The position numbers were made by a program, and so were the translations under genes. From the NCBI RefSeq assembly GCF_041154745.1, contig NZ_AP031573.1:1674001-1738000 (forward strand): a DNA stretch of 64,000 bases. Direction: 5' to 3'. Shown piece by piece: positions 1 through 64,000 of the stretch. The notes under the pieces are model-generated. The model made no database searches. It was not told the DNA's origin and saw only the letters and a list, made by a program, of their open reading frames with translations. This DNA is from Flavobacterium sp. CFS9. Its GTDB lineage: Bacteria; Bacteroidota; Bacteroidia; Flavobacteriales; Flavobacteriaceae. Positions within the stretch are counted from its first letter, which is position 1, and each line of letters begins with the position of its first letter.

Positions 1-3000
1 ACCGGAACGGGAATACAGATAACTAGTCTTTTTCCCCAGATAATCCGTAGTTGTTGTCTTTTTGGACCAGGAATCATACAAATAAGATGTTTTTAACCCA
101 TAAGGATTTGTTTCAGATTCTAATGTCCCGTCGGTATTATAAACAAAAGTTGTCGACAGCTTTTCAATATCCGTGCTTCGCGTTAAAAACCTTCCTGATG
201 GATCATATCCATAACTGGTGACTCTAGCCGGAAGTCCAGATGCAGTAATTGTTTTTTGAATAATATTACCAAAAGTATCATGTTGATTATCTTCAACGAT
301 ATAATCTGTATTAGTTCCTTTTTTCTTAATCTGGGTTAATAAACCATTTTGGTAGTAATACAATTCTTCACTAGTCATAGTATCCCCGGAAACGGCTATA
401 CTCTCATTTTTACCTGAAGGTCTACCAACCACATAAGGAGACACGGTAGAAGGAACATAAGTAACACTTGAGATGGTCGTTTGAACTGTGCTTCCGGATT
501 CTTTTAAAAGCGCAGTAGATTTTAACGGATTATTGTTAGTATCATACTCTACAAAAGTCTCTGAACCAGTATCCTCTAAAACATTAAACTGTTTCGTTTT
601 AATGTTTTTAATCTTGAAAACCTTATTTGCTAACAATTCACTTTCATAAGCTAGCAGTGATTTAGTTATAAAACTAACAGGTGTGTTAATTGATGTTCCA
701 GCGTTACCATCTTCGTTTATTTTTGCTGAAAATGTATGACCTGTTTCCGGTTTTATCCAGGTATCCGGCTTTAATACAATACTTTGTGTAGCCACCAGAT
801 TATCTGTTTTTACTACCGTGTAATTTTTATCTTTGACAATTGTACTCGAAATACTTACTGCATTAGGATTTGGTAGTAGAGGAGAATGTAAACCTAATAC
901 TGTATAATTCTCTACGTTTGCTCCTCTCAAACTTATATCATTCTTAGATAAACTGGAAATGATTGACTCCTCCTTATCATACCAATTAGTTTTAACCGTT
1001 GATCTAAAACCCAAGAATCCCAAACCTTCTACATTTGAAACTGCACCTGAGTAAAAATAACGCTGCTTTTTGTAAACATCCTTACTTTGCTTTTCAAGCA
1101 TTGATACAACTCTAAAACTTGGTGCAACAATAATATCTACATTTGGAAAAGTTTCAGTAAAGATAGTAGGTACATAAAGCGGCTCATACTGATCCTGTTG
1201 TAAAGAATTATAAGTAACAGTTTCTTTAACACCATTTCCTGTAGTTATACTATTCAATAATACTTCCTTACTAAAATCATTCTTTGAGTCGAATGAATAT
1301 AACTGACTATTGCTGATTACACCTACCGATAAGTACTGGTTATTTGTTTTAGGAGACAAAAACACAGGTAAAGGATAACTTCTTATAGCTTTCAGTGGCG
1401 TCGTATCATAAGTCACAGATGGTAAAAAAGAATCATTTGCATTCTTAAAAACATCAATATAAACTCTCCCGCCATCAAACACTCTTCCAAATGCGGTCGT
1501 AAATTGTACTATATCAGTCTTTCCGTCAGCGTTAATATCCAAAGGAATAAAATTACGTGTGGTAACCCCATCACGATCAGAACTAGAACCTCTATTCACA
1601 AATGCATATGTCTCAGTAGTTTTCACAAAACCGATTCCTGTTGACAAAAATTTCACATATTCATTTGCATTAAGACCTGTACTTTTTGCAATGATAAAAT
1701 CCATTTTACCATCTCCATTATAGTCTCCGGATAATATTGCCTGAGAAATTTTGATATCCTGATCTAGTGTTTTCCACAAAAACTCCAGTTGATTATCATT
1801 ATTTAGAGTATAAACGTAAACTTTACCATTCTTAAAATGAAGTATGTCCGTCTTTCCATCACCATTAACATCAAAAGTTTCAATTCTACTATCAGTACTT
1901 AAAAAATACTCTTGTAATGTACCAGCATAATTTACAAAATTTGACGTTTTTCTTCTATCTAAATCTACAAAGTAAAATTGACTGGGTGAATTTGTCGAAT
2001 AGATAAACTGATCTGGTCCACCGTATGGATCAGGTTCACAAAAAAGTTCTTGTATGTCCTGATCGAGTGCCATTACATCTGTTAACCCATCTCCATTAAA
2101 ATCCCCACTGAAAAAAAATTTTGCGCCACCCTGACTAGATGATTCAGTACAATTTTGTATCCATCTTTCAGGAAATACAGCCTGTTTGGTATAATCTGGA
2201 AGCACCTTATTTGAGTACTTATAATAAGTTTTAAAATTTATTGCATTATGATTTGCTTCGTCACCCTGAGATATAGTGACACCCTGATAATGATACTTCT
2301 TATTATCACTAGTCAATCCATTTGACGGAAAAATCGTTCCAAAATATCCAGAATCTACCTTGATAGTAGATATAGAAGAATTATTATCAATACCTGTAAA
2401 CATCCAGAATTCTTTCTGCATATTTACCCCAACAGTTGTAGAATACAAAACAAAATCCATTTTTGCATCACCATCAAAATCTCCCGATACCGTAGCCGAA
2501 TTATTGGAATTTATCTCCCCTAAGACTAATGGAGAAACTGTAGGTTTTGCATCTATTGTTGTACCAATTTCACCGTATTCAAATACTGTTGGATTTAAAC
2601 TTTTTGAATTGTCTCCACTTTTTTCAGTAATTCGCTTTAACTGATCATAATCTAGTGATGTTGAAAAATAATCCAAAGAATAATTCCTAAAACCTATGCC
2701 ATTACCAATTACATTTATACTTGATATTTTCTTAGTTCTTCTTAAGTTTTGCCCTGCAATATATACCTGTTCCGGTCTAGTTTTTAAATCATAATTGAAA
2801 TTAATTGCATTAATTGGAGTAGTCGTAGATAAAGTACCATATTTTATAGATGCTATTTCCAATACATTGTTTTCAAGAAGATAACTGTAACTTATTCTTA
2901 CGTTTTGCTCATTCTCCCAATATGTTATTGCCCAATCAGTAATAGAGCGAGAATCACTGGAATTTCCATAAAATGCTTTTGATCCATCGGGATGCTCCAC

Positions 3001-3486
3001 TCTAAAATATGCCGGGCCATAATTGGCTCCGTTTGGATGAACTCCATACGAGGTAATTTTAACATTTGAAAAATTCTCCGTTTCATATATTGCGCCATCT
3101 CCGCCATAAGTCCCGCTCTTCAAAATTAGACGTTGCCCATTATAGGCAAATCTATCGTAACTATCAAAATCTACCGGATCGATAATATTATCATGAAATT
3201 TAGTTGACGGAATTCTGCTAATAATAGATACTCCAGAAATGTTCCAACCATAACCCGCTGCACCATTCCCGCCTTGACTATTGTACGTCAAACTTATTTG
3301 TGGCACGACCCCATTAATACCAGGAGGAACTGCTATTGGAACTGTATAATTTGCTGCTCCGGATAAAGAAACAGATAATTCTCCTTCAGTGATTCCTACT
3401 TCTGTCGAATAACCTGTTGATCCCGTTTGTCCAAAAATAAATAAACCCATGAATGAAAATGCAAGGGCAAAATAAAACTTCTTCAT
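1..3486 (-). CDS. SpvB / VCBS / RHS-repeat exported protein (TcB-TcC-like), C-terminus cut by window edge
   Basis: The frame is open from the ATG at 3486 to the left edge (1162 codons) with no stop, so the C-terminus lies outside. Residues 1-20 are a signal peptide ending FIFGQ. Residues about 25-320 match the SpvB N-terminal domain of Tc-toxin B subunits (QISLTYNSQGGNGAAGYGW). VCBS/FG-GAP calcium-type repeats follow near residues 335 (GDFDGDAKMDF), 461 (GDFNGDGLTD), 538 (FDVNGDGKTD), 587 (GDYNGDGKMDF) and 650 (DINADGKTD). RHS/YD repeats run from about 980 to the edge (YDTNNNP, HDTFGN, YGYDPSGR). Known family role: RHS/YD proteins build a cocoon around a C-terminal toxin or effector; that part is not visible. 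It starts 7 bases after the T9SS-sorted gene, so the two are probably cotranscribed. Whether it is a toxin, an adhesin or a competition protein is inference. Confidence 0.9.
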   Translation of the reverse strand, partial: MKKFYFALAFSFMGLFIFGQTGSTGYSTEVGITEGELSVSLSGAANYTVPIAVPPGINGVVPQISLTYNSQGGNGAAGYGWNISGVSIISRIPSTKFHDNIIDPVDFDSYDRFAYNGQRLILKSGTYGGDGAIYETENFSNVKITSYGVHPNGANYGPAYFRVEHPDGSKAFYGNSSDSRSITDWAITYWENEQNVRISYSYLLENNVLEIASIKYGTLSTTTPINAINFNYDLKTRPEQVYIAGQNLRRTKKISSINVIGNGIGFRNYSLDYFSTSLDYDQLKRITEKSGDNSKSLNPTVFEYGEIGTTIDAKPTVSPLVLGEINSNNSATVSGDFDGDAKMDFVLYSTTVGVNMQKEFWMFTGIDNNSSISTIKVDSGYFGTIFPSNGLTSDNKKYHYQGVTISQGDEANHNAINFKTYYKYSNKVLPDYTKQAVFPERWIQNCTESSSQGGAKFFFSGDFNGDGLTDVMALDQDIQELFCEPDPYGGPDQFIYSTNSPSQFYFVDLDRRKTSNFVNYAGTLQEYFLSTDSRIETFDVNGDGKTDILHFKNGKVYVYTLNNDNQLEFLWKTLDQDIKISQAILSGDYNGDGKMDFIIAKSTGLNANEYVKFLSTGIGFVKTTETYAFVNRGSSSDRDGVTTRNFIPLDINADGKTDIVQFTTAFGRVFDGGRVYIDVFKNANDSFLPSVTYDTTPLKAIRSYPLPVFLSPKTNNQYLSVGVISNSQLYSFDSKNDFSKEVLLNSITTGNGVKETVTYNSLQQDQYEPLYVPTIFTETFPNVDIIVAPSFRVVSMLEKQSKDVYKKQRYFYSGAVSNVEGLGFLGFRSTVKTNWYDKEESIISSLSKNDISLRGANVENYTVLGLHSPLLPNPNAVSISSTIVKDKNYTVVKTDNLVATQSIVLKPDTWIKPETGHTFSAKINEDGNAGTSINTPVSFITKSLLAYESELLANKVFKIKNIKTKQFNVLEDTGSETFVEYDTNNNPLKSTALLKESGSTVQTTISSVTYVPSTVSPYVVGRPSGKNESIAVSGDTMTSEELYYYQNGLLTQIKKKGTNTDYIVEDNQHDTFGNIIQKTITASGLPARVTSYGYDPSGRFLTRSTDIEKLSTTFVYNTDGTLESETNPYGLKTSYLYDSWSKKTTTTDYLGKKTSYLYSRSG

Positions 3487-3493
3487 GTAAAAT

Positions 3494-3949
3494 TTATTGT
3501 TTGATAATTTTAATCGATTTCTCTCCTCCGTCTTTATAAGAAAGCAGAACAAGATAAACACCACCCGGGTAATTCTGAAAAGGAATATTTAAACTATTCC
3601 TTCTTTCATTTCCTCCGTAAGTCTGTAGTAGCTGTCCCACCGTATTATATACCTGAACGGAAGTGACATAATTTTCCTCTCCTAATTGCCATTGCAAATA
3701 CAGTTCTTCTTTAACGGGATTTGGATAATAAGAGATCACATCTTCAGGGGAAAACTTTAATAAATCATCCTCAGTTAAAGCTTCAATTTCTTTAACTTCT
3801 TCTACCTTTTTAGCGGATTGAGAACAACCTGACAAACAAAGTTCTCTTACAATTTGATTGCCTGCCGCATCATAATTAAAAGTAATTTTTTGCTGTGCAG
3901 AGGCTAATAAGCAAAATTGAAAACTAATAAAAAGTAATATTTTTTTCAT
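3494..3949 (-). CDS. small T9SS-sorted protein with one YD-like motif
   Basis: 151 residues from the ATG at 3949; a longer reading from 3991 would put the start upstream of the likely promoter. Residues 1-19 are a signal peptide (KKILLFISFQFCLLASAQ). Next comes a single RHS/YD-like motif (ITFNYDAAGNQIVRELC), a charged linker, and a type A Por-secretion sorting domain over the last 75 or so residues (YYPNPVKEELYLQW, VYNTVGQLL, PGGVYLVLL, KSIKIIKQ). Such domains route proteins across the outer membrane through the type IX system. The gene is 7 bases upstream of the SpvB/RHS gene. It looks like the detached tail of an RHS protein: a YD scrap plus the sorting signal. Its role is not known. Confidence 0.85.
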   Translation of the reverse strand: MKKILLFISFQFCLLASAQQKITFNYDAAGNQIVRELCLSGCSQSAKKVEEVKEIEALTEDDLLKFSPEDVISYYPNPVKEELYLQWQLGEENYVTSVQVYNTVGQLLQTYGGNERRNSLNIPFQNYPGGVYLVLLSYKDGGEKSIKIIKQ

Positions 3950-3974
3950 ATAATCGTTTTTGACGAATTTTTTG

Positions 3975-4008
3975 CAAATATAAACCCGCAACCACCCTCC
4001 TACAAAAA
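3975..4008 (-). promoter_or_regulatory. Bacteroidota-type promoter for the T9SS/RHS pair
   Basis: Read on the minus strand, TTTTTG (4003-4008) is followed after 20 bases by TATATTTG (3975-3982), the TTTG-N19-21-TAnnTTTG arrangement of Bacteroidota primary sigma promoters. It lies 25 bases before the ATG at 3949, and after the glmS terminator. Confidence 0.65.
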
Positions 4009-4012
4009 TTAA

Positions 4013-4044
4013 CCAAAAAAAATGCGAGACCTAAGCCTCGCATT
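4013..4044 (-). terminator. intrinsic terminator after glmS
   Basis: Perfect 8-bp stem AATGCGAG (4021-4028) / CTCGCATT (4037-4044), followed on the minus strand by a run of T (A run at 4013-4020). It sits 32 bases beyond the glmS stop. Confidence 0.8.
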
Positions 4045-4076
4045 TTTAAATACTTATATATTTTAAAGAATATTTT

Positions 4077-5927
4077 TTATTCTACTGTAACCGATTTCGC
4101 CAAATTCCGTGGCTGATCAACATTACAACCTCTCATTACTGCAATGTAGTAAGATAGTAATTGTAACGGTATAGTTGTAATCAATGGTGACAATGCATCT
4201 GAAGTTTCAGGGATTTCGATCACATAATCCGCTAATTCGCGAACTTGCGTATCTCCTTTGGTAACTACCGCGATGATTTTACCACTTCTGGATTTGATTT
4301 CCTGAATGTTACTTACAATTTTATCATAATGCCCTTGTTTAGGTGCAATAACGATAACCGGCATATGCTCATCAATCAAAGCAATTGGTCCGTGTTTCAT
4401 CTCAGCAGCAGGATAACCTTCAGCATGGATGTACGAGATCTCTTTAAGCTTCAATGCTCCTTCCAATGCTACAGGGAAATTGTAACCACGTCCTAAGTAC
4501 AAACAATTTGGCGCATCTTTAAATGCTGCCGCAATTTCTTTTGCTCTGTCGTTCGTTTCTAATGCTTCTGCAACTTTTTCAGGGATGATTTCTAATTCTT
4601 GTAAGTAGGTATGGAAATCAGTATTTGACAAGGTTCCTTTGGCTTTACCTAATCGCAATGCAATCATGGTTAAAACTGTAATTTGAGTTGTAAAGGCTTT
4701 TGTCGATGCTACTCCAATTTCTGGTCCCGCATGCGTATAAGCACCGGCATGACTTTCTCTTGAAATAGAAGAACCTACGACATTACAAACTCCAAAAACA
4801 AACGCTCCGTTTTCTTTCGCCAACTTAATAGCCGCCATCGTATCTGCCGTTTCTCCTGATTGAGAAATCGCAATTACAACATCGTCTTTGTTGATGATTG
4901 GATTACGGTATCTGAATTCTGATGCGTATTCTACTTCAACCGGAATACGTGTGAATTCTTCAAAGATGTATTCAGCAACTAAACCGGCATGCCATGAAGT
5001 ACCACAAGCAACGATTAAAATACGTTTTGCGTTTAAGAATTTCTCTAAATTATCTTCAACACCAGCCATTTGAACAATTCCTTCATTTGCATGAAGTCTT
5101 CCTCTGTACGTGTCTTTTATAACGCTTGGCTGCTCGTAGATTTCTTTCAACATGAAATGATCATAACCTCCTTTTTCAATTTGCTCCAAGTTCATTTGAA
5201 GCTGCTGAATGTAAGGATCTACTAATGAATCATCTTTAATTTTTCTAACTTTTAGCGGTTTGTGCAATCTAATGTTTGCCATTTCACCATCTTCAAGATA
5301 GATCGCGTTTGAAGTGTACTCAATAAACGGTGAAGCATCAGAGGCAATAAAATACTCTCCTTCTCCAACACCAATTGCCAATGGACTACCCAATCTGGCT
5401 GCTACAATTTCATTTGGGTTCTTTTTATCAAAAACAGCAATTGCGTAAGCTCCTACCACCTGATTTAAGGCAATCTGAACCGCTTTACCCAATTTCAATC
5501 CTTCGTTTTTCTGAACTTCTTCAATTAAGTTCACTAAAACTTCGGTATCTGTATCTGATTTAAAAGTATAACCTCTCTTTATCAATTCTTCTTTAAGTGG
5601 CGCATAATTCTCAATAATTCCATTATGAATTATAACCAGCTCTCCTGAATTAGAAAGATGCGGGTGTGAATTTACATCATTTGGAACTCCATGAGTTGCC
5701 CAACGTGTATGTCCAATTCCTATGCTTCCGGCTGTGTCTAAGCTTTCTTTAACTTTAACCTCAAGATCCGAAACCTTCCCTTTTGTTTTACAAAGTTTTA
5801 TCCCTGATTCAGCGTCATACAACATAACACCGGCACTGTCATATCCTCTGTACTCGAGTCGCTTTAATCCTTTGACTACAATAGGATAAGCCTCTCGATG
5901 ACCGATATATCCAACAATTCCACACAT
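4077..5927 (-). CDS. glmS: glutamine--fructose-6-phosphate aminotransferase (isomerizing)
   Basis: 616 residues, the normal length for GlmS. It makes glucosamine-6-phosphate from fructose-6-phosphate and glutamine, the first step to UDP-GlcNAc for peptidoglycan and lipid A. Cys2 after the initiator (MCGIVGYIG) is the class II amidotransferase nucleophile. The N-terminal glutaminase domain (to about residue 230, HTRWATHG, NGIIENY) is followed by two SIS sugar-isomerase domains (CGTSWHAG, SQSGETADT, LGRGYNFP, EMKHGPIALID). The C-terminus is the typical PRNLAKSVTVE. It is last in an operon with the DUF4270 lipoprotein (10-base gap) and the GT5-like gene. No glmS ribozyme is visible upstream, as expected outside Firmicutes. 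Confidence 0.98.
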   Translation of the reverse strand: MCGIVGYIGHREAYPIVVKGLKRLEYRGYDSAGVMLYDAESGIKLCKTKGKVSDLEVKVKESLDTAGSIGIGHTRWATHGVPNDVNSHPHLSNSGELVIIHNGIIENYAPLKEELIKRGYTFKSDTDTEVLVNLIEEVQKNEGLKLGKAVQIALNQVVGAYAIAVFDKKNPNEIVAARLGSPLAIGVGEGEYFIASDASPFIEYTSNAIYLEDGEMANIRLHKPLKVRKIKDDSLVDPYIQQLQMNLEQIEKGGYDHFMLKEIYEQPSVIKDTYRGRLHANEGIVQMAGVEDNLEKFLNAKRILIVACGTSWHAGLVAEYIFEEFTRIPVEVEYASEFRYRNPIINKDDVVIAISQSGETADTMAAIKLAKENGAFVFGVCNVVGSSISRESHAGAYTHAGPEIGVASTKAFTTQITVLTMIALRLGKAKGTLSNTDFHTYLQELEIIPEKVAEALETNDRAKEIAAAFKDAPNCLYLGRGYNFPVALEGALKLKEISYIHAEGYPAAEMKHGPIALIDEHMPVIVIAPKQGHYDKIVSNIQEIKSRSGKIIAVVTKGDTQVRELADYVIEIPETSDALSPLITTIPLQLLSYYIAVMRGCNVDQPRNLAKSVTVE

Positions 5928-5937
5928 ATATTAATTA

Positions 5938-7560
5938 TTAATTTGGTTTCGTGTAGTAAACTTCAAGCTGCAATTTCTTCCCTGTTGGAATAGTTGTACT
6001 TGAAGTGCCTCCAAATAATACCGTCCCTAATGGACTAATAACTGAGGCTCTAGGTACCTCTGAGATAACGCTGTTTTTTAGTTTTAATTTGTTAGAAGCT
6101 ATTGTGCTTGCATCACCTGTCACCACCAAACCTAACTTTACGTTTTTCACAGTTGCATTCTTAATCATATTACGAATATGATTGGTTAATCTAATTTTAT
6201 AGGTAGTACCTCTTTTGGTCGTAGGATCTACATTAATAATCCCACTATATATTGCCTTATTCACTAACGGATTAGAGGAAGAAGTCGGATCATTTACGTA
6301 GTCTACGATAGGCACATTATCATCCAGATTATACAAATAAATTCGTTTAGGCTCGTAAGTACCGGTCATTTTATCACTATCGATAGAAAAAACTAAATTA
6401 GCTTCATTCACTAACCACTTTTTTGTTCTGATTTCATCCAGTTTAGCACCAAAACCATTCAGTTCCAGTACTGCTAACGATCCTTGTCCTCCTTTTAAAT
6501 AAAGCCTGTCGTCTCCTGTCGTTTTATTCGGATTTGCTATCGCACTGGCATAAGCAGGGTCTTTTCCTTCTTTAAGCAAACTTGCCGAAGCACCTGTTAG
6601 CTTAATAACTAAGGTCTTATCCTCCATTGTAGCATCGGGATCTGTTGTTATAGCCGTCTTAGCCTTGTATTTAATCGTAATTTTACCATTTGTTGCAAAA
6701 TTCAGCAAAGCCATATTAGCCGGACTACTTCCTGAACGCTCTACTTTAAAATACAACCCTCTAAAATACTCCTGAAAAACATCGGCAGAAGCCAATTTAG
6801 CAGCCGGAGCTTTAAGAATTTTATCTAAAAAGAAAGCTTTATTCAGATTCAGGCGCATTTCAGGCGCAACTTTAGTACTCGTTTCTTTACCTGTTGCAGG
6901 GTCTGTAGTTACATCCGTTATCTCGCTTGCATTGAAGAAGAACTCCTCATTTTGTGCTACGTTAGGGTCATCATTTAAAGGCTTCCCGGTAGCAACATAA
7001 GGTTTTTTAGATTTATCAAAATTGATATAACTGTCTACACCTGTATCTGTATCCATGTCTGTATTATACAACTGCGCAAATTGTGCCCCTCCGTCAAAAT
7101 AAGAACTACGCATTTGAACGCCTGATTCATAAACCCCTAATTTAATTTTACCATTAGAGGCTCCATAAATAGAATCCAGTACAAAAGTTCGGCTTCCGTC
7201 ACTGTTTGCCGTTTTTACATGATTAAAATAAGGAACACTAAGCACCACACTTACAATTTCCGGTGCATCACCAATAGTAGGTGCATACGTGTCTAAACTA
7301 ACCTGAGTCACAAAACTGGCGGTCGAACTGCCAAAAACTGCATTATCGTAAATACCTAAACCATAATTTACCGATCCGTTTGACTGGATTGGGGTTACTT
7401 CCTGATTATAAGCTAAAACTTCATATTTTTCAGATTCCAGACCAAAGTGATCATCTCCGATCAAGCCATCACCAATCGCATTAAAATCTTTATCGCAAGA
7501 ATATAAAAGGACAACTGTTGCAACTAATAGTATTTTCTTAATAAAAGAAGTATTGTACAT
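5938..7560 (-). CDS. DUF4270 family lipoprotein
   Basis: 540 residues. The N-terminus is a lipoprotein signal (MYNTSFIKKILLVATVVLLYSC), followed by DKDFNAIGDGLIGDDHF, which is characteristic of DUF4270. The rest is predicted beta-rich and recognised only as this family (LGIYDNAVFGSSTASFVTQV, GQGSLAVLELNGFGAKLDEI near the middle). It should be an outer-membrane or periplasmic lipoprotein; its biochemical role is not established. It sits between the GT5-like gene (21 bases upstream) and glmS (10 bases downstream), and the three are likely one transcript. The link to amino-sugar or envelope metabolism is suggested only by position. Confidence 0.88.
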   Translation of the reverse strand: MYNTSFIKKILLVATVVLLYSCDKDFNAIGDGLIGDDHFGLESEKYEVLAYNQEVTPIQSNGSVNYGLGIYDNAVFGSSTASFVTQVSLDTYAPTIGDAPEIVSVVLSVPYFNHVKTANSDGSRTFVLDSIYGASNGKIKLGVYESGVQMRSSYFDGGAQFAQLYNTDMDTDTGVDSYINFDKSKKPYVATGKPLNDDPNVAQNEEFFFNASEITDVTTDPATGKETSTKVAPEMRLNLNKAFFLDKILKAPAAKLASADVFQEYFRGLYFKVERSGSSPANMALLNFATNGKITIKYKAKTAITTDPDATMEDKTLVIKLTGASASLLKEGKDPAYASAIANPNKTTGDDRLYLKGGQGSLAVLELNGFGAKLDEIRTKKWLVNEANLVFSIDSDKMTGTYEPKRIYLYNLDDNVPIVDYVNDPTSSSNPLVNKAIYSGIINVDPTTKRGTTYKIRLTNHIRNMIKNATVKNVKLGLVVTGDASTIASNKLKLKNSVISEVPRASVISPLGTVLFGGTSSTTIPTGKKLQLEVYYTKPN

Positions 7561-7581
7561 GTGTAATAATAAAGTTAAAAT

Positions 7582-8388
7582 TTAAAGACCCATCGTTTTG
7601 TAGAAATTTGTATACGCATCAGCGAATGCATCTTTCGTGGCGAAAGGTAAAAAAGGTTTTCCTGAAGATTCTATAAATTTTGTTAAACTTGGAGATACAT
7701 GTTCAGAAGCTATAATTACAGCATCAGAATGCAATATACTGGCTTTTAAGATATTTTCGTAGTTAGGTGTTTCCAGATCAGCAACTGATTCATGTGGAAC
7801 CCCGTCAAATTTCACTTTATTAATCATTTCCAAATCCAGATTTTCATCAAAAGATTGTCCGTAAACCGACGTTACGATCTTGGTTTCAGAAAATAAAGCT
7901 TCATTTTTATAATAGTGCTTCATGTAAATAGGCAACATCGAAGCCAACCAACCGTGAACATGGATGATATCCGGAACCCAGTTTAGTTTTTTTACAGTTT
8001 CAACAACTCCTTTTGCAAAAAAGATAGCTCTTTCATCATTATCAGGATACAAAACCCCGTCTTCATCAGCAAAAGTTGCTTTACGTTTAAAATATTCATC
8101 ATTATCAATAAAGTAAACCTGAATTCTTTCTTTCGGAATAGAAGCAACTTTAATAATCAATGGCATATCTAAGTCATTCACTACCAAGTTCATTCCTGAA
8201 AGTCTAATTACTTCGTGTAACTGGTGTCTTCTCTCATTAATATTTCCATATCTTGGCATGAAAATTCTAATCTGACCTCCTTGATCGTTAATCATTTTGG
8301 GAACGTCATAAGACATTAAAGAAACCTCATTTTCAGCCAGATAAGGCACGACTTCAGATGATACATATAATATCCTCTTATCTTTCAT
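7582..8388 (-). CDS. GT5 (glycogen/starch synthase) N-terminal-domain protein, probably non-catalytic
   Basis: 268 residues, against about 480 for a full glycogen synthase. It matches only the N-terminal Rossmann domain of GT5 (RILYVSSEVVPY, RIFMPRYGNINERRHQLHEV, DNDERAIFFAKGVVE, DIIHVHGWLASMLPIYMK). The ADP-glucose-binding KxGG loop that normally follows SSEVxPF is replaced by LAENEVSLMS, and the C-terminal nucleotide-sugar domain is absent, so glycosyl transfer is unlikely. The start follows a TAATTTTG promoter box. It is the first gene of an operon with DUF4270 and glmS, divergent from panC. A regulatory or scaffold role is inference. Confidence 0.85.
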   Translation of the reverse strand: MKDKRILYVSSEVVPYLAENEVSLMSYDVPKMINDQGGQIRIFMPRYGNINERRHQLHEVIRLSGMNLVVNDLDMPLIIKVASIPKERIQVYFIDNDEYFKRKATFADEDGVLYPDNDERAIFFAKGVVETVKKLNWVPDIIHVHGWLASMLPIYMKHYYKNEALFSETKIVTSVYGQSFDENLDLEMINKVKFDGVPHESVADLETPNYENILKASILHSDAVIIASEHVSPSLTKFIESSGKPFLPFATKDAFADAYTNFYKTMGL

Positions 8389-8426
8389 AATAGTATTTTA
8401 CTTAATTTTTGGTAATAAAAACGTTG

Positions 8427-8434
8427 CAAAATTA
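8427..8434 (-). promoter_or_regulatory. -7 promoter box of the GT5-like/DUF4270/glmS operon
   Basis: TAATTTTG on the minus strand, about 38 bases before the ATG at 8388. The -33 element is weak. It shares the 108-base intergenic region with the divergent panC promoter. Confidence 0.5.
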
Positions 8435-8465
8435 CAAAATTTTATGCAGTTATTAACTAATATAT

Positions 8466-8473
8466 TATGTTTG
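8466..8473 (+). promoter_or_regulatory. panC -7 promoter box; decides the panC start
   Basis: TATGTTTG fits the Bacteroidota -7 consensus. It overlaps the upstream in-frame ATG at 8467, so that codon would not be in the transcript, which supports the ATG at 8497 as the true start. Confidence 0.6.
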
Positions 8474-8496
8474 CACTAAATTTTAATAATACTGCC

Positions 8497-9345
8497 ATGC
8501 ATATTTTCTACGGTAAAGTAGCTTTGATAGCCTATTTGAAAACTATCAAAACCGCAAATTCCACTATTGGATTTGTACCCACAATGGGAGCTTTACACCA
8601 AGGGCATCTGGCTTTAATGCAAAGATCACTGAAAGAAAATGACGATACTGTTGTGAGTATTTTTGTGAACCCAACTCAGTTCAATAATCCTGAAGATCTC
8701 GAAAAATACCCACGTACTTTGGAAGAAGACGTGAAGAAAATGAGAGGTTTAAGTGACAAAATGATCCTATACGCTCCGAGTGTAGAAGATATTTATGAAG
8801 GACACACCGTTTCTGAAGCTTTTGATTTTGACGGTTTAGAAAATCAGATGGAAGGAAAATTCAGACCAGGTCATTTTAACGGAGTCGGAACTATCGTAAA
8901 ACGTTTATTCGAAATCGTGACTCCAACCAATGCTTATTTTGGAGAAAAAGATTTTCAGCAGCTGCAGATTGTTAAAAAAATGGTCGAAAAAAATCATTTA
9001 CCTGTAAATGTTGTGGGCTGTCCTATTTTCAGAGAAGACAACCAACTTGCCATGAGTTCCCGAAACGAACGCTTAACGGCTGAAGAACGAAAAGAAGCAG
9101 CTATAATTTTTAAAGTACTTACGGAAGCAAAAGAAATATTTCAGAAAGGCACTTCTGAAGAAACGATTCAGTTTGTCGAAAATTCTTTCAAAGACAACGA
9201 AAGATTCAACCTCGAATATTTCGTCATTGCTGATGAATCCACATTATTACCTATAGAATACAAAGATAAAGACAAAAACTACCGTGCCTTTATAGCGGTA
9301 TTTGTTAATTCTATCAGGTTGATTGACACCATTTCATTAAATTAA
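8497..9345 (+). CDS. panC: pantothenate synthetase (pantoate--beta-alanine ligase)
   Basis: 282 residues from the ATG at 8497, the usual length; the upstream ATG at 8467 lies inside the promoter box. It condenses pantoate with beta-alanine using ATP, in coenzyme A synthesis. The class I nucleotidyltransferase HIGH-like motif is PTMGALHQGH (residues 28-37), with FVNPTQF, FGEKDFQQLQ and the KMSKS-like MSSRNERL following. panD, which supplies the beta-alanine, starts 14 bases downstream. Its own promoter box between the two genes suggests separate as well as joint transcription. Confidence 0.97.
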   Translation: MHIFYGKVALIAYLKTIKTANSTIGFVPTMGALHQGHLALMQRSLKENDDTVVSIFVNPTQFNNPEDLEKYPRTLEEDVKKMRGLSDKMILYAPSVEDIYEGHTVSEAFDFDGLENQMEGKFRPGHFNGVGTIVKRLFEIVTPTNAYFGEKDFQQLQIVKKMVEKNHLPVNVVGCPIFREDNQLAMSSRNERLTAEERKEAAIIFKVLTEAKEIFQKGTSEETIQFVENSFKDNERFNLEYFVIADESTLLPIEYKDKDKNYRAFIAVFVNSIRLIDTISLN

Positions 9346-9347
9346 TT

Positions 9348-9355
9348 TACCTTTG
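9348..9355 (+). promoter_or_regulatory. panD -7 promoter box
   Basis: TACCTTTG ends five bases before the panD ATG at 9360. Initiation 5-7 bases past the box would give an essentially leaderless panD mRNA. A TTG at 9323-9325 is a possible -33 element at a slightly long spacing. Confidence 0.5.
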
Positions 9356-9359
9356 CACC

Positions 9360-9710
9360 ATGCAAATTCAAGTTATAAAATCTAAAATTCATCGAGTTAA
9401 AGTAACCGGAGCCGATTTAAATTATATTGGCAGCATTACTATTGATGAAACTTTACTGGAAGCTTCAAACATTATTGAAGGCGAAAAAGTAGCAATTGTA
9501 AACATTAATAATGGCGAACGTTTTGAAACTTACGCAATCAAAGGAGAGAAAAATTCAGGAGAAATTACCCTGAACGGACCTGCCGCGAGAAAGGTTCAAA
9601 AAGACGACATTATCATTATCATCTCTTATGCTACCCTGGAGTTTGAAGAAGCTAAAACTTTCAAACCATGGATCATTTTCCCAAATGAAAACGATAATTC
9701 GTTAACCTAG
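9360..9710 (+). CDS. panD: aspartate 1-decarboxylase proenzyme
   Basis: 116 residues, full length. PanD converts L-aspartate to beta-alanine for pantothenate synthesis and uses a pyruvoyl group made by self-cleavage. The cleavage site Gly24-Ser25 is present in YIGSITID, preceded by the conserved KIHRVKVTGADL. Later conserved blocks include NINNGERFETYAI and NGPAARKVQKDDIIIIISYA. It lies directly behind panC, giving the two genes that feed and perform the final pantothenate condensation. Confidence 0.97.
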   Translation: MQIQVIKSKIHRVKVTGADLNYIGSITIDETLLEASNIIEGEKVAIVNINNGERFETYAIKGEKNSGEITLNGPAARKVQKDDIIIIISYATLEFEEAKTFKPWIIFPNENDNSLT

Positions 9711-9914
9711 TCTTTCCTTTTACACTTTATTCAGCTTAGTTTGTGCAACTCCCAATTGACACAAACACTATTTTATTGGTTTAAATTCAATATTGACTTT
9801 AATAACAAAAGCGTCTTGCTGTTTTTTAAAATTCCTACAATACTAAAAGAGCAAATAAAATGTTATATTGCTACATTATTTCAATACTTTTTAACTCACT
9901 GAAATGCCCAAATC

Positions 9915-11069
9915 ATGAAAAAAGTTTACCTACTTATTACTTTAATTTCAATTTCTGTCTTTTCGCAGAAAAAATTTGACAACATTAAATCCGAAAAGCT
10001 CGGAGAAGAACGAAGAATAACCATTGGACTTCCGGAATCTTACGACGCTAATCCTGATAAAAAATATCCCGTTTTGTATTTACTGGATGGCGATTATTTA
10101 TTCGATCCCTTTTCCGGCGCCGTAAGTTATGGTACGTATTGGGGAGACTTACCTGAGATGATCATTATCGGTGTCCATCAAAACAAAAACGACGAACGCG
10201 AAGACGATACTACAATTGATCAAAATACCGGACTTCCATTTGAAAAAGGAGCAAACTTTTTTGAATTTGTAGGGGCTGAATTAGTTCCTTATGTTGAGAA
10301 AAAATACCGCACATCTCCTTTCAGAATTATTGCCGGACATGACGTAACCGCCAGTTTCATTAATTTTTACCTTTACAAAGAGCAGCCTCTTTTTAATGCC
10401 TACATTGCTTTTAGTCCTGAACTGGCCAATAAAATGGAAATTAGAGTACCGGAGAAACTTGCTAAAGTTACAGAACCAGTATTCTATTATCTTTCTGTAG
10501 CTGACGGAGACAATAAAAAACTCAAAGAACCTATCGAAAAGTTAGACAGCAATATAAAAATTGCCAATAATCCGTTAGTAAGCTACAAATACGATTTATT
10601 CAAAGGCACCACTCACTATACTCAGGTTTTACATGCAATCCCTAGTGCCTTATATCAAATTTTTGATGTTTACAAGCCTATTAATTCCTTCGAATACAAC
10701 AATAAAATTGCTGTTTTGGAAACGGGATATGCTGATTATTTAGAAAACAAATACAATACGATGTCTAAAGTTCTGGGAGTTCAGATTCCAGTGAGAATAA
10801 GTGATTTCAAAGTAATTGAAAATCTTATTCTAAAAAAGAATGCTTATGATGAATTAGGCAAGATGGCTGAAATTGGAAACGTAAACTATCCGAAAGCCAT
10901 GTTGGGAGAATATGAATTAGGACTGATGTACGAAAAAATGGGAGATCCTAAAAGAGCTTCTAAAAAATACCAAAATGCTTCTCAAATGGAACCAATAGGT
11001 GATTTGAATAAAGATTTGATGTACGAGAAAATGGACCAGATGAATGCATTAGCAAAAACCACCAAATAA
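9915..11069 (+). CDS. secreted esterase-like alpha/beta-hydrolase-fold protein with altered nucleophile
   Basis: 384 residues with a signal peptide (MKKVYLLITLISISVFSQ). The body resembles the esterase D / PF00756 family (RRITIGLPESYDANPDKKYPVLYLLDGDYLFD, then an acidic loop, then FRIIAGHDVTASFINFYLY). Where the family has GHSxGG with the catalytic serine, this protein has GHDVTA with Asp143, so normal serine hydrolysis is doubtful. The last 60 or so residues look like one or two TPR-type helices (AMLGEYELGLMYEKMGDPKRASKKYQNA). It ends with TAATG, overlapping radA by one base. A binding or non-hydrolytic role is inference. Confidence 0.82.
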   Translation: MKKVYLLITLISISVFSQKKFDNIKSEKLGEERRITIGLPESYDANPDKKYPVLYLLDGDYLFDPFSGAVSYGTYWGDLPEMIIIGVHQNKNDEREDDTTIDQNTGLPFEKGANFFEFVGAELVPYVEKKYRTSPFRIIAGHDVTASFINFYLYKEQPLFNAYIAFSPELANKMEIRVPEKLAKVTEPVFYYLSVADGDNKKLKEPIEKLDSNIKIANNPLVSYKYDLFKGTTHYTQVLHAIPSALYQIFDVYKPINSFEYNNKIAVLETGYADYLENKYNTMSKVLGVQIPVRISDFKVIENLILKKNAYDELGKMAEIGNVNYPKAMLGEYELGLMYEKMGDPKRASKKYQNASQMEPIGDLNKDLMYEKMDQMNALAKTTK

Positions 11070-12430
11070 TGTCAAAAGTTAAAACTTCCTTTTTTTGCCA
11101 GAACTGCGGAACTCAATATGCCAAATGGCAAGGGCAATGCAATGCCTGTAAAGAATGGAATACTATTGCTGAAGAAATTATTCAGAAACAGGAAAAGGTA
11201 GCCTGGAAGAGCGAACCTACTCCAGGCGGTAAAGCTCCTCGTCCTTTAAAAATTAATGAAATTGATTCGGCACAGGAAATTCGAATGAATACTACTGATG
11301 GTGAATTAAACCGTGTTTTGGGAGGCGGAATTGTCCCGGGATCTTTAACATTATTGGGTGGTGAACCGGGTATTGGAAAAAGTACGCTTTTACTCCAAAT
11401 TTCACTTAAACTACCTTACAAAACCTTATACGTTTCCGGCGAGGAAAGTCAGAAGCAAATCAAAATGCGCGCGGAGAGAATCACTCCCAATAGCGACAAT
11501 TGCTACATTTTGACGGAAACAAAAACGCAGAATATCTTCAAACAAATTGAAGCCATACAGCCTGAAATTGTAATTATCGATTCAATTCAGACTTTACATA
11601 CCGATTATATTGAATCTACAGCAGGAAGCATTTCTCAAATCAGAGAAACCACTGCCGAACTCATTAAATTTGCTAAAGAAACCAATATTCCTGTTATTCT
11701 GATCGGACATATTACAAAAGACGGAAATATCGCCGGACCTAAAATCCTCGAGCATATGGTCGATACGGTTTTACAGTTTGAAGGCGATCGCAATCATGTG
11801 TACCGAATTTTACGTTCGTTAAAAAATCGTTTTGGTTCCACAGCCGAACTAGGGATTTACGAAATGCTGGGCAGTGGTTTACGCGAAGTATCTAACCCTT
11901 CTGAAATATTGATTTCCCACAAAGACGAAGAAATGTCCGGAACTGCGATTGCTACAACTATGGAAGGCATGCGTCCTTTGATGATCGAAATACAGTCGTT
12001 GGTGAGTACAGCAGTTTACGGAACTCCCCAAAGAAGTACAACGGGTTATAATGCCAAAAGACTGAACATGATTCTGGCAGTTTTGGAAAAAAGAGCCGGA
12101 TTTCGTTTAGGCGCCAAAGATGTCTTTCTGAATGTTACGGGTGGAATTTCTGTTGACGATCCTGCTATTGATTTGGCAGTTGTTGCTGCAATTTTATCTT
12201 CCAATGAAGACATTCCGGTAACCAAAGGATTCTGTTTTGCCGGAGAGGTTGGACTATCAGGTGAAATTCGTCCGGTAAATCGTGTTGACCAGCGTATTCA
12301 GGAAGCCGAAAAACTTGGATTCAGTACTATCTTTGTATCCAAATACAATAAAATTGCGTTAAAAAATACAGGAATCAAAATTGAATTGGTGGCTAAAATT
12401 GAAGATGTGGCCAGTATTCTTTTTGGTTAA
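11069..12430 (+). CDS. radA: DNA repair protein RadA
   Basis: 453 residues, full length. RadA is a RecA-like, DnaB-like helicase that promotes branch migration during recombination. In order: a four-cysteine zinc finger (Cys10, Cys13, Cys24, Cys27), Walker A GEPGIGKST at 98-106, Walker B VIIDSIQTL, the RadA-specific LKNRFG motif near residue 250, and a Lon-like C-terminal domain (VFLNVTGGISVDDPAIDLAVVAAILSS read in parts). It is translationally coupled (TAATG) to the upstream esterase-like gene. No function link between the two is evident. Confidence 0.98.
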   Translation: MSKVKTSFFCQNCGTQYAKWQGQCNACKEWNTIAEEIIQKQEKVAWKSEPTPGGKAPRPLKINEIDSAQEIRMNTTDGELNRVLGGGIVPGSLTLLGGEPGIGKSTLLLQISLKLPYKTLYVSGEESQKQIKMRAERITPNSDNCYILTETKTQNIFKQIEAIQPEIVIIDSIQTLHTDYIESTAGSISQIRETTAELIKFAKETNIPVILIGHITKDGNIAGPKILEHMVDTVLQFEGDRNHVYRILRSLKNRFGSTAELGIYEMLGSGLREVSNPSEILISHKDEEMSGTAIATTMEGMRPLMIEIQSLVSTAVYGTPQRSTTGYNAKRLNMILAVLEKRAGFRLGAKDVFLNVTGGISVDDPAIDLAVVAAILSSNEDIPVTKGFCFAGEVGLSGEIRPVNRVDQRIQEAEKLGFSTIFVSKYNKIALKNTGIKIELVAKIEDVASILFG

Positions 12431-12586
12431 TTCATTTTTTTTGCTGCGAATTGCACCAATTAAACACGATTTTTTATTTAAATTTATTGCAAACTCAAAT
12501 CTATTCGTGTCAATCTAATTCAAGAAATTAACAGTCTGAAAACTTTTCATTTTGCGAATAAGCGCAATTTTTATGAAATTAACTTT

Positions 12587-14551
12587 ATGAAATTCCCAAA
12601 ACAAAAAATATACAAAGCACTCCTAATACTTGCATTAGTATTGGTAGTGCTTTTTTTAGGATTTTACTTTTTCCGCGATTCACTTCTGAAACAAGCTATC
12701 GCCAAAGTAACCAACAAAATGAATTCGGAATACAACAGTACATTTTCCGTAAAATCAGCTTCATTTGACGGTTTGTCCGGTATAAAATTAACCAACGTGA
12801 TTCTGGTTCCTAAAAATGCTGACACTCTTTGTCATATTCAAAAAATAGAAACCAGTATCAGTCTCGCTAATCTATTGATTGGTGATATTCAGATTGGAAC
12901 TTTAAAAATCAACAACGGCTACATCCAACTGGTTAAAAAAGGAAATGTTCGCAATTTTGATGCTTTCTTAAAAAAAGACAAATCAGATTCAGACAAAAAC
13001 GAAAAACGCAAATACGCCACCTTTGCTTATCGCATCATTTCGAAGCTTCTAAATTTGGTCCCGACCGATATGAAGCTGGAGAATTTAAATTTCAGAATTG
13101 ATGACAATGGCAAAAAAACGTCTGTCGCTGTCAATAAACTGATTTTAGACAACAAACAGCTCGAAACGGACCTTCATGTTCAAAGCAAAGATTTTGATCA
13201 GCGCTGGAACATAAAAGGTTTTGCTGATCCGAGAAACAAAAAAGCCGACATTCGTTTTTTTAATCTCGACACCGGAGCTATTCGTGTTCCCTACTTAGAC
13301 GAACGCTACAACTTAAAAGCCAGCTTTGACTCCATTCGTCTGAATGTACAGAATATAGAAAAAGACGGCAGTGAATTGCACCTTGACGGTTATACATCAA
13401 TCACCAATTTAAAAATCAATCACCCAAAAATTGCCAGCAAAGATGTTGTGATCAAAAATGCACGTTTTGATTATCGTTTCTTATTGGGAGATAGCTTTAT
13501 TTCGATCGACAGCACTTCAACCATGCAATTGAATAAAATCAAACTGCATCCTTATGTTTCTTATGATACCGAGAAAGATACTGTTTATACTTTAAAAGTA
13601 AACATTCCCAAAATGAAGGCTCAGGACTTTATCATTTCGCTGCCTGAAGGCTTGTTTACGCATTTTGAAGGAATGGAAGCTGATGGAAATTTTGACTACA
13701 AACTTGATTTTAAATTCAATAAAAACAAACCGAATGCGTTAGTTTTTGACAGTAAACTCAACAAAGAAGGTTTAAAAATCACAAAATACGGCGAAGCGGA
13801 TCTTAACAAACTGAATGGAGAGTTTGTTTATCGCGCCATTATTCAAAATGTACTGCAGCGTCCGGTTTTGGTGGGGAACGCAAACCCTAACTACACACCT
13901 TTAGATCAGATTTCACCTTATTTACGAAAATGTGTTCTAACGACTGAAGATCCGTCGTTCTTTTCACATCGTGGTTTTATCAATGAAGCTTTTAAACAAT
14001 CTATTCTGAAAAACATCAGAACCCAAAAATTCTCACGCGGCGCGAGCACTATCAGCATGCAGCTGATTAAAAACGTTTTCCTGACCAGAGAAAAAACACT
14101 TTCCCGTAAGCTGGAAGAAATTTTACTGGTTTACATTTTAGAGAACAATCGAGTTGTGAGCAAGGAAAGAATGCTGGAAGTTTATTTCAACATTATCGAA
14201 TGGGGTCCTAATGTGTACGGGATTGGAGAAGCAAGTCATTTTTACTTCCAGAAAAGCCCCGCTAATCTGAATGTTGATGAATGCCTCTACTTGGCAACAA
14301 TTATTCCGAAACCCAGAAAATTCATGTATCAGTTTAACGATCAGGGCAATTTAAAGGATTATGCCTTGAAAAATCAAAAATTCTTAAAGAATCTAATGTT
14401 CAGAAGAGGTTTGTTAATTCCTGAAGACACACTTGGACAATTGCCTGTTTACATTTCGGGAAATGCACGTTCCTTTATAAAAATTAAAGCTCCGGATTCT
14501 ACAGCGGTGAAGAATGATTCTTTGGCTGTTGACGATGAGTTTGATTTATAA
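12587..14551 (+). CDS. GT51 transglycosylase-domain protein with large AsmA-like N-terminal region
   Basis: 654 residues. An N-terminal membrane anchor (ALLILALVLVVLFLGFYFF) leads into about 380 residues of beta-rich sequence resembling AsmA/DUF748-type periplasmic domains. The C-terminal half is a GT51 peptidoglycan glycosyltransferase: TTEDPSFFSHRG carries the catalytic-Glu motif (near residue 453), followed by RGASTISMQLIKNVFL, EEILLVYILE, YFNIIEWGPNVYGIGEAS and the lipid II pocket. No penicillin-binding transpeptidase domain follows. It probably polymerises lipid II at the inner membrane as a monofunctional enzyme. The unusual N-terminal part sets it apart from MtgA. Downstream hairpins separate it from the convergent reductase gene. 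Confidence 0.85.
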   Translation: MKFPKQKIYKALLILALVLVVLFLGFYFFRDSLLKQAIAKVTNKMNSEYNSTFSVKSASFDGLSGIKLTNVILVPKNADTLCHIQKIETSISLANLLIGDIQIGTLKINNGYIQLVKKGNVRNFDAFLKKDKSDSDKNEKRKYATFAYRIISKLLNLVPTDMKLENLNFRIDDNGKKTSVAVNKLILDNKQLETDLHVQSKDFDQRWNIKGFADPRNKKADIRFFNLDTGAIRVPYLDERYNLKASFDSIRLNVQNIEKDGSELHLDGYTSITNLKINHPKIASKDVVIKNARFDYRFLLGDSFISIDSTSTMQLNKIKLHPYVSYDTEKDTVYTLKVNIPKMKAQDFIISLPEGLFTHFEGMEADGNFDYKLDFKFNKNKPNALVFDSKLNKEGLKITKYGEADLNKLNGEFVYRAIIQNVLQRPVLVGNANPNYTPLDQISPYLRKCVLTTEDPSFFSHRGFINEAFKQSILKNIRTQKFSRGASTISMQLIKNVFLTREKTLSRKLEEILLVYILENNRVVSKERMLEVYFNIIEWGPNVYGIGEASHFYFQKSPANLNVDECLYLATIIPKPRKFMYQFNDQGNLKDYALKNQKFLKNLMFRRGLLIPEDTLGQLPVYISGNARSFIKIKAPDSTAVKNDSLAVDDEFDL

Positions 14552-14556
14552 TTGAA

Positions 14557-14680
14557 TTTAACCGCAACGTTCGCTAAGATATACGCAAAGCACACAAAGA
14601 TTTTTTATTATGAGTTAAAATCTTTGTGTGCTTTTTCTATTATCCATCTTAATTAAAACATTGCGAACCTTGCGGTTAAA
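14557..14680. terminator. nested double hairpin between convergent genes
   Basis: An inner perfect 18-bp stem (14587-14604 with 14617-14634, core AAGCACACAAAGATTTT) followed by T runs on both strands would terminate both flanking genes. An outer pair, 14557-14574 with 14663-14680, matches at 17 of 18 positions (core TTTAACCGCAA). The outer text belongs to the dispersed 'gcgaaccttgcggt' type of flavobacterial intergenic repeat. Confidence 0.8.
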
Positions 14681-14688
14681 TACTATTT

Positions 14689-15726
14689 TTAAGGAGCCGG
14701 ATCAGGAATTATGGCCTGAACAGCATTAATTTCGGCTATGATTTCTTCTGACAGTACTACATCAATTGTATCAATATTTTCTTTTAGCTGCTCCATAGTT
14801 GTAGCACCAATAATAGCGCTTGTTAAAAACGGCTGCTGCAACACAAATCCCATTGCTAATTGAGTTAAGGTTAAACCATGTTTAATCGCGATTTCCTGAT
14901 ATAACTTTGTAGCTTGTGTACTTTGCGCGCTGTTGTAACGTGTATATTGCGGAAAAAGATTGATTCTGGCATTTGGATGCGTTTCTCCGGTTAAAAATTT
15001 ACCCGTTAAAACTCCAAAGGCCAAAGGAGAATAAGCCAATAATCCCACATTTTCATACTTTGAAACTTCGGCAGAACCTACTTCAAAAAGACGATTCAGC
15101 AAACTATACGGATTTTGAACGGTTTTTATTCTTGGAAGGTTCTGGTATTTGCTCTCTTCTAAAAAACGCATCATTCCCCAGGCATTCTCATTTGAAACTC
15201 CAATATGTTTTATTTTACCTTCTTTAATTAAGCCGTCAAATGTTTCCAGTACTTCTCTGAAGTTGTCTTCCCAAACATCGTCGTGACCGTTAAAAGCACG
15301 CTGTCCAAAACAATTGGTTTTTCGCTCCGGCCAATGCATCTGATACAAATCGATATAATCAGTCTGCAGACGTCTTAAACTGTTTTCTAAAGCATATTTG
15401 ATACTTGCCGGTGAAAAATCACCCTTTTCACGCATGTAGGTGAACGCAGGGTTTGGACCTGCAATTTTGGTAGCCAATACCACTTTGTCACGATTTCCCG
15501 ATTTCTTGAACCAGGTTCCTATAATTTTCTCTGTACTTCCGTAAGTTTCTTCACGTGCGGGAACGGAATACATTTCGGCAGTATCAAAAAAATTAACGCC
15601 TCTCTCCAATGCGTAATCCATTTGCTGGTGTCCTTCGGCTTCTGTATTCTGCTGCCCGAAAGTCATTGTTCCGAGATTTATTTTACTGACTTTTATGTCG
15701 GTATGGGGTAAAGTGGTGTATTTCAT
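14689..15726 (-). CDS. tas: NADP(H)-dependent aldo/keto reductase, Tas-like
   Basis: 345 residues, the length of Escherichia coli Tas, with close N-terminal similarity (PHTDIKVSKINLGTMTFGQQN, AEMYSVPAREETYGSTE). The AKR catalytic residues are Asp48, Tyr53 (DTAEMY), Lys87 (LATK) and His131 (YQMHWPE). NADP-binding features include GVSNENAWG, QNPYSLLNR and AIIGATTMEQL. It should reduce aldehydes or ketones in the cytosol; the natural substrate is unknown. It is a single gene, convergent with the transglycosylase gene. Confidence 0.9.
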   Translation of the reverse strand: MKYTTLPHTDIKVSKINLGTMTFGQQNTEAEGHQQMDYALERGVNFFDTAEMYSVPAREETYGSTEKIIGTWFKKSGNRDKVVLATKIAGPNPAFTYMREKGDFSPASIKYALENSLRRLQTDYIDLYQMHWPERKTNCFGQRAFNGHDDVWEDNFREVLETFDGLIKEGKIKHIGVSNENAWGMMRFLEESKYQNLPRIKTVQNPYSLLNRLFEVGSAEVSKYENVGLLAYSPLAFGVLTGKFLTGETHPNARINLFPQYTRYNSAQSTQATKLYQEIAIKHGLTLTQLAMGFVLQQPFLTSAIIGATTMEQLKENIDTIDVVLSEEIIAEINAVQAIIPDPAP

Positions 15727-16038
15727 TTTTTCTTAAGGCTCTAAGTTACTAAGGAGCTGAGTTGCTAAGATTTTAAGCTTTCAGCATCCAACTATTAAAA
15801 CTCAAAGATACGAAGCGATTCTTCAAATGAAAATCTCTCAAAAGTTAAAAAAAAGATAAGGTTAGATTTTACCTTTTAGCACCTACAGCGCCCCAATTGT
15901 TGCAAGTCATCAACCAGACATTTCTTTTAAAAGAATGTTTAAGAATAGTCTCTATAAATTTACTTGCTCACAGCAACATACAGTTGCTCTGAACAACAAT
16001 TGCCCTATAAATTTTTAATAACTTAAACCCCAAACAAA
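15727..16038. other. 312-base gene-free region
   Basis: The first 50 bases carry a dispersed repeat (ctaagttactaaggagctgagttgctaag split over 15738-15767), also seen near 16700, 62300 and 62400. The rest is AT-rich leader for the GEVED lipoprotein. A 9-base pair CAATTGTTG ... CAACAATTG spans about 90 bases but is too loose to call. No ORF or RNA gene is supported. Confidence 0.4.
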
Positions 16039-16647
16039 ATGAAAAAAATTATTCTGGGAATTCTTGCTTTCTCCGTTTTTGCATGTTCGAGTGAAGAGAA
16101 CACTAAAACACCTCCAGAACAAGTAAAAGAAGAAGTAAAACAGGATCCGGTAGTATCAGCACCACCTAAGTATTGTGAATCAGCAGGAAAGATCAGCAGC
16201 GAAGAACGATTAGATAAAGTCGTTTTTGGCAGTATCAACAATGCTTCAACAGGCAAAGGAGGTTATGAAGATTTCACTAACATATCTGGCAATTTCGCAT
16301 TAGGTTCAAGCAATACTATTTCACTTACACCTGGTCTTTACAGTCAATATGGAAAAGATGGCTTTGGCGTACAATTTTTTGTCTACATCGATTACAATCA
16401 AGATGGCGATTTCACTGATCCGGGAGAAACAGTCTGGAAAAGTAAACAAGGGACCGATCCGGTAAGCGGAACGATTACGATCCCCTCTACAGCATCGCTA
16501 GGTTCTACCAGAATGAGAATCGAGCTGAGAAGTATATTATCTCTCCCTGGTACACCCGTTACTGATCCTCCATTTGGAACTGGCTGCGGAACTTTTGAGT
16601 ATGGACAGGTCGAAGATTATACGTTAAATATTAAAGCAAAATTGTAA
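16039..16647 (+). CDS. GEVED-domain lipoprotein
   Basis: 202 residues. The lipoprotein signal ends FACSS (Cys16 region), followed by a Pro/Glu/Lys-rich linker. From about residue 50 it matches the GEVED domain found on secreted Bacteroidota proteins: YCESAGKISSEERLDKVVFG, the D-rich YIDYNQDGDFTDPGETVW block that resembles a calcium loop, SLGSTRMRIELR, and the terminal FEYGQVEDYTLNI. These domains occur on surface lipoproteins and T9SS cargo as putative carbohydrate- or matrix-binding modules; the exact role is unknown. It stands alone, with a strong terminator directly behind. Confidence 0.85.
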   Translation: MKKIILGILAFSVFACSSEENTKTPPEQVKEEVKQDPVVSAPPKYCESAGKISSEERLDKVVFGSINNASTGKGGYEDFTNISGNFALGSSNTISLTPGLYSQYGKDGFGVQFFVYIDYNQDGDFTDPGETVWKSKQGTDPVSGTITIPSTASLGSTRMRIELRSILSLPGTPVTDPPFGTGCGTFEYGQVEDYTLNIKAKL

Positions 16648-16653
16648 ACAAGC

Positions 16654-16690
16654 AAAAAAGGTTCAAGTAAAAACTTGAACCTTTTTTTTT
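16654..16690. terminator. bidirectional terminator
   Basis: 10-bp perfect stem AGGTTCAAGT (16659-16668) / ACTTGAACCT (16673-16682) with A-run before and T-run after. It lies between the convergent GEVED and OmpA genes. Confidence 0.9.
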
Positions 16691-16728
16691 AAAATCTTAG
16701 AAACTTAGCTCCTTAGAACCTTAGCTTC

Positions 16729-17673
16729 TTAATTTATACTATTAAGCATCTCTGCAATCTCATCTAATCTTGGTGTTAAGATGATCTCGATACGGCGGTT
16801 CTTTGCTTTTCCTTCCGGAGTGGCATTGCTTGCCAGCGGAGAGAATTCGCTTCGGCCCGCTGCCGTTAATTTTTGCTTATTGATTTTAGCATTTTCGCTT
16901 AAAATATTTACAATTGCAGTCGCTCTTTTGGTAGACAAATCCCAGTTGTTAGCAATTGGCCCTGAACCTGCGTAAGGGTCATCATCGGTATGTCCCTCAA
17001 TTAAAACCGAAAGATCCGGATTATCACCCAAAACTTTTCCAAGTTCCACTACAGCTTTTCTACCTTCAACACCAACAGCCCAGCTTCCTGAATTGAACAG
17101 TAATTTGTTTTCCATCGAAACATATACTTTTCCGTTTTTATGTTCTACGGTAAGTCCTTTTCCTTCAAAACCGGTTAATGCTTTAGACAGGGTTTCTTTC
17201 AATTTACGCATTGCCTCTTCTTTTGCGGCAATCATCGCTTCCAATTCGTTCAGACGATTTGCTGTTTTATCTAAGCGAGCCTGTTCTTCGGCTAATTTTT
17301 TAGATTTAGCCTCCAGCTGTGCTAACAGTTCACGATTTTTAGCCATATTACTTTCTAAAGCATCGTTACTGTTTTTCTCTAAAGCATTGTAAGAGTCCTG
17401 AAGTACTTTGTATTTTTTCTGCTGAGCAGCCAGATCGGCTTTTTGTTTCTCAAGATCTGCTTTAGTTGCAGTTAAATCTTTTGTTAAAGCATCACGATCG
17501 AGTTCTAACTGATTTTTTGATTTCTGCAAACTTTCATTTTCATCAGCAATTGCACGGTTTTCTTTTTTCAGATCTGAATACTTGGTTTCAAGATCGTTGT
17601 AAATTTTCTTAGATACACATGAAGTCATAGACAGAGCTGCGACCAGTAATCCGACAGAGGCCTTTTTAATCAT
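16729..17673 (-). CDS. OmpA-family lipoprotein with coiled coil
   Basis: 314 residues from the ATG at 17673 (MIKKASVGLLVAALSMTSC). An ATG 57 bases upstream would only add a charged tail ahead of the signal. The lipid-attachment Cys is about residue 19. Residues 25-180 form a long Lys/Glu/Gln-rich coiled coil (ETKYSDLKKENRAIADENES and onward). The last 125 or so residues are an OmpA C-terminal peptidoglycan-binding domain (LIEGHTDDDPY, NWDLSTKRATAIVN, AAGRSEFSPLASN, KNRRIEIILTP). It likely tethers the outer membrane to peptidoglycan. It is a single gene convergent with the GEVED lipoprotein. Confidence 0.93.
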   Translation of the reverse strand: MIKKASVGLLVAALSMTSCVSKKIYNDLETKYSDLKKENRAIADENESLQKSKNQLELDRDALTKDLTATKADLEKQKADLAAQQKKYKVLQDSYNALEKNSNDALESNMAKNRELLAQLEAKSKKLAEEQARLDKTANRLNELEAMIAAKEEAMRKLKETLSKALTGFEGKGLTVEHKNGKVYVSMENKLLFNSGSWAVGVEGRKAVVELGKVLGDNPDLSVLIEGHTDDDPYAGSGPIANNWDLSTKRATAIVNILSENAKINKQKLTAAGRSEFSPLASNATPEGKAKNRRIEIILTPRLDEIAEMLNSIN

Positions 17674-17782
17674 TTTTTGTTTTATTTGGAGGGTATTAAT
17701 AATCTTGCAATGTTTAGAATTTAATAACAATGATGATGTTTAAATTTAAACTGCAATTCATTCCACAATAACAATACCACTT

Positions 17783-18544
17783 TTACTCGATTTCGACTAA
17801 AACAGGACAATGATCGGAATGAACGGCATCGGGAAGAATGACTGCTCGTTTTAACCTGTGCTCCATAACATTACTCACCAGATTGTAATCGATACGCCAG
17901 CCTTTGTTATTTCCTCGGGCTCCTGCACGGTAACTCCACCAGGAATAATGATGTGGTTCTTTATTAAAATGACGGAAACTGTCTATAAAACCTGATTTCA
18001 TAAAGGCATCCAACCAGGCACGTTCTTCCGGTAAAAACCCTGAAACGGTTTTGTTTCGAACCGGGTCGTGAATATCAATTGCCTCATGGCAAATGTTGTA
18101 ATCACCACAAATAATCAGATTCGGAACTGTCAATTTTAATTCGTTAATATAAGTTTGAAAATCGTCCATAAACATAAATTTATGATCCAGTCTTTCAATA
18201 TTCGTTCCTGAAGGAAGATACAAACTCATTACAGAGCAGTCATCAAAATCGGCACGAAGGTTACGCCCCTCAAAATCCATGTGATGAATTCCGGTTCCGT
18301 ACACCACATTATTGGGTTTTGTCTTAGACAAGATCGCAACACCACTATATCCTTTTTTAGTTGCTGGATAATAATATTGATAAGGGTAACCTGCTGCGGT
18401 AATCTCCTCAACCGGAATCTGTTCTTCAGTAGCTTTTATTTCCTGAAGACAAATCACATCGGGACTGGCTTGTTTCAACCATTCAATAAAACCTTTAGTT
18501 ATTGCGGCACGTATTCCGTTTACATTATAAGAAATAATTTTCAT
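17783..18544 (-). CDS. xth: exodeoxyribonuclease III / AP endonuclease
   Basis: 253 residues, full length for ExoIII. It cleaves DNA at abasic sites and removes 3' blocks in base-excision repair. Conserved catalytic blocks: SYNVNGIRAA at the N-terminus, metal ligand Glu35 in LQEIKA, GYSGVAILSK, CGDYNICH, the DNA-binding SWWSYR, WRIDY and the terminal SDHCPVLVE. A TACATTTG -7 box (18564-18571, minus strand) lies 20 bases before the start. It is divergent from olsF. Confidence 0.97.
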   Translation of the reverse strand: MKIISYNVNGIRAAITKGFIEWLKQASPDVICLQEIKATEEQIPVEEITAAGYPYQYYYPATKKGYSGVAILSKTKPNNVVYGTGIHHMDFEGRNLRADFDDCSVMSLYLPSGTNIERLDHKFMFMDDFQTYINELKLTVPNLIICGDYNICHEAIDIHDPVRNKTVSGFLPEERAWLDAFMKSGFIDSFRHFNKEPHHYSWWSYRAGARGNNKGWRIDYNLVSNVMEHRLKRAVILPDAVHSDHCPVLVEIE

Positions 18545-18623
18545 CAGCGTTTTTTTAGGATTTCAAATGTAATAAAAAAGTGGAAAGTTTGCATTTGAAA
18601 CAGCGAAAAGTAGAGTTTTTTGT

Positions 18624-18631
18624 TATCTTTG
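18624..18631 (+). promoter_or_regulatory. olsF -7 promoter box
   Basis: TATCTTTG, 31 bases before the olsF ATG, with a leader of about 25 bases. No convincing -33 element at the normal spacing. Confidence 0.5.
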
Positions 18632-18662
18632 TTCGCTCCTCTTAATAAATTAAAAATAGTAC

Positions 18663-20465
18663 ATGGGTTTAGTTACCGCGAAAGAAGTTGCAAAAGCGAT
18701 AAATGTTGATAAGTACGGAGTTTTGGGTACTTTTTCGGGCTGGCTTCTTATGAAAGTCCTTAAAATATCTACTCTAAATAAAATTTACGATCACAACAAG
18801 CATTTAGAGGATGTTGCATTTCTAAACGGGATTTTGGATGAGATGGAAATCAAATTTGAAATTCCCGAAGAAGATTTAAAACGTTTACCGAAAGATGGTG
18901 CCTATATTACCATTTCAAACCACCCTCTGGGAGGAATTGATGGTATCTTACTTTTAAAATTAATGCTTGAAAGAGAGCCTAATTTTAAAATTATTGCCAA
19001 CTTTTTACTGCATAGAATTGTTCCGCTTAAAAAATACATCATGCCCGTTAATCCTTTTGAAAATCATAAGGATGCTAAATCAAGCGTGGTGGGTATCAAA
19101 GAAACCTTACGCCACTTAAGTGATGGAAAGCCATTGGGAATTTTCCCTGCCGGAGAAGTTTCGACGTACAAAGACGGAAAGTTAATGGTTGACAAACCTT
19201 GGGAAGAAGGTGCTTTGAAATTAATCAGAAAAGCCAAAGTTCCGGTAATTCCTATTTATTTCCATGCCAAAAACAGTAAGCTGTTTTACTGGCTTTCTAA
19301 AATTGATGATACTTTACGTACCGCAAAATTACCTTCGGAGCTGCTTACACAAAAAGACCGTGTAATTAAAGTTCGTATTGGAAAACCGATCTCGGTAAAT
19401 GAACAGAATGAAATTGAATCATTTGAAGAATATTCTGAATTCTTAAGAAAGAAAACCTATATGCTGGCCAATCCATTTGAGAAAGACAGCAAGTTACTGG
19501 ACACCGCAAGCTTAAAAATTCCGAAAGCACCTAAAAAGATCGTAACGCCTGCAAGCGAATCAAAACTGATTGATGAAGTTCAGGCTTTAAGAGATAGCGA
19601 TTCGAGATTTTTACAAAGCAAAAATTACGAAGTCTTTTTTGCAAGTGCCAAACAAATCCCAAACATTTTACACGAAATAGGCCGTTTACGCGAAATTACG
19701 TTCCGTGAAGTGGGTGAAGGAACCAATGAATCTATAGATATTGACCAATACGATCAATATTATCACCATATGTTTTTATGGGATGATGAGACCAAAAAAA
19801 TTGCAGGAGCTTACCGTATGGGATTAGGTTCTGAAATTTACCCAAAATACGGAATTGAAGGTTTCTACTTAACGGATCTTTTCAGATTCGAACCGGAACT
19901 TCATGATATGATGCACAAATCGATCGAAATGGGTCGTGCTTTTATTACGCGTGAATACCAACAGAAACCAATGCCTTTGTTCTTGTTATGGAAAGGTATT
20001 ATCCATACTACCTTACGTCATCCGGAACACAAGTATTTAGTTGGTGGTGTAAGTATCAGTAATCAGTTTTCTGACTTCTCAAAATCGCTAATGATTGAGT
20101 TTATGAAGTCTAACTATTATGATCCGTATATCGCACAGTACATTCACCCGAAGAAGGCTTATAAAGTAAAACTAAAGGACGCTGATAAAGATTTCATCTT
20201 TGACGAAGCCGAGTCTGACCTGAACAAGTTTGACAAGATTATCGACGAACTGGAACCAGGAAATTTACGTTTGCCTGTTTTGATCAAGAAATACATCAAA
20301 CAAAATGCCCGTGTAGTTGCTTTTAACGTCGATCCTTTATTTAATAATGCTATAGACGGTTTAATGTACATTAGAATAGCAGATATTCCGGAAAGCACCA
20401 TGAAACCGGTTATTGAAGAATTCCAACTAGAATTAGAACGCAAAATATCCGAGAAAGAGGATTAA
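18663..20465 (+). CDS. olsF: bifunctional acyltransferase (OlsF-type, aminolipid synthesis)
   Basis: 600 residues in two parts. The N-terminal half is a PlsC/OlsA-like O-acyltransferase with SNHPLGGIDG (His87, Asp93) and GIFPAGEVSTYK. The C-terminal half (about 315-560) is an OlsB-like GNAT N-acyltransferase (LREITFREVGEGTN, GAYRMGLG, LTDLFRF, EMGRAFI). Fusions of this layout, OlsF, make ornithine lipids in Serratia and are known in Bacteroidota including Flavobacterium, where related enzymes make glycine lipids. The amino-acid head group cannot be told from sequence. No signal peptide; it would act at the inner face of the cytoplasmic membrane. Confidence 0.85.
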   Translation: MGLVTAKEVAKAINVDKYGVLGTFSGWLLMKVLKISTLNKIYDHNKHLEDVAFLNGILDEMEIKFEIPEEDLKRLPKDGAYITISNHPLGGIDGILLLKLMLEREPNFKIIANFLLHRIVPLKKYIMPVNPFENHKDAKSSVVGIKETLRHLSDGKPLGIFPAGEVSTYKDGKLMVDKPWEEGALKLIRKAKVPVIPIYFHAKNSKLFYWLSKIDDTLRTAKLPSELLTQKDRVIKVRIGKPISVNEQNEIESFEEYSEFLRKKTYMLANPFEKDSKLLDTASLKIPKAPKKIVTPASESKLIDEVQALRDSDSRFLQSKNYEVFFASAKQIPNILHEIGRLREITFREVGEGTNESIDIDQYDQYYHHMFLWDDETKKIAGAYRMGLGSEIYPKYGIEGFYLTDLFRFEPELHDMMHKSIEMGRAFITREYQQKPMPLFLLWKGIIHTTLRHPEHKYLVGGVSISNQFSDFSKSLMIEFMKSNYYDPYIAQYIHPKKAYKVKLKDADKDFIFDEAESDLNKFDKIIDELEPGNLRLPVLIKKYIKQNARVVAFNVDPLFNNAIDGLMYIRIADIPESTMKPVIEEFQLELERKISEKED

Positions 20466-20486
20466 TCAAAAATAGTTTCAAATTCC

Positions 20487-20547
20487 AAATAAAAAATTCC
20501 AAATTCCAAAAAGAGCTCAGCCTATTGGAATTTGGAATTTTTTATTT
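20487..20547. terminator. 23-bp perfect hairpin between olsF and TM2 genes
   Basis: 20487-20509 pairs perfectly with 20525-20547 (core AATTCCAAATTCCAA), ending in T runs on both strands. The core recurs in the nhaA/proC hairpin at 25229-25275. Confidence 0.85.
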
Positions 20548-20570
20548 GTTTTCTTGAAGGATTCAGACAC

Positions 20571-20846
20571 TTAAAACCAGCCTTTCTGCCCAACCTGATA
20601 GGTTTGATAAAACTCTTCGTCGGATCTGGTCAGATAGATTATTCCTTCGATCACACCGATTATACCTCCTATTCCGAAAATAAATCCGAGAATAAGCTGA
20701 ATAACACCTTCTTTATTGTATCCTAAATAAAACTTATGAATGCCCAGCGCTCCTAATAAAATTGCCAGGATTCCCGCCACTACTTTTTTATTCTCCTCCC
20801 GATGAACCGGAGGATTATTCCAATGTTCTGTTTTACTGTTTTCCAT
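20571..20846 (-). CDS. TM2-domain membrane protein
   Basis: 91 residues. A hydrophilic N-terminus (MENSKTEHWNNPPVHREENKK) precedes a TM2 domain: the first helix VVAGILAILLGALGIHKFYLG carries the typical G-HxFYLG turn, the second is GVIQLILGFIFGIGGIIGVIEGIIYL, and the tail ends GQKGWF. TM2 proteins are small inner-membrane proteins without an agreed biochemical role. It is the last of three small membrane-protein genes on this strand (with DUF2752 and DUF4234), 58 bases after the DUF2752 gene. Confidence 0.9.
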   Translation of the reverse strand: MENSKTEHWNNPPVHREENKKVVAGILAILLGALGIHKFYLGYNKEGVIQLILGFIFGIGGIIGVIEGIIYLTRSDEEFYQTYQVGQKGWF

Positions 20847-20904
20847 TTTTATAGTGTTTTTTAGTTATTCTAAACTCAACTTTAAGCGGATGGAATTCTT
20901 AGAC

Positions 20905-21378
20905 TTAAAACCAGATGGACTGATGCAAAATATCATCAAAAGAGCTTTCTCTGATAAAAAGAACCAATCGGATCAAATGATAAAAGCCTAAAAAATAAGC
21001 CATGTTGTAAGCTAATTTTCTATTGAACAGCAGCCTTGAAAAATACTCTTTTTTAGTAATAATTTCAGTAGTCAATATAATGATGGTGAGCCAGCAAAAT
21101 ACAATTACAAACGGCCCCAGAATATGGTAACTGAGTGATTTATAAATATCACCCTCATAAAAATAAACCAATGATTTGGTAATCCCGCAACCCGGACAAG
21201 GAAAACCGGTTACCATTTTAAAAGGACAAAACGACTGATCCGTTTCCAGATGATCATTATGGTTGTCCAGCATTAAAAAAAACGGAATTATCAGTGTAAT
21301 TGCTGCACCGATAATTCCGTAAATTTTACGTTTTATTCTACTATTATTTGTATAATCTGTTGATATCACCTTGTACAA
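20905..21378 (-). CDS. DUF2752 membrane protein
   Basis: 157 residues. The diagnostic block is CPFKMVTGFPCPGCGITKSLVYFYEGDIYKSL read across about residues 53-84, with the PCPGCGxTR-like cysteine motif of DUF2752. Three hydrophobic segments flank it (GIIGAAITLIIPFFLML, LGPFVIVFCWLTIIILT, MAYFLGFYHLIRLVLFI). Function is unknown. The start at 21378 overlaps the end of the DUF4234 gene by 35 bases; no closer ATG is present, so either the overlap is real or a non-ATG start is used. Overlap and strand imply cotranscription. Confidence 0.85.
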   Translation of the reverse strand: MYKVISTDYTNNSRIKRKIYGIIGAAITLIIPFFLMLDNHNDHLETDQSFCPFKMVTGFPCPGCGITKSLVYFYEGDIYKSLSYHILGPFVIVFCWLTIIILTTEIITKKEYFSRLLFNRKLAYNMAYFLGFYHLIRLVLFIRESSFDDILHQSIWF

Positions 21379-21727
21379 TCATTGCTGCTGCCATAGGAAA
21401 GAAGAACCCTAAAACAATTAATAAAGTTGATTGGTCTTTTTGAAGCTCTCCGGTTCTTTGATAAACTTTTGGCAACGCTTCTTTACCAGCTAAATAATAA
21501 AAATAAATATTTACCGGCATACAGCATCCTGCAAATATTGCAATTGGCTGAGAGATAACCTCTTTTCCTGCTACGGCATTAAAAACCTCAGATACTTTAA
21601 TATTCCAATAAATCAAGTACAATCCGCAAGTTAAAAAACTAAAAAGTAACACCATTATTGGATCTACTTTGAATACCGGAATTTGGTCATTAAAATTATT
21701 TGACGTTTCTTTAAAATCGTTTTCCAT
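21344..21727 (-). CDS. DUF4234-like membrane protein
   Basis: 127 residues with hydrophobic helices at about 24-40 (PIMVLLFSFLTCGLYLIYW), 64-80 and 100-118. The FLTCGLYLIYWNIKVSEVFNAVAG block resembles DUF4234 / CD225-like small membrane proteins. First gene of the DUF4234-DUF2752-TM2 set. No biochemical function is known; the grouping suggests the three proteins work together in the membrane, which is inference. Confidence 0.75.
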   Translation of the reverse strand: MENDFKETSNNFNDQIPVFKVDPIMVLLFSFLTCGLYLIYWNIKVSEVFNAVAGKEVISQPIAIFAGCCMPVNIYFYYLAGKEALPKVYQRTGELQKDQSTLLIVLGFFFPMAAAMIVQGDINRLYK

Positions 21728-21907
21728 TTTTTACTAGTTAAAATTAATTGGTTATGTCCTACTCTTGGGATTTTCGGTTACTCCTTATTTAGAAACAATA
21801 TTATTAAAAAATAATTTTAAAAACTAATTATAACCCAAAAACTCTTCAGAAAAAACTCGTTATTTAATTGTAAAAAGGAAGTTAAATTTGAATCTCATCC
21901 TACAGCA

Positions 21908-22855
21908 CTACCTATTGAAGATCACTTTAATCTTGTCGGCTATCACCTGAGCCAGTCGTTCATGACTTTCGAATGTCCAACCGGCAATATGAGGCGTCAG
22001 CAAAACATTTTTAGACTCCATTAAATATCGCAAGGCTTCCGGAGTACTTTCTTCCTGAAATAAGGTTTCGAAAGATAATTTCTCATACTCCAAAACATCC
22101 AGACCAGCACCTAAAACCTTTTTAGCTTTCATCGCCTCTACTAAATCTGCTGTGACAATGTTTTTACCGCGTGAGGTATTTATAATCCAAAAGGGCTTTG
22201 AAAAAGCATTTATAAAACTTTGATCCACCATTTTATCGGTTTCAGGAGTCCATGGAAGATGAAGACTCAGCACATCGCTTTTTTGCTGTAGTTCTGCCAA
22301 TGTAACCTGTCTCGCATTTTGATCTCCTACATTATCCAGAATATCGTAACACAATACCTCGGTTTCAAAACCACGAAGTTTTTTCGCAAATGCTTTTCCC
22401 ATATTTCCGTAACCGATGATCCCCACTGTTTTACCATCCAATTCATGACCGCGGTTACTTTCCCTATTCCAATGTCCTGATTTCACTTCGGCATCTGCCT
22501 GATTGAGATTATTAAACAAGGATAAAATCACTCCCAGCGAATGTTCTGCAACTGCATTGCGATTTCCTTCCGGTGCAGCAATTAAATGAATTCCTTTTGT
22601 TTCGGCATACTCGCAATCAATACTTTCCAGGCCAGCCCCAACACGAGCAATAAATTTTAAGTTGGTCGCGTGGTCTAAAAAGGTTTTGTCAATTTTAAAA
22701 CGGCTTCGGATCACAATTCCGTTGTAGTCCGCAATTTTCGCTTCAATTTCTTCTTTAGAAGATTTATAATCGGCATGATTTTCAAAACCTGCATCTTCCA
22801 ATTGTTGCCATAAAACTGGATGATTGCTGTCAATATGAAGAATTTTTATACTCAT
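21908..22855 (-). CDS. D-2-hydroxyacid dehydrogenase (SerA-like)
   Basis: 315 residues, two-domain NAD-dependent D-isomer 2-hydroxyacid dehydrogenase. The NAD-binding motif is VGIIGYGNMGKAFA (about 143-156). The catalytic Arg is in INTSRGKNIV, Glu in LGAGLDVLEYE and His in LTPHIAGWT. The substrate-domain NAVAEHSLGVILSL is typical of phosphoglycerate-dehydrogenase-like members. It lacks the C-terminal ACT domain of long SerA, and no serC or serB lies next to it, so the role in serine synthesis is possible but not shown. Single gene. Confidence 0.9.
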   Translation of the reverse strand: MSIKILHIDSNHPVLWQQLEDAGFENHADYKSSKEEIEAKIADYNGIVIRSRFKIDKTFLDHATNLKFIARVGAGLESIDCEYAETKGIHLIAAPEGNRNAVAEHSLGVILSLFNNLNQADAEVKSGHWNRESNRGHELDGKTVGIIGYGNMGKAFAKKLRGFETEVLCYDILDNVGDQNARQVTLAELQQKSDVLSLHLPWTPETDKMVDQSFINAFSKPFWIINTSRGKNIVTADLVEAMKAKKVLGAGLDVLEYEKLSFETLFQEESTPEALRYLMESKNVLLTPHIAGWTFESHERLAQVIADKIKVIFNR

Positions 22856-23189
22856 TGTACTCTATTTTATAAAACAAAAATACAGCTTATTCTTTATTTA
22901 AATTTTCTGTTTCGATTATTAACTTCCGGAGTTTTCAGAGATGTAAAGAAAAATGGCTTTAAAAAATCTGACTGTAGTAGTTCCCCTGTTTCCCAAAAAG
23001 AATCTTAGCCACTGAAATTAAAACAGTTACAAGATAAAGTTCTCTATATCTTAACATTAACGAATAATTTAATTTCATATATTTATACATAGATTTTTAC
23101 TTCAGAGGACAACTCGCTCCATTTTGCTACATCACATATTGAATTTTAAATTAACGATTCTATTTTTAATCAATTAAACAACAGTAATT
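22856..23189. other. 334-base divergent intergenic region
   Basis: AT-rich DNA between the dehydrogenase (minus) and the hydrolase (plus). I see no ORF with family support, no strong hairpin, and no clear TAnnTTTG box at a good distance from either start. Confidence 0.4.
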
Positions 23190-23879
23190 ATGGCAACAAA
23201 AGATTTAACCATTATTTTAGTTCACGGTGCTTGGGGAGATGGTTCACACTGGCAACATGTAATTCCGGGATTAGTAAAAGAAGGGTATAAAGTTCGAAGC
23301 GTTCAAAACCCTTTGACTTCTTTACAAGATGATATCAATAAAACTCAGGATCTGATTGACGCCCAGGAAGGAAAAGTACTTCTGGTGGGACACTCTTATG
23401 GAGGAGCAGTAATTTCGGGTGCCGGACATCATGATAAAGTGGTAGGCTTGGTTTACATTGCAGCATTTGCTCCTGATAAGGGAGATAGTCTGGGAGCTCT
23501 TTTAGGACGCAGAGCCGGATCAGGCGGAGCCAGTATCTATCCTGACTCAAAAGGCTTTTTATGGATTAAGTACGATGAGTTTCATGAAGCTTTTGCGCAA
23601 GATTTAGACAAAGAAGAAACACTGGTTTTATCACTGGCTCAAAAGCCTATTCACGGACAATGTTTTGGAGATATCGCAGGTGAACCGGCATGGAAAAACA
23701 AACCAAGCTGGTATCAAATTTCCAACTTCGACAATATGATTCCGCCTGAAACAGAAAAAGAAATGGCGGAGCGAATAAACCCTAAAAAAATCATTCGCCT
23801 CGATGCGGGACACGCCTCTTTAGCATCACACCCCAAAGAAGTGACGGCCTTAATTTTAGAAGCAGCTGCTACATTCTAA
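23190..23879 (+). CDS. alpha/beta hydrolase (EstC / salicylate-esterase-like)
   Basis: 229 residues, compact hydrolase. The oxyanion-side motif is LVHGAWGDGSHW (10-21), the nucleophile elbow is GHSYGG with Ser69, and the catalytic His is in LDAGHASLASHP near the C-terminus. This matches the plant methylesterase / bacterial EstC group of small-molecule esterases. There is no signal peptide, so it should be cytosolic. Substrate not predictable. Single gene, with a short terminator 11 bases behind its stop. Confidence 0.88.
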   Translation: MATKDLTIILVHGAWGDGSHWQHVIPGLVKEGYKVRSVQNPLTSLQDDINKTQDLIDAQEGKVLLVGHSYGGAVISGAGHHDKVVGLVYIAAFAPDKGDSLGALLGRRAGSGGASIYPDSKGFLWIKYDEFHEAFAQDLDKEETLVLSLAQKPIHGQCFGDIAGEPAWKNKPSWYQISNFDNMIPPETEKEMAERINPKKIIRLDAGHASLASHPKEVTALILEAAATF

Positions 23880-23889
23880 AAAACACTCC

Positions 23890-23917
23890 AAACCGCTAAT
23901 CTTTAGCGGTTTTTTAT
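23890..23917 (+). terminator. intrinsic terminator
   Basis: 9-bp stem AAACCGCTA (23890-23898) / TAGCGGTTT (23904-23912) followed by TTTTATTT. Confidence 0.85.
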
Positions 23918-23981
23918 TTAATAAGACAGTAACGGCCGATCCCGCGATACCCCTGAATTTTTTATTCGTTCTTTTTTTTTT

Positions 23982-23989
23982 TAACTTTG
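23982..23989 (+). promoter_or_regulatory. nhaA -7 promoter box
   Basis: TAACTTTG, 52 bases before the nhaA ATG, behind a long T tract. Confidence 0.5.
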
Positions 23990-24041
23990 GAAATATATGC
24001 CTCCAAAAAATCCCTTCTAAATTCACTGAACTTTTATAAAA

Positions 24042-25187
24042 ATGAAATTAACAAAAACTTTTAAAGCCTTCTTCAACAATGAAAAATCGGGGGGACTACT
24101 CCTGCTTTTTGTCACCATCATATCGCTTTATCTTGCCAATTCATCTTTTCAAACGGAATATATTGCTTTCTGGGAGAAAGATTTCAACGGACATTCGATC
24201 ACGCACTGGATTAATGATGGTTTAATGGCTATTTTCTTTTTGTTAATTGGGTTAGAATTAGAACGAGAGATTTATCACGGTGAACTGTCTGATATAAAAA
24301 ATGCATCTCTGCCTATTATAGCGGCATTAGGCGGAATGGCAGTTCCTGCGGCTATTTTTCTGATTTTAAATTTCGGAACAGCAACTCAAAACGGAGCAGG
24401 AATTCCCATGGCAACCGACATCGCTTTCGCAATTGGAATCTTGTCTCTTCTGGGGAAAAAAGTTCCTTCGTCACTCAAAGTTTTTTTAACTGCCTTAGCC
24501 GTTATAGATGATTTGGGCGCCATAATTGTAATTGCCATATTTTATACCACTTCAATCGCATTTGTAAATCTTGCCATTGCTTTAGGAATCTGGATTTTCT
24601 TGTTTGTTTTGAATCGTTTAAAAGTTCACAACCTTATCCCGTATCTTATTGGAGGTGTTGTAATGTGGTATTTCATGCTAAGCTCAGGTGTTCATGCTAC
24701 CATCACAGGAGTAATTCTCGCTTTTGTAATTCCGTTTGGAAATGGTGATGAAAATTCTGTTTCTTATAAATTGCAGCATTTTCTACACAAACCGGTTGCC
24801 TTTTTTATTCTGCCATTATTTGCTGTTGCGAATACCTGTATCGCTATCCAGTCGGACTGGCATGAAGGCTTGAATCATTCTAATACATTGGGAATTATTC
24901 TGGGTCTTGTAGTAGGTAAACCTTTAGGGATTTTACTTTTCTCGGCTATTGGTGTAAGTCTTGGATTGTGCAGTTTGCCTAAAAATTTAAAATGGGCTCA
25001 TGTACTGGGTGCCGGAATGCTGGGCGGAATTGGTTTTACCATGTCCATCTTTATCACTATTCTGGCTTTTAAAGATCCTGAAATTATTGTTTTCTCTAAA
25101 ATTGCTATTCTTATTGCTTCTGTACTTTCGGGGCTCTTAGGATTATTCTATCTAAAATTTACTTTGTCGAAGAAAAAGAAAGTTTAG
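24042..25187 (+). CDS. nhaA: Na+/H+ antiporter NhaA
   Basis: 381 residues, about 12 membrane helices. It exchanges internal Na+ for external protons, for pH and salt balance. The transport aspartates are present: Asp126 in MATDIAFAIGIL and Asp156-Asp157 in AVIDDLGAII, equivalent to E. coli Asp133 and Asp163-164. The N-terminal amphipathic helix (AFFNNEKSGGLLLL) and GLELEREIYHGEL are also typical. It is a single gene, ending at a hairpin shared with proC. Confidence 0.97.
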   Translation: MKLTKTFKAFFNNEKSGGLLLLFVTIISLYLANSSFQTEYIAFWEKDFNGHSITHWINDGLMAIFFLLIGLELEREIYHGELSDIKNASLPIIAALGGMAVPAAIFLILNFGTATQNGAGIPMATDIAFAIGILSLLGKKVPSSLKVFLTALAVIDDLGAIIVIAIFYTTSIAFVNLAIALGIWIFLFVLNRLKVHNLIPYLIGGVVMWYFMLSSGVHATITGVILAFVIPFGNGDENSVSYKLQHFLHKPVAFFILPLFAVANTCIAIQSDWHEGLNHSNTLGIILGLVVGKPLGILLFSAIGVSLGLCSLPKNLKWAHVLGAGMLGGIGFTMSIFITILAFKDPEIIVFSKIAILIASVLSGLLGLFYLKFTLSKKKKV

Positions 25188-25228
25188 TCTTTTAAAAGAA
25201 AATCAATCCGGAAAAGCGTTACAAAATA

Positions 25229-25275
25229 AAAAATTCCAAATTCCAATTTACTAAAACTTGGAATTTGGAATTTTT
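25229..25275. terminator. 18-bp perfect hairpin between nhaA and proC
   Basis: 25229-25246 pairs with 25258-25275, loop of 11 bases, with T runs on both sides. Shares the AATTCCAAATTCCAA core with the olsF/TM2 hairpin 4.7 kb away. Confidence 0.85.
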
Positions 25276-25295
25276 AATATTGGAATTTCTTTATC

Positions 25296-26072
25296 CTAAC
25301 CTTTAATTTGCTTCAAAGAAGTCTTAATTCCTTTAATTAGTGATGAACTGAAACCATTATGCTCCATTTCATTTAAACCTACGATTGTACACCCCTGAGG
25401 CGTTGTTACACGATCGATTAATTGTTCCGGATGTACTTGTTCCTCCAGTAACATTTTTGCCGCTCCTTTGACTGTTTGTGCAGCGATAGCCAAAGCCGTA
25501 TTAGAATCAAATCCAATTTCGATACCTGCCTGCATAGAAGCACGAATATATCTTAAAGCATATGCCGTTCCACAAGCTCCAAGAACGGTTGCTGCGTCCA
25601 TCAATTTTTCGTCGATTACCGGAGCAGTCCCTAAATCCTGAAATAATTCAACAATCGGCAATGCTTTTTCTCTGTCTGGTTCAGGAAAAGAAATACAGGT
25701 TGCCGATTCTCCAAACTGCGCTGCAATGTTGGGCATAATTCTAACTACTACAAATTCATTATTGGTTTTAGACTGAAGCATATCCAATGACAATCCGCTT
25801 ACCGCCGAAGCAATTGTTTTTCCTTTAATAACCGGTAGGATCTCTGCTAAAACAACATCTACCTGATACGGTTTGATTGTTAAAATAACCACATCAGCTT
25901 CCTGAATATTGTGTTTATTATCTGAGGAAACCGTAATTCCATACTCTGATAAATACTGAATACTGGTCGTGTTTCTTCTTGTAACGGTAACCTGATTATT
26001 TTGAGAGAATTTAGCAATTCCCAAGGCAATAGAAACCCCGAGGTTTCCGCCTCCTATGATGTGTACTTTCAT
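25296..26072 (-). CDS. proC: pyrroline-5-carboxylate reductase
   Basis: 258 residues, normal length. It reduces pyrroline-5-carboxylate to proline with NAD(P)H. The N-terminal dinucleotide fold is HIIGGGNLGVSIALG, followed by VVILTIKPYQVDVVL, SAVSGLSLDML and VRIMPNIAAQFGESAT. The C-terminal dimer domain has the ALGACGTAYALR and GAAKMLLEEQVHPEQLIDRVTTPQG signature of ProC. proA and proB are not adjacent. It is 100 bases downstream of mgtE on the same strand. Confidence 0.95.
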   Translation of the reverse strand: MKVHIIGGGNLGVSIALGIAKFSQNNQVTVTRRNTTSIQYLSEYGITVSSDNKHNIQEADVVILTIKPYQVDVVLAEILPVIKGKTIASAVSGLSLDMLQSKTNNEFVVVRIMPNIAAQFGESATCISFPEPDREKALPIVELFQDLGTAPVIDEKLMDAATVLGACGTAYALRYIRASMQAGIEIGFDSNTALAIAAQTVKGAAKMLLEEQVHPEQLIDRVTTPQGCTIVGLNEMEHNGFSSSLIKGIKTSLKQIKG

Positions 26073-26172
26073 TGCTTTTATTTGGCTGGTTAATAGCGAA
26101 TTATTCGGCTACAAATTACACCGATTTTAGAGATCAATAATCACTCTTAATCAATTAATTTGTTGCAAAAAC

Positions 26173-27522
26173 TTAAAATCCAAGAATAAGTTTGGCTACT
26201 CCGAAGTAGAGCATAATACCAAATACGTCATTGGTTGTGGTAATAAAAGGTCCTGTTGCAATAGCGGGATCGATTTTATTTTTATGCAAAAACAGTGGTA
26301 CTAATGTTCCTAAGGTCGCTGCAAACAGAATTACTACGATCATCGAAATCGAAATGGCCATCCCTACTAAGTATTGTTGGTACATTACCGAGTGATATCC
26401 TAACAGAAGTAATGAAATTATTGTTCCTGAAATCATCGAAACGGTAATTTCTTTACTAAAATAACCTCTGCTGAATTGTTTCAGTGTTCCGTTTGCCAAA
26501 CCCTGTACAACGATTGCCGATGCCTGAACTCCAATATTTCCGGCTGTTGCCGAAAGCAAAGGCACAAAAATAATCAGGGTTGAATATTTCTGAAAAGTAG
26601 TTTCGTTTCCTTTTAATACAAATGAGGCCACAATTTCGATCACCATTCCAATTAAAAGCCACGGCAAACGTGCTTTAGTCAATTCCAAAACACTATCGTT
26701 TGATTCAACGTCCTGTGTAATACCCGCTGCCAACTGGTAATCTTTATCGGCTTCGTCCTTGATTACGTCTACGATATCATCGATGGTAATTCTTCCAACC
26801 AAACGGCCTAACTCGTCTACCACCGGAATGGCCTCTAAGTCGTACTTTTGCATGATACGTGCCACTTCGACATCTTCGGTATCGACATTTACAAAATTTA
26901 ATTTTCTGATGTAAATATCTCCGATCTGCGTTTTGGTTGAAGTGGTTAATAAATCTTTAAGAGACAGTCTGCCTTTCAGACGATTTTCATCATCAACGAC
27001 ATAAATTGAATGTACTCTGGAAACATTCTCGGCCTGAATACGCATTTCTTTGACACAGGTAAGAACATTCCAGTTTTCATTAACTTTCACCAGCTCTTTC
27101 CCCATCAAACCTCCGGCAGTATTCTCGTCGTAACGCAATAACTCGACAATGTCTTTTGCGTGCTCAACGTCATTTAACTCCGAGATTACCTCTGCTTTAA
27201 TGTCCTGCGAAAGCTCGGCGATAATATCGGCCGCATCATTGGTTTCCAGCTCATCGAGCTCTTCTGCAATCTCTTTAGGCGACAGACGGCTTAAAATGTT
27301 TTCACGAAGATCATCTTCTAATTCCAGAAGAATCTCGGCCGTTTTATCACTATCTAAAACCTTAAAAATATAGGTCGCATCGTCGAAATCCAGCTCGTCC
27401 AGAATCTCGGCTATATCGGCATGGTGCAAATCATTAAGTAAAATTTCAAGTTCCTTGTCATTTTTCTTAACAATGTGCTCTTCTAATTGTTGAATTAAGT
27501 CTTTGCTAACTTTGAACTCCAT
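26173..27522 (-). CDS. mgtE: magnesium transporter MgtE
   Basis: 449 residues. In order: an N-terminal superhelical acidic domain ([32 protein letters not shown] in parts), two CBS domains (about 135-255, [23 protein letters not shown] and [27 protein letters not shown]) and five membrane helices with the pore signature [19 protein letters not shown] and the terminal [16 protein letters not shown]. It is a Mg2+ channel gated by cytosolic Mg2+. Its start overlaps the 3' end of rsmA by 17 bases, so the two are translationally linked. Confidence 0.97.
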
Positions 27523-28291
27523 CGGCTTCTATTTTTTGAGTCAGTTCAATAAATTCTTCTACGCTAAGCTGTTCAGGACGTTTATCAAAGATAGTGTCTT
27601 CTCGCAACTTATCAGTTAAATTTAATGTTTTCAAACTGTTACGTAATGTTTTTCGTCTTTGTTGAAAAGCCATTTTCACTACTGTGAAAAACAGTTTTTC
27701 TCCACATGGAAGACTATAATCTTCCTTTCGGGTCATTCTCATCACACCCGATTTCACCTTGGGCGGAGGAATAAAGACGTTTTCATTTACCGTAAACAGA
27801 TACTCTGTAGTATAGAAAGCCTGAGCCAGAACGGATAAGATTCCGTAAGCCTTTGAGCCTTTTTTCTCGCAGATTCGTTCTGCAACTTCTTTTTGAAACA
27901 TCCCCGAAAATTCCGGAATCTGATGTTTAAATTCTAAAGTTCTAAAAACAATCTGTGTTGAAATATTATAAGGGAAATTTCCGATAATAGCGAATTGCTT
28001 GTTCTCGTAAACCTCATTGATATTGTACTTCAGGAAATCCTGAGAGATAATGTTATCTTTTAATTTTGGATAATTCTCACCTAAATACGCCACTGATTCT
28101 GTGTCAATCTCGATCACGTGTGTATTAATTGGTTTGTCAAGCAAATACTTAGTCAACACACCCATCCCCGGTCCTATCTCTAAAACCTCATCATATCCGT
28201 TCAGGCTTAGAGTATCTGCAATTGCTTTGGCTATACTTTCATCCTTTAAGAAATGTTGTCCTAAATGTTTTTTAGCTTTTACTTTTTCCAT
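27506..28291 (-). CDS. rsmA: 16S rRNA dimethyladenosine transferase
   Basis: 261 residues, full-length KsgA/RsmA. It dimethylates two adjacent adenosines in helix 45 of 16S rRNA late in 30S assembly. Motifs: [15 protein letters not shown] at the N-terminus, SAM-binding [15 protein letters not shown], catalytic NFPYNIS, the FQKEVAERI block, and the C-terminal [14 protein letters not shown]. It overlaps mgtE by 17 bases, a pairing I believe is common in Bacteroidota. A partial dispersed hairpin repeat lies in the gap upstream. Confidence 0.97.
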
Positions 28292-28299
28292 TCTCTTTT

Positions 28300-28360
28300 C
28301 TAGATTCTTAGATTGTCAGACTGCTTAGATTGTTAGATTATCGAATAATCCAAAAATCAA
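28300..28360. repeat. partial copy of the 'gattgttagatt' hairpin repeat
   Basis: Contains TAGATTGTTAGATTAT followed by CGAATAATCCAAAAATC, the same words as the hairpins at 29051-29098 and 29424-29484, but less well paired. It lies between rsmA and the nucleotidyltransferase gene. Confidence 0.5.
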
Positions 28361-28365
28361 GTCAT

Positions 28366-28842
28366 CTACTTCTTATTTATTTCGAGAAGCTGCTGAATAT
28401 CAAGTAAATCTTTAGCTCTGTTCGCTTTAATCTTACTTGTAATCAGATCTTCCAGTGATAAAACATTCCACTTTAAAAATGTTTTATCATTAACCGTTGT
28501 TTCTTCACTATCCTTATAAGCCTCATCAAAAGTTTTATTTACCGAAAATCTGGTAATTAACTCTAAATCTAAGTCTGCGGGTGAAAACTTAACGGATATA
28601 TTCTGTTCTTGTCTTTTCACATTCTCAGGAAAATCATCAATTTCATAACCCATATCATTAAAAACAAGAATCAATTTTTTAAAATTTTCTGCTGTTGTCT
28701 CGATCCAGAAATCAACATCGGCTGAATGTCGCTGATAGCCATGAAAATTAACGGCCCCACCACCTACCATAAGCATACGAACCTGGTGTTTATTGGCTAA
28801 AATGATAAATTCATCAATGTTTTGATTCCACAATTTTGACAT
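28366..28842 (-). CDS. DUF6036-like nucleotidyltransferase
   Basis: 158 residues. A minimal polymerase-beta-fold nucleotidyltransferase: MLMVGGGAVNFHGYQRHSAD supplies the GG...D face, and Asp42 and Asp44 (ADVDFWI) form the metal-binding DxD. A third acidic residue may be in ADLDLELI. C-terminal helices (LSLEDLITSKIKANRAKDLLDIQQL) match the DUF6036/AbiEii-like group. Such proteins transfer nucleotides to protein or RNA targets, often as toxins or antitoxins. A 61-residue gene starts just upstream and ends one base before this ATG. Candidate toxin-antitoxin-like pair; unproven. Confidence 0.8.
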   Translation of the reverse strand: MSKLWNQNIDEFIILANKHQVRMLMVGGGAVNFHGYQRHSADVDFWIETTAENFKKLILVFNDMGYEIDDFPENVKRQEQNISVKFSPADLDLELITRFSVNKTFDEAYKDSEETTVNDKTFLKWNVLSLEDLITSKIKANRAKDLLDIQQLLEINKK

Positions 28843-28843
28843 C

Positions 28844-29029
28844 CTACTTTGGTTTAATCACAATGAGAAAATTATCTTTATTCTTATCCTGTTTATTCTT
28901 AACCGGAAACCTGCTTACTTGTTCCATCAAACGAAAAAAAGCATAAACTCTTTCGGTTTTAGACAACTTCAGGAAATCTTCCTGTTGCAGTTTGTTGCTT
29001 TCTTCTTTTGTTTGAAACCGAATCTCCAT
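28844..29029 (-). CDS. 61-residue partner of the nucleotidyltransferase
   Basis: Small, charged protein (MEIRFQTKEESNKLQQEDFL, then KTERVYAFFRLMEQVSRFPV, then a Lys/Asn-rich tail). No domain recognised, but the aromatic/Arg-rich middle is the part I would expect to be conserved. Its stop is one base from the start of the nucleotidyltransferase gene, so the two are almost certainly translated from one message. In size and order it looks like a small antitoxin or adaptor ahead of an enzyme, which is inference. Confidence 0.65.
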   Translation of the reverse strand: MEIRFQTKEESNKLQQEDFLKLSKTERVYAFFRLMEQVSRFPVKNKQDKNKDNFLIVIKPK

Positions 29030-29037
29030 CTTTTTTT

Positions 29038-29098
29038 AGATTGTTGGATTGTTAGATTGTTGGATTATTCGAAAAATCTAATAATCCAACAATCTAAC
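29038..29098. repeat. dispersed hairpin repeat, perfect 19-bp stem
   Basis: 29051-29069 pairs perfectly with 29080-29098 around the loop CGAAAAATCT. An extra half unit (TAGATTGTTGGATT) precedes it. It fills the gap between the DUF4286 gene and the 61-residue gene. Confidence 0.85.
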
Positions 29099-29106
29099 GA
29101 TCTCTT

Positions 29107-29418
29107 TTAATGTTCCGAAATCACTTCCAGTTCTGTTCGGAAAGAAAGCATTTTATCTGCGAATAATTCCAAAGCTTCTTTATGAAATGCCGGTTCGTCT
29201 TCGATATAATAACGCTCTAAAGTTTCTTTACTGTCTGTAACATACTGAACGGAATACGTAATTCCGCCCATTTCTTCCTCAATCATCACTCTGACGATTC
29301 TTGCCGAAGAAAACTTTTGTGTGGCTAAAATTTCAGGTATGTGTTTTTCCTGCATCCATTTTAACCATTGCTCCTGAACGCTCTCGTGTATATTGCTTGT
29401 AACGTTGTAAATAATCAT
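29107..29418 (-). CDS. DUF4286 family protein
   Basis: 103 residues, a short single-domain cytosolic protein. MIIYNVTSNIHESVQEQWLK, EKHIPEILATQKFSSARIVR and GGITYSVQYVTDSKETLERY match the DUF4286 family, which looks like a ferredoxin-like (dimeric alpha/beta barrel) fold. No catalytic motif is evident and the role is unknown. Both gaps around it carry the same hairpin repeat. Confidence 0.85.
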   Translation of the reverse strand: MIIYNVTSNIHESVQEQWLKWMQEKHIPEILATQKFSSARIVRVMIEEEMGGITYSVQYVTDSKETLERYYIEDEPAFHKEALELFADKMLSFRTELEVISEH

Positions 29419-29423
29419 TCTTT

Positions 29424-29484
29424 CTAGATTGTTAGATTGTTGGATTGTTGGATTATTCGAAAAATCTAATAATCTAATAATCCT
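29424..29484. repeat. dispersed hairpin repeat with wobble pairs
   Basis: GGATTGTTGGATTATT pairs with AATAATCTAATAATCC around the loop CGAAAAATCT region; 14 of 16 positions are Watson-Crick and the other two are G-U in RNA. Between DUF4286 and the TPR gene. Confidence 0.75.
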
Positions 29485-29494
29485 ATAATCGGTA

Positions 29495-31276
29495 TTATAA
29501 ATTCTTGTCTCCTCTTAGTTCCCGGTATTTTTTTCTGGCATCAACAAAATAAATACTATCCTGATGATTAAAAATTACCTTCTCGTATAAAGGCTTCGCC
29601 TTTTCGGCATTATGCAATTCATCGTTGTAAATTTCCGCAGAGAAAAACAACGCTTCGTCTATATAAATTCCGTCGCTATGATGGTCAATAATCTGCTGAT
29701 ACTGCGCCAACGCTGAGGTGTAATCCTTCAGGCTTTCATAAATTTTACCTAAACGCAACATTGTAACAGCTTCGATTTCCTGTCCTTTAAACGTTTTCAA
29801 TATTCCCTGAAACTGAGCAATTGCTTCCTGTTTTTTATTCTGATACAATAAAAAATCGCCTTTGGCAAACTGCTTCAAAGCCGTTTGTGTCGAATCGGCA
29901 ACTGTATTGTCGTTGATCAGTAAAAAATACTCCAGCGCATCATTGGCAATTAATTGTGTATTTGCCGCCTTCAATTCTTTAAACTGTTTCAAAGCCCATT
30001 CGAAATCACCTTTGTAATAACTTGTTTTGGCGGCTTTCAAACTCGCTTCATGTGCCATTACATCATTCTTCAAATCCAATTGAATTTGCGAGTAATAGAT
30101 AAGCGCCTGATTGAACTTCTCTTCTAAAAGCAGAATGTCTGCCAGCTCCATTTTTGCATCTGCCTGCTGATAAACATTCAGATTTAATTCCAGCGCTTTT
30201 TTAATGATATCCTTCCCTTCTTCCGTCTTTTTAAGATTAAAAGCCAGGAAATGCGCCTGAATTATTTGCAAAGATAAGGTAAAAGGAGTTATTTCATAAG
30301 TTATAAGCAATTGTTGTAGTTCCGAATTGATTATCGGATAGTCTTTTTCCTGCGCTTTATCGATTTTGATCTGCATTAAAGACGAGTTGGTCTGAATGAG
30401 TAAATCGCGATCTTTAGCCGTCTGAAGAATAAAATTGAAGATTTCCTCCGCTGTATCGTTGTCATCCTCATTTAAGGCAAACTGCCCAAGATTAACAATG
30501 CTTGAAAGTGATTCCGGGTCACGCTTGTAGATAGCTTTTTCCTGAATAAAAGCTTTGCCAAATTCCTTCTGCTGTACATAAAACCAACTCAGGTAATGAT
30601 TCCAAAATACATCCTGATCTTTTTGTGTTCTCAGAATCAAAGCTTTTCGCATCGCATCTTTAAAAGCTGTATTATCAGTTTCACCGTTCATGAAACGAGA
30701 TAACTGGGTTTGAATTAAATTTGCATTCTGCGGATTTTTGTACGATTCCGTCAGCAAAAGTTCGATCATCTGATCCGTCTGCCCTAACTGTCCGTACAAC
30801 ATTCCAATCTGAAAATTGAAATTATAATTTGGCTGAATTGACATGGCTGTCTGATAGGCTCGTAATGCATACTCAAGCAATACTTTCTTCTCAAAAGAAT
30901 TACCAACTCCGTAAACATCATTCGGATTGGTTTTAATCTTTTCAATTGCCTGTTCGTAGTAACTTTTGGCTTTCGCATCGTTTTTCTGCAGTTGGAAATT
31001 ATATCCTAACTCTACTAAAAAAACGCCTTGTTTGTATTTGTTGAAACGGTCCTGAATTACTTTCTGTGCAGTCTCAAACTGCTGTAACTGCTGATAACAG
31101 TCAATTGTTCTTAAAAAATATTGTGTATTGGACGGCGAACTGTTTAAAAGTTCTTCGTAACTGATTTTAGCTTTTTCAAAATCACCTTTATCGTAATAAT
31201 ACTGTGCAAGCTGTTCATTCTGTGAAAATGCAAAAGCAGACCAGAACAAAACGATATAGATGATGCTGTTTTTCAT
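29495..31276 (-). CDS. exported TPR-repeat protein
   Basis: 593 residues with a signal peptide (MKNSIIYIVLFWSAFAFSQ). The rest is a helical solenoid of tetratricopeptide repeats, for example LAQYYYDKGDFEKAKISYEELL, AYQTAMSIQPNYNFNFQIG, QADAKMELADILLLEEKFNQALIYYSQ and AVTMLRLGKIYESLKDYTSALAQYQQI read in parts. The N- and C-terminal repeats resemble YbgF/BamD-like periplasmic adaptors. It probably scaffolds an envelope complex; the partner is unknown. Upstream is lgt, separated by a repeat-filled gap. Confidence 0.88.
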   Translation of the reverse strand: MKNSIIYIVLFWSAFAFSQNEQLAQYYYDKGDFEKAKISYEELLNSSPSNTQYFLRTIDCYQQLQQFETAQKVIQDRFNKYKQGVFLVELGYNFQLQKNDAKAKSYYEQAIEKIKTNPNDVYGVGNSFEKKVLLEYALRAYQTAMSIQPNYNFNFQIGMLYGQLGQTDQMIELLLTESYKNPQNANLIQTQLSRFMNGETDNTAFKDAMRKALILRTQKDQDVFWNHYLSWFYVQQKEFGKAFIQEKAIYKRDPESLSSIVNLGQFALNEDDNDTAEEIFNFILQTAKDRDLLIQTNSSLMQIKIDKAQEKDYPIINSELQQLLITYEITPFTLSLQIIQAHFLAFNLKKTEEGKDIIKKALELNLNVYQQADAKMELADILLLEEKFNQALIYYSQIQLDLKNDVMAHEASLKAAKTSYYKGDFEWALKQFKELKAANTQLIANDALEYFLLINDNTVADSTQTALKQFAKGDFLLYQNKKQEAIAQFQGILKTFKGQEIEAVTMLRLGKIYESLKDYTSALAQYQQIIDHHSDGIYIDEALFFSAEIYNDELHNAEKAKPLYEKVIFNHQDSIYFVDARKKYRELRGDKNL

Positions 31277-31298
31277 ATTTTAGCTTTTTTTTCAGTGT

Positions 31299-31378
31299 TC
31301 AGTCTCGGCTCTCGGTTTTCAGTCGCAGTTTACGGTTTGCATTATTCCATGCAGACTGAGACAGAAAACTGTGACTGT
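31299..31378. repeat. dispersed 'cagtcgcagt' hairpin repeat
   Basis: CAGTCGCAGTTT (31319-31330) pairs with AAAACTGTGACTG (31364-31376) with one wobble. Same words as the repeat at 32220-32315. Confidence 0.7.
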
Positions 31379-31381
31379 AAA

Positions 31382-32206
31382 CTAAACAAGAACATTCTTC
31401 TTAGACTTCCAGACAATCAGTCCAAGGCCTATTAAAATAAAAGGAACACTCAATATTTGTCCCATATTAATGAGCATACTATTTTCGAAAGCTTCCTGAT
31501 TTTCTTTGAAAAACTCAATTATAAATCGCGCCAGAAACAGTAACATCAGGAAATAGCCAAAGATCAAACCATCCGCTTTTCGTATCTTCTCTGATTTGTA
31601 CATCGTTAGTAAAATCACAAAAATCAACAGATAAGCAAAGGCTTCATACAGTTGTGTTGGATGTCTTGGAATCAAATCGTCTCTCTGAAAAACCACACCC
31701 CAGTTTCCATTGGTAGGTTTTCCATAAATTTCAGAATTCATAAAATTCCCAAATCTGATAAAAGCTCCTGTAACCGGAACTCCAATTGCCATTTTATCTA
31801 AGAGCCACAGGAATTTTACTTTATACTTTCGGCAATATAAAACCATAGCGATTAAAACCCCTATTGAACCTCCATGACTAGCAAGCCCCTGGTATCCCAC
31901 AAATTTATAGACACCTGCTACTTTTTGTATTGGCAATAAAATCTCTATTGGATGCTGTAAAAAATAGGATGGCTCGTAAAAAAAACAATGCCCCAATCTC
32001 GCTCCCAAAATAGTCCCGACGATTACATACACCAATAAACTATCAAGATTATCCAGCGAAAGATTTTCTTTTTTGTAAATATTTCGCACTATGGCATAGC
32101 CCAGCAGTAATCCACAGGCAAAAAAAGCACCATAATACTTCAATGGAAAACTATCGGTTATCCAAAAAATAACGGGATCTGTATCCCAATTTAAAATCCC
32201 TCCCAT
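31382..32206 (-). CDS. lgt: prolipoprotein diacylglyceryl transferase
   Basis: 274 residues, seven membrane helices. Lgt moves diacylglycerol from phosphatidylglycerol to the lipobox cysteine, the first step of lipoprotein maturation, and would act on the several lipoproteins in this window. Signature blocks: LKYYGAFFACGLLLGYAI, GARLGHCFFYEP, the essential GLASHGGSIGVL with its His, FIRFGNFMNSEIYGKPT (Lgt signature) and PRHPTQLYEAFAYL. It lies between serS and the TPR gene on the same strand, with repeat-bearing gaps on both sides. Confidence 0.97.
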   Translation of the reverse strand: MGGILNWDTDPVIFWITDSFPLKYYGAFFACGLLLGYAIVRNIYKKENLSLDNLDSLLVYVIVGTILGARLGHCFFYEPSYFLQHPIEILLPIQKVAGVYKFVGYQGLASHGGSIGVLIAMVLYCRKYKVKFLWLLDKMAIGVPVTGAFIRFGNFMNSEIYGKPTNGNWGVVFQRDDLIPRHPTQLYEAFAYLLIFVILLTMYKSEKIRKADGLIFGYFLMLLFLARFIIEFFKENQEAFENSMLINMGQILSVPFILIGLGLIVWKSKKNVLV

Positions 32207-32219
32207 CTTCCTCTTTTTT

Positions 32220-32315
32220 TAGTATTCAGTCGCGGTTTACAGTATTCAGTCGCAGTGTTCAATGCAATTCAACTCAAACTGAGGCTGCGACTGAACACTG
32301 TGACTGCGACTGCAA
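32220..32315. repeat. dispersed 'cagtcgcagt' hairpin repeat
   Basis: CAGTCGCAGTGTTCA (32247-32261) pairs with TGAACACTGTGACTG (32292-32306), 14 of 15 plus one wobble; a second half unit (ATTCAGTCGCGGTTTAC) precedes it. Confidence 0.8.
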
Positions 32316-32329
32316 ACTTTATTTCAGTC

Positions 32330-33601
32330 TTAATTTATAATATCAAACCCACAGTATGGACGTAATACTTCCGGTACTACGATTCCTTCCGGAGTTTGGT
32401 AATTTTCTAAAATTCCGGCCAAAACTCTTGGCAAAGCCAATGAACTTCCGTTTAGGGTATGAGCCAATTGATTTTTCCCATCTTTGTCTTTGAAACGCAA
32501 TTTCAAACGATTGGCCTGAAAAGTCTCAAAGTTAGAAACTGAACTGATTTCTAACCAACGATCCTGTGCCGTTGAAAACACTTCAAAATCGTAAGTCAAA
32601 GCTGATGTGAACCCCATATCGCCACCACACAAACGTAAAACGCGGTACGGTAATTTTAATTCTTTCAAAATATCTTTTACATGCTCTACCATTCCGTCCA
32701 ATGCTTCATAAGACTTATCCGGATGCTCCACACGTACAATTTCTACTTTGTCAAACTGGTGCAAACGATTCAGTCCACGTACGTGAGCTCCGTAAGAACC
32801 TGCCTCACGACGGAAACATGGCGTATAAGCGGTATGTAAAACCGGAAGATCGCTTTCGTTTAAAATCACATCACGGAACAAATTCGTAACCGGAACCTCA
32901 GCCGTTGGAATCAAATACAAATCATCGATAGTTGAATGATACATTTGTCCTTCTTTGTCCGGCAATTGCCCTGTTCCATAACCTGAAGCTTCGTTTACCA
33001 AATGCGGCACCTGAACTTCGTTGTACCCGGCAGCAGTGTTTTTGTCTAAAAAGTAATTGATCAAAGCACGCTGTAAACGAGCTCCTTTTCCTTTGTAAAC
33101 CGGAAATCCTGCTCCAGTGATTTTTACACCCAATTCAAAATCGATAATATCGTATTTTTTCACCAACTCCCAGTGTGGCTGTGCCCCTTCGTGTAAAACC
33201 GGAATATCTCCTTCCTGAAAAACGTTCAAATTGTCGTCCGGTGTTTTTCCTTCCGGAACAATATCAGCAGGAAGATTAGGTAAAGTGTATAATTTATTGG
33301 TTAATTCGGCTGCTAAAGCTTCTGCTTTTTCGCCCAATTCTTTGCTTTTTTCTTTTAAGGAAACTGTTTTTTCCTTCAGGATTGCAGCTTTCGATTTCTC
33401 GCCGGCTTTCATCAATTCCCCTATATCTTTGGACAATTTATTAGATTCGGATAAAGTGTTGTCTAATTCTACTTGTGCTGCACGGCGGTTTTCGTCTAAT
33501 TGCACCACTTCTTCAACAACGCTTTTAGCATCGATATTTCGTTTTGCTAAAGCCTTGATTACTTTCTCCTGATTCTCTCTAATAAATGCGATTTGTAACA
33601 T
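32330..33601 (-). CDS. serS: serine--tRNA ligase
   Basis: 423 residues, full length. The N-terminal long coiled-coil arm (VVQLDENRRAAQVELDNTLSESNKLSKDIGELMKAG in parts) binds the long variable arm of tRNA-Ser. The class II catalytic core has motif 2 (TPCFRREAGSYGAHVRGLNRLHQFDKVE in parts) and motif 3 (LNGSSLALPRVLAGILENYQ). It ends in CGFDIIN. The enzyme charges serine on tRNA-Ser and tRNA-Sec. The 325-base region in front of its start holds REP-like repeats. Confidence 0.98.
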   Translation of the reverse strand: MLQIAFIRENQEKVIKALAKRNIDAKSVVEEVVQLDENRRAAQVELDNTLSESNKLSKDIGELMKAGEKSKAAILKEKTVSLKEKSKELGEKAEALAAELTNKLYTLPNLPADIVPEGKTPDDNLNVFQEGDIPVLHEGAQPHWELVKKYDIIDFELGVKITGAGFPVYKGKGARLQRALINYFLDKNTAAGYNEVQVPHLVNEASGYGTGQLPDKEGQMYHSTIDDLYLIPTAEVPVTNLFRDVILNESDLPVLHTAYTPCFRREAGSYGAHVRGLNRLHQFDKVEIVRVEHPDKSYEALDGMVEHVKDILKELKLPYRVLRLCGGDMGFTSALTYDFEVFSTAQDRWLEISSVSNFETFQANRLKLRFKDKDGKNQLAHTLNGSSLALPRVLAGILENYQTPEGIVVPEVLRPYCGFDIIN

Positions 33602-33719
33602 AGCTTGTTTTTTATAACTATTGTATTTTTTTTATAATGGAAGCAAATTTAAGGAAATGTTTCCTAAGATCATGACAAACTTGATAAGGAAAAATGATTT
33701 AACGGTTGTTCTGCGAGTA

Positions 33720-33873
33720 GATTAAAATCCATCCCTACAATATCTGTCGAGCCAATGGCTCTTTTTATAGACTTTGTGAATCTCTGTGACAAAAAGGACG
33801 GATTAAAATCCATCCCTAATAATACGTATCGAGCCAAAGGCTCTTTCTATAAACTTCGTGGATCTCTGTGAAA
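33720..33873. repeat. two tandem REP-like units
   Basis: Copies at 33720-33790 and 33801-33873, offset about 81 bases, each reading GATTAAAATCCATCCCTA ... TCGAGCC-AAA/AAT-GGCTCTTT ... ATCTCTGTGA. The internal palindromes are 33749-33761 and 33831-33843 (GAGCC-3-GGCTC). The same unit is found behind the Y1 transposase at 59.7 kb. This explains most of the 325 bases (33602-33926) between serS and the DMP19-like gene. Confidence 0.85.
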
Positions 33874-33926
33874 AACTCCGCGAATCTTTGTGACAAAACC
33901 TCTGAACCTCTGCACCTAGAAAAAAA

Positions 33927-34469
33927 CTAAACCCTCTTAATCTCATGTCCCACAAATTCCTCCAGAGTCGCAAACATATCATCAACAGTAAGCACTTCGA
34001 AATCGGGATGATTTTTTAAGAAATCGGCATTTAGTGTCACCAGATTTTCTTCTAATTCGTAAAACGTATCGTTGTTCAGTAAATCACGTATTGGGTTTAC
34101 ACCTTCCAATTTTCCGCCTAGAAATTTATTGAGTTTTACACTGCTCATCAATCTCACTTTTTTACTTTGTTGCTGAAACAATTCCAGGTGTTTTTCGGCA
34201 CCAATTAAAGTCAGACCTTCTTCAATAAGCTCGTTTAATTCTTTGTTCCAGCCTGATTTATAAACAAATTGTGCAAAATTTCCTTCTGTATATTGCGACC
34301 AGTAATAATCCAAATAATAACTCGTCAAAGCATCTTCGTGGATAAACTCATCATCGACACCTTCTTCACGCATTAAATTGATTACTGAAATATTCGAATG
34401 AATCACATCCTGCGGATTCTCACTGTTCATTGCGGTTTCAGAAACTATTATTCTGCCAAATTCTTCCAT
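33927..34469 (-). CDS. DMP19 / DUF4375-like protein
   Basis: 180 residues from the ATG at 34469 (MEEFGRIIVSETAMN). A reading from 34499 would need a TTG start and adds only ten poor residues. The core, SYYLDYYWSQYTEGNFAQFVYKSGWN followed by LIEEGLTLIGAEKHLELFQQ, resembles DMP19/DUF4375, a family of small helical proteins including DNA-mimic-type members. The net acidic character fits. The identification is moderate and the role unknown. Terminates at the REP-like region. Confidence 0.65.
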   Translation of the reverse strand: MEEFGRIIVSETAMNSENPQDVIHSNISVINLMREEGVDDEFIHEDALTSYYLDYYWSQYTEGNFAQFVYKSGWNKELNELIEEGLTLIGAEKHLELFQQQSKKVRLMSSVKLNKFLGGKLEGVNPIRDLLNNDTFYELEENLVTLNADFLKNHPDFEVLTVDDMFATLEEFVGHEIKRV

Positions 34470-34539
34470 TTTGATTTTTGTTTTGAGATTGTTTTGCAAA
34501 TTTCGACGAAATTAAAACTAAAAAGAAACATATTTCAAT

Positions 34540-34710
34540 CTAAATAGCATCAGATTCATCCGTATTTTTTTTCTGATTCATTTTTGCTACTAAAGCTTTC
34601 AGCCGCAAGGCATGTGCCCTTTTCTCTTCCTGAACTTTAGCTTTTTTGCGTTTTAGCAATTTGGTGTGCAAAGCCTTATTTTTCGTGTTTTTTTCAGGAC
34701 CTTTTGCCAT
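34540..34710 (-). CDS. 56-residue lysine-rich small protein
   Basis: ATG at 34708-34710, stop TAG at 34540-34542. The protein begins MAKGPEKNTKNKALHTKLLK and continues with Lys/Arg/Ala-rich helix (KAKVQEEKRAHALRLKALVA), ending in an acidic DESDAI. It is strongly basic and likely helical, suggesting nucleic-acid or ribosome binding, but no family is recognised. It stands 70 bases upstream of the DMP19-like gene on the same strand. Coding is supported by the clean start, codon pattern and position; it could still be spurious. Confidence 0.6.
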   Translation of the reverse strand: MAKGPEKNTKNKALHTKLLKRKKAKVQEEKRAHALRLKALVAKMNQKKNTDESDAI

Positions 34711-34895
34711 GATTTCAACTCTTTAAATTACTTCTGCAAAGATAGAACTAATAATAAAAATGATTATTACTTATTTTGATTCTTATGGATTTATGTAAAT
34801 CACAATGAAATTATTTCAACACATAGAAACATAGATTCGGTTACTTTGAAAAAAGGTTTTTTATATTTACAATCTATACGATAACTTCATTCAAA

Positions 34896-35453
34896 ATGAC
34901 CCCAACTTTCTTCGCAACCCAAGAGCAATTTAGAGCATGGTTAGAAAAACATTATCAAAAAGAAACCGAACTTCTGGTTGGTTTTTATAGAGTGAGTACC
35001 AAAAAACCGTGCATGACCTGGTCGGAATCTGTTGATCAGGCGCTTTGTTTTGGCTGGATTGATGGTGTTCGAAGATCTGTGGATGAAGAAAGTTATACGA
35101 TACGGTTTACACCCCGAAAAAAATCCAGTATCTGGAGTGCCATCAATATCAAAAAAGTAGAGAAACTCACCAAGGCCGGACTCATGATGCCCGAGGGCTT
35201 AAAGGCTTTCGAATTAAGATCCGAAGAAAGATCTAAAATCTATTCGCATGAAAGAGAAGCTTACCTACTTGACCCGGAATTTGAAAAACAATTTAAGGCT
35301 AACAAAATGGCCTGGGAATATTTTAGCCATCAGGCACCCTCGTACAGAAAAGTAATGATTCACTGGATCATGAGTGCCAAGCAGGAAAAAACCAAACTTT
35401 CGAGATTAGAAAAAGCCATACAGGTAAGTGCTGAACAAAAACGAATGTTGTAG
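34896..35453 (+). CDS. YdeI/OmpD-associated family protein
   Basis: 185 residues. FFATQEQFRAWLEKHYQKE, then WSESVDQALCFGWIDGVRRS, TIRFTPRKKSSIWSAINIKK and the C-terminal helix SYRKVMIHWIMSAKQEKTKL are the hallmarks of the YdeI/OmpD-associated family. Members in E. coli are linked to resistance to polymyxin and some bacteriocins; mechanism unknown. No signal peptide. Single gene with its own leader; a TATATTTAC box at about 34862 may be its promoter. Confidence 0.88.
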   Translation: MTPTFFATQEQFRAWLEKHYQKETELLVGFYRVSTKKPCMTWSESVDQALCFGWIDGVRRSVDEESYTIRFTPRKKSSIWSAINIKKVEKLTKAGLMMPEGLKAFELRSEERSKIYSHEREAYLLDPEFEKQFKANKMAWEYFSHQAPSYRKVMIHWIMSAKQEKTKLSRLEKAIQVSAEQKRML

Positions 35454-35528
35454 CAGCTGTTGCTTTGCTAAACGATAAATATTAACTTTATTCCGTCTAA
35501 AAAAGTCTCAGTTAAAAAGAAATAAAAA

Positions 35529-36431
35529 ATGGAGGGAAGAAAAGCACTAGAATATTACGTTTTAGATGTATTCTCAAACGAAAGTTACAAAGGAAATCCG
35601 CTTTCTGTGGTTTTTACCGATGGTAATTTAAAACTGGAAACGTATCAGGATATTTCTAAAGAATTTGGCTACTCCGAAACCTCTTTTGTTTATTATTCCA
35701 CAAGAGAAAAAGCTCTGATGGTTCGTTCGTTTACCCCAACAGGAATCGAGATCGATGGCGCGGGACATAATTTACTTGGTGCCGTCTGTGGCGCTCTTTT
35801 AAAAGGAATGGCCATTTTTGATGAGCAAAACGAAAGTGAACAATTTGTGATCATGAATCATTCTGCCATTCCGTTAACCGTTACTTTAGATCCGGTTACT
35901 TTTTACCCTCTTGTTCAAATGCATCAAAAATCAGCAGTCATTAAGGACGAAATTCCAACGTATAAAATTGCCGTCGCACTTGGTTTAAAAATTGAAGATT
36001 TAGATGTAAATGCTTTTGTTCCTACCATAGTCAATACCGAAGTTGCCCATGCAATGGTTCCCATAAAAAGCAGTGAGATACTCAATAGTTTTGTTCCGGA
36101 CAACCAGCTTTTAATCGAAATTTCGAAAGAATATAAATTCGAAGGATTTTATTGTTTCACCATAGCTAATGAAAATCAGGAGCATATCGTCGAAACGAGA
36201 TTCTTCAACCCCATTATCGGAATAAATGAAGATCCTGCTACCGGAACAGCAGCGGGTCCTTTAATTGGCTTTTTAACACAAAAGAAATTCACTAAATCCG
36301 ACAAAGAATACAAAATTCTTCAGGGGGTAAGATTAAAACAGCCCTCAATGATTGAAGTAATGAATCGCGAAGAAGATATTTTAGTAGGTGGTTCCTCGAC
36401 CATAACGATGCGGGGAGAACTTTACTTATAA
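35529..36431 (+). CDS. PhzF-family isomerase
   Basis: 300 residues, two mirrored DapF-like halves. The YVLDVFSNESYKGNPLSVVF opening, the catalytic Glu50 in FGYSETSFVY, RSFTPTGIEIDGAGHNLLG and the second-half signature GINEDPATGTAAGPLIGFL are typical PhzF blocks. In phenazine producers PhzF isomerises dihydro-3-hydroxyanthranilate, but no other phz gene is near, so this is one of the many PhzF-like proteins of unknown substrate. It ends at a shared terminator. Confidence 0.9.
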   Translation: MEGRKALEYYVLDVFSNESYKGNPLSVVFTDGNLKLETYQDISKEFGYSETSFVYYSTREKALMVRSFTPTGIEIDGAGHNLLGAVCGALLKGMAIFDEQNESEQFVIMNHSAIPLTVTLDPVTFYPLVQMHQKSAVIKDEIPTYKIAVALGLKIEDLDVNAFVPTIVNTEVAHAMVPIKSSEILNSFVPDNQLLIEISKEYKFEGFYCFTIANENQEHIVETRFFNPIIGINEDPATGTAAGPLIGFLTQKKFTKSDKEYKILQGVRLKQPSMIEVMNREEDILVGGSSTITMRGELYL

Positions 36432-36463
36432 AAAAAAGCTGCACATGATGCAGCTTTTTTTTA
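36431..36463. terminator. bidirectional terminator
   Basis: AAAAAAAGCTGCA / TGCAGCTTTTTTTT around CATGA. It starts at the stop codon of the PhzF gene and serves the convergent DinB-like gene too. Confidence 0.9.
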
Positions 36464-36476
36464 TAAATCGAAACTT

Positions 36477-37607
36477 TTACTTTTTGATTTCTTTTGGTAA
36501 GGTTGGTTTTTGCTGAGGCGGAATACGTTTCTTCAAAAACAAAATCTGCCCTAGATGACTCGACTGATGCTCCATAACATGAAACCAGCAATATTGATTA
36601 CTCATGTCATACTTGGTCTGAACTTCAGCAAACCAGGCATCGTCTCTTTTCTTTAGCTCCGAAATTGTTTTGGCTCTTACTTCATTGTAGATGTCTAAAT
36701 AATATTGAATATCATGTCCTTTAAATTCATCTCGCCCACCCTGATCCAGATTTAAAGCAGCATTCCATTGTTTCTTTTCCTCTTCATTAAAATCTCTGTT
36801 TTCGAATGTAAAAACCTGATAGTATTTTTCGGCAGCGGCCAAATGCATCACTAATGCACCAATTCGGTTCGCTTCGGCGTCGTGCAAATAATCAATTTCG
36901 TACTGATTCATGTTCTTCACTGTTCTTTCTACACGGGCTTTAAGATCTTCAAGCATCGATATCATATCTCCAATTTTTGGCGATGCTCCTTCCACATTCC
37001 CAATCTTTGCTTCTGCTCGCGGCTTAATCCCGCTTCCTTCCAGCAGCAAACTGTTTTTTCCGTCAGTACTGGATTTGTCCTGCGTAATTTTGTACTCTTT
37101 AACTTTTACACTTGCGTCTTTTGAAATGCCTAAACCCCATTTCGGAATTTCACCATTTTTCAAAGGAGTTTCAAAACTTGGATTTAAAACTGCCAACGGT
37201 TCAAAAACACCTTTTTCATTCTCGATCAGCAATTCGAATTTATCAAAATAGAATTTACCATTATACAAACACAAACCTCCAAAACTAAGTGATTTACTGT
37301 TCTTATCGATCGTTCCTTCTACGGTATAAGATTTCCATTCGTTTGATTTAATTGGTCTGTCTCTCATGTTATCAAAAAAACCTTCCTCTTCATTCTTCGT
37401 ATCAACTCTTGCCCAAACTCCTGCCCAGGCCTGAGGTTCGGTACTTTCTACTTTTACTGATGCAATTACTTTAAACTTTTTCTTAACAGGAGACTGAATT
37501 TCTATCGTTTGATTGAAAGAGGTCCAATCACTCGAAACCGTCTTTTGCGTCTGGGCACTTGCCAAAACAAAACATAAAAGCAACAATGGGGTCACCAATT
37601 TTTTCAT
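36477..37607 (-). CDS. exported DinB-fold protein with N-terminal beta-sandwich region
   Basis: 376 residues with a signal peptide (MKKLVTPLLLLCFVLASAQ). Residues about 25-195 look like a carbohydrate-binding-type beta sandwich (SDWTSFNQTIEIQSPVKKKF, SYTVEGTIDKNSKSLSFGGL, KFYFDKFELLIENE). Residues about 215-365 are a DinB four-helix domain (NRIGALVMHLAAAEKYYQVF and WFHVMEHQSSHLGQILFLKK) with the usual widely spaced His residues for a metal. Most DinB proteins are cytosolic thiol-dependent or metal enzymes, so export is unusual. Function unknown. Confidence 0.82.
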   Translation of the reverse strand: MKKLVTPLLLLCFVLASAQTQKTVSSDWTSFNQTIEIQSPVKKKFKVIASVKVESTEPQAWAGVWARVDTKNEEEGFFDNMRDRPIKSNEWKSYTVEGTIDKNSKSLSFGGLCLYNGKFYFDKFELLIENEKGVFEPLAVLNPSFETPLKNGEIPKWGLGISKDASVKVKEYKITQDKSSTDGKNSLLLEGSGIKPRAEAKIGNVEGASPKIGDMISMLEDLKARVERTVKNMNQYEIDYLHDAEANRIGALVMHLAAAEKYYQVFTFENRDFNEEEKKQWNAALNLDQGGRDEFKGHDIQYYLDIYNEVRAKTISELKKRDDAWFAEVQTKYDMSNQYCWFHVMEHQSSHLGQILFLKKRIPPQQKPTLPKEIKK

Positions 37608-37690
37608 TCTTTATAGTTTTAAAAATTTAGGTAAATATAACACACTTTTTTAAGGAAATAACTGATCATATTTAGTAAATCATCTAAAAT

Positions 37691-37727
37691 AAAAACAAAA
37701 AAAGCCACATCAGTTAAGATGCAGCTT
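37691..37727 (-). terminator. intrinsic terminator after the CDGSH gene
   Basis: On the minus strand AAGCTGCATC (37718-37727) pairs with GATGTGGCTT (37702-37711) through two G-U pairs, followed by a T tract (A run 37691-37703). Confidence 0.75.
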
Positions 37728-37756
37728 CCTTATAAAAAATAACCAAACCGAAGTTC

Positions 37757-37984
37757 TTAGTTTGTTTTCATTGGTGGTAAATCGAATGCTTTAGACTCGT
37801 GTTCGAAATTATTACGGTGTCCGCCATCGCAAAAAGGCTTGTTTGCCGATAATCCACAACGGCAAAGACCCAATGCCGATCTTCCTTGTAGTCCGTAAAC
37901 AGCTCCTTCAGAATCCATGATTTCGAAGTCACCTTCTATTTTAATCGATCCGTTTTTATTGATGATAAGTTTTGTCTTGCTCAT
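37757..37984 (-). CDS. CDGSH iron-sulfur domain protein
   Basis: 75 residues from the ATG at 37984 (MSKTKLIINKNGSIKIEGDF); a longer reading from 38053 is unsupported. The 2Fe-2S motif is CRCGLSANKPFCDGGH, i.e. C-x-C-x2-(S/T)-x3-P-x-C-D-G-x-H, with three Cys and one His as ligands. CDGSH proteins are redox or cluster-transfer proteins. The upstream half (IMDSEGAVYGLQGRSALGL) is the usual lead-in of this bacterial type. Single gene, terminator behind. Confidence 0.93.
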   Translation of the reverse strand: MSKTKLIINKNGSIKIEGDFEIMDSEGAVYGLQGRSALGLCRCGLSANKPFCDGGHRNNFEHESKAFDLPPMKTN

Positions 37985-38166
37985 AAAATTGCTCTTTTGT
38001 TTTTTTTTGAACGCAAAGGTTGCGAAATAAATCGTGAAGATTTTAGCAGGCATGCTAGTTTAAACTGGTTCTATTTTATGGGGTATGGCACAGAGCTACG
38101 CGGAGATTCGCTAAGATCTATTTTAGAGGTTGAAAACAATCTCGCAGAGGCGCGAAGTTTAATTGT

Positions 38167-38200
38167 ATGGTCAGGCTTCGACTTCACTCAGCCTGACCAT
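38167..38200. repeat. dispersed repeat hairpin with TTCGACTTCACTCAG core
   Basis: Perfect 10-bp stem ATGGTCAGGC (38167-38176) / GCCTGACCAT (38191-38200), loop TTCGACTTCACTCA. The core recurs at 54875-54921. Confidence 0.85.
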
Positions 38201-38210
38201 CAAACGCACT

Positions 38211-38303
38211 GTTGTCATTTCGAGGAACGAGAAATCCTCACAAGAAGCTCTACAACATTGCTCAATAACCATGTGAAGATTTCTCGTTCCTCGAAATGAC
38301 ATA
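38211..38303. repeat. inverted repeat with perfect 23-bp arms
   Basis: 38214-38236 pairs exactly with 38278-38300 (core TTTCGAGGAACGAGAAATC), loop 41 bases. The word is a known flavobacterial intergenic repeat type. With the preceding hairpin and 'ctccgcg/gcgaag' text it explains most of 38054-38400 between CDGSH and metG. Confidence 0.85.
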
Positions 38304-38417
38304 ACAATAGTGTAAATTTCTTTGCGTCTTCGCACCTTTGTGAGATTAAAAACTCAGTAAATCTGTGCTTTTTCTCTGTGAAACTCCGCGCAATATTAAA
38401 ATCTCAATTCTATTGCT

Positions 38418-38425
38418 TATTTTTG
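38418..38425 (+). promoter_or_regulatory. metG -7 promoter box
   Basis: TATTTTTG, 19 bases before the metG ATG, giving a leader of about 13 bases. Confidence 0.55.
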
Positions 38426-38444
38426 CACTCAATAAAATTGAGTT

Positions 38445-40502
38445 ATGATACAGAATCCAAAGAGATATACTATCACAGCAGCCTTACCTTACACCAACGG
38501 ACCTATACATATTGGGCATTTGGCGGGGGTTTACGTGCCTGCAGATATTTATTCAAGATATTTACGTTTACAAGGAAAAGACGTTGCATTTATTTGTGGA
38601 AGCGATGAACATGGTGTTGCAATTTCGATGAAAGCCAAAAAAGAAGGAGTTACACCGCAACAAGTTATTGATAAATACGACGGAGTTATCCGTAAATCAT
38701 TTGCTGATTTTGGAATTTCGTTTGACAATTATTCCAGAACTTCAGCTAAAATTCATCATGATACGGCTTCTGAATTCTTTAGAACCTTGTACGACAAAGG
38801 CGATTTTATTGAAGAAGTAACCGAACAATTGTACGATGCCAAAGCCAATCAGTTTCTGGCAGATCGTTTTGTGGTAGGAACCTGCCCTAAATGTGACAAT
38901 CCGGAAGCTTATGGAGATCAGTGTGAAAAATGCGGATCGACATTGAATGCTACCGATTTGATTAACCCGAAATCGACAATTACCGGAGAAACTCCGGTTT
39001 TAAAATCGACTAAACACTGGTTCTTACCCCTTGACCGATATACTGAATTTTTAACCGAATGGATTCTAGAAGGTCACAAAAGCGACTGGAAAGCCAATGT
39101 TTACGGACAGGTAAAATCATGGATTGATGCCGGATTAGAGCCTCGTGCCGTAACGCGTGACCTTGACTGGGGAATTGACGTTCCGGTTGAAGGTGCCGAA
39201 GGAAAAAAACTATACGTTTGGTTTGATGCTCCTATCGGTTATATCTCCTCTACTAAAGAATGGGCTGCCCGCGAAGGAAAAGACTGGGAACCGTACTGGA
39301 AAGACGAAGACACTAAACTGGTTCATTTTATCGGGAAAGACAATATTGTTTTTCACTGTATCATTTTCCCGGCGATGCTTAAAGCCGAAGGAAGCTATAT
39401 CTTACCGGACAACGTTCCTGCAAATGAGTTTTTGAATTTGGAAGGAAACAAACTTTCGACTTCTAAAAACTGGGCGGTTTGGCTGCACGAATATTTAGAA
39501 GAATTTCCGGAGAAACAAGACGTTCTTCGTTATGCCCTAACTTCGAATGCCCCGGAAACTAAGGATAATGATTTTACATGGAAAGATTTCCAGGCAAGAA
39601 ACAACAACGAATTAGTTGCTATTTTCGGAAACTTTATCAACCGTGTGGTGGTTTTAACCAATAAATATTACAACGGATTTATTCCAAAACCAAACGAATT
39701 TACTGAGGTTGACGAAGCTGCTTTAGCTGAACTAAAAGCGTATCCGGCTGTAATTTCGAGTTCGGTAGAACGATACAGATTCCGTGAAGCTTTGGGTGAG
39801 TTGATGAACGTTGCTCGTTTAGGAAATAAATATCTTGCTGACGAAGAGCCTTGGAAAGTCATGAAAGACAATCCGGAGCGTGTAAAAACTCAAATGTATG
39901 TGGCTCTGCAAATTGCTGCTGCGTTGAGCGTTTTGGCTGAGCCGTTTTTACCTTTTACTGCCGCTAAATTATCCCGAATATTAAGAAATGAAGGCAAACT
40001 GCAATGGAATGACGTTACTGAAAATTCAGAATTAATTCCTGACGGACACCAAATTGGTGAAGCCGAATTGCTTTTTGCAAAAATAGAAGACGAAGAAATA
40101 CAAAAACAAATAGACAAATTGGAAGCTACAAAAACCGCAAATCTTGCCGAAAGCAAACAACCTGAACCACAAAAAGATCTTATTCAGTTTGAAGATTTCG
40201 CCAAAATGGACATTCGTGTGGGAACTATTCTGGAAGCCGAAAAAATGCCTAAAGCCAACAAACTTTTGGTTCTTAAAGTGGATACCGGAATTGACGTGCG
40301 TACGATTGTTTCTGGAATTGCCGAAAGCTTTTCACCGGAAGAAATTATCGGAAAACGTGTTTCGGTTTTAGCCAACTTAGCGCCAAGAGCCTTACGCGGT
40401 GTAGAAAGTCAGGGAATGATCCTGATGACGACCAATGCCGAAGGAAAACTGGTTTTCATCAATCCGGATGCTGATGCTCCGAACGGTGAAACGGTAAACT
40501 AA
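38445..40502 (+). CDS. metG: methionine--tRNA ligase
   Basis: 685 residues, the long form. The class I HIGH motif is His22-Ile-Gly-His25 ([16 protein letters not shown]). A zinc-knuckle insertion follows (CPKCDN and CEKCGS), and the KMSKS equivalent is NKLSTSKNW. The anticodon-binding helical domain is followed by a C-terminal EMAP/Trbp tRNA-binding domain ([20 protein letters not shown]). It charges initiator and elongator tRNA-Met. Single gene with short leader and a strong terminator. Confidence 0.98.
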
Positions 40503-40557
40503 TTATTTTAATTAGAAAATGTGGCAATTTGATAATGCCGTAATTTTATAAATTTAT

Positions 40558-40602
40558 AGAAAGTTATCAGCCAAAAAATCCGGCAGATAACTTTCTTTTT
40601 TT
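40558..40602 (+). terminator. metG terminator
   Basis: 11-bp stem AGAAAGTTATC (40558-40568) / GATAACTTTCT (40586-40596), with an inner GCC/GGC pair, followed by seven T. Confidence 0.9.
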
Positions 40603-40625
40603 GATCTAATTGAACAAAATAATTA

Positions 40626-40633
40626 TATTTTTG
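40626..40633 (+). promoter_or_regulatory. -7 promoter box for the 40654-41790 pair
   Basis: TATTTTTG, 20 bases before the ATG at 40654; TTTG at 40600-40603 could act as -33 with a 22-base spacer. Confidence 0.5.
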
Positions 40634-40653
40634 ATTACATCAAATAAATAGTT

Positions 40654-40842
40654 ATGAACTCAAATTTTATAGATACGTCTGAAAACATCTCCGATTCATC
40701 TGAGAAAGGACTTTTTAAAATCTCTAATAATCAAAAAACAGCGATTCTAAGAAGTAGAATAGAGATTGAAAATGGAAATTTTCATAAAAATGAAGACGTA
40801 ATTTCAGAAATAAGGAAATGGTTGAATAATAATCAAAAATAA
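40654..40842 (+). CDS. 62-residue antitoxin-like small protein
   Basis: The C-terminal half, ISNNQKTAILRSRIEIENGN followed by EDVISEIRKWL, has the 'NQK...L..R...I..G....E.V...I..WL' pattern of RelE-partner / addiction-module small proteins that wrap a toxin. The N-terminus is Ser/Asn-rich and probably disordered. It is 30 bases upstream of a 305-residue gene of unknown function; the same promoter should drive both. No RelE/ParE-like toxin is next to it, so it is either an orphan or partnered with the unusual downstream protein. Confidence 0.6.
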   Translation: MNSNFIDTSENISDSSEKGLFKISNNQKTAILRSRIEIENGNFHKNEDVISEIRKWLNNNQK

Positions 40843-40872
40843 CTTTAACTTTTTAATGTATAAGCTAGAGAT

Positions 40873-41790
40873 ATGCAAAAATTAGACTTCGTAAAAAATT
40901 TGGAAATAATTGTTAACGAACTTCAATCAGAAGAAATAAGCAATAAATTTAAAGAAGGATTTAACAGTCCAAGTGGTTATGGGTATTCTCAAATAAATGC
41001 TCCGATTTTCACATCAAAAAGTAATTTTGATAGATTAAAAAACGATGACAAATATCGTGAAATATTAAATAGTTTAGATGCTGATGACATTTATTCACCT
41101 CAAAATCTTTCTAATTTAACAATCATTTTACAAAACACTGGAGCTTTACAAATATTAGGCAATCCTATTTCTTCCAAATTTTTCAATTTTCATAACTCAC
41201 TAATAAACACCCTAAAAATTACTAAAGAAGTATTATTGAATGATACATTAGAAAAAAGCAATGAAAATAATCTTGAAGAAGGTATTTTACTATTTCAAAT
41301 TGTAATTGAAGAGGAAGGTCTTAGCACTGAAAAATATATAAAAATCTTTACAGCACTACAGGAATTGATTTCAGTTATTAGTAAAATTGAAAGTGAAGAG
41401 CAATTTGAATCCGAAATTATCTTATTAGATAGTGGTAGTGATACTAATTTAGGTATAAAAACTGGTATTGAAACTGCTAAATCATTATTCCTTATTTTTA
41501 AAGAATTTTGGGATTTCTGTATAAATCATAAGCACTACAAAGCTAAATTAGAAAATGTTTCCTTATTAGAAAGTCTATCAGTAAGAGAGGAAATTAAGAA
41601 CAAAGTAGAAGCGGGTGTTATAACAGAAGATGAAGGAAAGGAATACATGCACTTAGTTAAAACAAGAACAGATGCCTTAATTGGATTAAAAGTTTTACCA
41701 AAAGTAATTGTAACTGAAACTAATCACGTTGATAATCAAAAATTGATTGCTGGTTTTGAAGGAACAAAGTTTTTAACTGCCGGAGAATAA
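40873..41790 (+). CDS. protein of unknown function, AT-rich accessory-like gene
   Basis: 305 residues; I recognise no domain. It is predicted mostly helical with several Ile/Leu/Glu-rich stretches (FQIVIEEEGLSTEKYIKIFTALQELI read in parts), a Gly-containing segment DSGSDTNLGIKTGIETAKSLFLIF, and a charged C-terminal helix (LSVREEIKNKVEAGVITEDEGK). No signal peptide or clear membrane span. The gene is more AT-rich than metG or the DUF2461 gene and sits between a housekeeping gene and an RNA candidate, which suggests later insertion. Probably cotranscribed with the antitoxin-like gene. Confidence 0.7.
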   Translation: MQKLDFVKNLEIIVNELQSEEISNKFKEGFNSPSGYGYSQINAPIFTSKSNFDRLKNDDKYREILNSLDADDIYSPQNLSNLTIILQNTGALQILGNPISSKFFNFHNSLINTLKITKEVLLNDTLEKSNENNLEEGILLFQIVIEEEGLSTEKYIKIFTALQELISVISKIESEEQFESEIILLDSGSDTNLGIKTGIETAKSLFLIFKEFWDFCINHKHYKAKLENVSLLESLSVREEIKNKVEAGVITEDEGKEYMHLVKTRTDALIGLKVLPKVIVTETNHVDNQKLIAGFEGTKFLTAGE

Positions 41791-41828
41791 AAAAGAATAC
41801 TTTTCCTACTTTTCTTAAGTTTTAGTTG

Positions 41829-41836
41829 TATCTTTG
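41829..41836 (+). promoter_or_regulatory. -7 promoter box of the structured RNA
   Basis: TATCTTTG; initiation five bases downstream gives G41841, exactly the first base of the 17-bp closing stem. Confidence 0.6.
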
Positions 41837-41840
41837 CTTT

Positions 41841-41953
41841 GCAAAACATTACCAAGGAGAAATCCTAAAAACTTATCTAAATTAACATAAGCGTATACCA
41901 CGTCACGGTGAAGGTATGGGAAACCACCTAAATCATTCCTTGGAATGTTTTGC
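41841..41953 (+). ncRNA. candidate structured RNA (6S-like or cis-regulatory leader)
   Basis: Closing stem of 17 bp with one bulged A: GCAAAACATT(A)CCAAGGA (41841-41858) with TCCTTGGAATGTTTTGC (41937-41953). It encloses a large unpaired bubble and an apical hairpin ATACCAC (41895-41901) / GTG-aa-GGTAT (41908-41917). A promoter box sits exactly upstream. A long rod with central bubble is the layout of 6S RNA, and Flavobacteria have a divergent 6S class, but I cannot match the sequence. Alternatively it is a leader for the gene at 41995: ATACCACG (41895-41902) can instead pair with CGTGGTAT (41964-41971). Confidence 0.5.
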
Positions 41954-41994
41954 ACACCTAAAGCGTGGTATTCGTGTATCTAATATTTTCTATT

Positions 41995-42270
41995 ATGCAA
42001 AAAGAAAATCAAAAACCAACACAACAAGACGTACTGCCAGCGGTGGCAAAATTTCTTTCCTTTCTTTGGATGGAAGGAGAATTTAGAGAACAACCGGAAT
42101 ATTTGTCCGAGATTTTCGAGGCAATTCTGGAAACAGAGATTGGTGACAACCAGGAGCTGCGCACTAAAATGATAAGCTGTATGAAAACCATTAAAATGCT
42201 GACCCAGGCACTTGATCCTTTTAGCGATCAGCAAATTGCAGAGGCCAGCAATAAAATTGCTACAGCTTAA
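41995..42270 (+). CDS. 91-residue conserved-looking protein of unknown function
   Basis: Start at ATG 41995; an in-frame GTG at 41965 lies in the possible regulatory stem and is less likely. The protein is helical, without signal or membrane span (QQDVLPAVAKFLSFLWMEGE, EQPEYLSEIFEAILETEIGD, MKTIKMLTQALDPFSDQQI). No family recognised. It is 42 bases behind the structured RNA and followed by a strong terminator, so RNA and gene form one unit. Confidence 0.7.
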   Translation: MQKENQKPTQQDVLPAVAKFLSFLWMEGEFREQPEYLSEIFEAILETEIGDNQELRTKMISCMKTIKMLTQALDPFSDQQIAEASNKIATA

Positions 42271-42280
42271 ACACTCTCTT

Positions 42281-42321
42281 AAACGCGTGAAATTAGTAAT
42301 CAATTCACGCGTTTCTTTTTT
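42281..42321 (+). terminator. intrinsic terminator
   Basis: 11-bp stem AAACGCGTGAA (42281-42291) / TTCACGCGTTT (42304-42314) followed by CTTTTTT. Confidence 0.9.
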
Positions 42322-42387
42322 GATGTTTTATTTAAAAAAAAGTGAGAACTTAGCAAAATCAGCCTCTGGATTAAAAATACGCATTAA

Positions 42388-43275
42388 ATGAAACTCACAA
42401 AACCAAGATTAGCCCTAATTGGTGGAATACTTTGCATTTCGATTTTTCCAATATTAGTCAAACTAAAACTGGCTCCGGGATTAATCTCGGCTTTTTACAG
42501 AATGTTTTTTGCCGTATTGTTGCTTTTGCCTTATGTACTGGTTACTAAAAGCTTTAAACTCCCGAAAACCAAATTCATACTATTAGCGGTACTTTGCGGA
42601 ATTTTATTCTCTTCGGATGTCGCAGTTTGGAATATCGCCATTCAGGATTCGAGTGCAACTCAGGCTTCTTTGCTAACCAATTTGTCGCCACTTTGGGTAG
42701 GAATTGGTTCTTTTTTCTTTCTAAAAATCAGACCTGCCACTAATTTCTGGATCGGAACTGTGGTTTCCTTATTCGGAATGGTCACGCTGGTAGGATTTGA
42801 GTTTTTCATGGATTTGAATTTTGATCAGGCCTTTCTGTTTGCAGTTTTATCGGGTATTCTTTATTCGATTTATCTACTCGTGAGCAAAAAAGCGCTTACA
42901 GAAATCGATGTTTTATCTTTTATGACCATCAGCTTACTGGCATCGAGTATTTATTTAGGAATTCTATGTTATGCCCTGGATCAGCCTTTTGCGGGTTTCT
43001 CGAATACGGGTTGGTTTGTGCTGGCACTTCAGGCTGTAATTTGTCAATTGTGTGCCTGGCTTTCGATCAGTTATGCCACCCAGCACATGCGCGCCACGAG
43101 AGTTTCGTTAAGTTTATTGAGTCAGGCCGTAATTACTTCGATATTAGCTTGCTTGTTTTTGGAAGAACAAATAACTTTACAAATGGTTTTCGGCGGAATC
43201 ATTTTACTGTTCGGAATTAGAATTACGTTCTATGATAAAACAATTTCATTAAAAACGCTGTTTTCTAAGAGTTAG
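42388..43275 (+). CDS. EamA-family (DMT) transporter
   Basis: 295 residues with ten hydrophobic helices in two EamA repeats, the usual drug/metabolite transporter layout. Recognisable blocks are PGLISAFYRMFFAVLLLLPYVL, SSATQASLLTNLSPLWVGIG, FAVLSGILYSIYLLVSKKAL and, in the second repeat, TQHMRATRVSLSLLSQAVITSILACLFLEEQIT read in parts. It is an inner-membrane exporter of unknown substrate. Single gene. Confidence 0.9.
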   Translation: MKLTKPRLALIGGILCISIFPILVKLKLAPGLISAFYRMFFAVLLLLPYVLVTKSFKLPKTKFILLAVLCGILFSSDVAVWNIAIQDSSATQASLLTNLSPLWVGIGSFFFLKIRPATNFWIGTVVSLFGMVTLVGFEFFMDLNFDQAFLFAVLSGILYSIYLLVSKKALTEIDVLSFMTISLLASSIYLGILCYALDQPFAGFSNTGWFVLALQAVICQLCAWLSISYATQHMRATRVSLSLLSQAVITSILACLFLEEQITLQMVFGGIILLFGIRITFYDKTISLKTLFSKS

Positions 43276-43599
43276 AGTTGTTGGCTCGCAGATGACACCG
43301 GTTTTACGGATTTTTTATTTATCTTAATCATTAATTTCATGAATTCGCGACGAAGAAATTAACACGCAGATTCTCCAGGCCTGGCAGATTACTTTTTGAA
43401 ATCTTTGAAATCATTTTAATCTATGGCAATAAAATAAAAATTCGTGCTCATTTGTGGAATTCGTGGCTAAAAATTAGCACGCAAATTATGCAGACTCAGA
43501 ATAAAATAATTCGTGAATTGCTTTGCCTGTTCGCTGCCGCTCGGGTCGTGGCAGAAAAACCTGAAACAAAGAAAACCTGAAACTTGAAACAAAAAAACT
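43276..43599. repeat. 324-base gap with degenerate dispersed repeats
   Basis: Holds three loosely related copies of flavobacterial intergenic text: GAATTCGCGACGAAGAAATTAACACGC at 43338-43365 (shown in parts), GTGGAATTCGTGGCTAAAAAT near 43455, and AATTAGCACGCAAATTATGCAG near 43475-43497; the last 60 bases repeat ACCTGAAAC words. No gene or RNA is supported. Confidence 0.45.
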
Positions 43600-44307
43600 A
43601 TGTTACATAAAAACAAAATCCCCAATTTAAAAGTAATCGCATTCGATGCCGATGATACCTTATTTGTCAACGAACCTTACTTTCAGGAAACCGAACATAA
43701 ATTTTGCGCTTTGATGGAAGATTATCTTTCACATCAGGGAATTTCGCAGGAACTATTCAAAATCGAAATTGAGAACCTGTCGCTGTACGGCTACGGAATC
43801 AAAGGCTATATTTTGTCAATGATCGAAGCTGCAATGACCATCTCCAACAACACCATTCCAATTGAGGTTATCGAAAAAATTATCCAGTACGGAAAAGAAT
43901 TACTCGAAAAACCAATCGAATTGCTTGACGGAGTCGAAGAAACCCTAAAAACCCTGCACGGAAAATACAAACTGGTTGTGGCCACAAAAGGCGATCTGAA
44001 AGACCAGCACAGCAAATTGCACCGCTCAGGGTTGGGGCATTATTTTCACCACATTGAAGTAATGTCGGACAAGCAGGAAATTGATTATGAAAAATTATTA
44101 GGCCGTCTTGAGATTAAGGCAGATGAATTCCTGATGATCGGAAACTCCTTAAAATCAGATGTGCTGCCGGTTTTAGGAATTGGTGGTTATGCGGTACACA
44201 TTCCGTTTCACACCACTTGGGAGCACGAAAAAATCAGTCACAAAATAGAACACGAACATTTTAGTTCGTTTGAAAAAATTACTGAAATCCTTCAGAACTT
44301 ATTGTAA
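43600..44307 (+). CDS. HAD-family hydrolase
   Basis: 235 residues. Motif I is IAFDADDTLFVNEP (nucleophile and acid aspartates), a C1 helical cap follows, motif II is VVATKGD, motif III Lys lies near SDKQEIDYEKLL, and motif IV is MIGNSLKSDVLPVL. This is a phosphatase of the YjjG/phosphoglycolate-phosphatase-like group. Substrate unknown. Its stop overlaps the start of the CAT-like gene (TAATG), so the two are translationally coupled. Confidence 0.92.
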   Translation: MLHKNKIPNLKVIAFDADDTLFVNEPYFQETEHKFCALMEDYLSHQGISQELFKIEIENLSLYGYGIKGYILSMIEAAMTISNNTIPIEVIEKIIQYGKELLEKPIELLDGVEETLKTLHGKYKLVVATKGDLKDQHSKLHRSGLGHYFHHIEVMSDKQEIDYEKLLGRLEIKADEFLMIGNSLKSDVLPVLGIGGYAVHIPFHTTWEHEKISHKIEHEHFSSFEKITEILQNLL

Positions 44308-44936
44308 TGAAAACACTTTTAGACTTAGAAAACTGGAATAGAAAAGAGCACTTTGCGCATTTCATTCAAATGGAAGAACCTTTTTTTGGTGCTACCGTTG
44401 AGATTGATTGTACGCAGGCCTACGAAACGGCCAAAAGTCTCGAATCGTCCTTTTTTATTTATTATTTGCACAAAACACTGGTTGCCGTAAATGCAATCGA
44501 AAATTTCAGATACCGAATTTCCGGAGATCAGATCTACATCAATGACCAAATCGATGCCTCAGCAACTATCGGACGTGAAGATGGTACTTTCGGATTTTCA
44601 TTTATAGAATACCATCCTGATTTTAAAACCTTCGAAAAAACGGCTTTACAGGAAATAGAACGCATACAGAATACCACGGGACTTTTTACAAGATCTTTTG
44701 AAAATGATAATTTAATTCACTTCTCGGCAATTCCGTGGTTGAATTTTACGTCGCTTTCGCATGCCCGCAGTTTTACCTTTCCGGACAGCTGCCCAAAGGT
44801 TTCTTTCGGAAAAATGATGGTTTCACCTAGCGGAAAAAGAACCATTGCAATGTCTGTTCACGTGCATCACGCCTTGATGGACGGATTACACATGGGACAA
44901 TTTGTGGATTATTTTCAGGAATTAATGAATCAGTAA
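44307..44936 (+). CDS. chloramphenicol acetyltransferase-like (CatA family) acyltransferase
   Basis: 209 residues, close to the 215-220 of CatA trimers. Conserved features are NWNRKEHFAHF at the start, NFRYRISGDQI, the substrate-side SAIPWLNFTSLSHA, and the catalytic HVHHALMDGLHMG with His188. It transfers an acetyl or other acyl group from CoA. Chromosomal CatA-like proteins of Bacteroidota are not all resistance enzymes; coupling to a HAD phosphatase suggests a metabolic or housekeeping use here. No mobile element adjoins it. Confidence 0.85.
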   Translation: MKTLLDLENWNRKEHFAHFIQMEEPFFGATVEIDCTQAYETAKSLESSFFIYYLHKTLVAVNAIENFRYRISGDQIYINDQIDASATIGREDGTFGFSFIEYHPDFKTFEKTALQEIERIQNTTGLFTRSFENDNLIHFSAIPWLNFTSLSHARSFTFPDSCPKVSFGKMMVSPSGKRTIAMSVHVHHALMDGLHMGQFVDYFQELMNQ

Positions 44937-44987
44937 TTCGCATACAAGAGGGTTTAAATTTGGAATAATTTTTGTCGATAAAAGCAC

Positions 44988-46433
44988 ATGAAAAAACTAC
45001 TCCTTTTCTTGTTAGTAACCTATCAGTCAACACTGTTGAGTCAGACAGTGTTGGCTTCTTATCCTTTAGATTTTAAGCGGTACGATCAGAACAATACAAT
45101 CGTAAATGTCGAAAATAAGGCAACGCACGATGTATTTGTTTTTGCTACAAATACTCAGAACCTTACCATTTTAAGATACAATAGCGCTTTATTTTTAAAG
45201 GATGAATTTACAGTACCGCGTACCAATCTTGAAAACAAATCGATATTAGGCTATAGTTTTAGTGAAGACGGAAATCCTACACTTTATTGGGCTTCCGAAG
45301 AATCTTCTGAAATTTTTGTCGCCAAATACTATCTGGAAACCAAAACGTATAAGATTTTAAAGTTTCTGTTTCCTTCCGGCAGCGAATATATCGTGGCTAA
45401 ATTTCAAAGCAACAATCTATTCTACCTGTTGTCTAAAGAACTCGCAAGCCATACTTTGACTGCCTATGTTTTTAAAAACGGAATTGTAGAAGAGCGGATA
45501 TTTGATTTTGCTGCTTTTACTTTCCAAAACAAAAGAGGTCAGTCTGTAAGTTTTTCGCAGCTCATCAAAGAGAATCCGATTATAAAAATTGATCCTGAAG
45601 ACTATACACCTTTAGACAAAGCCTCTAAAAAAAGTAAAATTTATCTCGAGGACAATCATCTTATCCTGACACTGGACCATAATCCGAAAGAAACACAGCT
45701 TTTTGATCTGAATCTGGACAATCAGGATGTTATTGAAAAGAAAATTGCCCAGTCCGAGATTAAAACGCCTCGCAAACTAAGCAACTCGTTCTATCATGAA
45801 AAAAAGCTTTATCAAATCAATGCCAATGAAGATGAACTGGTATTTGACATTAAAAATTATGATTCGGGCGAACTTATAAAAAATGCCAGAGTAGCAAAGG
45901 AAGACACGATTCGATTTAAAACCTCTCCTTTTCTCGTTCAGCAAGGCGGTGAGAGAAAACCACGGGAATTGAAAAACACCAAGCGATTTCTGCAACATCT
46001 GGCTGCTTTAGAAATAGGTTTATCACTTTATAACAACGGAACAAGTACTTCTATGACACTTGGCGGAACTCCACGTGTCGGCGGAGCTTACTACACAGTC
46101 ATGAACGATACTTTCACCTGGGATTACTTGCCGGTTGTAAACGACGAAACCGTATTTTTTGAAACTGCTTTAAACCAAAATTCAGAATTTATTGCCAAAG
46201 ATCCGGCACCAATGGCGCTTGACAACTTATATTACTTTTTAAACAATAGCAGAAAAGCGATTCTGGAAAACATTTTCAGATTTGATGATTATTATATTTT
46301 AGGGTATTACGATACTGCTTTAAAACAATATCAGATGCGTAAATTTATCGATGGATTTCCGGAAAATGAAACACAAAATCCGATCATCGATAAGGCTGTT
46401 TTTTCGAAACCCTTTTCATTTGAAAAGCCTTAA
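44988..46433 (+). CDS. exported protein of unknown function
   Basis: 481 residues. A signal peptide (MKKLLLFLLVTYQSTLLSQ) is followed by strand-rich sequence without a family I recognise. Phrases such as VNVENKATHDVFVFATNTQN, ILGYSFSEDGNPTLYWASEE and VLFDLN-type repeats around residues 20-250 suggest a beta-propeller-like lookup of values. No lipobox and no T9SS tail (it ends SKPFSFEKP), so periplasmic location is likely. Single gene, 51 bases after the CAT-like gene. Confidence 0.75.
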   Translation: MKKLLLFLLVTYQSTLLSQTVLASYPLDFKRYDQNNTIVNVENKATHDVFVFATNTQNLTILRYNSALFLKDEFTVPRTNLENKSILGYSFSEDGNPTLYWASEESSEIFVAKYYLETKTYKILKFLFPSGSEYIVAKFQSNNLFYLLSKELASHTLTAYVFKNGIVEERIFDFAAFTFQNKRGQSVSFSQLIKENPIIKIDPEDYTPLDKASKKSKIYLEDNHLILTLDHNPKETQLFDLNLDNQDVIEKKIAQSEIKTPRKLSNSFYHEKKLYQINANEDELVFDIKNYDSGELIKNARVAKEDTIRFKTSPFLVQQGGERKPRELKNTKRFLQHLAALEIGLSLYNNGTSTSMTLGGTPRVGGAYYTVMNDTFTWDYLPVVNDETVFFETALNQNSEFIAKDPAPMALDNLYYFLNNSRKAILENIFRFDDYYILGYYDTALKQYQMRKFIDGFPENETQNPIIDKAVFSKPFSFEKP

Positions 46434-46528
46434 TTTTATTGAGAATTAATCCAAATCTCTGATGTTTTAAGGTTTGAAAAAAAAGGAAATGGATTATTTT
46501 TTCTAACTTTACATAAAAGAGAAATATT

Positions 46529-47047
46529 ATGTTATCAAAAAATATCGAAATAGCTTTAAACAAGCAAATCCGCATAGAGGCAGAATCTTCGCAAACCTAC
46601 CTTTCTATGGCTTGTTGGGCTGAAGTACACGGACTGGAAGGAATTGCGCAATTTATGTACACACAGTCAGACGAAGAGCGTGCACACATGCTAAAATTAG
46701 TGAAGTATGTAAACGAACGCGGAGGTCATGCTCAAATTACTGATCTAAAAGCGCCTAAAACATCTTATTCGACTTTCAAAGAAATGTTTGAAGAGCTTTA
46801 CAATCATGAACTATTCGTTTCAAAATCAATCAACGAATTGGTACACATTACTTTTGAAGAAAAAGATTATGCAACACATAATTTCTTACAATGGTATGTT
46901 TCTGAACAAATCGAAGAAGAAGCAACAGCGAAGTCAATCTTAGATAAAATTAACTTAATTGGAGATGACAAAGGCGGACTATACTTGTTCGACCGTGATA
47001 TTCAACAATTAACGGTTACGAGCTCGATCGCTATTAACCCAAAATAA
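46529..47047 (+). CDS. ftnA: ferritin
   Basis: 172 residues, non-haem bacterial ferritin. The di-iron ferroxidase ligands fall in IRIEAESSQTYLSMACW (Glu), QSDEERAHM (Glu, His) and the later EEKDYATHNFLQWYVSEQIEEE (Glu, Gln, Glu) segments. It stores iron as ferric mineral in 24-subunit shells. A TAACTTTA box lies 25 bases before the start. The next gene encodes a Cys-rich small protein, which might be a metal-linked neighbour. Confidence 0.96.
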   Translation: MLSKNIEIALNKQIRIEAESSQTYLSMACWAEVHGLEGIAQFMYTQSDEERAHMLKLVKYVNERGGHAQITDLKAPKTSYSTFKEMFEELYNHELFVSKSINELVHITFEEKDYATHNFLQWYVSEQIEEEATAKSILDKINLIGDDKGGLYLFDRDIQQLTVTSSIAINPK

Positions 47048-47094
47048 AAAAAGTTAAAGTTTATTTAGAACATTTAAAAATAACTTTTTTCTTC

Positions 47095-47102
47095 TATATT
47101 TG
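47095..47102 (+). promoter_or_regulatory. -7 promoter box of the Lys/Cys-rich small gene
   Basis: TATATTTG, 28 bases before the TTG start. A CCTCTG / CAGAGG inverted repeat follows (47103-47108 and 47120-47125). Confidence 0.55.
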
Positions 47103-47129
47103 CCTCTGTTTTTATAATACAGAGGAAAA

Positions 47130-47318
47130 TTGAGCAAGAAAGAAAAAGACAAGGACAAAAAAAAGGATAAGAAGAAAAAGAAGAATAAAGCTGCTATCCT
47201 TGAGAACATTAAGAGGTTGGAAAACTGCAAATCTTCTTGTTGTGAGAAATACAAAAAGAGCGAAAAGAAACGCTGCTCGCGTTGTCCTATGTTTGATTTA
47301 TTCAAAAAAACTGCTTAA
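47130..47318 (+). CDS. 62-residue Lys-rich / Cys-rich small protein, TTG start
   Basis: No ATG is available in frame; TTG at 47130 is preceded five bases earlier by AGAGG, a decent ribosome site, and by a TATATTTG promoter. The first 20 residues are almost all Lys and Asp, the rest has a helix (KAAILENIKRLENC) and six Cys in the last 30 residues (CKSSCCEKYKKSEKKRCSRC). The Cys pattern could bind zinc or iron-sulfur; unknown. It lies behind ferritin and before a terminator. Coding is supported by the signals on both sides. Confidence 0.7.
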   Translation: MSKKEKDKDKKKDKKKKKNKAAILENIKRLENCKSSCCEKYKKSEKKRCSRCPMFDLFKKTA

Positions 47319-47329
47319 CGAAATATACA

Positions 47330-47356
47330 AACCCACCACTAACCGGTGGGTTTTTT
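47330..47356 (+). terminator. intrinsic terminator
   Basis: 8-bp stem AACCCACC (47330-47337) / GGTGGGTT (47345-47352) followed by TTTT. Confidence 0.88.
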
Positions 47357-47372
47357 AATTTTGGGAATATTG

Positions 47373-47640
47373 CTCTGAAAGAGCTTTAGCAATAGAATGG
47401 CGCGCAGCACTATGAGTAACGATAACGAATATCGGTTACGCCCTGAAAAGGCAGAAGCTTATGCACAAAAGTTGGATTTATATCATTTTCAATTATATTT
47501 TATAAAAGAGCAGTTTATTCTTTATTGAAACTTATAATGTATAGTTTTCTTTTGCCCTTTCAGGGCAATTCTGTACCTTAATCTAATTCATAGTGCTGCG
47601 CACAATGCTGTTGCTTTTAGGGCTTTCAGCCCTTTCCTTC
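47373..47640. repeat. inverted pair of REP-like units (REPIN-like)
   Basis: Two units of about 85 bases face each other (about 47370-47458 and 47552-47635) with about 95 bases between. Both contain GCGCAGCACTATGA (47402-47415 and, inverted, 47589-47602), an outer GGGCTGAAAGCCC-type palindrome and an inner GCCCTGAAAGGGC-type palindrome. This explains much of the 657-base gap 47319-47975; the remainder (47660-47975) has 'cgcgtcttcgtgaaacg' type dispersed text and a promoter box, and no gene I can support. Confidence 0.8.
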
Positions 47641-47885
47641 CCAACTTTTATTCTTGATTCCTTTTTTATCATTCATCCTCAGGTATTAGTTTTGATCTGA
47701 TGAAAAACGAATTTTTTGTATTATATGAAATACGTAATCTGCAATCTGATAATACTCTATTTTATCCTTTTTGAAAATCCATTTTCATCCGCGTCTTCGT
47801 GAAACGAATCCGCGTCATCTGTGTGACCTTCCAGAAGAAGCGCTTAACTTTTGCAATTCACTCGCACAATCCTTAAATCTTTATG

Positions 47886-47893
47886 TAACTTTG
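47886..47893 (+). promoter_or_regulatory. probable promoter box for the DUF2461 gene
   Basis: TAACTTTG with a leader of about 80 bases before the ATG at 47976. Confidence 0.4.
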
Positions 47894-47975
47894 TTGTTAT
47901 CCGTTGTTACAACTTCGGTTAAAACGAATTTCCCTATTTTTAATATAGATCCTCAAAAAAGACGCGGCATTACTT

Positions 47976-48668
47976 ATGGAAAACCAAATTACGATTCCCA
48001 AATCCTCACTTGATTTTTTATCTCTGCTAAAAGAAAATAATAACAAGCCTTGGTTTGAGGTACACAAGCCAGAATATCTAATCGAATTAAATCATATCGA
48101 AAACTTTGCAGGTGCTTTGCTTCAGGAACTTTCAAAAACAGATGTTCTGGAAACAGCTTCCGGTAAAAAAAGCGTTTACAGAATTTATCGCGACATTCGC
48201 TTTTCTAAAGACAAAACTCCTTTCAAAACCTTTTGGGGAGGCAGTTACACCAGAGCAACAAAAGAAAGACGGGGTGGTTATTATTTTCATCTTGAAAAAG
48301 GGAACAGTTTTCTTGCCGGTGGTTTTTGGGGACCAAATGCAGCAGACCTAAAACGCATCAGAGCTGAATTTGGTCACGACTCTCAACCCATGCAGAAAAT
48401 ATTGCAGTCAGAATCATTCGTTAATACTTTTGGGACTTTGCAGGGTGAACAACTTAAAACGGCTCCCAAAGGTTACGACATAAACCATGAAGCTATAGAT
48501 TTACTCCGTTACAAATCGTTTCTGCTTATCAAGCGTTTTACCGATGAAGAGGTTCTAAGTCCTCTTTTTCTGGAACAGGCTCTTACTACTTTCAAAAACA
48601 TGAGGCCTTTTTTTGATTATATGAGTGAAATATTAACAACAGATAGTAACGGAGCTTCTGTATTATAA
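47976..48668 (+). CDS. DUF2461 family protein
   Basis: 230 residues, one domain. The matching blocks are SLDFLSLLKENNNKPWFEVH, SVYRIYRDIRFSKDKTPFKT, GGYYFHLEKGNSFLAGGFWG and the C-terminal FFDYMSEIL. DUF2461 proteins are cytosolic and conserved in Bacteroidota, Actinobacteria and fungi; no reaction is known. Single gene, convergent with ssb. Confidence 0.92.
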   Translation: MENQITIPKSSLDFLSLLKENNNKPWFEVHKPEYLIELNHIENFAGALLQELSKTDVLETASGKKSVYRIYRDIRFSKDKTPFKTFWGGSYTRATKERRGGYYFHLEKGNSFLAGGFWGPNAADLKRIRAEFGHDSQPMQKILQSESFVNTFGTLQGEQLKTAPKGYDINHEAIDLLRYKSFLLIKRFTDEEVLSPLFLEQALTTFKNMRPFFDYMSEILTTDSNGASVL

Positions 48669-48674
48669 AAATTT

Positions 48675-48707
48675 AAACCCGACAGGTTTTAAAAACCTGC
48701 CGGGTTT
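48675..48707. terminator. hairpin between DUF2461 and ssb
   Basis: AAACCCGACAGGTTT (48675-48689) pairs with AAACCTGCCGGGTTT (48693-48707), 14 of 15. This CCTGTCGGGTTT word is common between flavobacterial genes. Confidence 0.7.
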
Positions 48708-48729
48708 GAGTATCAAATGTTTCTACTAT

Positions 48730-49059
48730 TTACTTCAATAGTAAAATTTCATTTACGATTACTTCCGTTACATATCTTTTCTCTCCGTTTTTGTCATCGT
48801 AGCTTCGATGGGTCAATTTGCCTTCAACAGCAACTTCTTTTCCTTTCACGACAAACTTTTCGATAATTTCAGCCGTTTTACCCCAGGCTGTAACACGGTG
48901 CCATTCGGTTTGTTCGACTTTCTCTCCTTTCTCATTGGTATACTTTTCATTGGTAGCGATACTCAAATGCGCTAATTTTTTACCGTTTTCAAATGTTTTA
49001 ATTTCCGGATCGTTTCCTACATTCCCAATTAACTGTACTCTGTTTTTCATTGCATTCAT
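48730..49059 (-). CDS. ssb: single-stranded DNA-binding protein, short form
   Basis: 109 residues (106 if the ATG at 49050 is used). The whole protein is one OB fold: VQLIGNVGNDPEIKTFENGK, LSIATNEKY, WHRVTAWGKTAEIIEKFVVKG, VAVEGKLTHRSYDD and YVTEVIVNEILLL. It lacks the glycine-rich linker and the acidic DDxPF-type tip by which SSB recruits other proteins, so it is likely a paralogue beside a full-length SSB elsewhere. Single gene, convergent with DUF2461. Confidence 0.93.
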   Translation of the reverse strand: MNAMKNRVQLIGNVGNDPEIKTFENGKKLAHLSIATNEKYTNEKGEKVEQTEWHRVTAWGKTAEIIEKFVVKGKEVAVEGKLTHRSYDDKNGEKRYVTEVIVNEILLLK

Positions 49060-49188
49060 GGCGTATAATATTTAAATGTTAGTATAAAATGAATTCGTTC
49101 GTCAAATTCAACAGGACAAAGATGCGACGAACACCAGCAATTATCCGGTAGACAAGTATTTACTTTCGGTTGTAACTATTTGTAACCG

Positions 49189-49218
49189 TTTGTAAATGGA
49201 ATTTATTTTGTATATTTG
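49189..49218 (+). promoter_or_regulatory. Bacteroidota-type promoter
   Basis: TTTG (49189-49192), 18-base spacer, TATATTTG (49211-49218), 16 bases before the ATG at 49235. One of the best promoter matches in the window. Confidence 0.65.
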
Positions 49219-49234
49219 AGAGAAACCTTACGAT

Positions 49235-50764
49235 ATGCAGACAAAAATCAATAAAGTTGAATTGCGTAATTTGGAATTTGACGACTACAAGCAGCTAAAA
49301 GATTCTATGGTAGAATCCTATCCCGAGATGGCAGATTCGTATTGGAAAGAAGAAGATATCAAAAGATTACTTTCTATTTTCCCGGAGGGACAACTCGTTA
49401 TTCTGGTCGATGGAAAAGTGGTTGGATCGGCCTTATCGTTGATTGTGGATGAAAAGCTAATCGACAAAAGACACAATTACAAACAAGCAACAGGAAACCA
49501 TACTTTTTCTACCCATAATAAAAATGCAGAGATCCTCTATGGAATCGATGTTTTTATTCACCCTAATTATCGTGGTTTACGTTTAGGCCGACGTTTGTAC
49601 GATGCGCGAAAAGAGCTTTGCGAACAGTTAAATCTAAAAGCCATTGTTTTTGCCGGCAGAATTCCAAACTATGCCCAGCATTCTAAAAAGCTCACTCCAA
49701 AAAATTATATCGACAAAGTAAAACATAAAGAATTACACGATCCGGTACTTTCGTTTCAGTTAAGTAATGACTTTCATGTATTGCGAATTATTAAAAATTA
49801 CCTTGAAGGCGACGAAGAATCGAAAGAATTTGCGGTACTTTTAGAATGGAACAATGTGTATTACGACGAAAGTCCTAAATTAATCAACCTCGAGAAAAGT
49901 GTCATCCGTTTGGGACTGATTCAATGGCAAATGCGTCCGCTTAACAATATTGAAGAATTTTTCGAGCAGGCCGAATTTTTTATCGATGTCGTTTCGGGCT
50001 ACGGAAGTGATTTTGCCTTATTCCCCGAGCTTTTTATAGCTCCCCTGATGGCTGACTATAATCATTTATCTGAAGCCGAAGCCATTCGTGAACTGGCCCG
50101 ATATTCAGATCCTATCCGAAAGCGTTTTCAGGAATTTGCCATTTCGTACAATATCAATATCATTACCGGAAGTATGCCTTATCTGGAAAATGGAAACCTT
50201 TACAATGTTGGCTTTCTCTGCAAGAGAGACGGAACTTCGGAGATCTATACTAAAATTCACGTAACGCCAAATGAGGTACACCATTGGGGAATGAAAGGCG
50301 GCTCTCAGTTTAAAACTTTTGATACGGATTGCGGAAAAATCGGCATTCTGATTTGCTACGATGTCGAGTTTCCGGAACTTTCGAGAATTATGGCCAACGA
50401 AGGAATGAATATTTTGTTTGTTCCGTTTTTAACCGATACCCAAAACGCTTACACCAGAGTGAAACACTGTTCGCAGGCACGTGCCATCGAAAATGAATGT
50501 TATGTCGCTATTGCCGGCTGTGTGGGTAACCTCCCTAAAGTAAACAATATGGACATTCAATATGCCCAGGCTTCTGTTTTTACACCTTCAGATTTTGCAT
50601 TTCCAAGTAATGGAATAAAAGCCGAAGCAACTCCAAATACAGAAATGACTCTTATAGTTGATGTTGATTTGAACTTGCTGAAACAACTTCACGAACATGG
50701 AAGTGTACGCACGTTAAAAGACAGAAGAACCGATTTGTATGAAATTAAAAAGATAGATTCATGA
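49235..50764 (+). CDS. GNAT acetyltransferase / carbon-nitrogen hydrolase fusion
   Basis: 509 residues in two domains. The N-terminal GNAT domain (1-210) has the acetyl-CoA loop VFIHPNYRGLRLGRRLYDARK. The C-terminal nitrilase-superfamily domain (about 225-500) keeps the full triad Glu265 (LFPELF), Lys340 (TKIHVTP) and Cys374 (ICYDVEFPE). It should acetylate one amine and hydrolyse an amide; the substrates are unknown. This fusion recurs in Bacteroidota and other phyla. The stop overlaps the next ATG (ATGA), so the zinc-ribbon protein is made from the same message. Confidence 0.92.
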   Translation: MQTKINKVELRNLEFDDYKQLKDSMVESYPEMADSYWKEEDIKRLLSIFPEGQLVILVDGKVVGSALSLIVDEKLIDKRHNYKQATGNHTFSTHNKNAEILYGIDVFIHPNYRGLRLGRRLYDARKELCEQLNLKAIVFAGRIPNYAQHSKKLTPKNYIDKVKHKELHDPVLSFQLSNDFHVLRIIKNYLEGDEESKEFAVLLEWNNVYYDESPKLINLEKSVIRLGLIQWQMRPLNNIEEFFEQAEFFIDVVSGYGSDFALFPELFIAPLMADYNHLSEAEAIRELARYSDPIRKRFQEFAISYNINIITGSMPYLENGNLYNVGFLCKRDGTSEIYTKIHVTPNEVHHWGMKGGSQFKTFDTDCGKIGILICYDVEFPELSRIMANEGMNILFVPFLTDTQNAYTRVKHCSQARAIENECYVAIAGCVGNLPKVNNMDIQYAQASVFTPSDFAFPSNGIKAEATPNTEMTLIVDVDLNLLKQLHEHGSVRTLKDRRTDLYEIKKIDS

Positions 50765-51108
50765 AAACATGCCTCGAATGCTCTGAAAAAATTGTAGGCA
50801 GAGAAGACAAAAAGTTCTGCTCAGACAGCTGTCGAAATGCCTACAATAATAAAATAAATAAAGACAGTACGAATTTCATGCGTAATGTAAACAACAAATT
50901 ACGAAAAAATTACCGAATTTTGAGCGAACTAAACCCCGACGGGAAATCTAAAGCAACAAGAGATAAAATGACAAACAAAGGTTTTGATTTCGATTTCTTT
51001 ACCAATATCTTGCAGACCAAAACAGGAAACACCTACTATTTCCTGTATGACCAGGGATATCGCTCTTTGGATAATGATTATTTTATGCTTGTTAAAAAAG
51101 AAATATAG
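50761..51108 (+). CDS. zinc-ribbon small protein
   Basis: 115 residues. The N-terminus has a four-cysteine ribbon, CLECSEKI ... KFCSDSCRNAYNN (Cys3, Cys6, Cys19, Cys23), like DUF2116-type zinc ribbons. The rest is helical and basic, then aromatic (GFDFDFFTNIL, TYYFLYDQGYRSLDNDY). It overlaps the GNAT-nitrilase gene by four bases. Function unknown; nucleic-acid binding is possible. Confidence 0.85.
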   Translation: MKTCLECSEKIVGREDKKFCSDSCRNAYNNKINKDSTNFMRNVNNKLRKNYRILSELNPDGKSKATRDKMTNKGFDFDFFTNILQTKTGNTYYFLYDQGYRSLDNDYFMLVKKEI

Positions 51109-51120
51109 TACCTATCTACC

Positions 51121-53526
51121 ATGAAAAAAAACCAGACCTCAATTCTAGCCATAGTTTGCATTCTTGCCATTCTTGGTATTATATACGCCACAATGATGCC
51201 GCAGGTAATCTCCAAAGGAGATGAAGCCCTTGCCGAGTTTTCTACGGACAGAGCTTTAAATCAAGTCAAAATTATTGCACAGAAACCGCACTATGTAGGT
51301 TCTCTCAATCACGAACTGGTAGCCAACTATCTTAAACTTGAACTGAACCGAATCGGACTGGAGACTAGCGTACAGGAAGGTTACACATTAAATGATTGGG
51401 GAATACTGGTAAAATCAAAAAACATTCTCGCCCGTATAAAGGGTACTAACAATACAAAAGCACTTTTACTTCTTTCCCATTATGACAGTGCTCCGCATTC
51501 ATTTTCAAAAGGTGCCGGTGATGATGCCTCAGGTGTTGCTACGATACTGGAGGGAATCCGGGCTTTTTTATACGCAAAACAACCGCATAAAAATGACATT
51601 ATCATTCTTTTTTCAGATGCTGAAGAACTGGGCTTAAATGGGGCGGCTCTTTTTGTAAACAGCCATCCATGGGCGAAAGACGTTGGTTTGGTTCTTAACT
51701 TTGAGGCCAGAGGATCATCAGGACCGAGTTATATGCTGATGGAAACCAACAAAGGAAATCAAGCACTGGTAAAAGAATTTTCTAATGCAAAAACGAGTTA
51801 CCCGGTCTCAAATTCACTTATGTACAGCATCTACAAAATGCTTCCTAACGATACCGATTTAACAGTTTTCAGAGAGCAAGGCAACATTCAGGGATTCAAC
51901 TTTGCATTTATTGACGATCATTACAATTATCATACACAACAAGACGATGTTCAGCACCTGAGTAAAACAACTCTGGCACATCAGGGAACTTATTTAATGC
52001 CATTATTAAAATATTTTTCCAATGTAGATTTAAATGCTACAACCTCAACAGAGGATGATGTATACTTTACCGCTCCGTTCTCTTTCATTAATTATCCTTT
52101 TTCATGGGTATGGCCGATGACCATAATTGCTTTAGGATTGTTGATTATTTTCATCTTTATAGGAAAAGCAAAACGTGTTATCACTTTCAGAGAGATATTC
52201 AAAGGATTTGTCCCTTTACTGGGTTCCATTATCATAGCGGGGCTGGTAACATTTTTAGGATGGAAAATTGTATTACAGATTTATCCACAATATTCTGATT
52301 TGCTCAATGGATTCACTTACAATGGCCATGCTTATATTGGTGCATTTGTAACACTAAGTATCGCTATTACGTTTGCTTTCTACCACCATTTCTCAGAAGC
52401 TAAAATTACCATGAACCATTTTGTGGCGCCGTTGCTGCTCTGGATCATTATCAATGCATTCATTGCTAATAGTCTGGCTGGTGCCGGTTTCCTGATCATA
52501 CCGGTATATTTTGGCATACTACTGTTTGGAGTTTTTGTTCTAACCCAACATTACAGTCTGGGTCTCAACCTGCTGTTTAGTATTCCAGCCTTCGTTATCA
52601 TCGCACCTTTTATCGTAATGTTTCCGGTTGGACTCGGACTAAAAATCCTTTTCGGCAGTGCTATTCTGACTGTATTACTTTTCACACTGGTACTCCCTAT
52701 CTTTGGTCAGTTTGCTAAAAAAGGAATTTGGACCATCTTCTTCTTTATCGTTTCAATTGGCTTTTTTGTCTACGCAGGTTATCACTCCAATTACGAACGC
52801 GGAAAAGCAAAATCAAACAGTTTACTTTACATCTACAATGCCAATACCAACTCCGCACAATGGGCAACCTATGATGTTAACCTTGACGATTGGACCAAAA
52901 CTTATTTAGGGCAAAAAAATCAGAATGCTGTTGGTTTAAATACATTACCAATAGCCAGTAAATACAATTCGGGTTTTACTTATAGTGCGATTGCTCCCGT
53001 AGTAGACATACCAAAACCAACCATTGCATTTTTAAAAGACAGTGTAGTTGGCAATAACAGATACCTGAAAATAAAAATCAGCCCAAACAGAAAGGTAAAT
53101 CGTTATGATATTTATGCCAATCCAAAAATGATTTTTTTCAATTTCAAAGCTAATGGAGTTACAGCTTCAGGACAAAAAGGAAATCGTCTGGAACGCAATG
53201 GTATGAAAATCTTATGTTACTATGTGGTAGGCAATGAACCTCTTGTGATGGAATTCTATATCAACAAATCGGCTGTTATGGATATGGACTTAATTGAAAG
53301 TTCTTTTGATTTGATGACGAATCCGCTGCTTAAAGTAAAACCAAGAAGCGATTGGATGATGCCAACACCTTTTGTATTGAATGACGCAGTACTCATTCAG
53401 CAAAAAATAAAACGCTACACAGCACCCGCAGCTGTTCCTTCACCCGCAGCAATAGTGAAAGACAGTAGTGCTATAAAAAAAGACAGCTTAAAACCTATTG
53501 CAAAGCCAATTGTAAAACCACAATAA
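51121..53526 (+). CDS. M28 family membrane metallopeptidase (ERMP1-like)
   Basis: 801 residues. An N-terminal membrane anchor, then an M28 aminopeptidase domain (about 40-300) with zinc ligands in LLSHYDSAP (His120, Asp122), GAGDDASGVA (Asp134/135) and the catalytic DAEELGLNG (Glu168/169). Residues about 330-560 hold eight or nine membrane helices, followed by a beta-rich extracytoplasmic tail of 200 residues and a Pro/Lys-rich end. The layout matches the ER aminopeptidase ERMP1/Fxna and bacterial relatives. It probably cleaves peptides on the outer face of the inner membrane. Confidence 0.9.
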   Translation: MKKNQTSILAIVCILAILGIIYATMMPQVISKGDEALAEFSTDRALNQVKIIAQKPHYVGSLNHELVANYLKLELNRIGLETSVQEGYTLNDWGILVKSKNILARIKGTNNTKALLLLSHYDSAPHSFSKGAGDDASGVATILEGIRAFLYAKQPHKNDIIILFSDAEELGLNGAALFVNSHPWAKDVGLVLNFEARGSSGPSYMLMETNKGNQALVKEFSNAKTSYPVSNSLMYSIYKMLPNDTDLTVFREQGNIQGFNFAFIDDHYNYHTQQDDVQHLSKTTLAHQGTYLMPLLKYFSNVDLNATTSTEDDVYFTAPFSFINYPFSWVWPMTIIALGLLIIFIFIGKAKRVITFREIFKGFVPLLGSIIIAGLVTFLGWKIVLQIYPQYSDLLNGFTYNGHAYIGAFVTLSIAITFAFYHHFSEAKITMNHFVAPLLLWIIINAFIANSLAGAGFLIIPVYFGILLFGVFVLTQHYSLGLNLLFSIPAFVIIAPFIVMFPVGLGLKILFGSAILTVLLFTLVLPIFGQFAKKGIWTIFFFIVSIGFFVYAGYHSNYERGKAKSNSLLYIYNANTNSAQWATYDVNLDDWTKTYLGQKNQNAVGLNTLPIASKYNSGFTYSAIAPVVDIPKPTIAFLKDSVVGNNRYLKIKISPNRKVNRYDIYANPKMIFFNFKANGVTASGQKGNRLERNGMKILCYYVVGNEPLVMEFYINKSAVMDMDLIESSFDLMTNPLLKVKPRSDWMMPTPFVLNDAVLIQQKIKRYTAPAAVPSPAAIVKDSSAIKKDSLKPIAKPIVKPQ

Positions 53527-53538
53527 AAAACACTTATT

Positions 53539-53958
53539 ATGGCAACAAATATCTCTACAGTACTTTTAAATGCTCCGGCAGAAAAAGTCTGGAATACACT
53601 CACTCAGCCTGAGTTGGTCAAACAATGGCAATACGGCAGTGACTTAATCACGGATTGGAAAATTGGTAATGAAATCAGATTCAGAAACGAATGGGAAGGT
53701 CAGGTTTTTGAGCAATGGGGAACTGTTTTGGAGATGATCCCCAATCAGAAAATCAAATATTCTTTATTCTTCCCCCGACCGGAATTAGAAGACAAACCCG
53801 AGAATTACTTCCTAATGAGTTATGTCTTAACAGAAGAAAATCAAAAAACAAAGCTCGAGATTGTTCAGGAAGACAACCGTCCCGGAGCAGTTCAGGAAAA
53901 ACCTCAGGGTGAAGAAAACCCAATTTTACAAGCCTTAAAAGCTTTAATCGAATCGTAA
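53539..53958 (+). CDS. SRPBCC-domain (AHSA1-like) protein
   Basis: 139 residues. It fits the AHSA1/START-like fold: LLNAPAEKVWNTLTQPELVKQWQYGSD at the N-terminus, IRFRNEWEGQVFEQWGTVLEM, and the terminal long helix NPILQALKALIES. Members bind small hydrophobic ligands or act as Hsp90 cofactors; no ligand can be inferred. It lies 12 bases after the M28 gene and may be cotranscribed. Confidence 0.88.
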   Translation: MATNISTVLLNAPAEKVWNTLTQPELVKQWQYGSDLITDWKIGNEIRFRNEWEGQVFEQWGTVLEMIPNQKIKYSLFFPRPELEDKPENYFLMSYVLTEENQKTKLEIVQEDNRPGAVQEKPQGEENPILQALKALIES

Positions 53959-54011
53959 AGACGACAATTTATCGACACAGCAAAAAAGATTTCGGTAAAT
54001 TCTAATTCTTA

Positions 54012-54019
54012 TAGCTTTG
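54012..54019 (+). promoter_or_regulatory. -7 promoter box
   Basis: TAGCTTTG, 16 bases before the ATG of the SDR gene at 54036. Confidence 0.5.
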
Positions 54020-54035
54020 CAGCTTTAAACAAAAA

Positions 54036-54860
54036 ATGACACAAATAAGTATTCTGGGCTGTGGCTGGCTAGGGTTACCCCTGGCTAAAAAACTAATAGC
54101 AAAAGGACATCTGGTAAACGGATCGACAACTTCTGACAGTAAAATTTCTATTTTAAAAGAATCGGGGATAAACCCTTTTCTGGTTGCGCTTGAAAGTGGA
54201 AGTGTTTCCGATAGCACAACCGATTTCTTAAACGAAAGTGAAATCTTAATTATCGATATTCCGCCCAAATTAAGAGAAAATAAGTCCGATGCTTCGATTT
54301 CTTCTGAAATGGCATTTGTTCGAAAAATAGAGAATCTAATTCCCTTTATAAAAAAATCAACGGTAAAAAAAGTGCTTTTTGTAAGTTCCACTGCAGTTTA
54401 CGGAAACGATAATACTACGATCACCGAAGAAACACTTCCAAATCCGGAAACCGAAAGCGGTAAACAATTGCTTTTAGCGGAAGCTTTACTTCAAAAAAAT
54501 CAGAACTTTGCAACCACAATATTGCGTTTTGGCGGTTTAATCGGAAAAGATCGTCATCCGGTAAAATTTCTGGCAGGAAAAGAAAATCTTGAAAACCCTG
54601 ATGCACCGGTAAATCTAATCCATCAAAATGATTGTATAGGTATCATCGAAGCCATCCTAAATCAGTCCAAATGGAATGAGGTTTTTAATGCTGTCGCACC
54701 TTTTCATCCAACGAGAGAAGAATACTACACTCAAAAAGCAAAAGAACACAATCTGATTCCACCGAAATTCAAAGCTGAAAAATCAAAGATTCAAAAGATT
54801 ATTTCAAGTGAAAAAATTGAATTGGTTTTAAATTATTCATTTACGCCAGAAGATTATTAA
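54036..54860 (+). CDS. SDR / NAD-dependent epimerase-like protein (YeeZ-type)
   Basis: 274 residues. Rossmann start ISILGCGWLGLPLAKKLIAKG with a glycine pattern GCGWLG of atypical/extended SDRs, then VLFVSSTAVYGND (Ser and Tyr of the SDR active site), a Lys in SGKQLLLAEALL and LRFGGLIGKDRHPV. It ends with the typical KIISSEKIELVLNYSF. YeeZ-like proteins have no known substrate. Single gene. Confidence 0.87.
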   Translation: MTQISILGCGWLGLPLAKKLIAKGHLVNGSTTSDSKISILKESGINPFLVALESGSVSDSTTDFLNESEILIIDIPPKLRENKSDASISSEMAFVRKIENLIPFIKKSTVKKVLFVSSTAVYGNDNTTITEETLPNPETESGKQLLLAEALLQKNQNFATTILRFGGLIGKDRHPVKFLAGKENLENPDAPVNLIHQNDCIGIIEAILNQSKWNEVFNAVAPFHPTREEYYTQKAKEHNLIPPKFKAEKSKIQKIISSEKIELVLNYSFTPEDY

Positions 54861-54874
54861 AATTCCTTGTCGGG

Positions 54875-54921
54875 CTGAGCGAAGTCGAAGCCCCCTTTCA
54901 CATGCCTTCGATTTCACTCAG
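54875..54921. repeat. dispersed repeat, imperfect inverted pair
   Basis: CTGAGCGAAGTCGAAG (54875-54890) and CTTCGATTTCACTCAG (54906-54921) pair at 14 of 16. Same core as 38175-38190. It is followed by TTTGCGAACTTTGCG text (about 54988) of the kind also found at 14.6 kb. Confidence 0.75.
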
Positions 54922-55047
54922 AATGACAATTGTTTACCAAAACATAAAAAACTTAAATTACCTTCCTAACTTATATCATTTAAAAAAACTTTGCGAACTT
55001 TGCGATAAACCTTTGCTCCTTTGCAGTAAAACTTTACGTTTAAAACT

Positions 55048-55524
55048 ATGGAAACAGTTTATGTCAATTCACCATTAGGAATCACTAAGATCGTTGGAGA
55101 TGAAGACGGTATTGCTATTGTCTCTGTTTCCGATGTTGGCGACAATGTCGTTTCGCAAACTATTCCAAAGGTCCTGAAAGAGGCCGTTTCACAACTTCAG
55201 GAGTATTTTGAAGGTAAAAGAACCGACTTCAATTTAAAACTAAATCCAAAAGGAACTGACTTCCAGCAAAAAGTATGGAAATCACTATTGGAAATCCCAT
55301 ATGGCAAAACCATCAGCTATATGGATCAGACCAAGAAACTGGGTGATGTAAAAGCTATTCGGGCTGTTGCATCAGCAAATGGTAAAAATCCACTGTGGAT
55401 TGTGGTTCCCTGTCACCGTGTTATTGGTACCAATGGTTCTTTAACAGGTTACGCCGGTGGTCTTTCCCGCAAGAAATGGCTACTGGAACATGAAAATCCC
55501 AGTACACAACAGAGTTTATTTTAG
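55048..55524 (+). CDS. ogt: methylated-DNA--protein-cysteine methyltransferase
   Basis: 158 residues, short Ogt form without the Ada regulatory domain. It removes O6-alkyl groups from guanine by suicide transfer to Cys122 in the active-site motif IVVPCHRVIG. The helix-turn-helix region TDFQQKVWKSLLEIPYGKTI and the GSLTGYAGGLSRKKWLLEHE tail are standard. A DEDDy exonuclease and an AlkZ-like glycosylase gene follow on the same strand. Confidence 0.95.
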   Translation: METVYVNSPLGITKIVGDEDGIAIVSVSDVGDNVVSQTIPKVLKEAVSQLQEYFEGKRTDFNLKLNPKGTDFQQKVWKSLLEIPYGKTISYMDQTKKLGDVKAIRAVASANGKNPLWIVVPCHRVIGTNGSLTGYAGGLSRKKWLLEHENPSTQQSLF

Positions 55525-55664
55525 TTTTTGAACAAATCATACCTTTACGAAAGCTAAAGGCAAAAAAGTATCTAAATCTTAAAAACATAAGCTATTTCTT
55601 ATTTTTAAAATCATTTGCGTACTTTTATAAATCTAAATGCCTAAAAATATAAGACGTCTCCATA

Positions 55665-56378
55665 ATGATTGAAAAAATAAACCTTAACAACATTCTTTTC
55701 CTTGATATTGAAACTGTACCGGAAGAAGAAAATTTCAATTCGCTTGACGAAGAAATGCAGTCTCTTTGGGATCATAAGACACAATACCAACGCAAAGACG
55801 ATTTTACTCCTGAGGAATTTTATGAGCGTGCCGGAATCTGGGCTGAATTCGGTAAGATTGTCTGCATTTCGGTTGGTTATTTTACGATCAAAGGCGATGT
55901 TAGGAATTTTAGAGTGACCTCTTTTTTTGGAGAGGAAAAGAAAATCCTGCGTGACTTCAATAATCTCATCAACAATCATTTCAATAAACCACAACATTTG
56001 TTGTGCGGACACAATGCCAAAGAATTTGACATTCCGTTCATTGCACGACGCATGATCATCAACCAGATTGCGATTCCGGACAAACTTAATTTATTTGGAA
56101 AAAAGCCTTGGGAAGTGGCTCATTTAGATACTTTAGAATTATGGAAGTTTGGCGATTACAAGCACTTTACTTCTTTGAAGCTATTGACCAAAATTCTGGG
56201 GGTTCCCTCACCAAAAGGCGATATCGACGGCAGTCAGGTCGCACATGTTTTTTATGTCGAAAAAGACATTGACCGAATTGTAACCTATTGTGAAAAAGAC
56301 ACCATAGCTGTAGCACAGATTTTCCTTCGCTTACGTCGTGAAGATTTATTAATAGACGATGAAATAATTCATGTGTAA
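55665..56378 (+). CDS. DEDDy 3'-5' exonuclease (PolB-exo-like)
   Basis: 237 residues. Exo I is FLDIETVPEE, Exo II is GHNAKEFDIPFIARRM and Exo III is YCEKDTIAVAQIF, giving the four acidic metal ligands plus Tyr of a DEDDy exonuclease (PF10108-type). It is free-standing, without a polymerase domain. It probably degrades single-stranded 3' ends during repair. The AlkZ-like gene starts 14 bases later, so the two are likely cotranscribed. Confidence 0.92.
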   Translation: MIEKINLNNILFLDIETVPEEENFNSLDEEMQSLWDHKTQYQRKDDFTPEEFYERAGIWAEFGKIVCISVGYFTIKGDVRNFRVTSFFGEEKKILRDFNNLINNHFNKPQHLLCGHNAKEFDIPFIARRMIINQIAIPDKLNLFGKKPWEVAHLDTLELWKFGDYKHFTSLKLLTKILGVPSPKGDIDGSQVAHVFYVEKDIDRIVTYCEKDTIAVAQIFLRLRREDLLIDDEIIHV

Positions 56379-56392
56379 TACCACTTTAAACG

Positions 56393-57463
56393 ATGGATTC
56401 AACAATAGCACAGCTCAGACTCATCTCTCAAAAACTTCATAAACCAACTGATAGTACGCCACGAGAAATTGTACAGCATTTAGGTGCCATGCAGGCTCAG
56501 GATTACGCAATGGCAAAATGGGCAATTGGATCCCGTTGCGATGCTTCAGAAAAAGTGATCGAAGAAACTATTGATTCCGCACAAATTATCCGAACTCATA
56601 TTTTAAGACCTACTTGGCATTTTGTTTCCGCTGATGATATTTACTGGATGTTGGATCTTTCCGGACCGCAAGTCAAACGCATTGTAACATCATACGTAAA
56701 AAAATACGGTTATGATACTAAGAAATTAGATCAGACTAATGCCGCTATCCAAAAAATACTCGCAGGAAACAATCATCTTACCCGTGAAGAAATCATACAG
56801 GAACTTAGTATGACTAAAACTCCCAGTCCTGATCATTTAAGCAGTGCCATTATGATGTATGCCGAACTTGATGGTTTGGTTTGTAACGGAAGAATGAAAG
56901 GAAAACAAATGACGTATGCTTTACTTGAAGAAAGAGTTGCTAAACCAAAAGGCAAACTAACCGAAGAAGAAGGTTTAATAAAATTAGCCCTTCGATACTT
57001 TGAAAGTCATGGCCCTGCTACTCTTCTTGACTTTTCCTGGTGGTCAGGTTTCTCTCCTACCAGCTGTAAAAAAATCATTAATGCAATTGAATTGCAATTA
57101 AACTCTATTATCATTGAGGATCAGAAGTTTTGGTTCAAAAATGATATTTCCACTGAGGATAATTTTCGCGAAAGCATCCATTTTCTTCCGGCCTTCGACG
57201 AAATCTTAATTTCGTATAAATCCCGCGAAGCCTCCATCTCACCCGAACATCAACCAAAGGCTTTTACCAACAACGGTATTTTCAAACCCATAATTCTGGA
57301 AAACAGCAAAGTCATCGGAACCTGGAAACGCACCATCAAAAAAGATCACGCCAGAATAGAAACCCAATTTTTTAACGAGACTGAAAGTCACAAAAAAGTA
57401 GTTCTGTTTGAAGGCATTAAACCTTTTGAAAATTACTTAGGAACCAAAATTCAAATCGAATAA
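56393..57463 (+). CDS. AlkZ-like winged-helix DNA glycosylase (HTH_42)
   Basis: 356 residues, a tandem winged-helix protein of the HTH_42/AlkZ superfamily: LRLISQKLH, REIVQHLGAMQAQDYAMAKW, TWHFVSADDIYWMLDLS, LSSAIMMYAELDGLVCNGRM, GPATLLDFSWWSGFS and FLPAFDEILISY. The catalytic position reads Gln34-Ala-Gln36, the QxQ form seen in AZL/AlkZ, as opposed to the QxD form of YcaQ. AlkZ enzymes remove bulky alkylated or cross-linked bases. The link to ogt and the exonuclease supports a repair role. Activity itself is inference. Confidence 0.85.
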   Translation: MDSTIAQLRLISQKLHKPTDSTPREIVQHLGAMQAQDYAMAKWAIGSRCDASEKVIEETIDSAQIIRTHILRPTWHFVSADDIYWMLDLSGPQVKRIVTSYVKKYGYDTKKLDQTNAAIQKILAGNNHLTREEIIQELSMTKTPSPDHLSSAIMMYAELDGLVCNGRMKGKQMTYALLEERVAKPKGKLTEEEGLIKLALRYFESHGPATLLDFSWWSGFSPTSCKKIINAIELQLNSIIIEDQKFWFKNDISTEDNFRESIHFLPAFDEILISYKSREASISPEHQPKAFTNNGIFKPIILENSKVIGTWKRTIKKDHARIETQFFNETESHKKVVLFEGIKPFENYLGTKIQIE

Positions 57464-57573
57464 TTCGAAATTTCACCAATCGATACTGGTTCGATCAAAT
57501 ACTTCTTGTTTCCTCTTTAAAAATCCTTGCGCATTCTAGGGTTAAATAATTACATTTACAAAAAAATATAATT

Positions 57574-59013
57574 ATGGTATTGAGCAGATTTTGGTTAGCT
57601 ATTTTTGTGTCTTCAATTTTATTTGTGGTAGTGAGTTTGTTTACCGGTAACAGTTACACGCTCGATTTTATTTTGAACGGACAAAAAGATGACCCAATTC
57701 TGGTTTCTGAAAAATATCTGGAGCAGATTCCTGCTTTTGTGCGAGACAGCATCGACTTAAAAGAAGATAAAACCATGATTGTAAACAGGGACTTAACCAA
57801 TCCTGATACTACTTATGTTTACAAGAACAAAACGGTAAAAATTTATAGTGGTGTCCAAAAATCAGACGGTTTACTGCCAACCTGTAAAAGCACTTTGATC
57901 GACATTATCATTCCATTAATTGCCTACTTAGCCTTTTTTTGCGGATTGATGGAACTTTTAATCGTTTCCGGAGCTTCCGAAAAACTGGCCAGATTCCTAA
58001 GTCCGATGTTTACCAAAGTATTCCCTACGGTTCCTAAAAACCACCCGTCGATATCCTATATGACCTTAAATTTTGCTGCAAACTTCCTTGGTTTAGATTC
58101 TGCTGCCACACCATTTGGACTAAAAGCAATGGAGAGCTTACAGGAACTGAATGTAGAAAAAGACAAGGCAAGTGACGCCCAAATCATGTTTATGTGTCTG
58201 CATGCATCTGGTTTGACCCTGATTCCAACGTCAATTATTGGATATCGCGCCGCAGCAAACGCAGCCAATCCGGCGGATGTTATGCTTCCGTGTATCATCA
58301 CTTCACTAATTGGAACTGTCGCAGCATTCCTGATCGTGGGAATCAGACAAAAAATAAATTTCAAAAGCGCTTCATTGGTACTTGCATTAATGGCCATTAT
58401 TGCTGCGATCATAGGATTATTGTTCTACGTTAATCACTTAGACTTAATTGGAAAAAACTATTTCACTTCTAATCTTTCAGGATTGATGTTAATAGGAATC
58501 ATTGGCGTTACACTGATTTTCTCATTCATTCATGAGAAGAAATTTGTAGCGCAGGACACTACAATGTTCGATACTTTTGTAGAAGGGGCTAACAATGGTT
58601 TGAAAACCGGAGTTAAAATTTTCCCTTATGTTTTAGGAATGCTAGTTGCCATCTCTCTTTTTAGAAATAGTGGCTTATTTGAAATTATCAGCAATGGAAT
58701 CGGATTTATCTTTAGCAGCATTGGAGTAAGTTCCGAAATCATAAATGCATTACCGGTTGCCTTACTTAGACCTTTTAGCTCAGGAGGTTCCAGAGGATTC
58801 TTACTGGACTCGATGAGTACTTTCGGAGCAGATTCCCTTACCGGACGTTTGAGCAGTATTTTCCAATGTAGTGCCGAAACTACTTTTTATGTAATTGCGG
58901 TTTACTTCGGATCTGTAAATATCAAAAACACCCGCTATGCTCTTACCACCATGTTATTGGTTGACTTTATTTGTGTAATCGCTGCAATTTTTGTGGCAAG
59001 CTGGTTTTTTTAA
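57574..59013 (+). CDS. nucleoside-recognition / SpmA-SpmB fusion membrane protein
   Basis: 479 residues, about nine membrane helices, with two Gate (nucleoside recognition) domains fused as in SpmA-SpmB. Signature text: IDIIIPLIAYLAFFCGLMEL, LNFAANFLGLDSAATPFGLKA, FMCLHASGLTLIPTSIIGYR and, in the second half, GVKIFPYVLGMLVAI and LLRPFSSGGSRGFLLDSM. In spore formers the two halves act in spore maturation; in non-sporulating Bacteroidota the substrate is unknown. Single gene, upstream of the Y1 transposase. Confidence 0.88.
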   Translation: MVLSRFWLAIFVSSILFVVVSLFTGNSYTLDFILNGQKDDPILVSEKYLEQIPAFVRDSIDLKEDKTMIVNRDLTNPDTTYVYKNKTVKIYSGVQKSDGLLPTCKSTLIDIIIPLIAYLAFFCGLMELLIVSGASEKLARFLSPMFTKVFPTVPKNHPSISYMTLNFAANFLGLDSAATPFGLKAMESLQELNVEKDKASDAQIMFMCLHASGLTLIPTSIIGYRAAANAANPADVMLPCIITSLIGTVAAFLIVGIRQKINFKSASLVLALMAIIAAIIGLLFYVNHLDLIGKNYFTSNLSGLMLIGIIGVTLIFSFIHEKKFVAQDTTMFDTFVEGANNGLKTGVKIFPYVLGMLVAISLFRNSGLFEIISNGIGFIFSSIGVSSEIINALPVALLRPFSSGGSRGFLLDSMSTFGADSLTGRLSSIFQCSAETTFYVIAVYFGSVNIKNTRYALTTMLLVDFICVIAAIFVASWFF

Positions 59014-59104
59014 CATCAAATAAAAATAGTAATTTTCTTATATATTTTATTGATGTGTATAAATATTTTGTACTATTGCTGTTTCAATAATACAAAATAC
59101 ACGA

Positions 59105-59566
59105 GTGGCAAATACCTATCATCAAGTTTATATACAGGCCGTTTTTGCTGTCAAATATAGAGAAGCGCTTATAAATAGCGAATGGAAATCGAAGTTGTTA
59201 AGCATTCTCGGTAATCTGATAAACGAAACGGGCTGCAAAACCATAATTGTAAATGGTACCGAAAATCATGTTCATTGCTTTCTGGATTTAAAACCAAACG
59301 TTTCTATTTCTGAACTAATGAAAACCGTAAAAGAAAAATCATCGAAATACATCAATGATCATAAGCTGACAAAATCCAGGTTCGAATGGCAGGAAGGTTA
59401 TGGTGTTTACTCCTATAGCCAATCTCATATTGATGCGGTATACAAATACATCCTAAATCAGGAAGAACATCACAAAAAGCAATCTTTCAAAGAAGAATAT
59501 TTTACACTTTTAGAGAGATTTCAGGTTTCTTATGATGAAAAATACCTATTTAATGATCTTATATGA
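59105..59566 (+). mobile_element. Y1 (HUH) transposase, TnpA_REP / IS200-like
   Basis: 153 residues from a GTG start at 59105 (ANTYHQVYIQAVFAVKYRE follows the Met). The HUH motif is His55-Val-His57 (ENHVHCF). The catalytic Tyr is Tyr115 with Gln119 in YILNQEEHH, matching the YxxxQ helix of IS200/IS605 TnpA. All catalytic residues are intact. No TnpB is next to it and it has no second copy in the window. Its TGA stop overlaps the first REP-like repeat. Single-copy Y1 genes flanked by REPs are called RAYTs; that is the best fit here. Confidence 0.9.
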
Positions 59567-59858
59567 GCCGATCCTACGGATCTTTAAATTCCGTAGAAAT
59601 GAAATATTTTGTAGCAATGGATTTCAATCCGTTGATTAAGAAACATATTAAAATGAGATCTTTTACAAAACCTAAAAATATAAACCGATCTGATGGATCT
59701 TTAAATTTCGTTACCGCATATTTTTGACCGGATTAAAATCCGGCCCTACAATATTGGTCGAGCCAAAGGCTCTTTCTCAAAGGTTACAAATTCCGTAAGA
59801 ATGAACTATTTTATAGCAACGGATTTTAATCCGTTGATTAAAGAAACATATTAAAATA
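59565..59858. repeat. REP-like repeat cluster behind the Y1 transposase
   Basis: Three related units: 59565-59654 (GAGCCGATCCTACGGATCTTT, then ATTCCGTA...AATGGATTTCAATCCGTTG), 59685-59711 partial, and 59728-59858 (CCGGATTAAAATCCGG, GAGCCAAAGGCTC, CAACGGATTTTAATCCGTTG). Units 1 and 3 both end GATTAA(A)GAAACATATTAAAAT. Palindromic cores are 59728-59743, 59760-59772 and 59817-59836. It fills nearly the whole 328-base gap to the lipoprotein gene. Confidence 0.88.
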
Positions 59859-59894
59859 AAAACCATTTAATCAAAGTCAAAAAAATAACAAACC

Positions 59895-60626
59895 ATGAAA
59901 CCACAATACCTTTTTCTTCTATCACTTGTAATCGCCTGCCAAAAACCAAAACCAGAATCGCAAATAACTAACACAACCTCTAAAAATAAGACCGAAACCC
60001 TAACTTCTGCCAAAGAAAAATTCTTAAAAACAGATACCATAACGATTATCGATGAGGGAGAGAATTCAGCAAAAAACTATATTCTTGCACATCTTATCGA
60101 CCAAAAGACAGATAAAGACAGTATCATAACCGGAAATTACCAACTTGATTTTTATCAAAATAAAACCAAAACGGTTTCTTCAAAAATCTCTATTAAAGGA
60201 ATCGAAAAAGGTTCTGAATGGGGAGCTTCTTTTGGATTGACTCCAGCCACGGCTAAAAACTCTCCGTTTATACACATTAGTTTTGGATATCCTGCTTGCG
60301 GTTATAATCAGAACAATTACTTATACTATCTGAAAAATAAAAACGTACAATTGGTTCACGAGTGGTCCAGCATGTCCGACAGTGGCTGGGGCGGCTGGGT
60401 TGAATTCGGAAATCCTTCTGCAAAAACGGATCCGGATTCCTTCTATTGCAAAACTGTTTTCTTCGAACCTGATGACAATGACGAGAATATGGGAACAGTT
60501 AAATATTCCGATTCAACTGTTTTTCGCTTGATTGGAAATCAGTGGAAAAAAAAACTGCTTACCAAAGAAGATCATGCTTATTTTGAGAAGAAAATGAGTT
60601 TTGATGACTTCCACAGTCAAAAATAA
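59895..60626 (+). CDS. lipoprotein of unknown function
   Basis: 243 residues. The signal ends LVIACQK (Cys15 or so), then a Thr/Lys-rich linker (EITNTTSKNKTETLT-like). The rest contains FIHISFGYPACGYNQNNYLYYL and EWSSMSDSGWGGWVEFGNPS, which I do not recognise as a family. Likely attached to the periplasmic or outer face of a membrane. Single gene between the REP cluster and fumarase. Confidence 0.75.
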   Translation: MKPQYLFLLSLVIACQKPKPESQITNTTSKNKTETLTSAKEKFLKTDTITIIDEGENSAKNYILAHLIDQKTDKDSIITGNYQLDFYQNKTKTVSSKISIKGIEKGSEWGASFGLTPATAKNSPFIHISFGYPACGYNQNNYLYYLKNKNVQLVHEWSSMSDSGWGGWVEFGNPSAKTDPDSFYCKTVFFEPDDNDENMGTVKYSDSTVFRLIGNQWKKKLLTKEDHAYFEKKMSFDDFHSQK

Positions 60627-60675
60627 AGGATCAAAAACAGGCCTTATTCAAATTCTTTCTTAGGTAAATAATTTC

Positions 60676-60683
60676 TAACTTTG
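60676..60683 (+). promoter_or_regulatory. fumarase -7 promoter box
   Basis: TAACTTTG, 14 bases before the ATG at 60698. Confidence 0.5.
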
Positions 60684-60697
60684 TAAAAAACAAAACA

Positions 60698-62302
60698 ATG
60701 ATTGATTTTATATACCAAGACCCTTATCCTATTTTGAAGGATGATACGCAATACCGCAAAATCACCTCTGATTTTGTAAAGGTGGAGCAATTTGGACAAC
60801 GTGAAGTTTTAACCGTTGATCCAAAAGGATTAGAATTATTAGCTGAAGAAGCTCTTACCGATGTTTCGTTCATGTTACGAACGACCCATTTACAAAAATT
60901 AAGAAATATACTTGACGATCCGGAAGCTACAGATAACGATCGTTTTGTGGCTTACAACTTGTTACAAAATGCATCCGTTGCTGCCGAAGGTCAGTTACCA
61001 AGCTGTCAGGATACCGGAACGGCTATCGTAATGGCAAAAAAAGGAGAAAGCATTTTTACCGGTGTTGATGATGCTGAATGGTTAAGCAAAGGAATTTTCA
61101 ATACCTATCAAAAACGTAATCTTCGTTATTCTCAAATTGTTCCGATTTCGATGTTTGAAGAAAAAAATTCAGGATCAAATCTTCCGGCACAAATTGATAT
61201 CTATGCTAAAAAAGGAGCTTCGTACGAGTTTTTATTCATGGCAAAAGGTGGTGGATCTGCGAATAAAACCTACTTGTACCAGCAAACGAAATCTTTACTG
61301 AATGATAAATCTATGGATGCTTTCATTCGTACGAAAATTAAAGATTTAGGAACATCGGCTTGTCCTCCGTATCACTTGGCTTTAGTAATTGGAGGAACTT
61401 CTGCTGAAGCGAATCTAAGCGCTGTTAAAAAAGCATCTGCCGGTTACTATGACAACCTTCCTACTTCAGGAAATATGGCCGGTCAGGCGTTTCGTGATTT
61501 AGAATGGGAAGAGCGTGTTCAGAAAATCTGTCAGGAAAGTGAGATTGGTGCTCAGTTTGGCGGAAAATATTTCACGCATGATGTTCGTGTAATTCGTTTG
61601 CCTCGTCACGCAGCTTCTTGTCCGGTTGGATTGGGAGTTTCTTGTTCAGCAGACAGAAATATCAAAGGAAAGATTACCAAAGACGGAATCTTCGTTGAGC
61701 AATTGGAAGTAAATCCAAAGCAATTTTTACCGGAAACAGCTCCACACTTAGAAGCTCCTGTTGAAATTGATTTAGATCAGCCGATGGCCGATATTTTAGC
61801 CAAATTATCTCAATATCCAATTAAAACCCGTCTAAAACTTAACGGAACTGTAATTGTAGCCCGTGATATTGCACATGCCAAAATCATGGAATTACTGGAA
61901 GCTGGTAAACCAATGCCAGAATACTTTAAAAATCACCCTGTTTATTACGCCGGACCTGCAAAAACGCCTGAAGGAATGGCTTCAGGAAGTTTTGGACCGA
62001 CAACTGCGGGACGTATGGACGTTTATGTAGATGAATTTCAAAAACATGGAGGCAGTATGATCATGCTGGCCAAAGGAAACCGTACCAAACAGGTAACAGA
62101 TGCCTGCCAGAAATATGGTGGATTCTATCTAGGCTCTATTGGAGGTCCTGCCGCTATTTTAGCACAAGACAACATCTTAAAAGTTGAAGTGGTAGATTTT
62201 GAAGAATTAGGAATGGAAGCGGTTCGTAAAATTACCGTTAAAGATTTCCCGGCTTTTATCATTACAGATGATAAAGGGAATGATTTTTTTGAAAATCTTT
62301 AA
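60698..62302 (+). CDS. fumA: fumarate hydratase, class I
   Basis: 534 residues, close in length and sequence to E. coli FumA. It interconverts fumarate and malate in the TCA cycle using an oxygen-sensitive 4Fe-4S cluster. Cluster cysteines fall in [31 protein letters not shown] and [17 protein letters not shown]. Other fixed blocks are [56 protein letters not shown] and [15 protein letters not shown]. Single gene with its own promoter and a hairpin at the 3' end. Confidence 0.97.
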
Positions 62303-62354
62303 ACTAAGGTTCTTAGATACTGAGGCACTAAGATTCTAAGTGTTTAAAATGATA

Positions 62355-62383
62355 AAAACCGCCTTAGGGCGGTTTTATTTTTT
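62355..62383. terminator. bidirectional terminator
   Basis: 9-bp stem AAAACCGCC (62355-62363) / GGCGGTTTT (62368-62376) with a following T-rich run, between convergent fumA and the PAS gene; flanked on both sides by 'ctaag..cttag' dispersed text (62303-62340, 62400-62430). Confidence 0.85.
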
Positions 62384-62429
62384 ACTAACTATTACTCTTT
62401 GCACCTCAGTACCTTAGAGCCTTAGTCCC

Positions 62430-62927
62430 TTATTCCAACTCTTCACTTTCGAAAGCAATAAAATGAGACAATTGCCCCTTTAAATTAAAAACGGGACGCG
62501 CATTGATTTTACATTTATAGGTTCTGCCGTCTTTTCTATAGTTTTCAAGTGTTTTTTCGAAAGGAATTCGTTGCTGAATAGCTTCTTTAATTTCTTTAAG
62601 TACAGTTTTTGAAGTCGCTGGTCCCTGAAACATTTTAGGAGTTTTACCCAAAACTTCTTCTTCCTTGTAACCTGTCATTTTTCTGATTCCATTTGAAGCA
62701 AAAACTATTTTCAAGTCTAAATCGGTAACCAGGACTACTTCATTCTTCATTCGTTCTTCAATTTCCAGATTTTTAGCATCCCAGATAAACTGACTCGAAA
62801 TTTTATTAACTTTTTTTACATCGGTAAGAATCGCTTTCAGCTCTTTTAAATGTTCACAATGAAAATCCCAAGCCATAATTGGGACTGAATTACGATGAGA
62901 GACTTCTTCAAATTTGTTCGTTTTCAT
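62430..62927 (-). CDS. single PAS-domain protein
   Basis: 165 residues. A helical N-terminus (DFHCEHLKELKAILTDVKKV) is followed by one PAS domain from about residue 60: VVLVTDLDLKIVFASNGIRKMTGYKEEEVLGKTPKMFQGPATS, KEAIQQRIPFEKTLENYRKDG and LSHFIAFE. The GKTPKMFQGPATS loop is LOV-like, but the flavin-binding Cys (as in GRNCRFLQG) is replaced, so it is not a blue-light LOV domain of the usual kind. No output domain. It could be a sensor working through a partner; unknown. Confidence 0.87.
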   Translation of the reverse strand: MKTNKFEEVSHRNSVPIMAWDFHCEHLKELKAILTDVKKVNKISSQFIWDAKNLEIEERMKNEVVLVTDLDLKIVFASNGIRKMTGYKEEEVLGKTPKMFQGPATSKTVLKEIKEAIQQRIPFEKTLENYRKDGRTYKCKINARPVFNLKGQLSHFIAFESEELE

Positions 62928-63026
62928 TGCGAATGATTCAATATTAATGTGCCCTTTCTCTCAAAGGTAGAAAGAAAATTCATCACAAAAGAATAAATTA
63001 CAGGATTTAATTATTCCTTAATCCAA

Positions 63027-64000
63027 TTAGAAGGAAAATTTAAGCTGGACTACTACTGCCTTTTTTTCTTCTGTATTTAGATTGTTCAAGGAAATCCCCA
63101 ATAGCCGAACCGAATCTTTCATTCGTTCCTGATACAAAAGCTCCTCAACGGTCTCTAAAATCAAACTTTTATCGGAAATAAAGTATGGCAGCGTCTTACT
63201 GCGTGTTTGTTGCGTAAAATCACTGTATTTGATTTTAAGCGTCACGGTTTTGCCCGAGATATTATATTTCTTTAACCGCCTTTCTAAAGATGCCGCAATC
63301 TTTTCAAGCTGTTCGAGCATAAAAATTTCAGAGGATAAGTTGACATCGAAGGTGTGTTCCGCCGCAACTGATTTCGTTACACGAGACGCTTTTACTTCAC
63401 TATTATGAATTCCGCGAACCACATTGTAATAAAAAGCCCCCGATTTTCCGAAATGTTTCTCCAAAAACTCTACTTCTTTGCTCTTAAGATCAGCTCCTGT
63501 AAAAATTCCTAATTGATACATCTTTTCGGTGGTTACTTTTCCAACCCCATAAAACTTCCGAATGGGCAGTTCTTCCAAAAAGCTCAAAACCTCGTCCGGA
63601 TTAACCGTTTTCTGTCCGTTTGGTTTGTTAACATCCGAGGCAATTTTCGCCACAAACTTATTAATCGAAATTCCCGCAGAAGCCGTGAGTCCAACCTCAT
63701 TCAGAATTCGGAGTCTGATTTCCTGTGCGAGCAGACTGGCACTTGGATTCCCTTTCTTGTTTTGTGTCACATCAAGATAAGCTTCATCCAGCGAAAGAGG
63801 CTCCACCAGATCGGTATATTCATGAAATATTTTATGAATTTTATTTGAGATCTCTTTGTAACGGTCAAAACGCGGACGTACAAAAATAATTTCCGGACAA
63901 TATTTTTTGGCCAAAACACCACTTATGGCACTTCGTACCCCAAATTTTCGCGCTTCGTAACTTGCTGCCGAAACCACTCCTCTATTCTCCGATCCACCCA
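63027..64000 (-). CDS. dinB: DNA polymerase IV (DinB), 5' end beyond the window
   Basis: The frame runs off the right edge; a GTG at 63977 is an internal codon (SENRGVVSAASYEARKFGVRSA), not the start. About 323 codons are visible, lacking the first 40 or so of the family. The second catalytic acidic motif is present in PLSLDEAYLDVTQ; a helix-hairpin-helix region (IRKFYGVGKVTTEKMYQLGI) and the little-finger domain (HTFDVNLSSEIFMLEQLEKI and onward) follow. It is a Y-family polymerase for translesion synthesis. The C-terminus ends in VVVQLKFSF without a canonical QLxLF clamp motif, though VQLKFSF may serve. Confidence 0.95.
   Translation of the reverse strand, partial: GGSENRGVVSAASYEARKFGVRSAISGVLAKKYCPEIIFVRPRFDRYKEISNKIHKIFHEYTDLVEPLSLDEAYLDVTQNKKGNPSASLLAQEIRLRILNEVGLTASAGISINKFVAKIASDVNKPNGQKTVNPDEVLSFLEELPIRKFYGVGKVTTEKMYQLGIFTGADLKSKEVEFLEKHFGKSGAFYYNVVRGIHNSEVKASRVTKSVAAEHTFDVNLSSEIFMLEQLEKIAASLERRLKKYNISGKTVTLKIKYSDFTQQTRSKTLPYFISDKSLILETVEELLYQERMKDSVRLLGISLNNLNTEEKKAVVVQLKFSF

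Follow-up and report, generated by a model that had tools for sequence, protein, structure and literature searches.

The nearest characterized relatives of the RNA described here are the C4 RNAs of phages P1 and P7 (RF01695) and c4-a1b1. In the portion of PMC5320573 drawn on here and below, these RNAs have three stem-loops and are processed from a longer transcript, phage C4 RNA by RNase P; they bind ribosome sites of their targets, their variable loops pairing at or before the site, and a change of a few bases sets their specificity. The portion of PMC2864571 that we used records C4 RNAs for Proteobacteria and phages. Rfam holds a further family, c4-2 (RF02944, clan CL00128), so that c4-2 itself is already known and named. 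Its name was reportedly taken from C4, which suggests that the authors of the family noticed the likeness. In the literature that we searched, we found no description of covariation among a leader, a guide and a start codon, of the subtype that we call type B below, of a location beside phage tail genes or of a chromosomal module.

The window analysed here is a stretch of 64,000 nucleotides (64 kb) from Flavobacterium sp. CFS9. The sole Rfam match at gathering score within it is to c4-2: an RNA core at 41896-41972 (+ strand) covers the complete model (positions 1-79) with 55.1 bits, against a gathering score of 41, and has the P1, P2 and P3 of the family. A first-pass annotation of this DNA, made from its letters, had read the structure as a 6S RNA and proposed a search with the Rfam 6S-Flavo, 6S and SRP models. 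Among matches listed to an E-value of 10, none to a 6S or SRP model lies over 41780-42010. The best 6S-Flavo (RF01685) match of the genome lies about 0.8 Mb away (C1:910397-910505; 74 bits, with a family cut-off of 85). The precursor does resemble 6S-Flavo RNA in that its computed minimum-energy fold is a long rod with an internal bubble, but no 6S model matches at this locus, a 6S-Flavo-like locus sits elsewhere in the genome, and the conserved fold is not a rod; we therefore regard a 6S RNA as extremely improbable. The same annotation had suggested that the RNA may be new. This is incorrect for the family, which is in Rfam, but has some merit for the subtype, as only 16 of the 40 type-B loci tested reach the c4-2 threshold and 24 fall under it.

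The locus appears to form a single unit consisting of promoter, RNA, small ORF and terminator, all on the + strand. A -7 promoter box, TATCTTTG, of the Bacteroidota TAnnTTTG type is found at 41829-41836, and similar boxes occur upstream of homologues. In Flavobacterium psychrophilum, boxes of this type span -12 to -5 (PMC9723704, in the part of that source available to us), a spacing that predicts a transcription start at the G at 41841. As the first-pass annotation had claimed, this is the first base of a long stem, and its proposal of a structured RNA with its own promoter is supported by homologues: in 61 of 62, a TAnnTTTG-like box precedes the first paired base by 4 nt (54 homologues) or 5 nt (7 homologues), and in the remaining one, L080, our script misplaced the box. 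The transcript would thus begin with a leader (41841-41858) that contains a copy of the target address together with a stretch complementary to the loop and 3′ arm of P3, and that can pair with 41937-41953. The core follows, with P1 (41897-41903 pairing with 41963-41969, extended by 41892-41894 with 41972-41974), P1b (41907-41910 with 41955-41958), a P2 hairpin with a GAAA loop (41913-41928; the window copy lacks the outermost consensus pair, with a gap in alignment column 117) and a P3 hairpin (41934-41947; arms 41934-41938 and 41943-41947). The single-stranded linker between P3 and P1b, TTTTGCA (41948-41954), is what we call the guide. Some 20-25 nt beyond the RNA is the ATG of a 91-aa ORF (ORF B, 41995-42270), the apparent target, whose start, ATGCAAAA (41995-42002), bears the address. 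A terminator-like end of the unit (42281-42322) consists of a perfect 11-bp stem with a 12-nt loop, then CTTTTTTG; a simple terminator scan missed it, as the loop limit of the scan was 8. On the promoter side of the module, ORFs of 62 and 305 aa (40654-41790) separate metG from the RNA. Neither has a Pfam, NCBIfam or PHROG assignment, and the 305-aa ORF was found in none of the other 133 loci searched; the two are an accessory insertion.

A search for relatives of ORF B across 299 genomes of the genus, the window's own among them, gave 89 matches spread over 49 genomes. We took in 87 of these, leaving out a 51-residue partial match (in genome G274) and a copy in G015 that duplicates locus L015. 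The RNA is found upstream of the ORF in 64 of the 87 loci; a further locus, L118, was flagged by pattern and excluded by eye. We aligned 62 distinct sequences, from directly after the promoter box through codon 6, and their consensus is the c4-2 fold, consisting of P1, P1b, P2 and P3. Compensatory changes occur in 16 of its 23 pairs, and each of the five P3 pairs varies on both sides in some row of the alignment. In this core fold, 97.2% of cells are paired and the covariation score is 0.458, versus 0.185 in shuffled alignments and at most 0.131 when the pairing is slid. The first-pass annotation had called for exactly such an analysis, and covariation is found both in the c4-2 stems and in a helix between leader and guide.

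This helix explains the shape that the first-pass annotation described. The 166-nt stretch folds to -36.9 kcal/mol, compared with -26.1 +/- 3.4 kcal/mol for shuffled sequences (z -3.18; 1 of 200 shuffles as good), and the minus strand folds nearly as well (z -2.58), as expected for an inverted repeat. The rod is what the unprocessed transcript is computed to form at minimum energy, and the pairing of guide with leader makes up its long stem. The closing stem of 17 bp that had been proposed does pair (41841-41858 with 41937-41953; one bulged A, -25.3 kcal/mol), although it is this alternative pairing and not the conserved structure; similarly, the rod with its bubble and apical hairpin (41895-41917) is recovered by computation, but is not the conserved fold of the 62 homologues.

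The guide has two complements, one at the 5′ end of the transcript and one in the ORF start ATGCAAAA. In relatives, the guide variants TTTTGTCA, TTTAGTCA, TTTTGACA and TTTTAGCA correspond, with small variations, to the ORF starts ATGACAAAA, ATGACTAAA, ATGTCAAAA and ATGCTAAGA, and the leader varies in step with both throughout the 62 related RNAs. Guide and start form standard pairs in 97.6% of cells (62 rows); the covariation score is 0.463, versus 0.118 after shuffling, and sliding the pairing by 1-3 columns leaves at most 0.083. The leader-guide helix of six pairs is paired in all 62 rows, and three of the six pairs vary on both sides. The address lies directly at the ATG in 63 of 64 loci, the exception having ATA instead, and a simple script finds an exact 5-nt match in the leader, likewise in 63 of 64. 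Among 61 distinct type-B loci, the longest complement of the guide averages 10.3 nt in the leader and 7.3 nt at the start, versus 6.7 and 5.6 nt with swapped guides, and in neither case did any of 2000 swaps reach the true value; since the start region is A-rich, part of the complementarity between guide and start arises by chance, as the swapped mean of 5.6 nt reflects. In the same 61 loci, the duplex of guide and own leader has a mean energy of -22.5 kcal/mol, versus -12.2 kcal/mol when guides are swapped freely and -16.1 kcal/mol when they are swapped within one address class, where 2000 swaps never fell below -18.1 kcal/mol. The leader thus tracks P3 too, beyond the address. Shuffling, here as for the core fold, leaves kinship among the sequences in place; sliding the pairing as a control, together with the recurrence of five types of address, answers this in part. 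Guide and start form a short duplex (median about -8 kcal/mol), which in 64 of 64 loci is weaker than that of leader and guide.

We think it likely that the locus comprises a C4-type antisense RNA and its target gene, the RNA repressing translation at the start codon and the leader serving as a lock. By analogy with C4, antisense repression at the start codon is the most likely function. The RNA would adopt the c4-2 core and expose the short guide between P3 and P1b, and the guide would pair with the ATG and the next two codons of the adjacent ORF, as opposed to the bases just 5′ of the ATG in the classical c4-2 loci described below. Since translation in flavobacteria does not depend on Shine-Dalgarno sequences, initiation would be stopped by masking the start codon itself. 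The leader, 18 nt at the very beginning of the primary transcript, is a copy of the target lengthened to take in the P3 loop and 3′ arm as well, and its pairing with the guide is much the stronger. It would probably lock the guide until removed or otherwise made unavailable, whereupon the freed RNA would silence the ORF. Because the leader is the stronger partner in all 64 loci, repression in cis requires that it be removed or occupied, and the uncut transcript should be the ‘on’ state and the trimmed RNA the repressor. One observation that we count against a freed RNA is that type-B RNAs have no clear U-tract after P1.

The strength of the leader duplex could also be read differently, with the leader copy as a second target in trans. 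The mature RNA would then bind nascent leaders, stopping transcription or triggering decay, which would amount to autoregulation and involve no lock. That the leader is the stronger partner of the guide, and tracks it locus by locus even within an address class, would fit this idea, but the same data are compatible with a lock, and we consider the second target unlikely.

Two further subtypes, A and C, make up what we call the classical c4-2 loci. There, the guide is the P3 loop, and its target is a repeat found at the 5′ end of the RNA and just 5′ of the ATG, whereas the type-B guide is the linker between P3 and P1b. The classical ORFs have about 72-89 aa in type A and 81 aa in type C, and BLAST finds no relationship of their proteins to the ORF B protein. 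In 30 classical loci, the longest complement averages 7.17 nt on the 5′ side and 7.20 nt on the 3′ side, versus 4.91 and 4.94 nt when swapped, and 0 of 5000 shuffles were as high. A match of at least 6 nt exists on both sides in 25 of the 30. The other five (L004, L019, L027, L120 and L121) fall short of it on one or both sides; L027 has no 3′ match, and the 5′ match of L019 is weak. L029 is formally one of the 25. Its leader, however, fits the guide of the neighbouring L010, so chance probably accounts for the 5′ match to its own guide. The RNA of L004 (1501-1580) lies in tandem with L001, and its loop matches an address used by L016 in another genome, so its target is possibly located elsewhere.

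These loci bear on a serious rival, namely a leader switch acting purely in cis. The RNA would stay on the mRNA and its guide would pair either with the leader (ORF on) or with the start (ORF off), as decided by some ligand, protein or folding rate. Such a switch would accord with leader, RNA and ORF apparently forming one unit with a single promoter and a single terminator, with the short spacing between RNA and ATG, with the covariation of both pairings and with the lack of a U-tract at the end of type-B RNAs. However, a terminator-like run of at least four T ends the RNA in 21 of 27 classical c4-2 loci, the RNAs of L004 and L029 have no adjacent small ORF of 50 aa, and the nearest characterized relative works as an excised RNA (PMC5320573, same portion). 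We give the cis-acting switch real weight while judging it on the whole improbable.

The antisense reading implies comparison with C4 itself. As in C4 RNAs, a variable unpaired stretch complements sequence around the start of the adjoining gene. In C4, RNase P generates the 5′ end of an RNA of about 77 nt. The differences are that the host belongs to the Bacteroidota, that the type-B guide lies in a linker and not in a hairpin loop, and that the target is the start codon. C4 has two guide loops, a′ and b′, whereas only one guide is evident here, the P2 loop occurring in a few conserved types. The gene adjacent to C4 in P1 encodes an antirepressor. Here, by contrast, the adjacent genes encode small helical proteins, in phages beside tail genes.

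In chromosomes, the module has a preferred site. Judging from flanks of 0.4-1.5 kb, metG lies upstream in at least 32 of the 87 loci, and the EamA gene of the window is found in at least 13. The metG site accounts for 33 loci, counting the window's: 15, 12 and 5 of them carry three different addresses, and one has lost the RNA. A chromosomal module beside metG is retained in many Flavobacterium species. The ORF at this site is under purifying selection, with a median dN/dS of about 0.26 (393 of 406 pairs, 29 sequences). The predicted model of the 91-aa protein is a helical bundle (mean pLDDT 86.6), and a structural search with it gave no informative match. A further 23 ORF B loci (22 by script, plus L118) have no recognised c4-2-like RNA, and 18 of them share another upstream neighbour. 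An open frame of at least 80 aa is present in 20 of these 23 copies and in 61 of the 64 with RNA, which indicates that the protein does not need the RNA. In L033 and L104, which are ORF B copies without the RNA core, a leader-like stretch persists and the starts, ATGAAAA, bear no address.

A small ORF with an antisense RNA at its start is also the arrangement of a type I toxin-antitoxin pair, in which the RNA would be the antitoxin of a toxic small protein, and genomes hold several separate RNA copies, those of the window's genome differing in address. However, known type I toxins have a hydrophobic stretch, and none is seen by eye in the 91-aa protein, which is predicted to be a helical bundle. 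Moreover, a toxin should not tolerate the loss of its RNA, yet most copies without a recognised RNA stay open, and RNA and ORF are here on the same strand. We consider a toxin-antitoxin pair very unlikely.

The preferred antisense module also occurs in phages. A blastn search with the window module matched 12 Flavobacterium phage records, with matches that extend over the RNA and no further than the first codons of the ORF; six of the 12 were examined and belong to Unahavirus (Duneviridae). Using R1, a model that we built from the 62 aligned sequences, together with further viral loci from pattern searches of IMG/VR, we found matches in 17 of 51 viral loci searched; six of the 17 are the annotated phages, and some of the 17 are near-duplicates of one another. 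Leader, guide and ORF start agree in all 17, with five addresses that are the same as the chromosomal ones. Where the contig continues, the order is mostly RNA, small ORF1, ORF2 and a long gene. ORF2 is phrog_38077 in all three cases scanned, and the long gene, wherever a scan (L224, phrog_25337) or an annotation (phages FPSV-F7 and FPSV-D15) exists, encodes a tape-measure protein. The window ORF has relatives in ORF1 of L224 and of L229 (38% and 37% identity; E-values 2e-15 and 9e-14), and the remaining viral ORF1s are more distant (9e-6 to 0.006). In phage 6H, the ORF after the RNA is 34 aa, and in phage 23T ambiguous bases make it unreadable. For a tail assembly chaperone, a small gene directly before the tape-measure gene would be expected; ORF1 precedes ORF2 and a tape-measure gene, but it is missing in L209 and L219, where the address lies at the start of ORF2 itself, and the PHROGs matched have no assigned function. 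Three of the 87 loci (L115-L117) are prophage-like, with the phage ORF2 downstream. A tape-measure query found no match in the 87 loci, partly owing to the short stretches, and a longer stretch of the L115 locus (genome G219) contains a 1456-aa ORF with a tape-measure-like start.

Otherwise near-identical loci can carry different addresses. Phage locus L193 (protein start MQKEN) and viral contig L210 (MTKEN) encode proteins that are 100% identical from residue 8. The same holds for two chromosomal loci at the metG site, L035 and L038, whose addresses are TTGCA and AGTCA. According to the same portion of PMC5320573, the specificities of P1 and P7 are set by a 4-nt deviation in C4 and its targets, and by analogy these swaps look like specificity groups under C4-type control. 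The phage module would then control the first gene of the cassette preceding the tape-measure gene, and the address changes between near-identical phages would resemble heteroimmunity, while chromosomal copies, the window's included, would have been retained as a regulated gene. More speculatively, phages and hosts might share this short-address silencing module for exclusion between phages and for host defence: chromosomal RNAs, which at the metG site switch among the addresses found in phages, might silence, in trans, the tail-gene cassette start of incoming Flavobacterium phages whose address matches, and phages might escape by a triple address swap; we find this role in immunity doubtful.

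The window's genome contains five copies of c4-2. Just upstream of its tandem pair at C1:2461614-2461866 lies a Flavo-1 RNA (RF01705, 79.9 bits; L001 1177-1254, - strand). With searches whose filters lose weak matches, we found c4-2 in 11 genomes from a set of 100 relatives and, above cut-off, in 10 of 395 genomes across the phylum, in each case counting the window's own genome and all within the same genus. R1 also matches 10 of the 395. The window's genome and eight others of its genus account for nine of these, and the tenth, G492, belongs to another family of the class; in G492, the guide matches a ATGCAAAAAG start and the protein is a different one, of 117 aa. A weak c4-2 match (36 bits, below the cut-off) occurs in another family of the phylum (L367, G478:C21:14000-17500), and its loop may pair near the start of the next gene. 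At a prophage-like locus of G219 (L368, 4092-4373), R1 scores only 21.7 bits (E 0.22) and the core has diverged, but leader, guide and start still correspond by eye, as a GCGAAA type, so the architecture of leader, guide and start may outlive the sequence of the core.

If the antisense reading is correct, the c4-2 family, which the literature that we searched presents as a structure only, would gain a concrete and testable mechanism, in which one guide fits both its own leader and the neighbouring start codon. Antisense control of the C4 type would be extended from proteobacterial phages to the Bacteroidota, where the start codon itself would be masked. Chromosomal modules would be connected with tail-gene cassettes in phages of Flavobacterium, and the swapped addresses of near-identical loci offer apparent specificity groups that can be tested directly.
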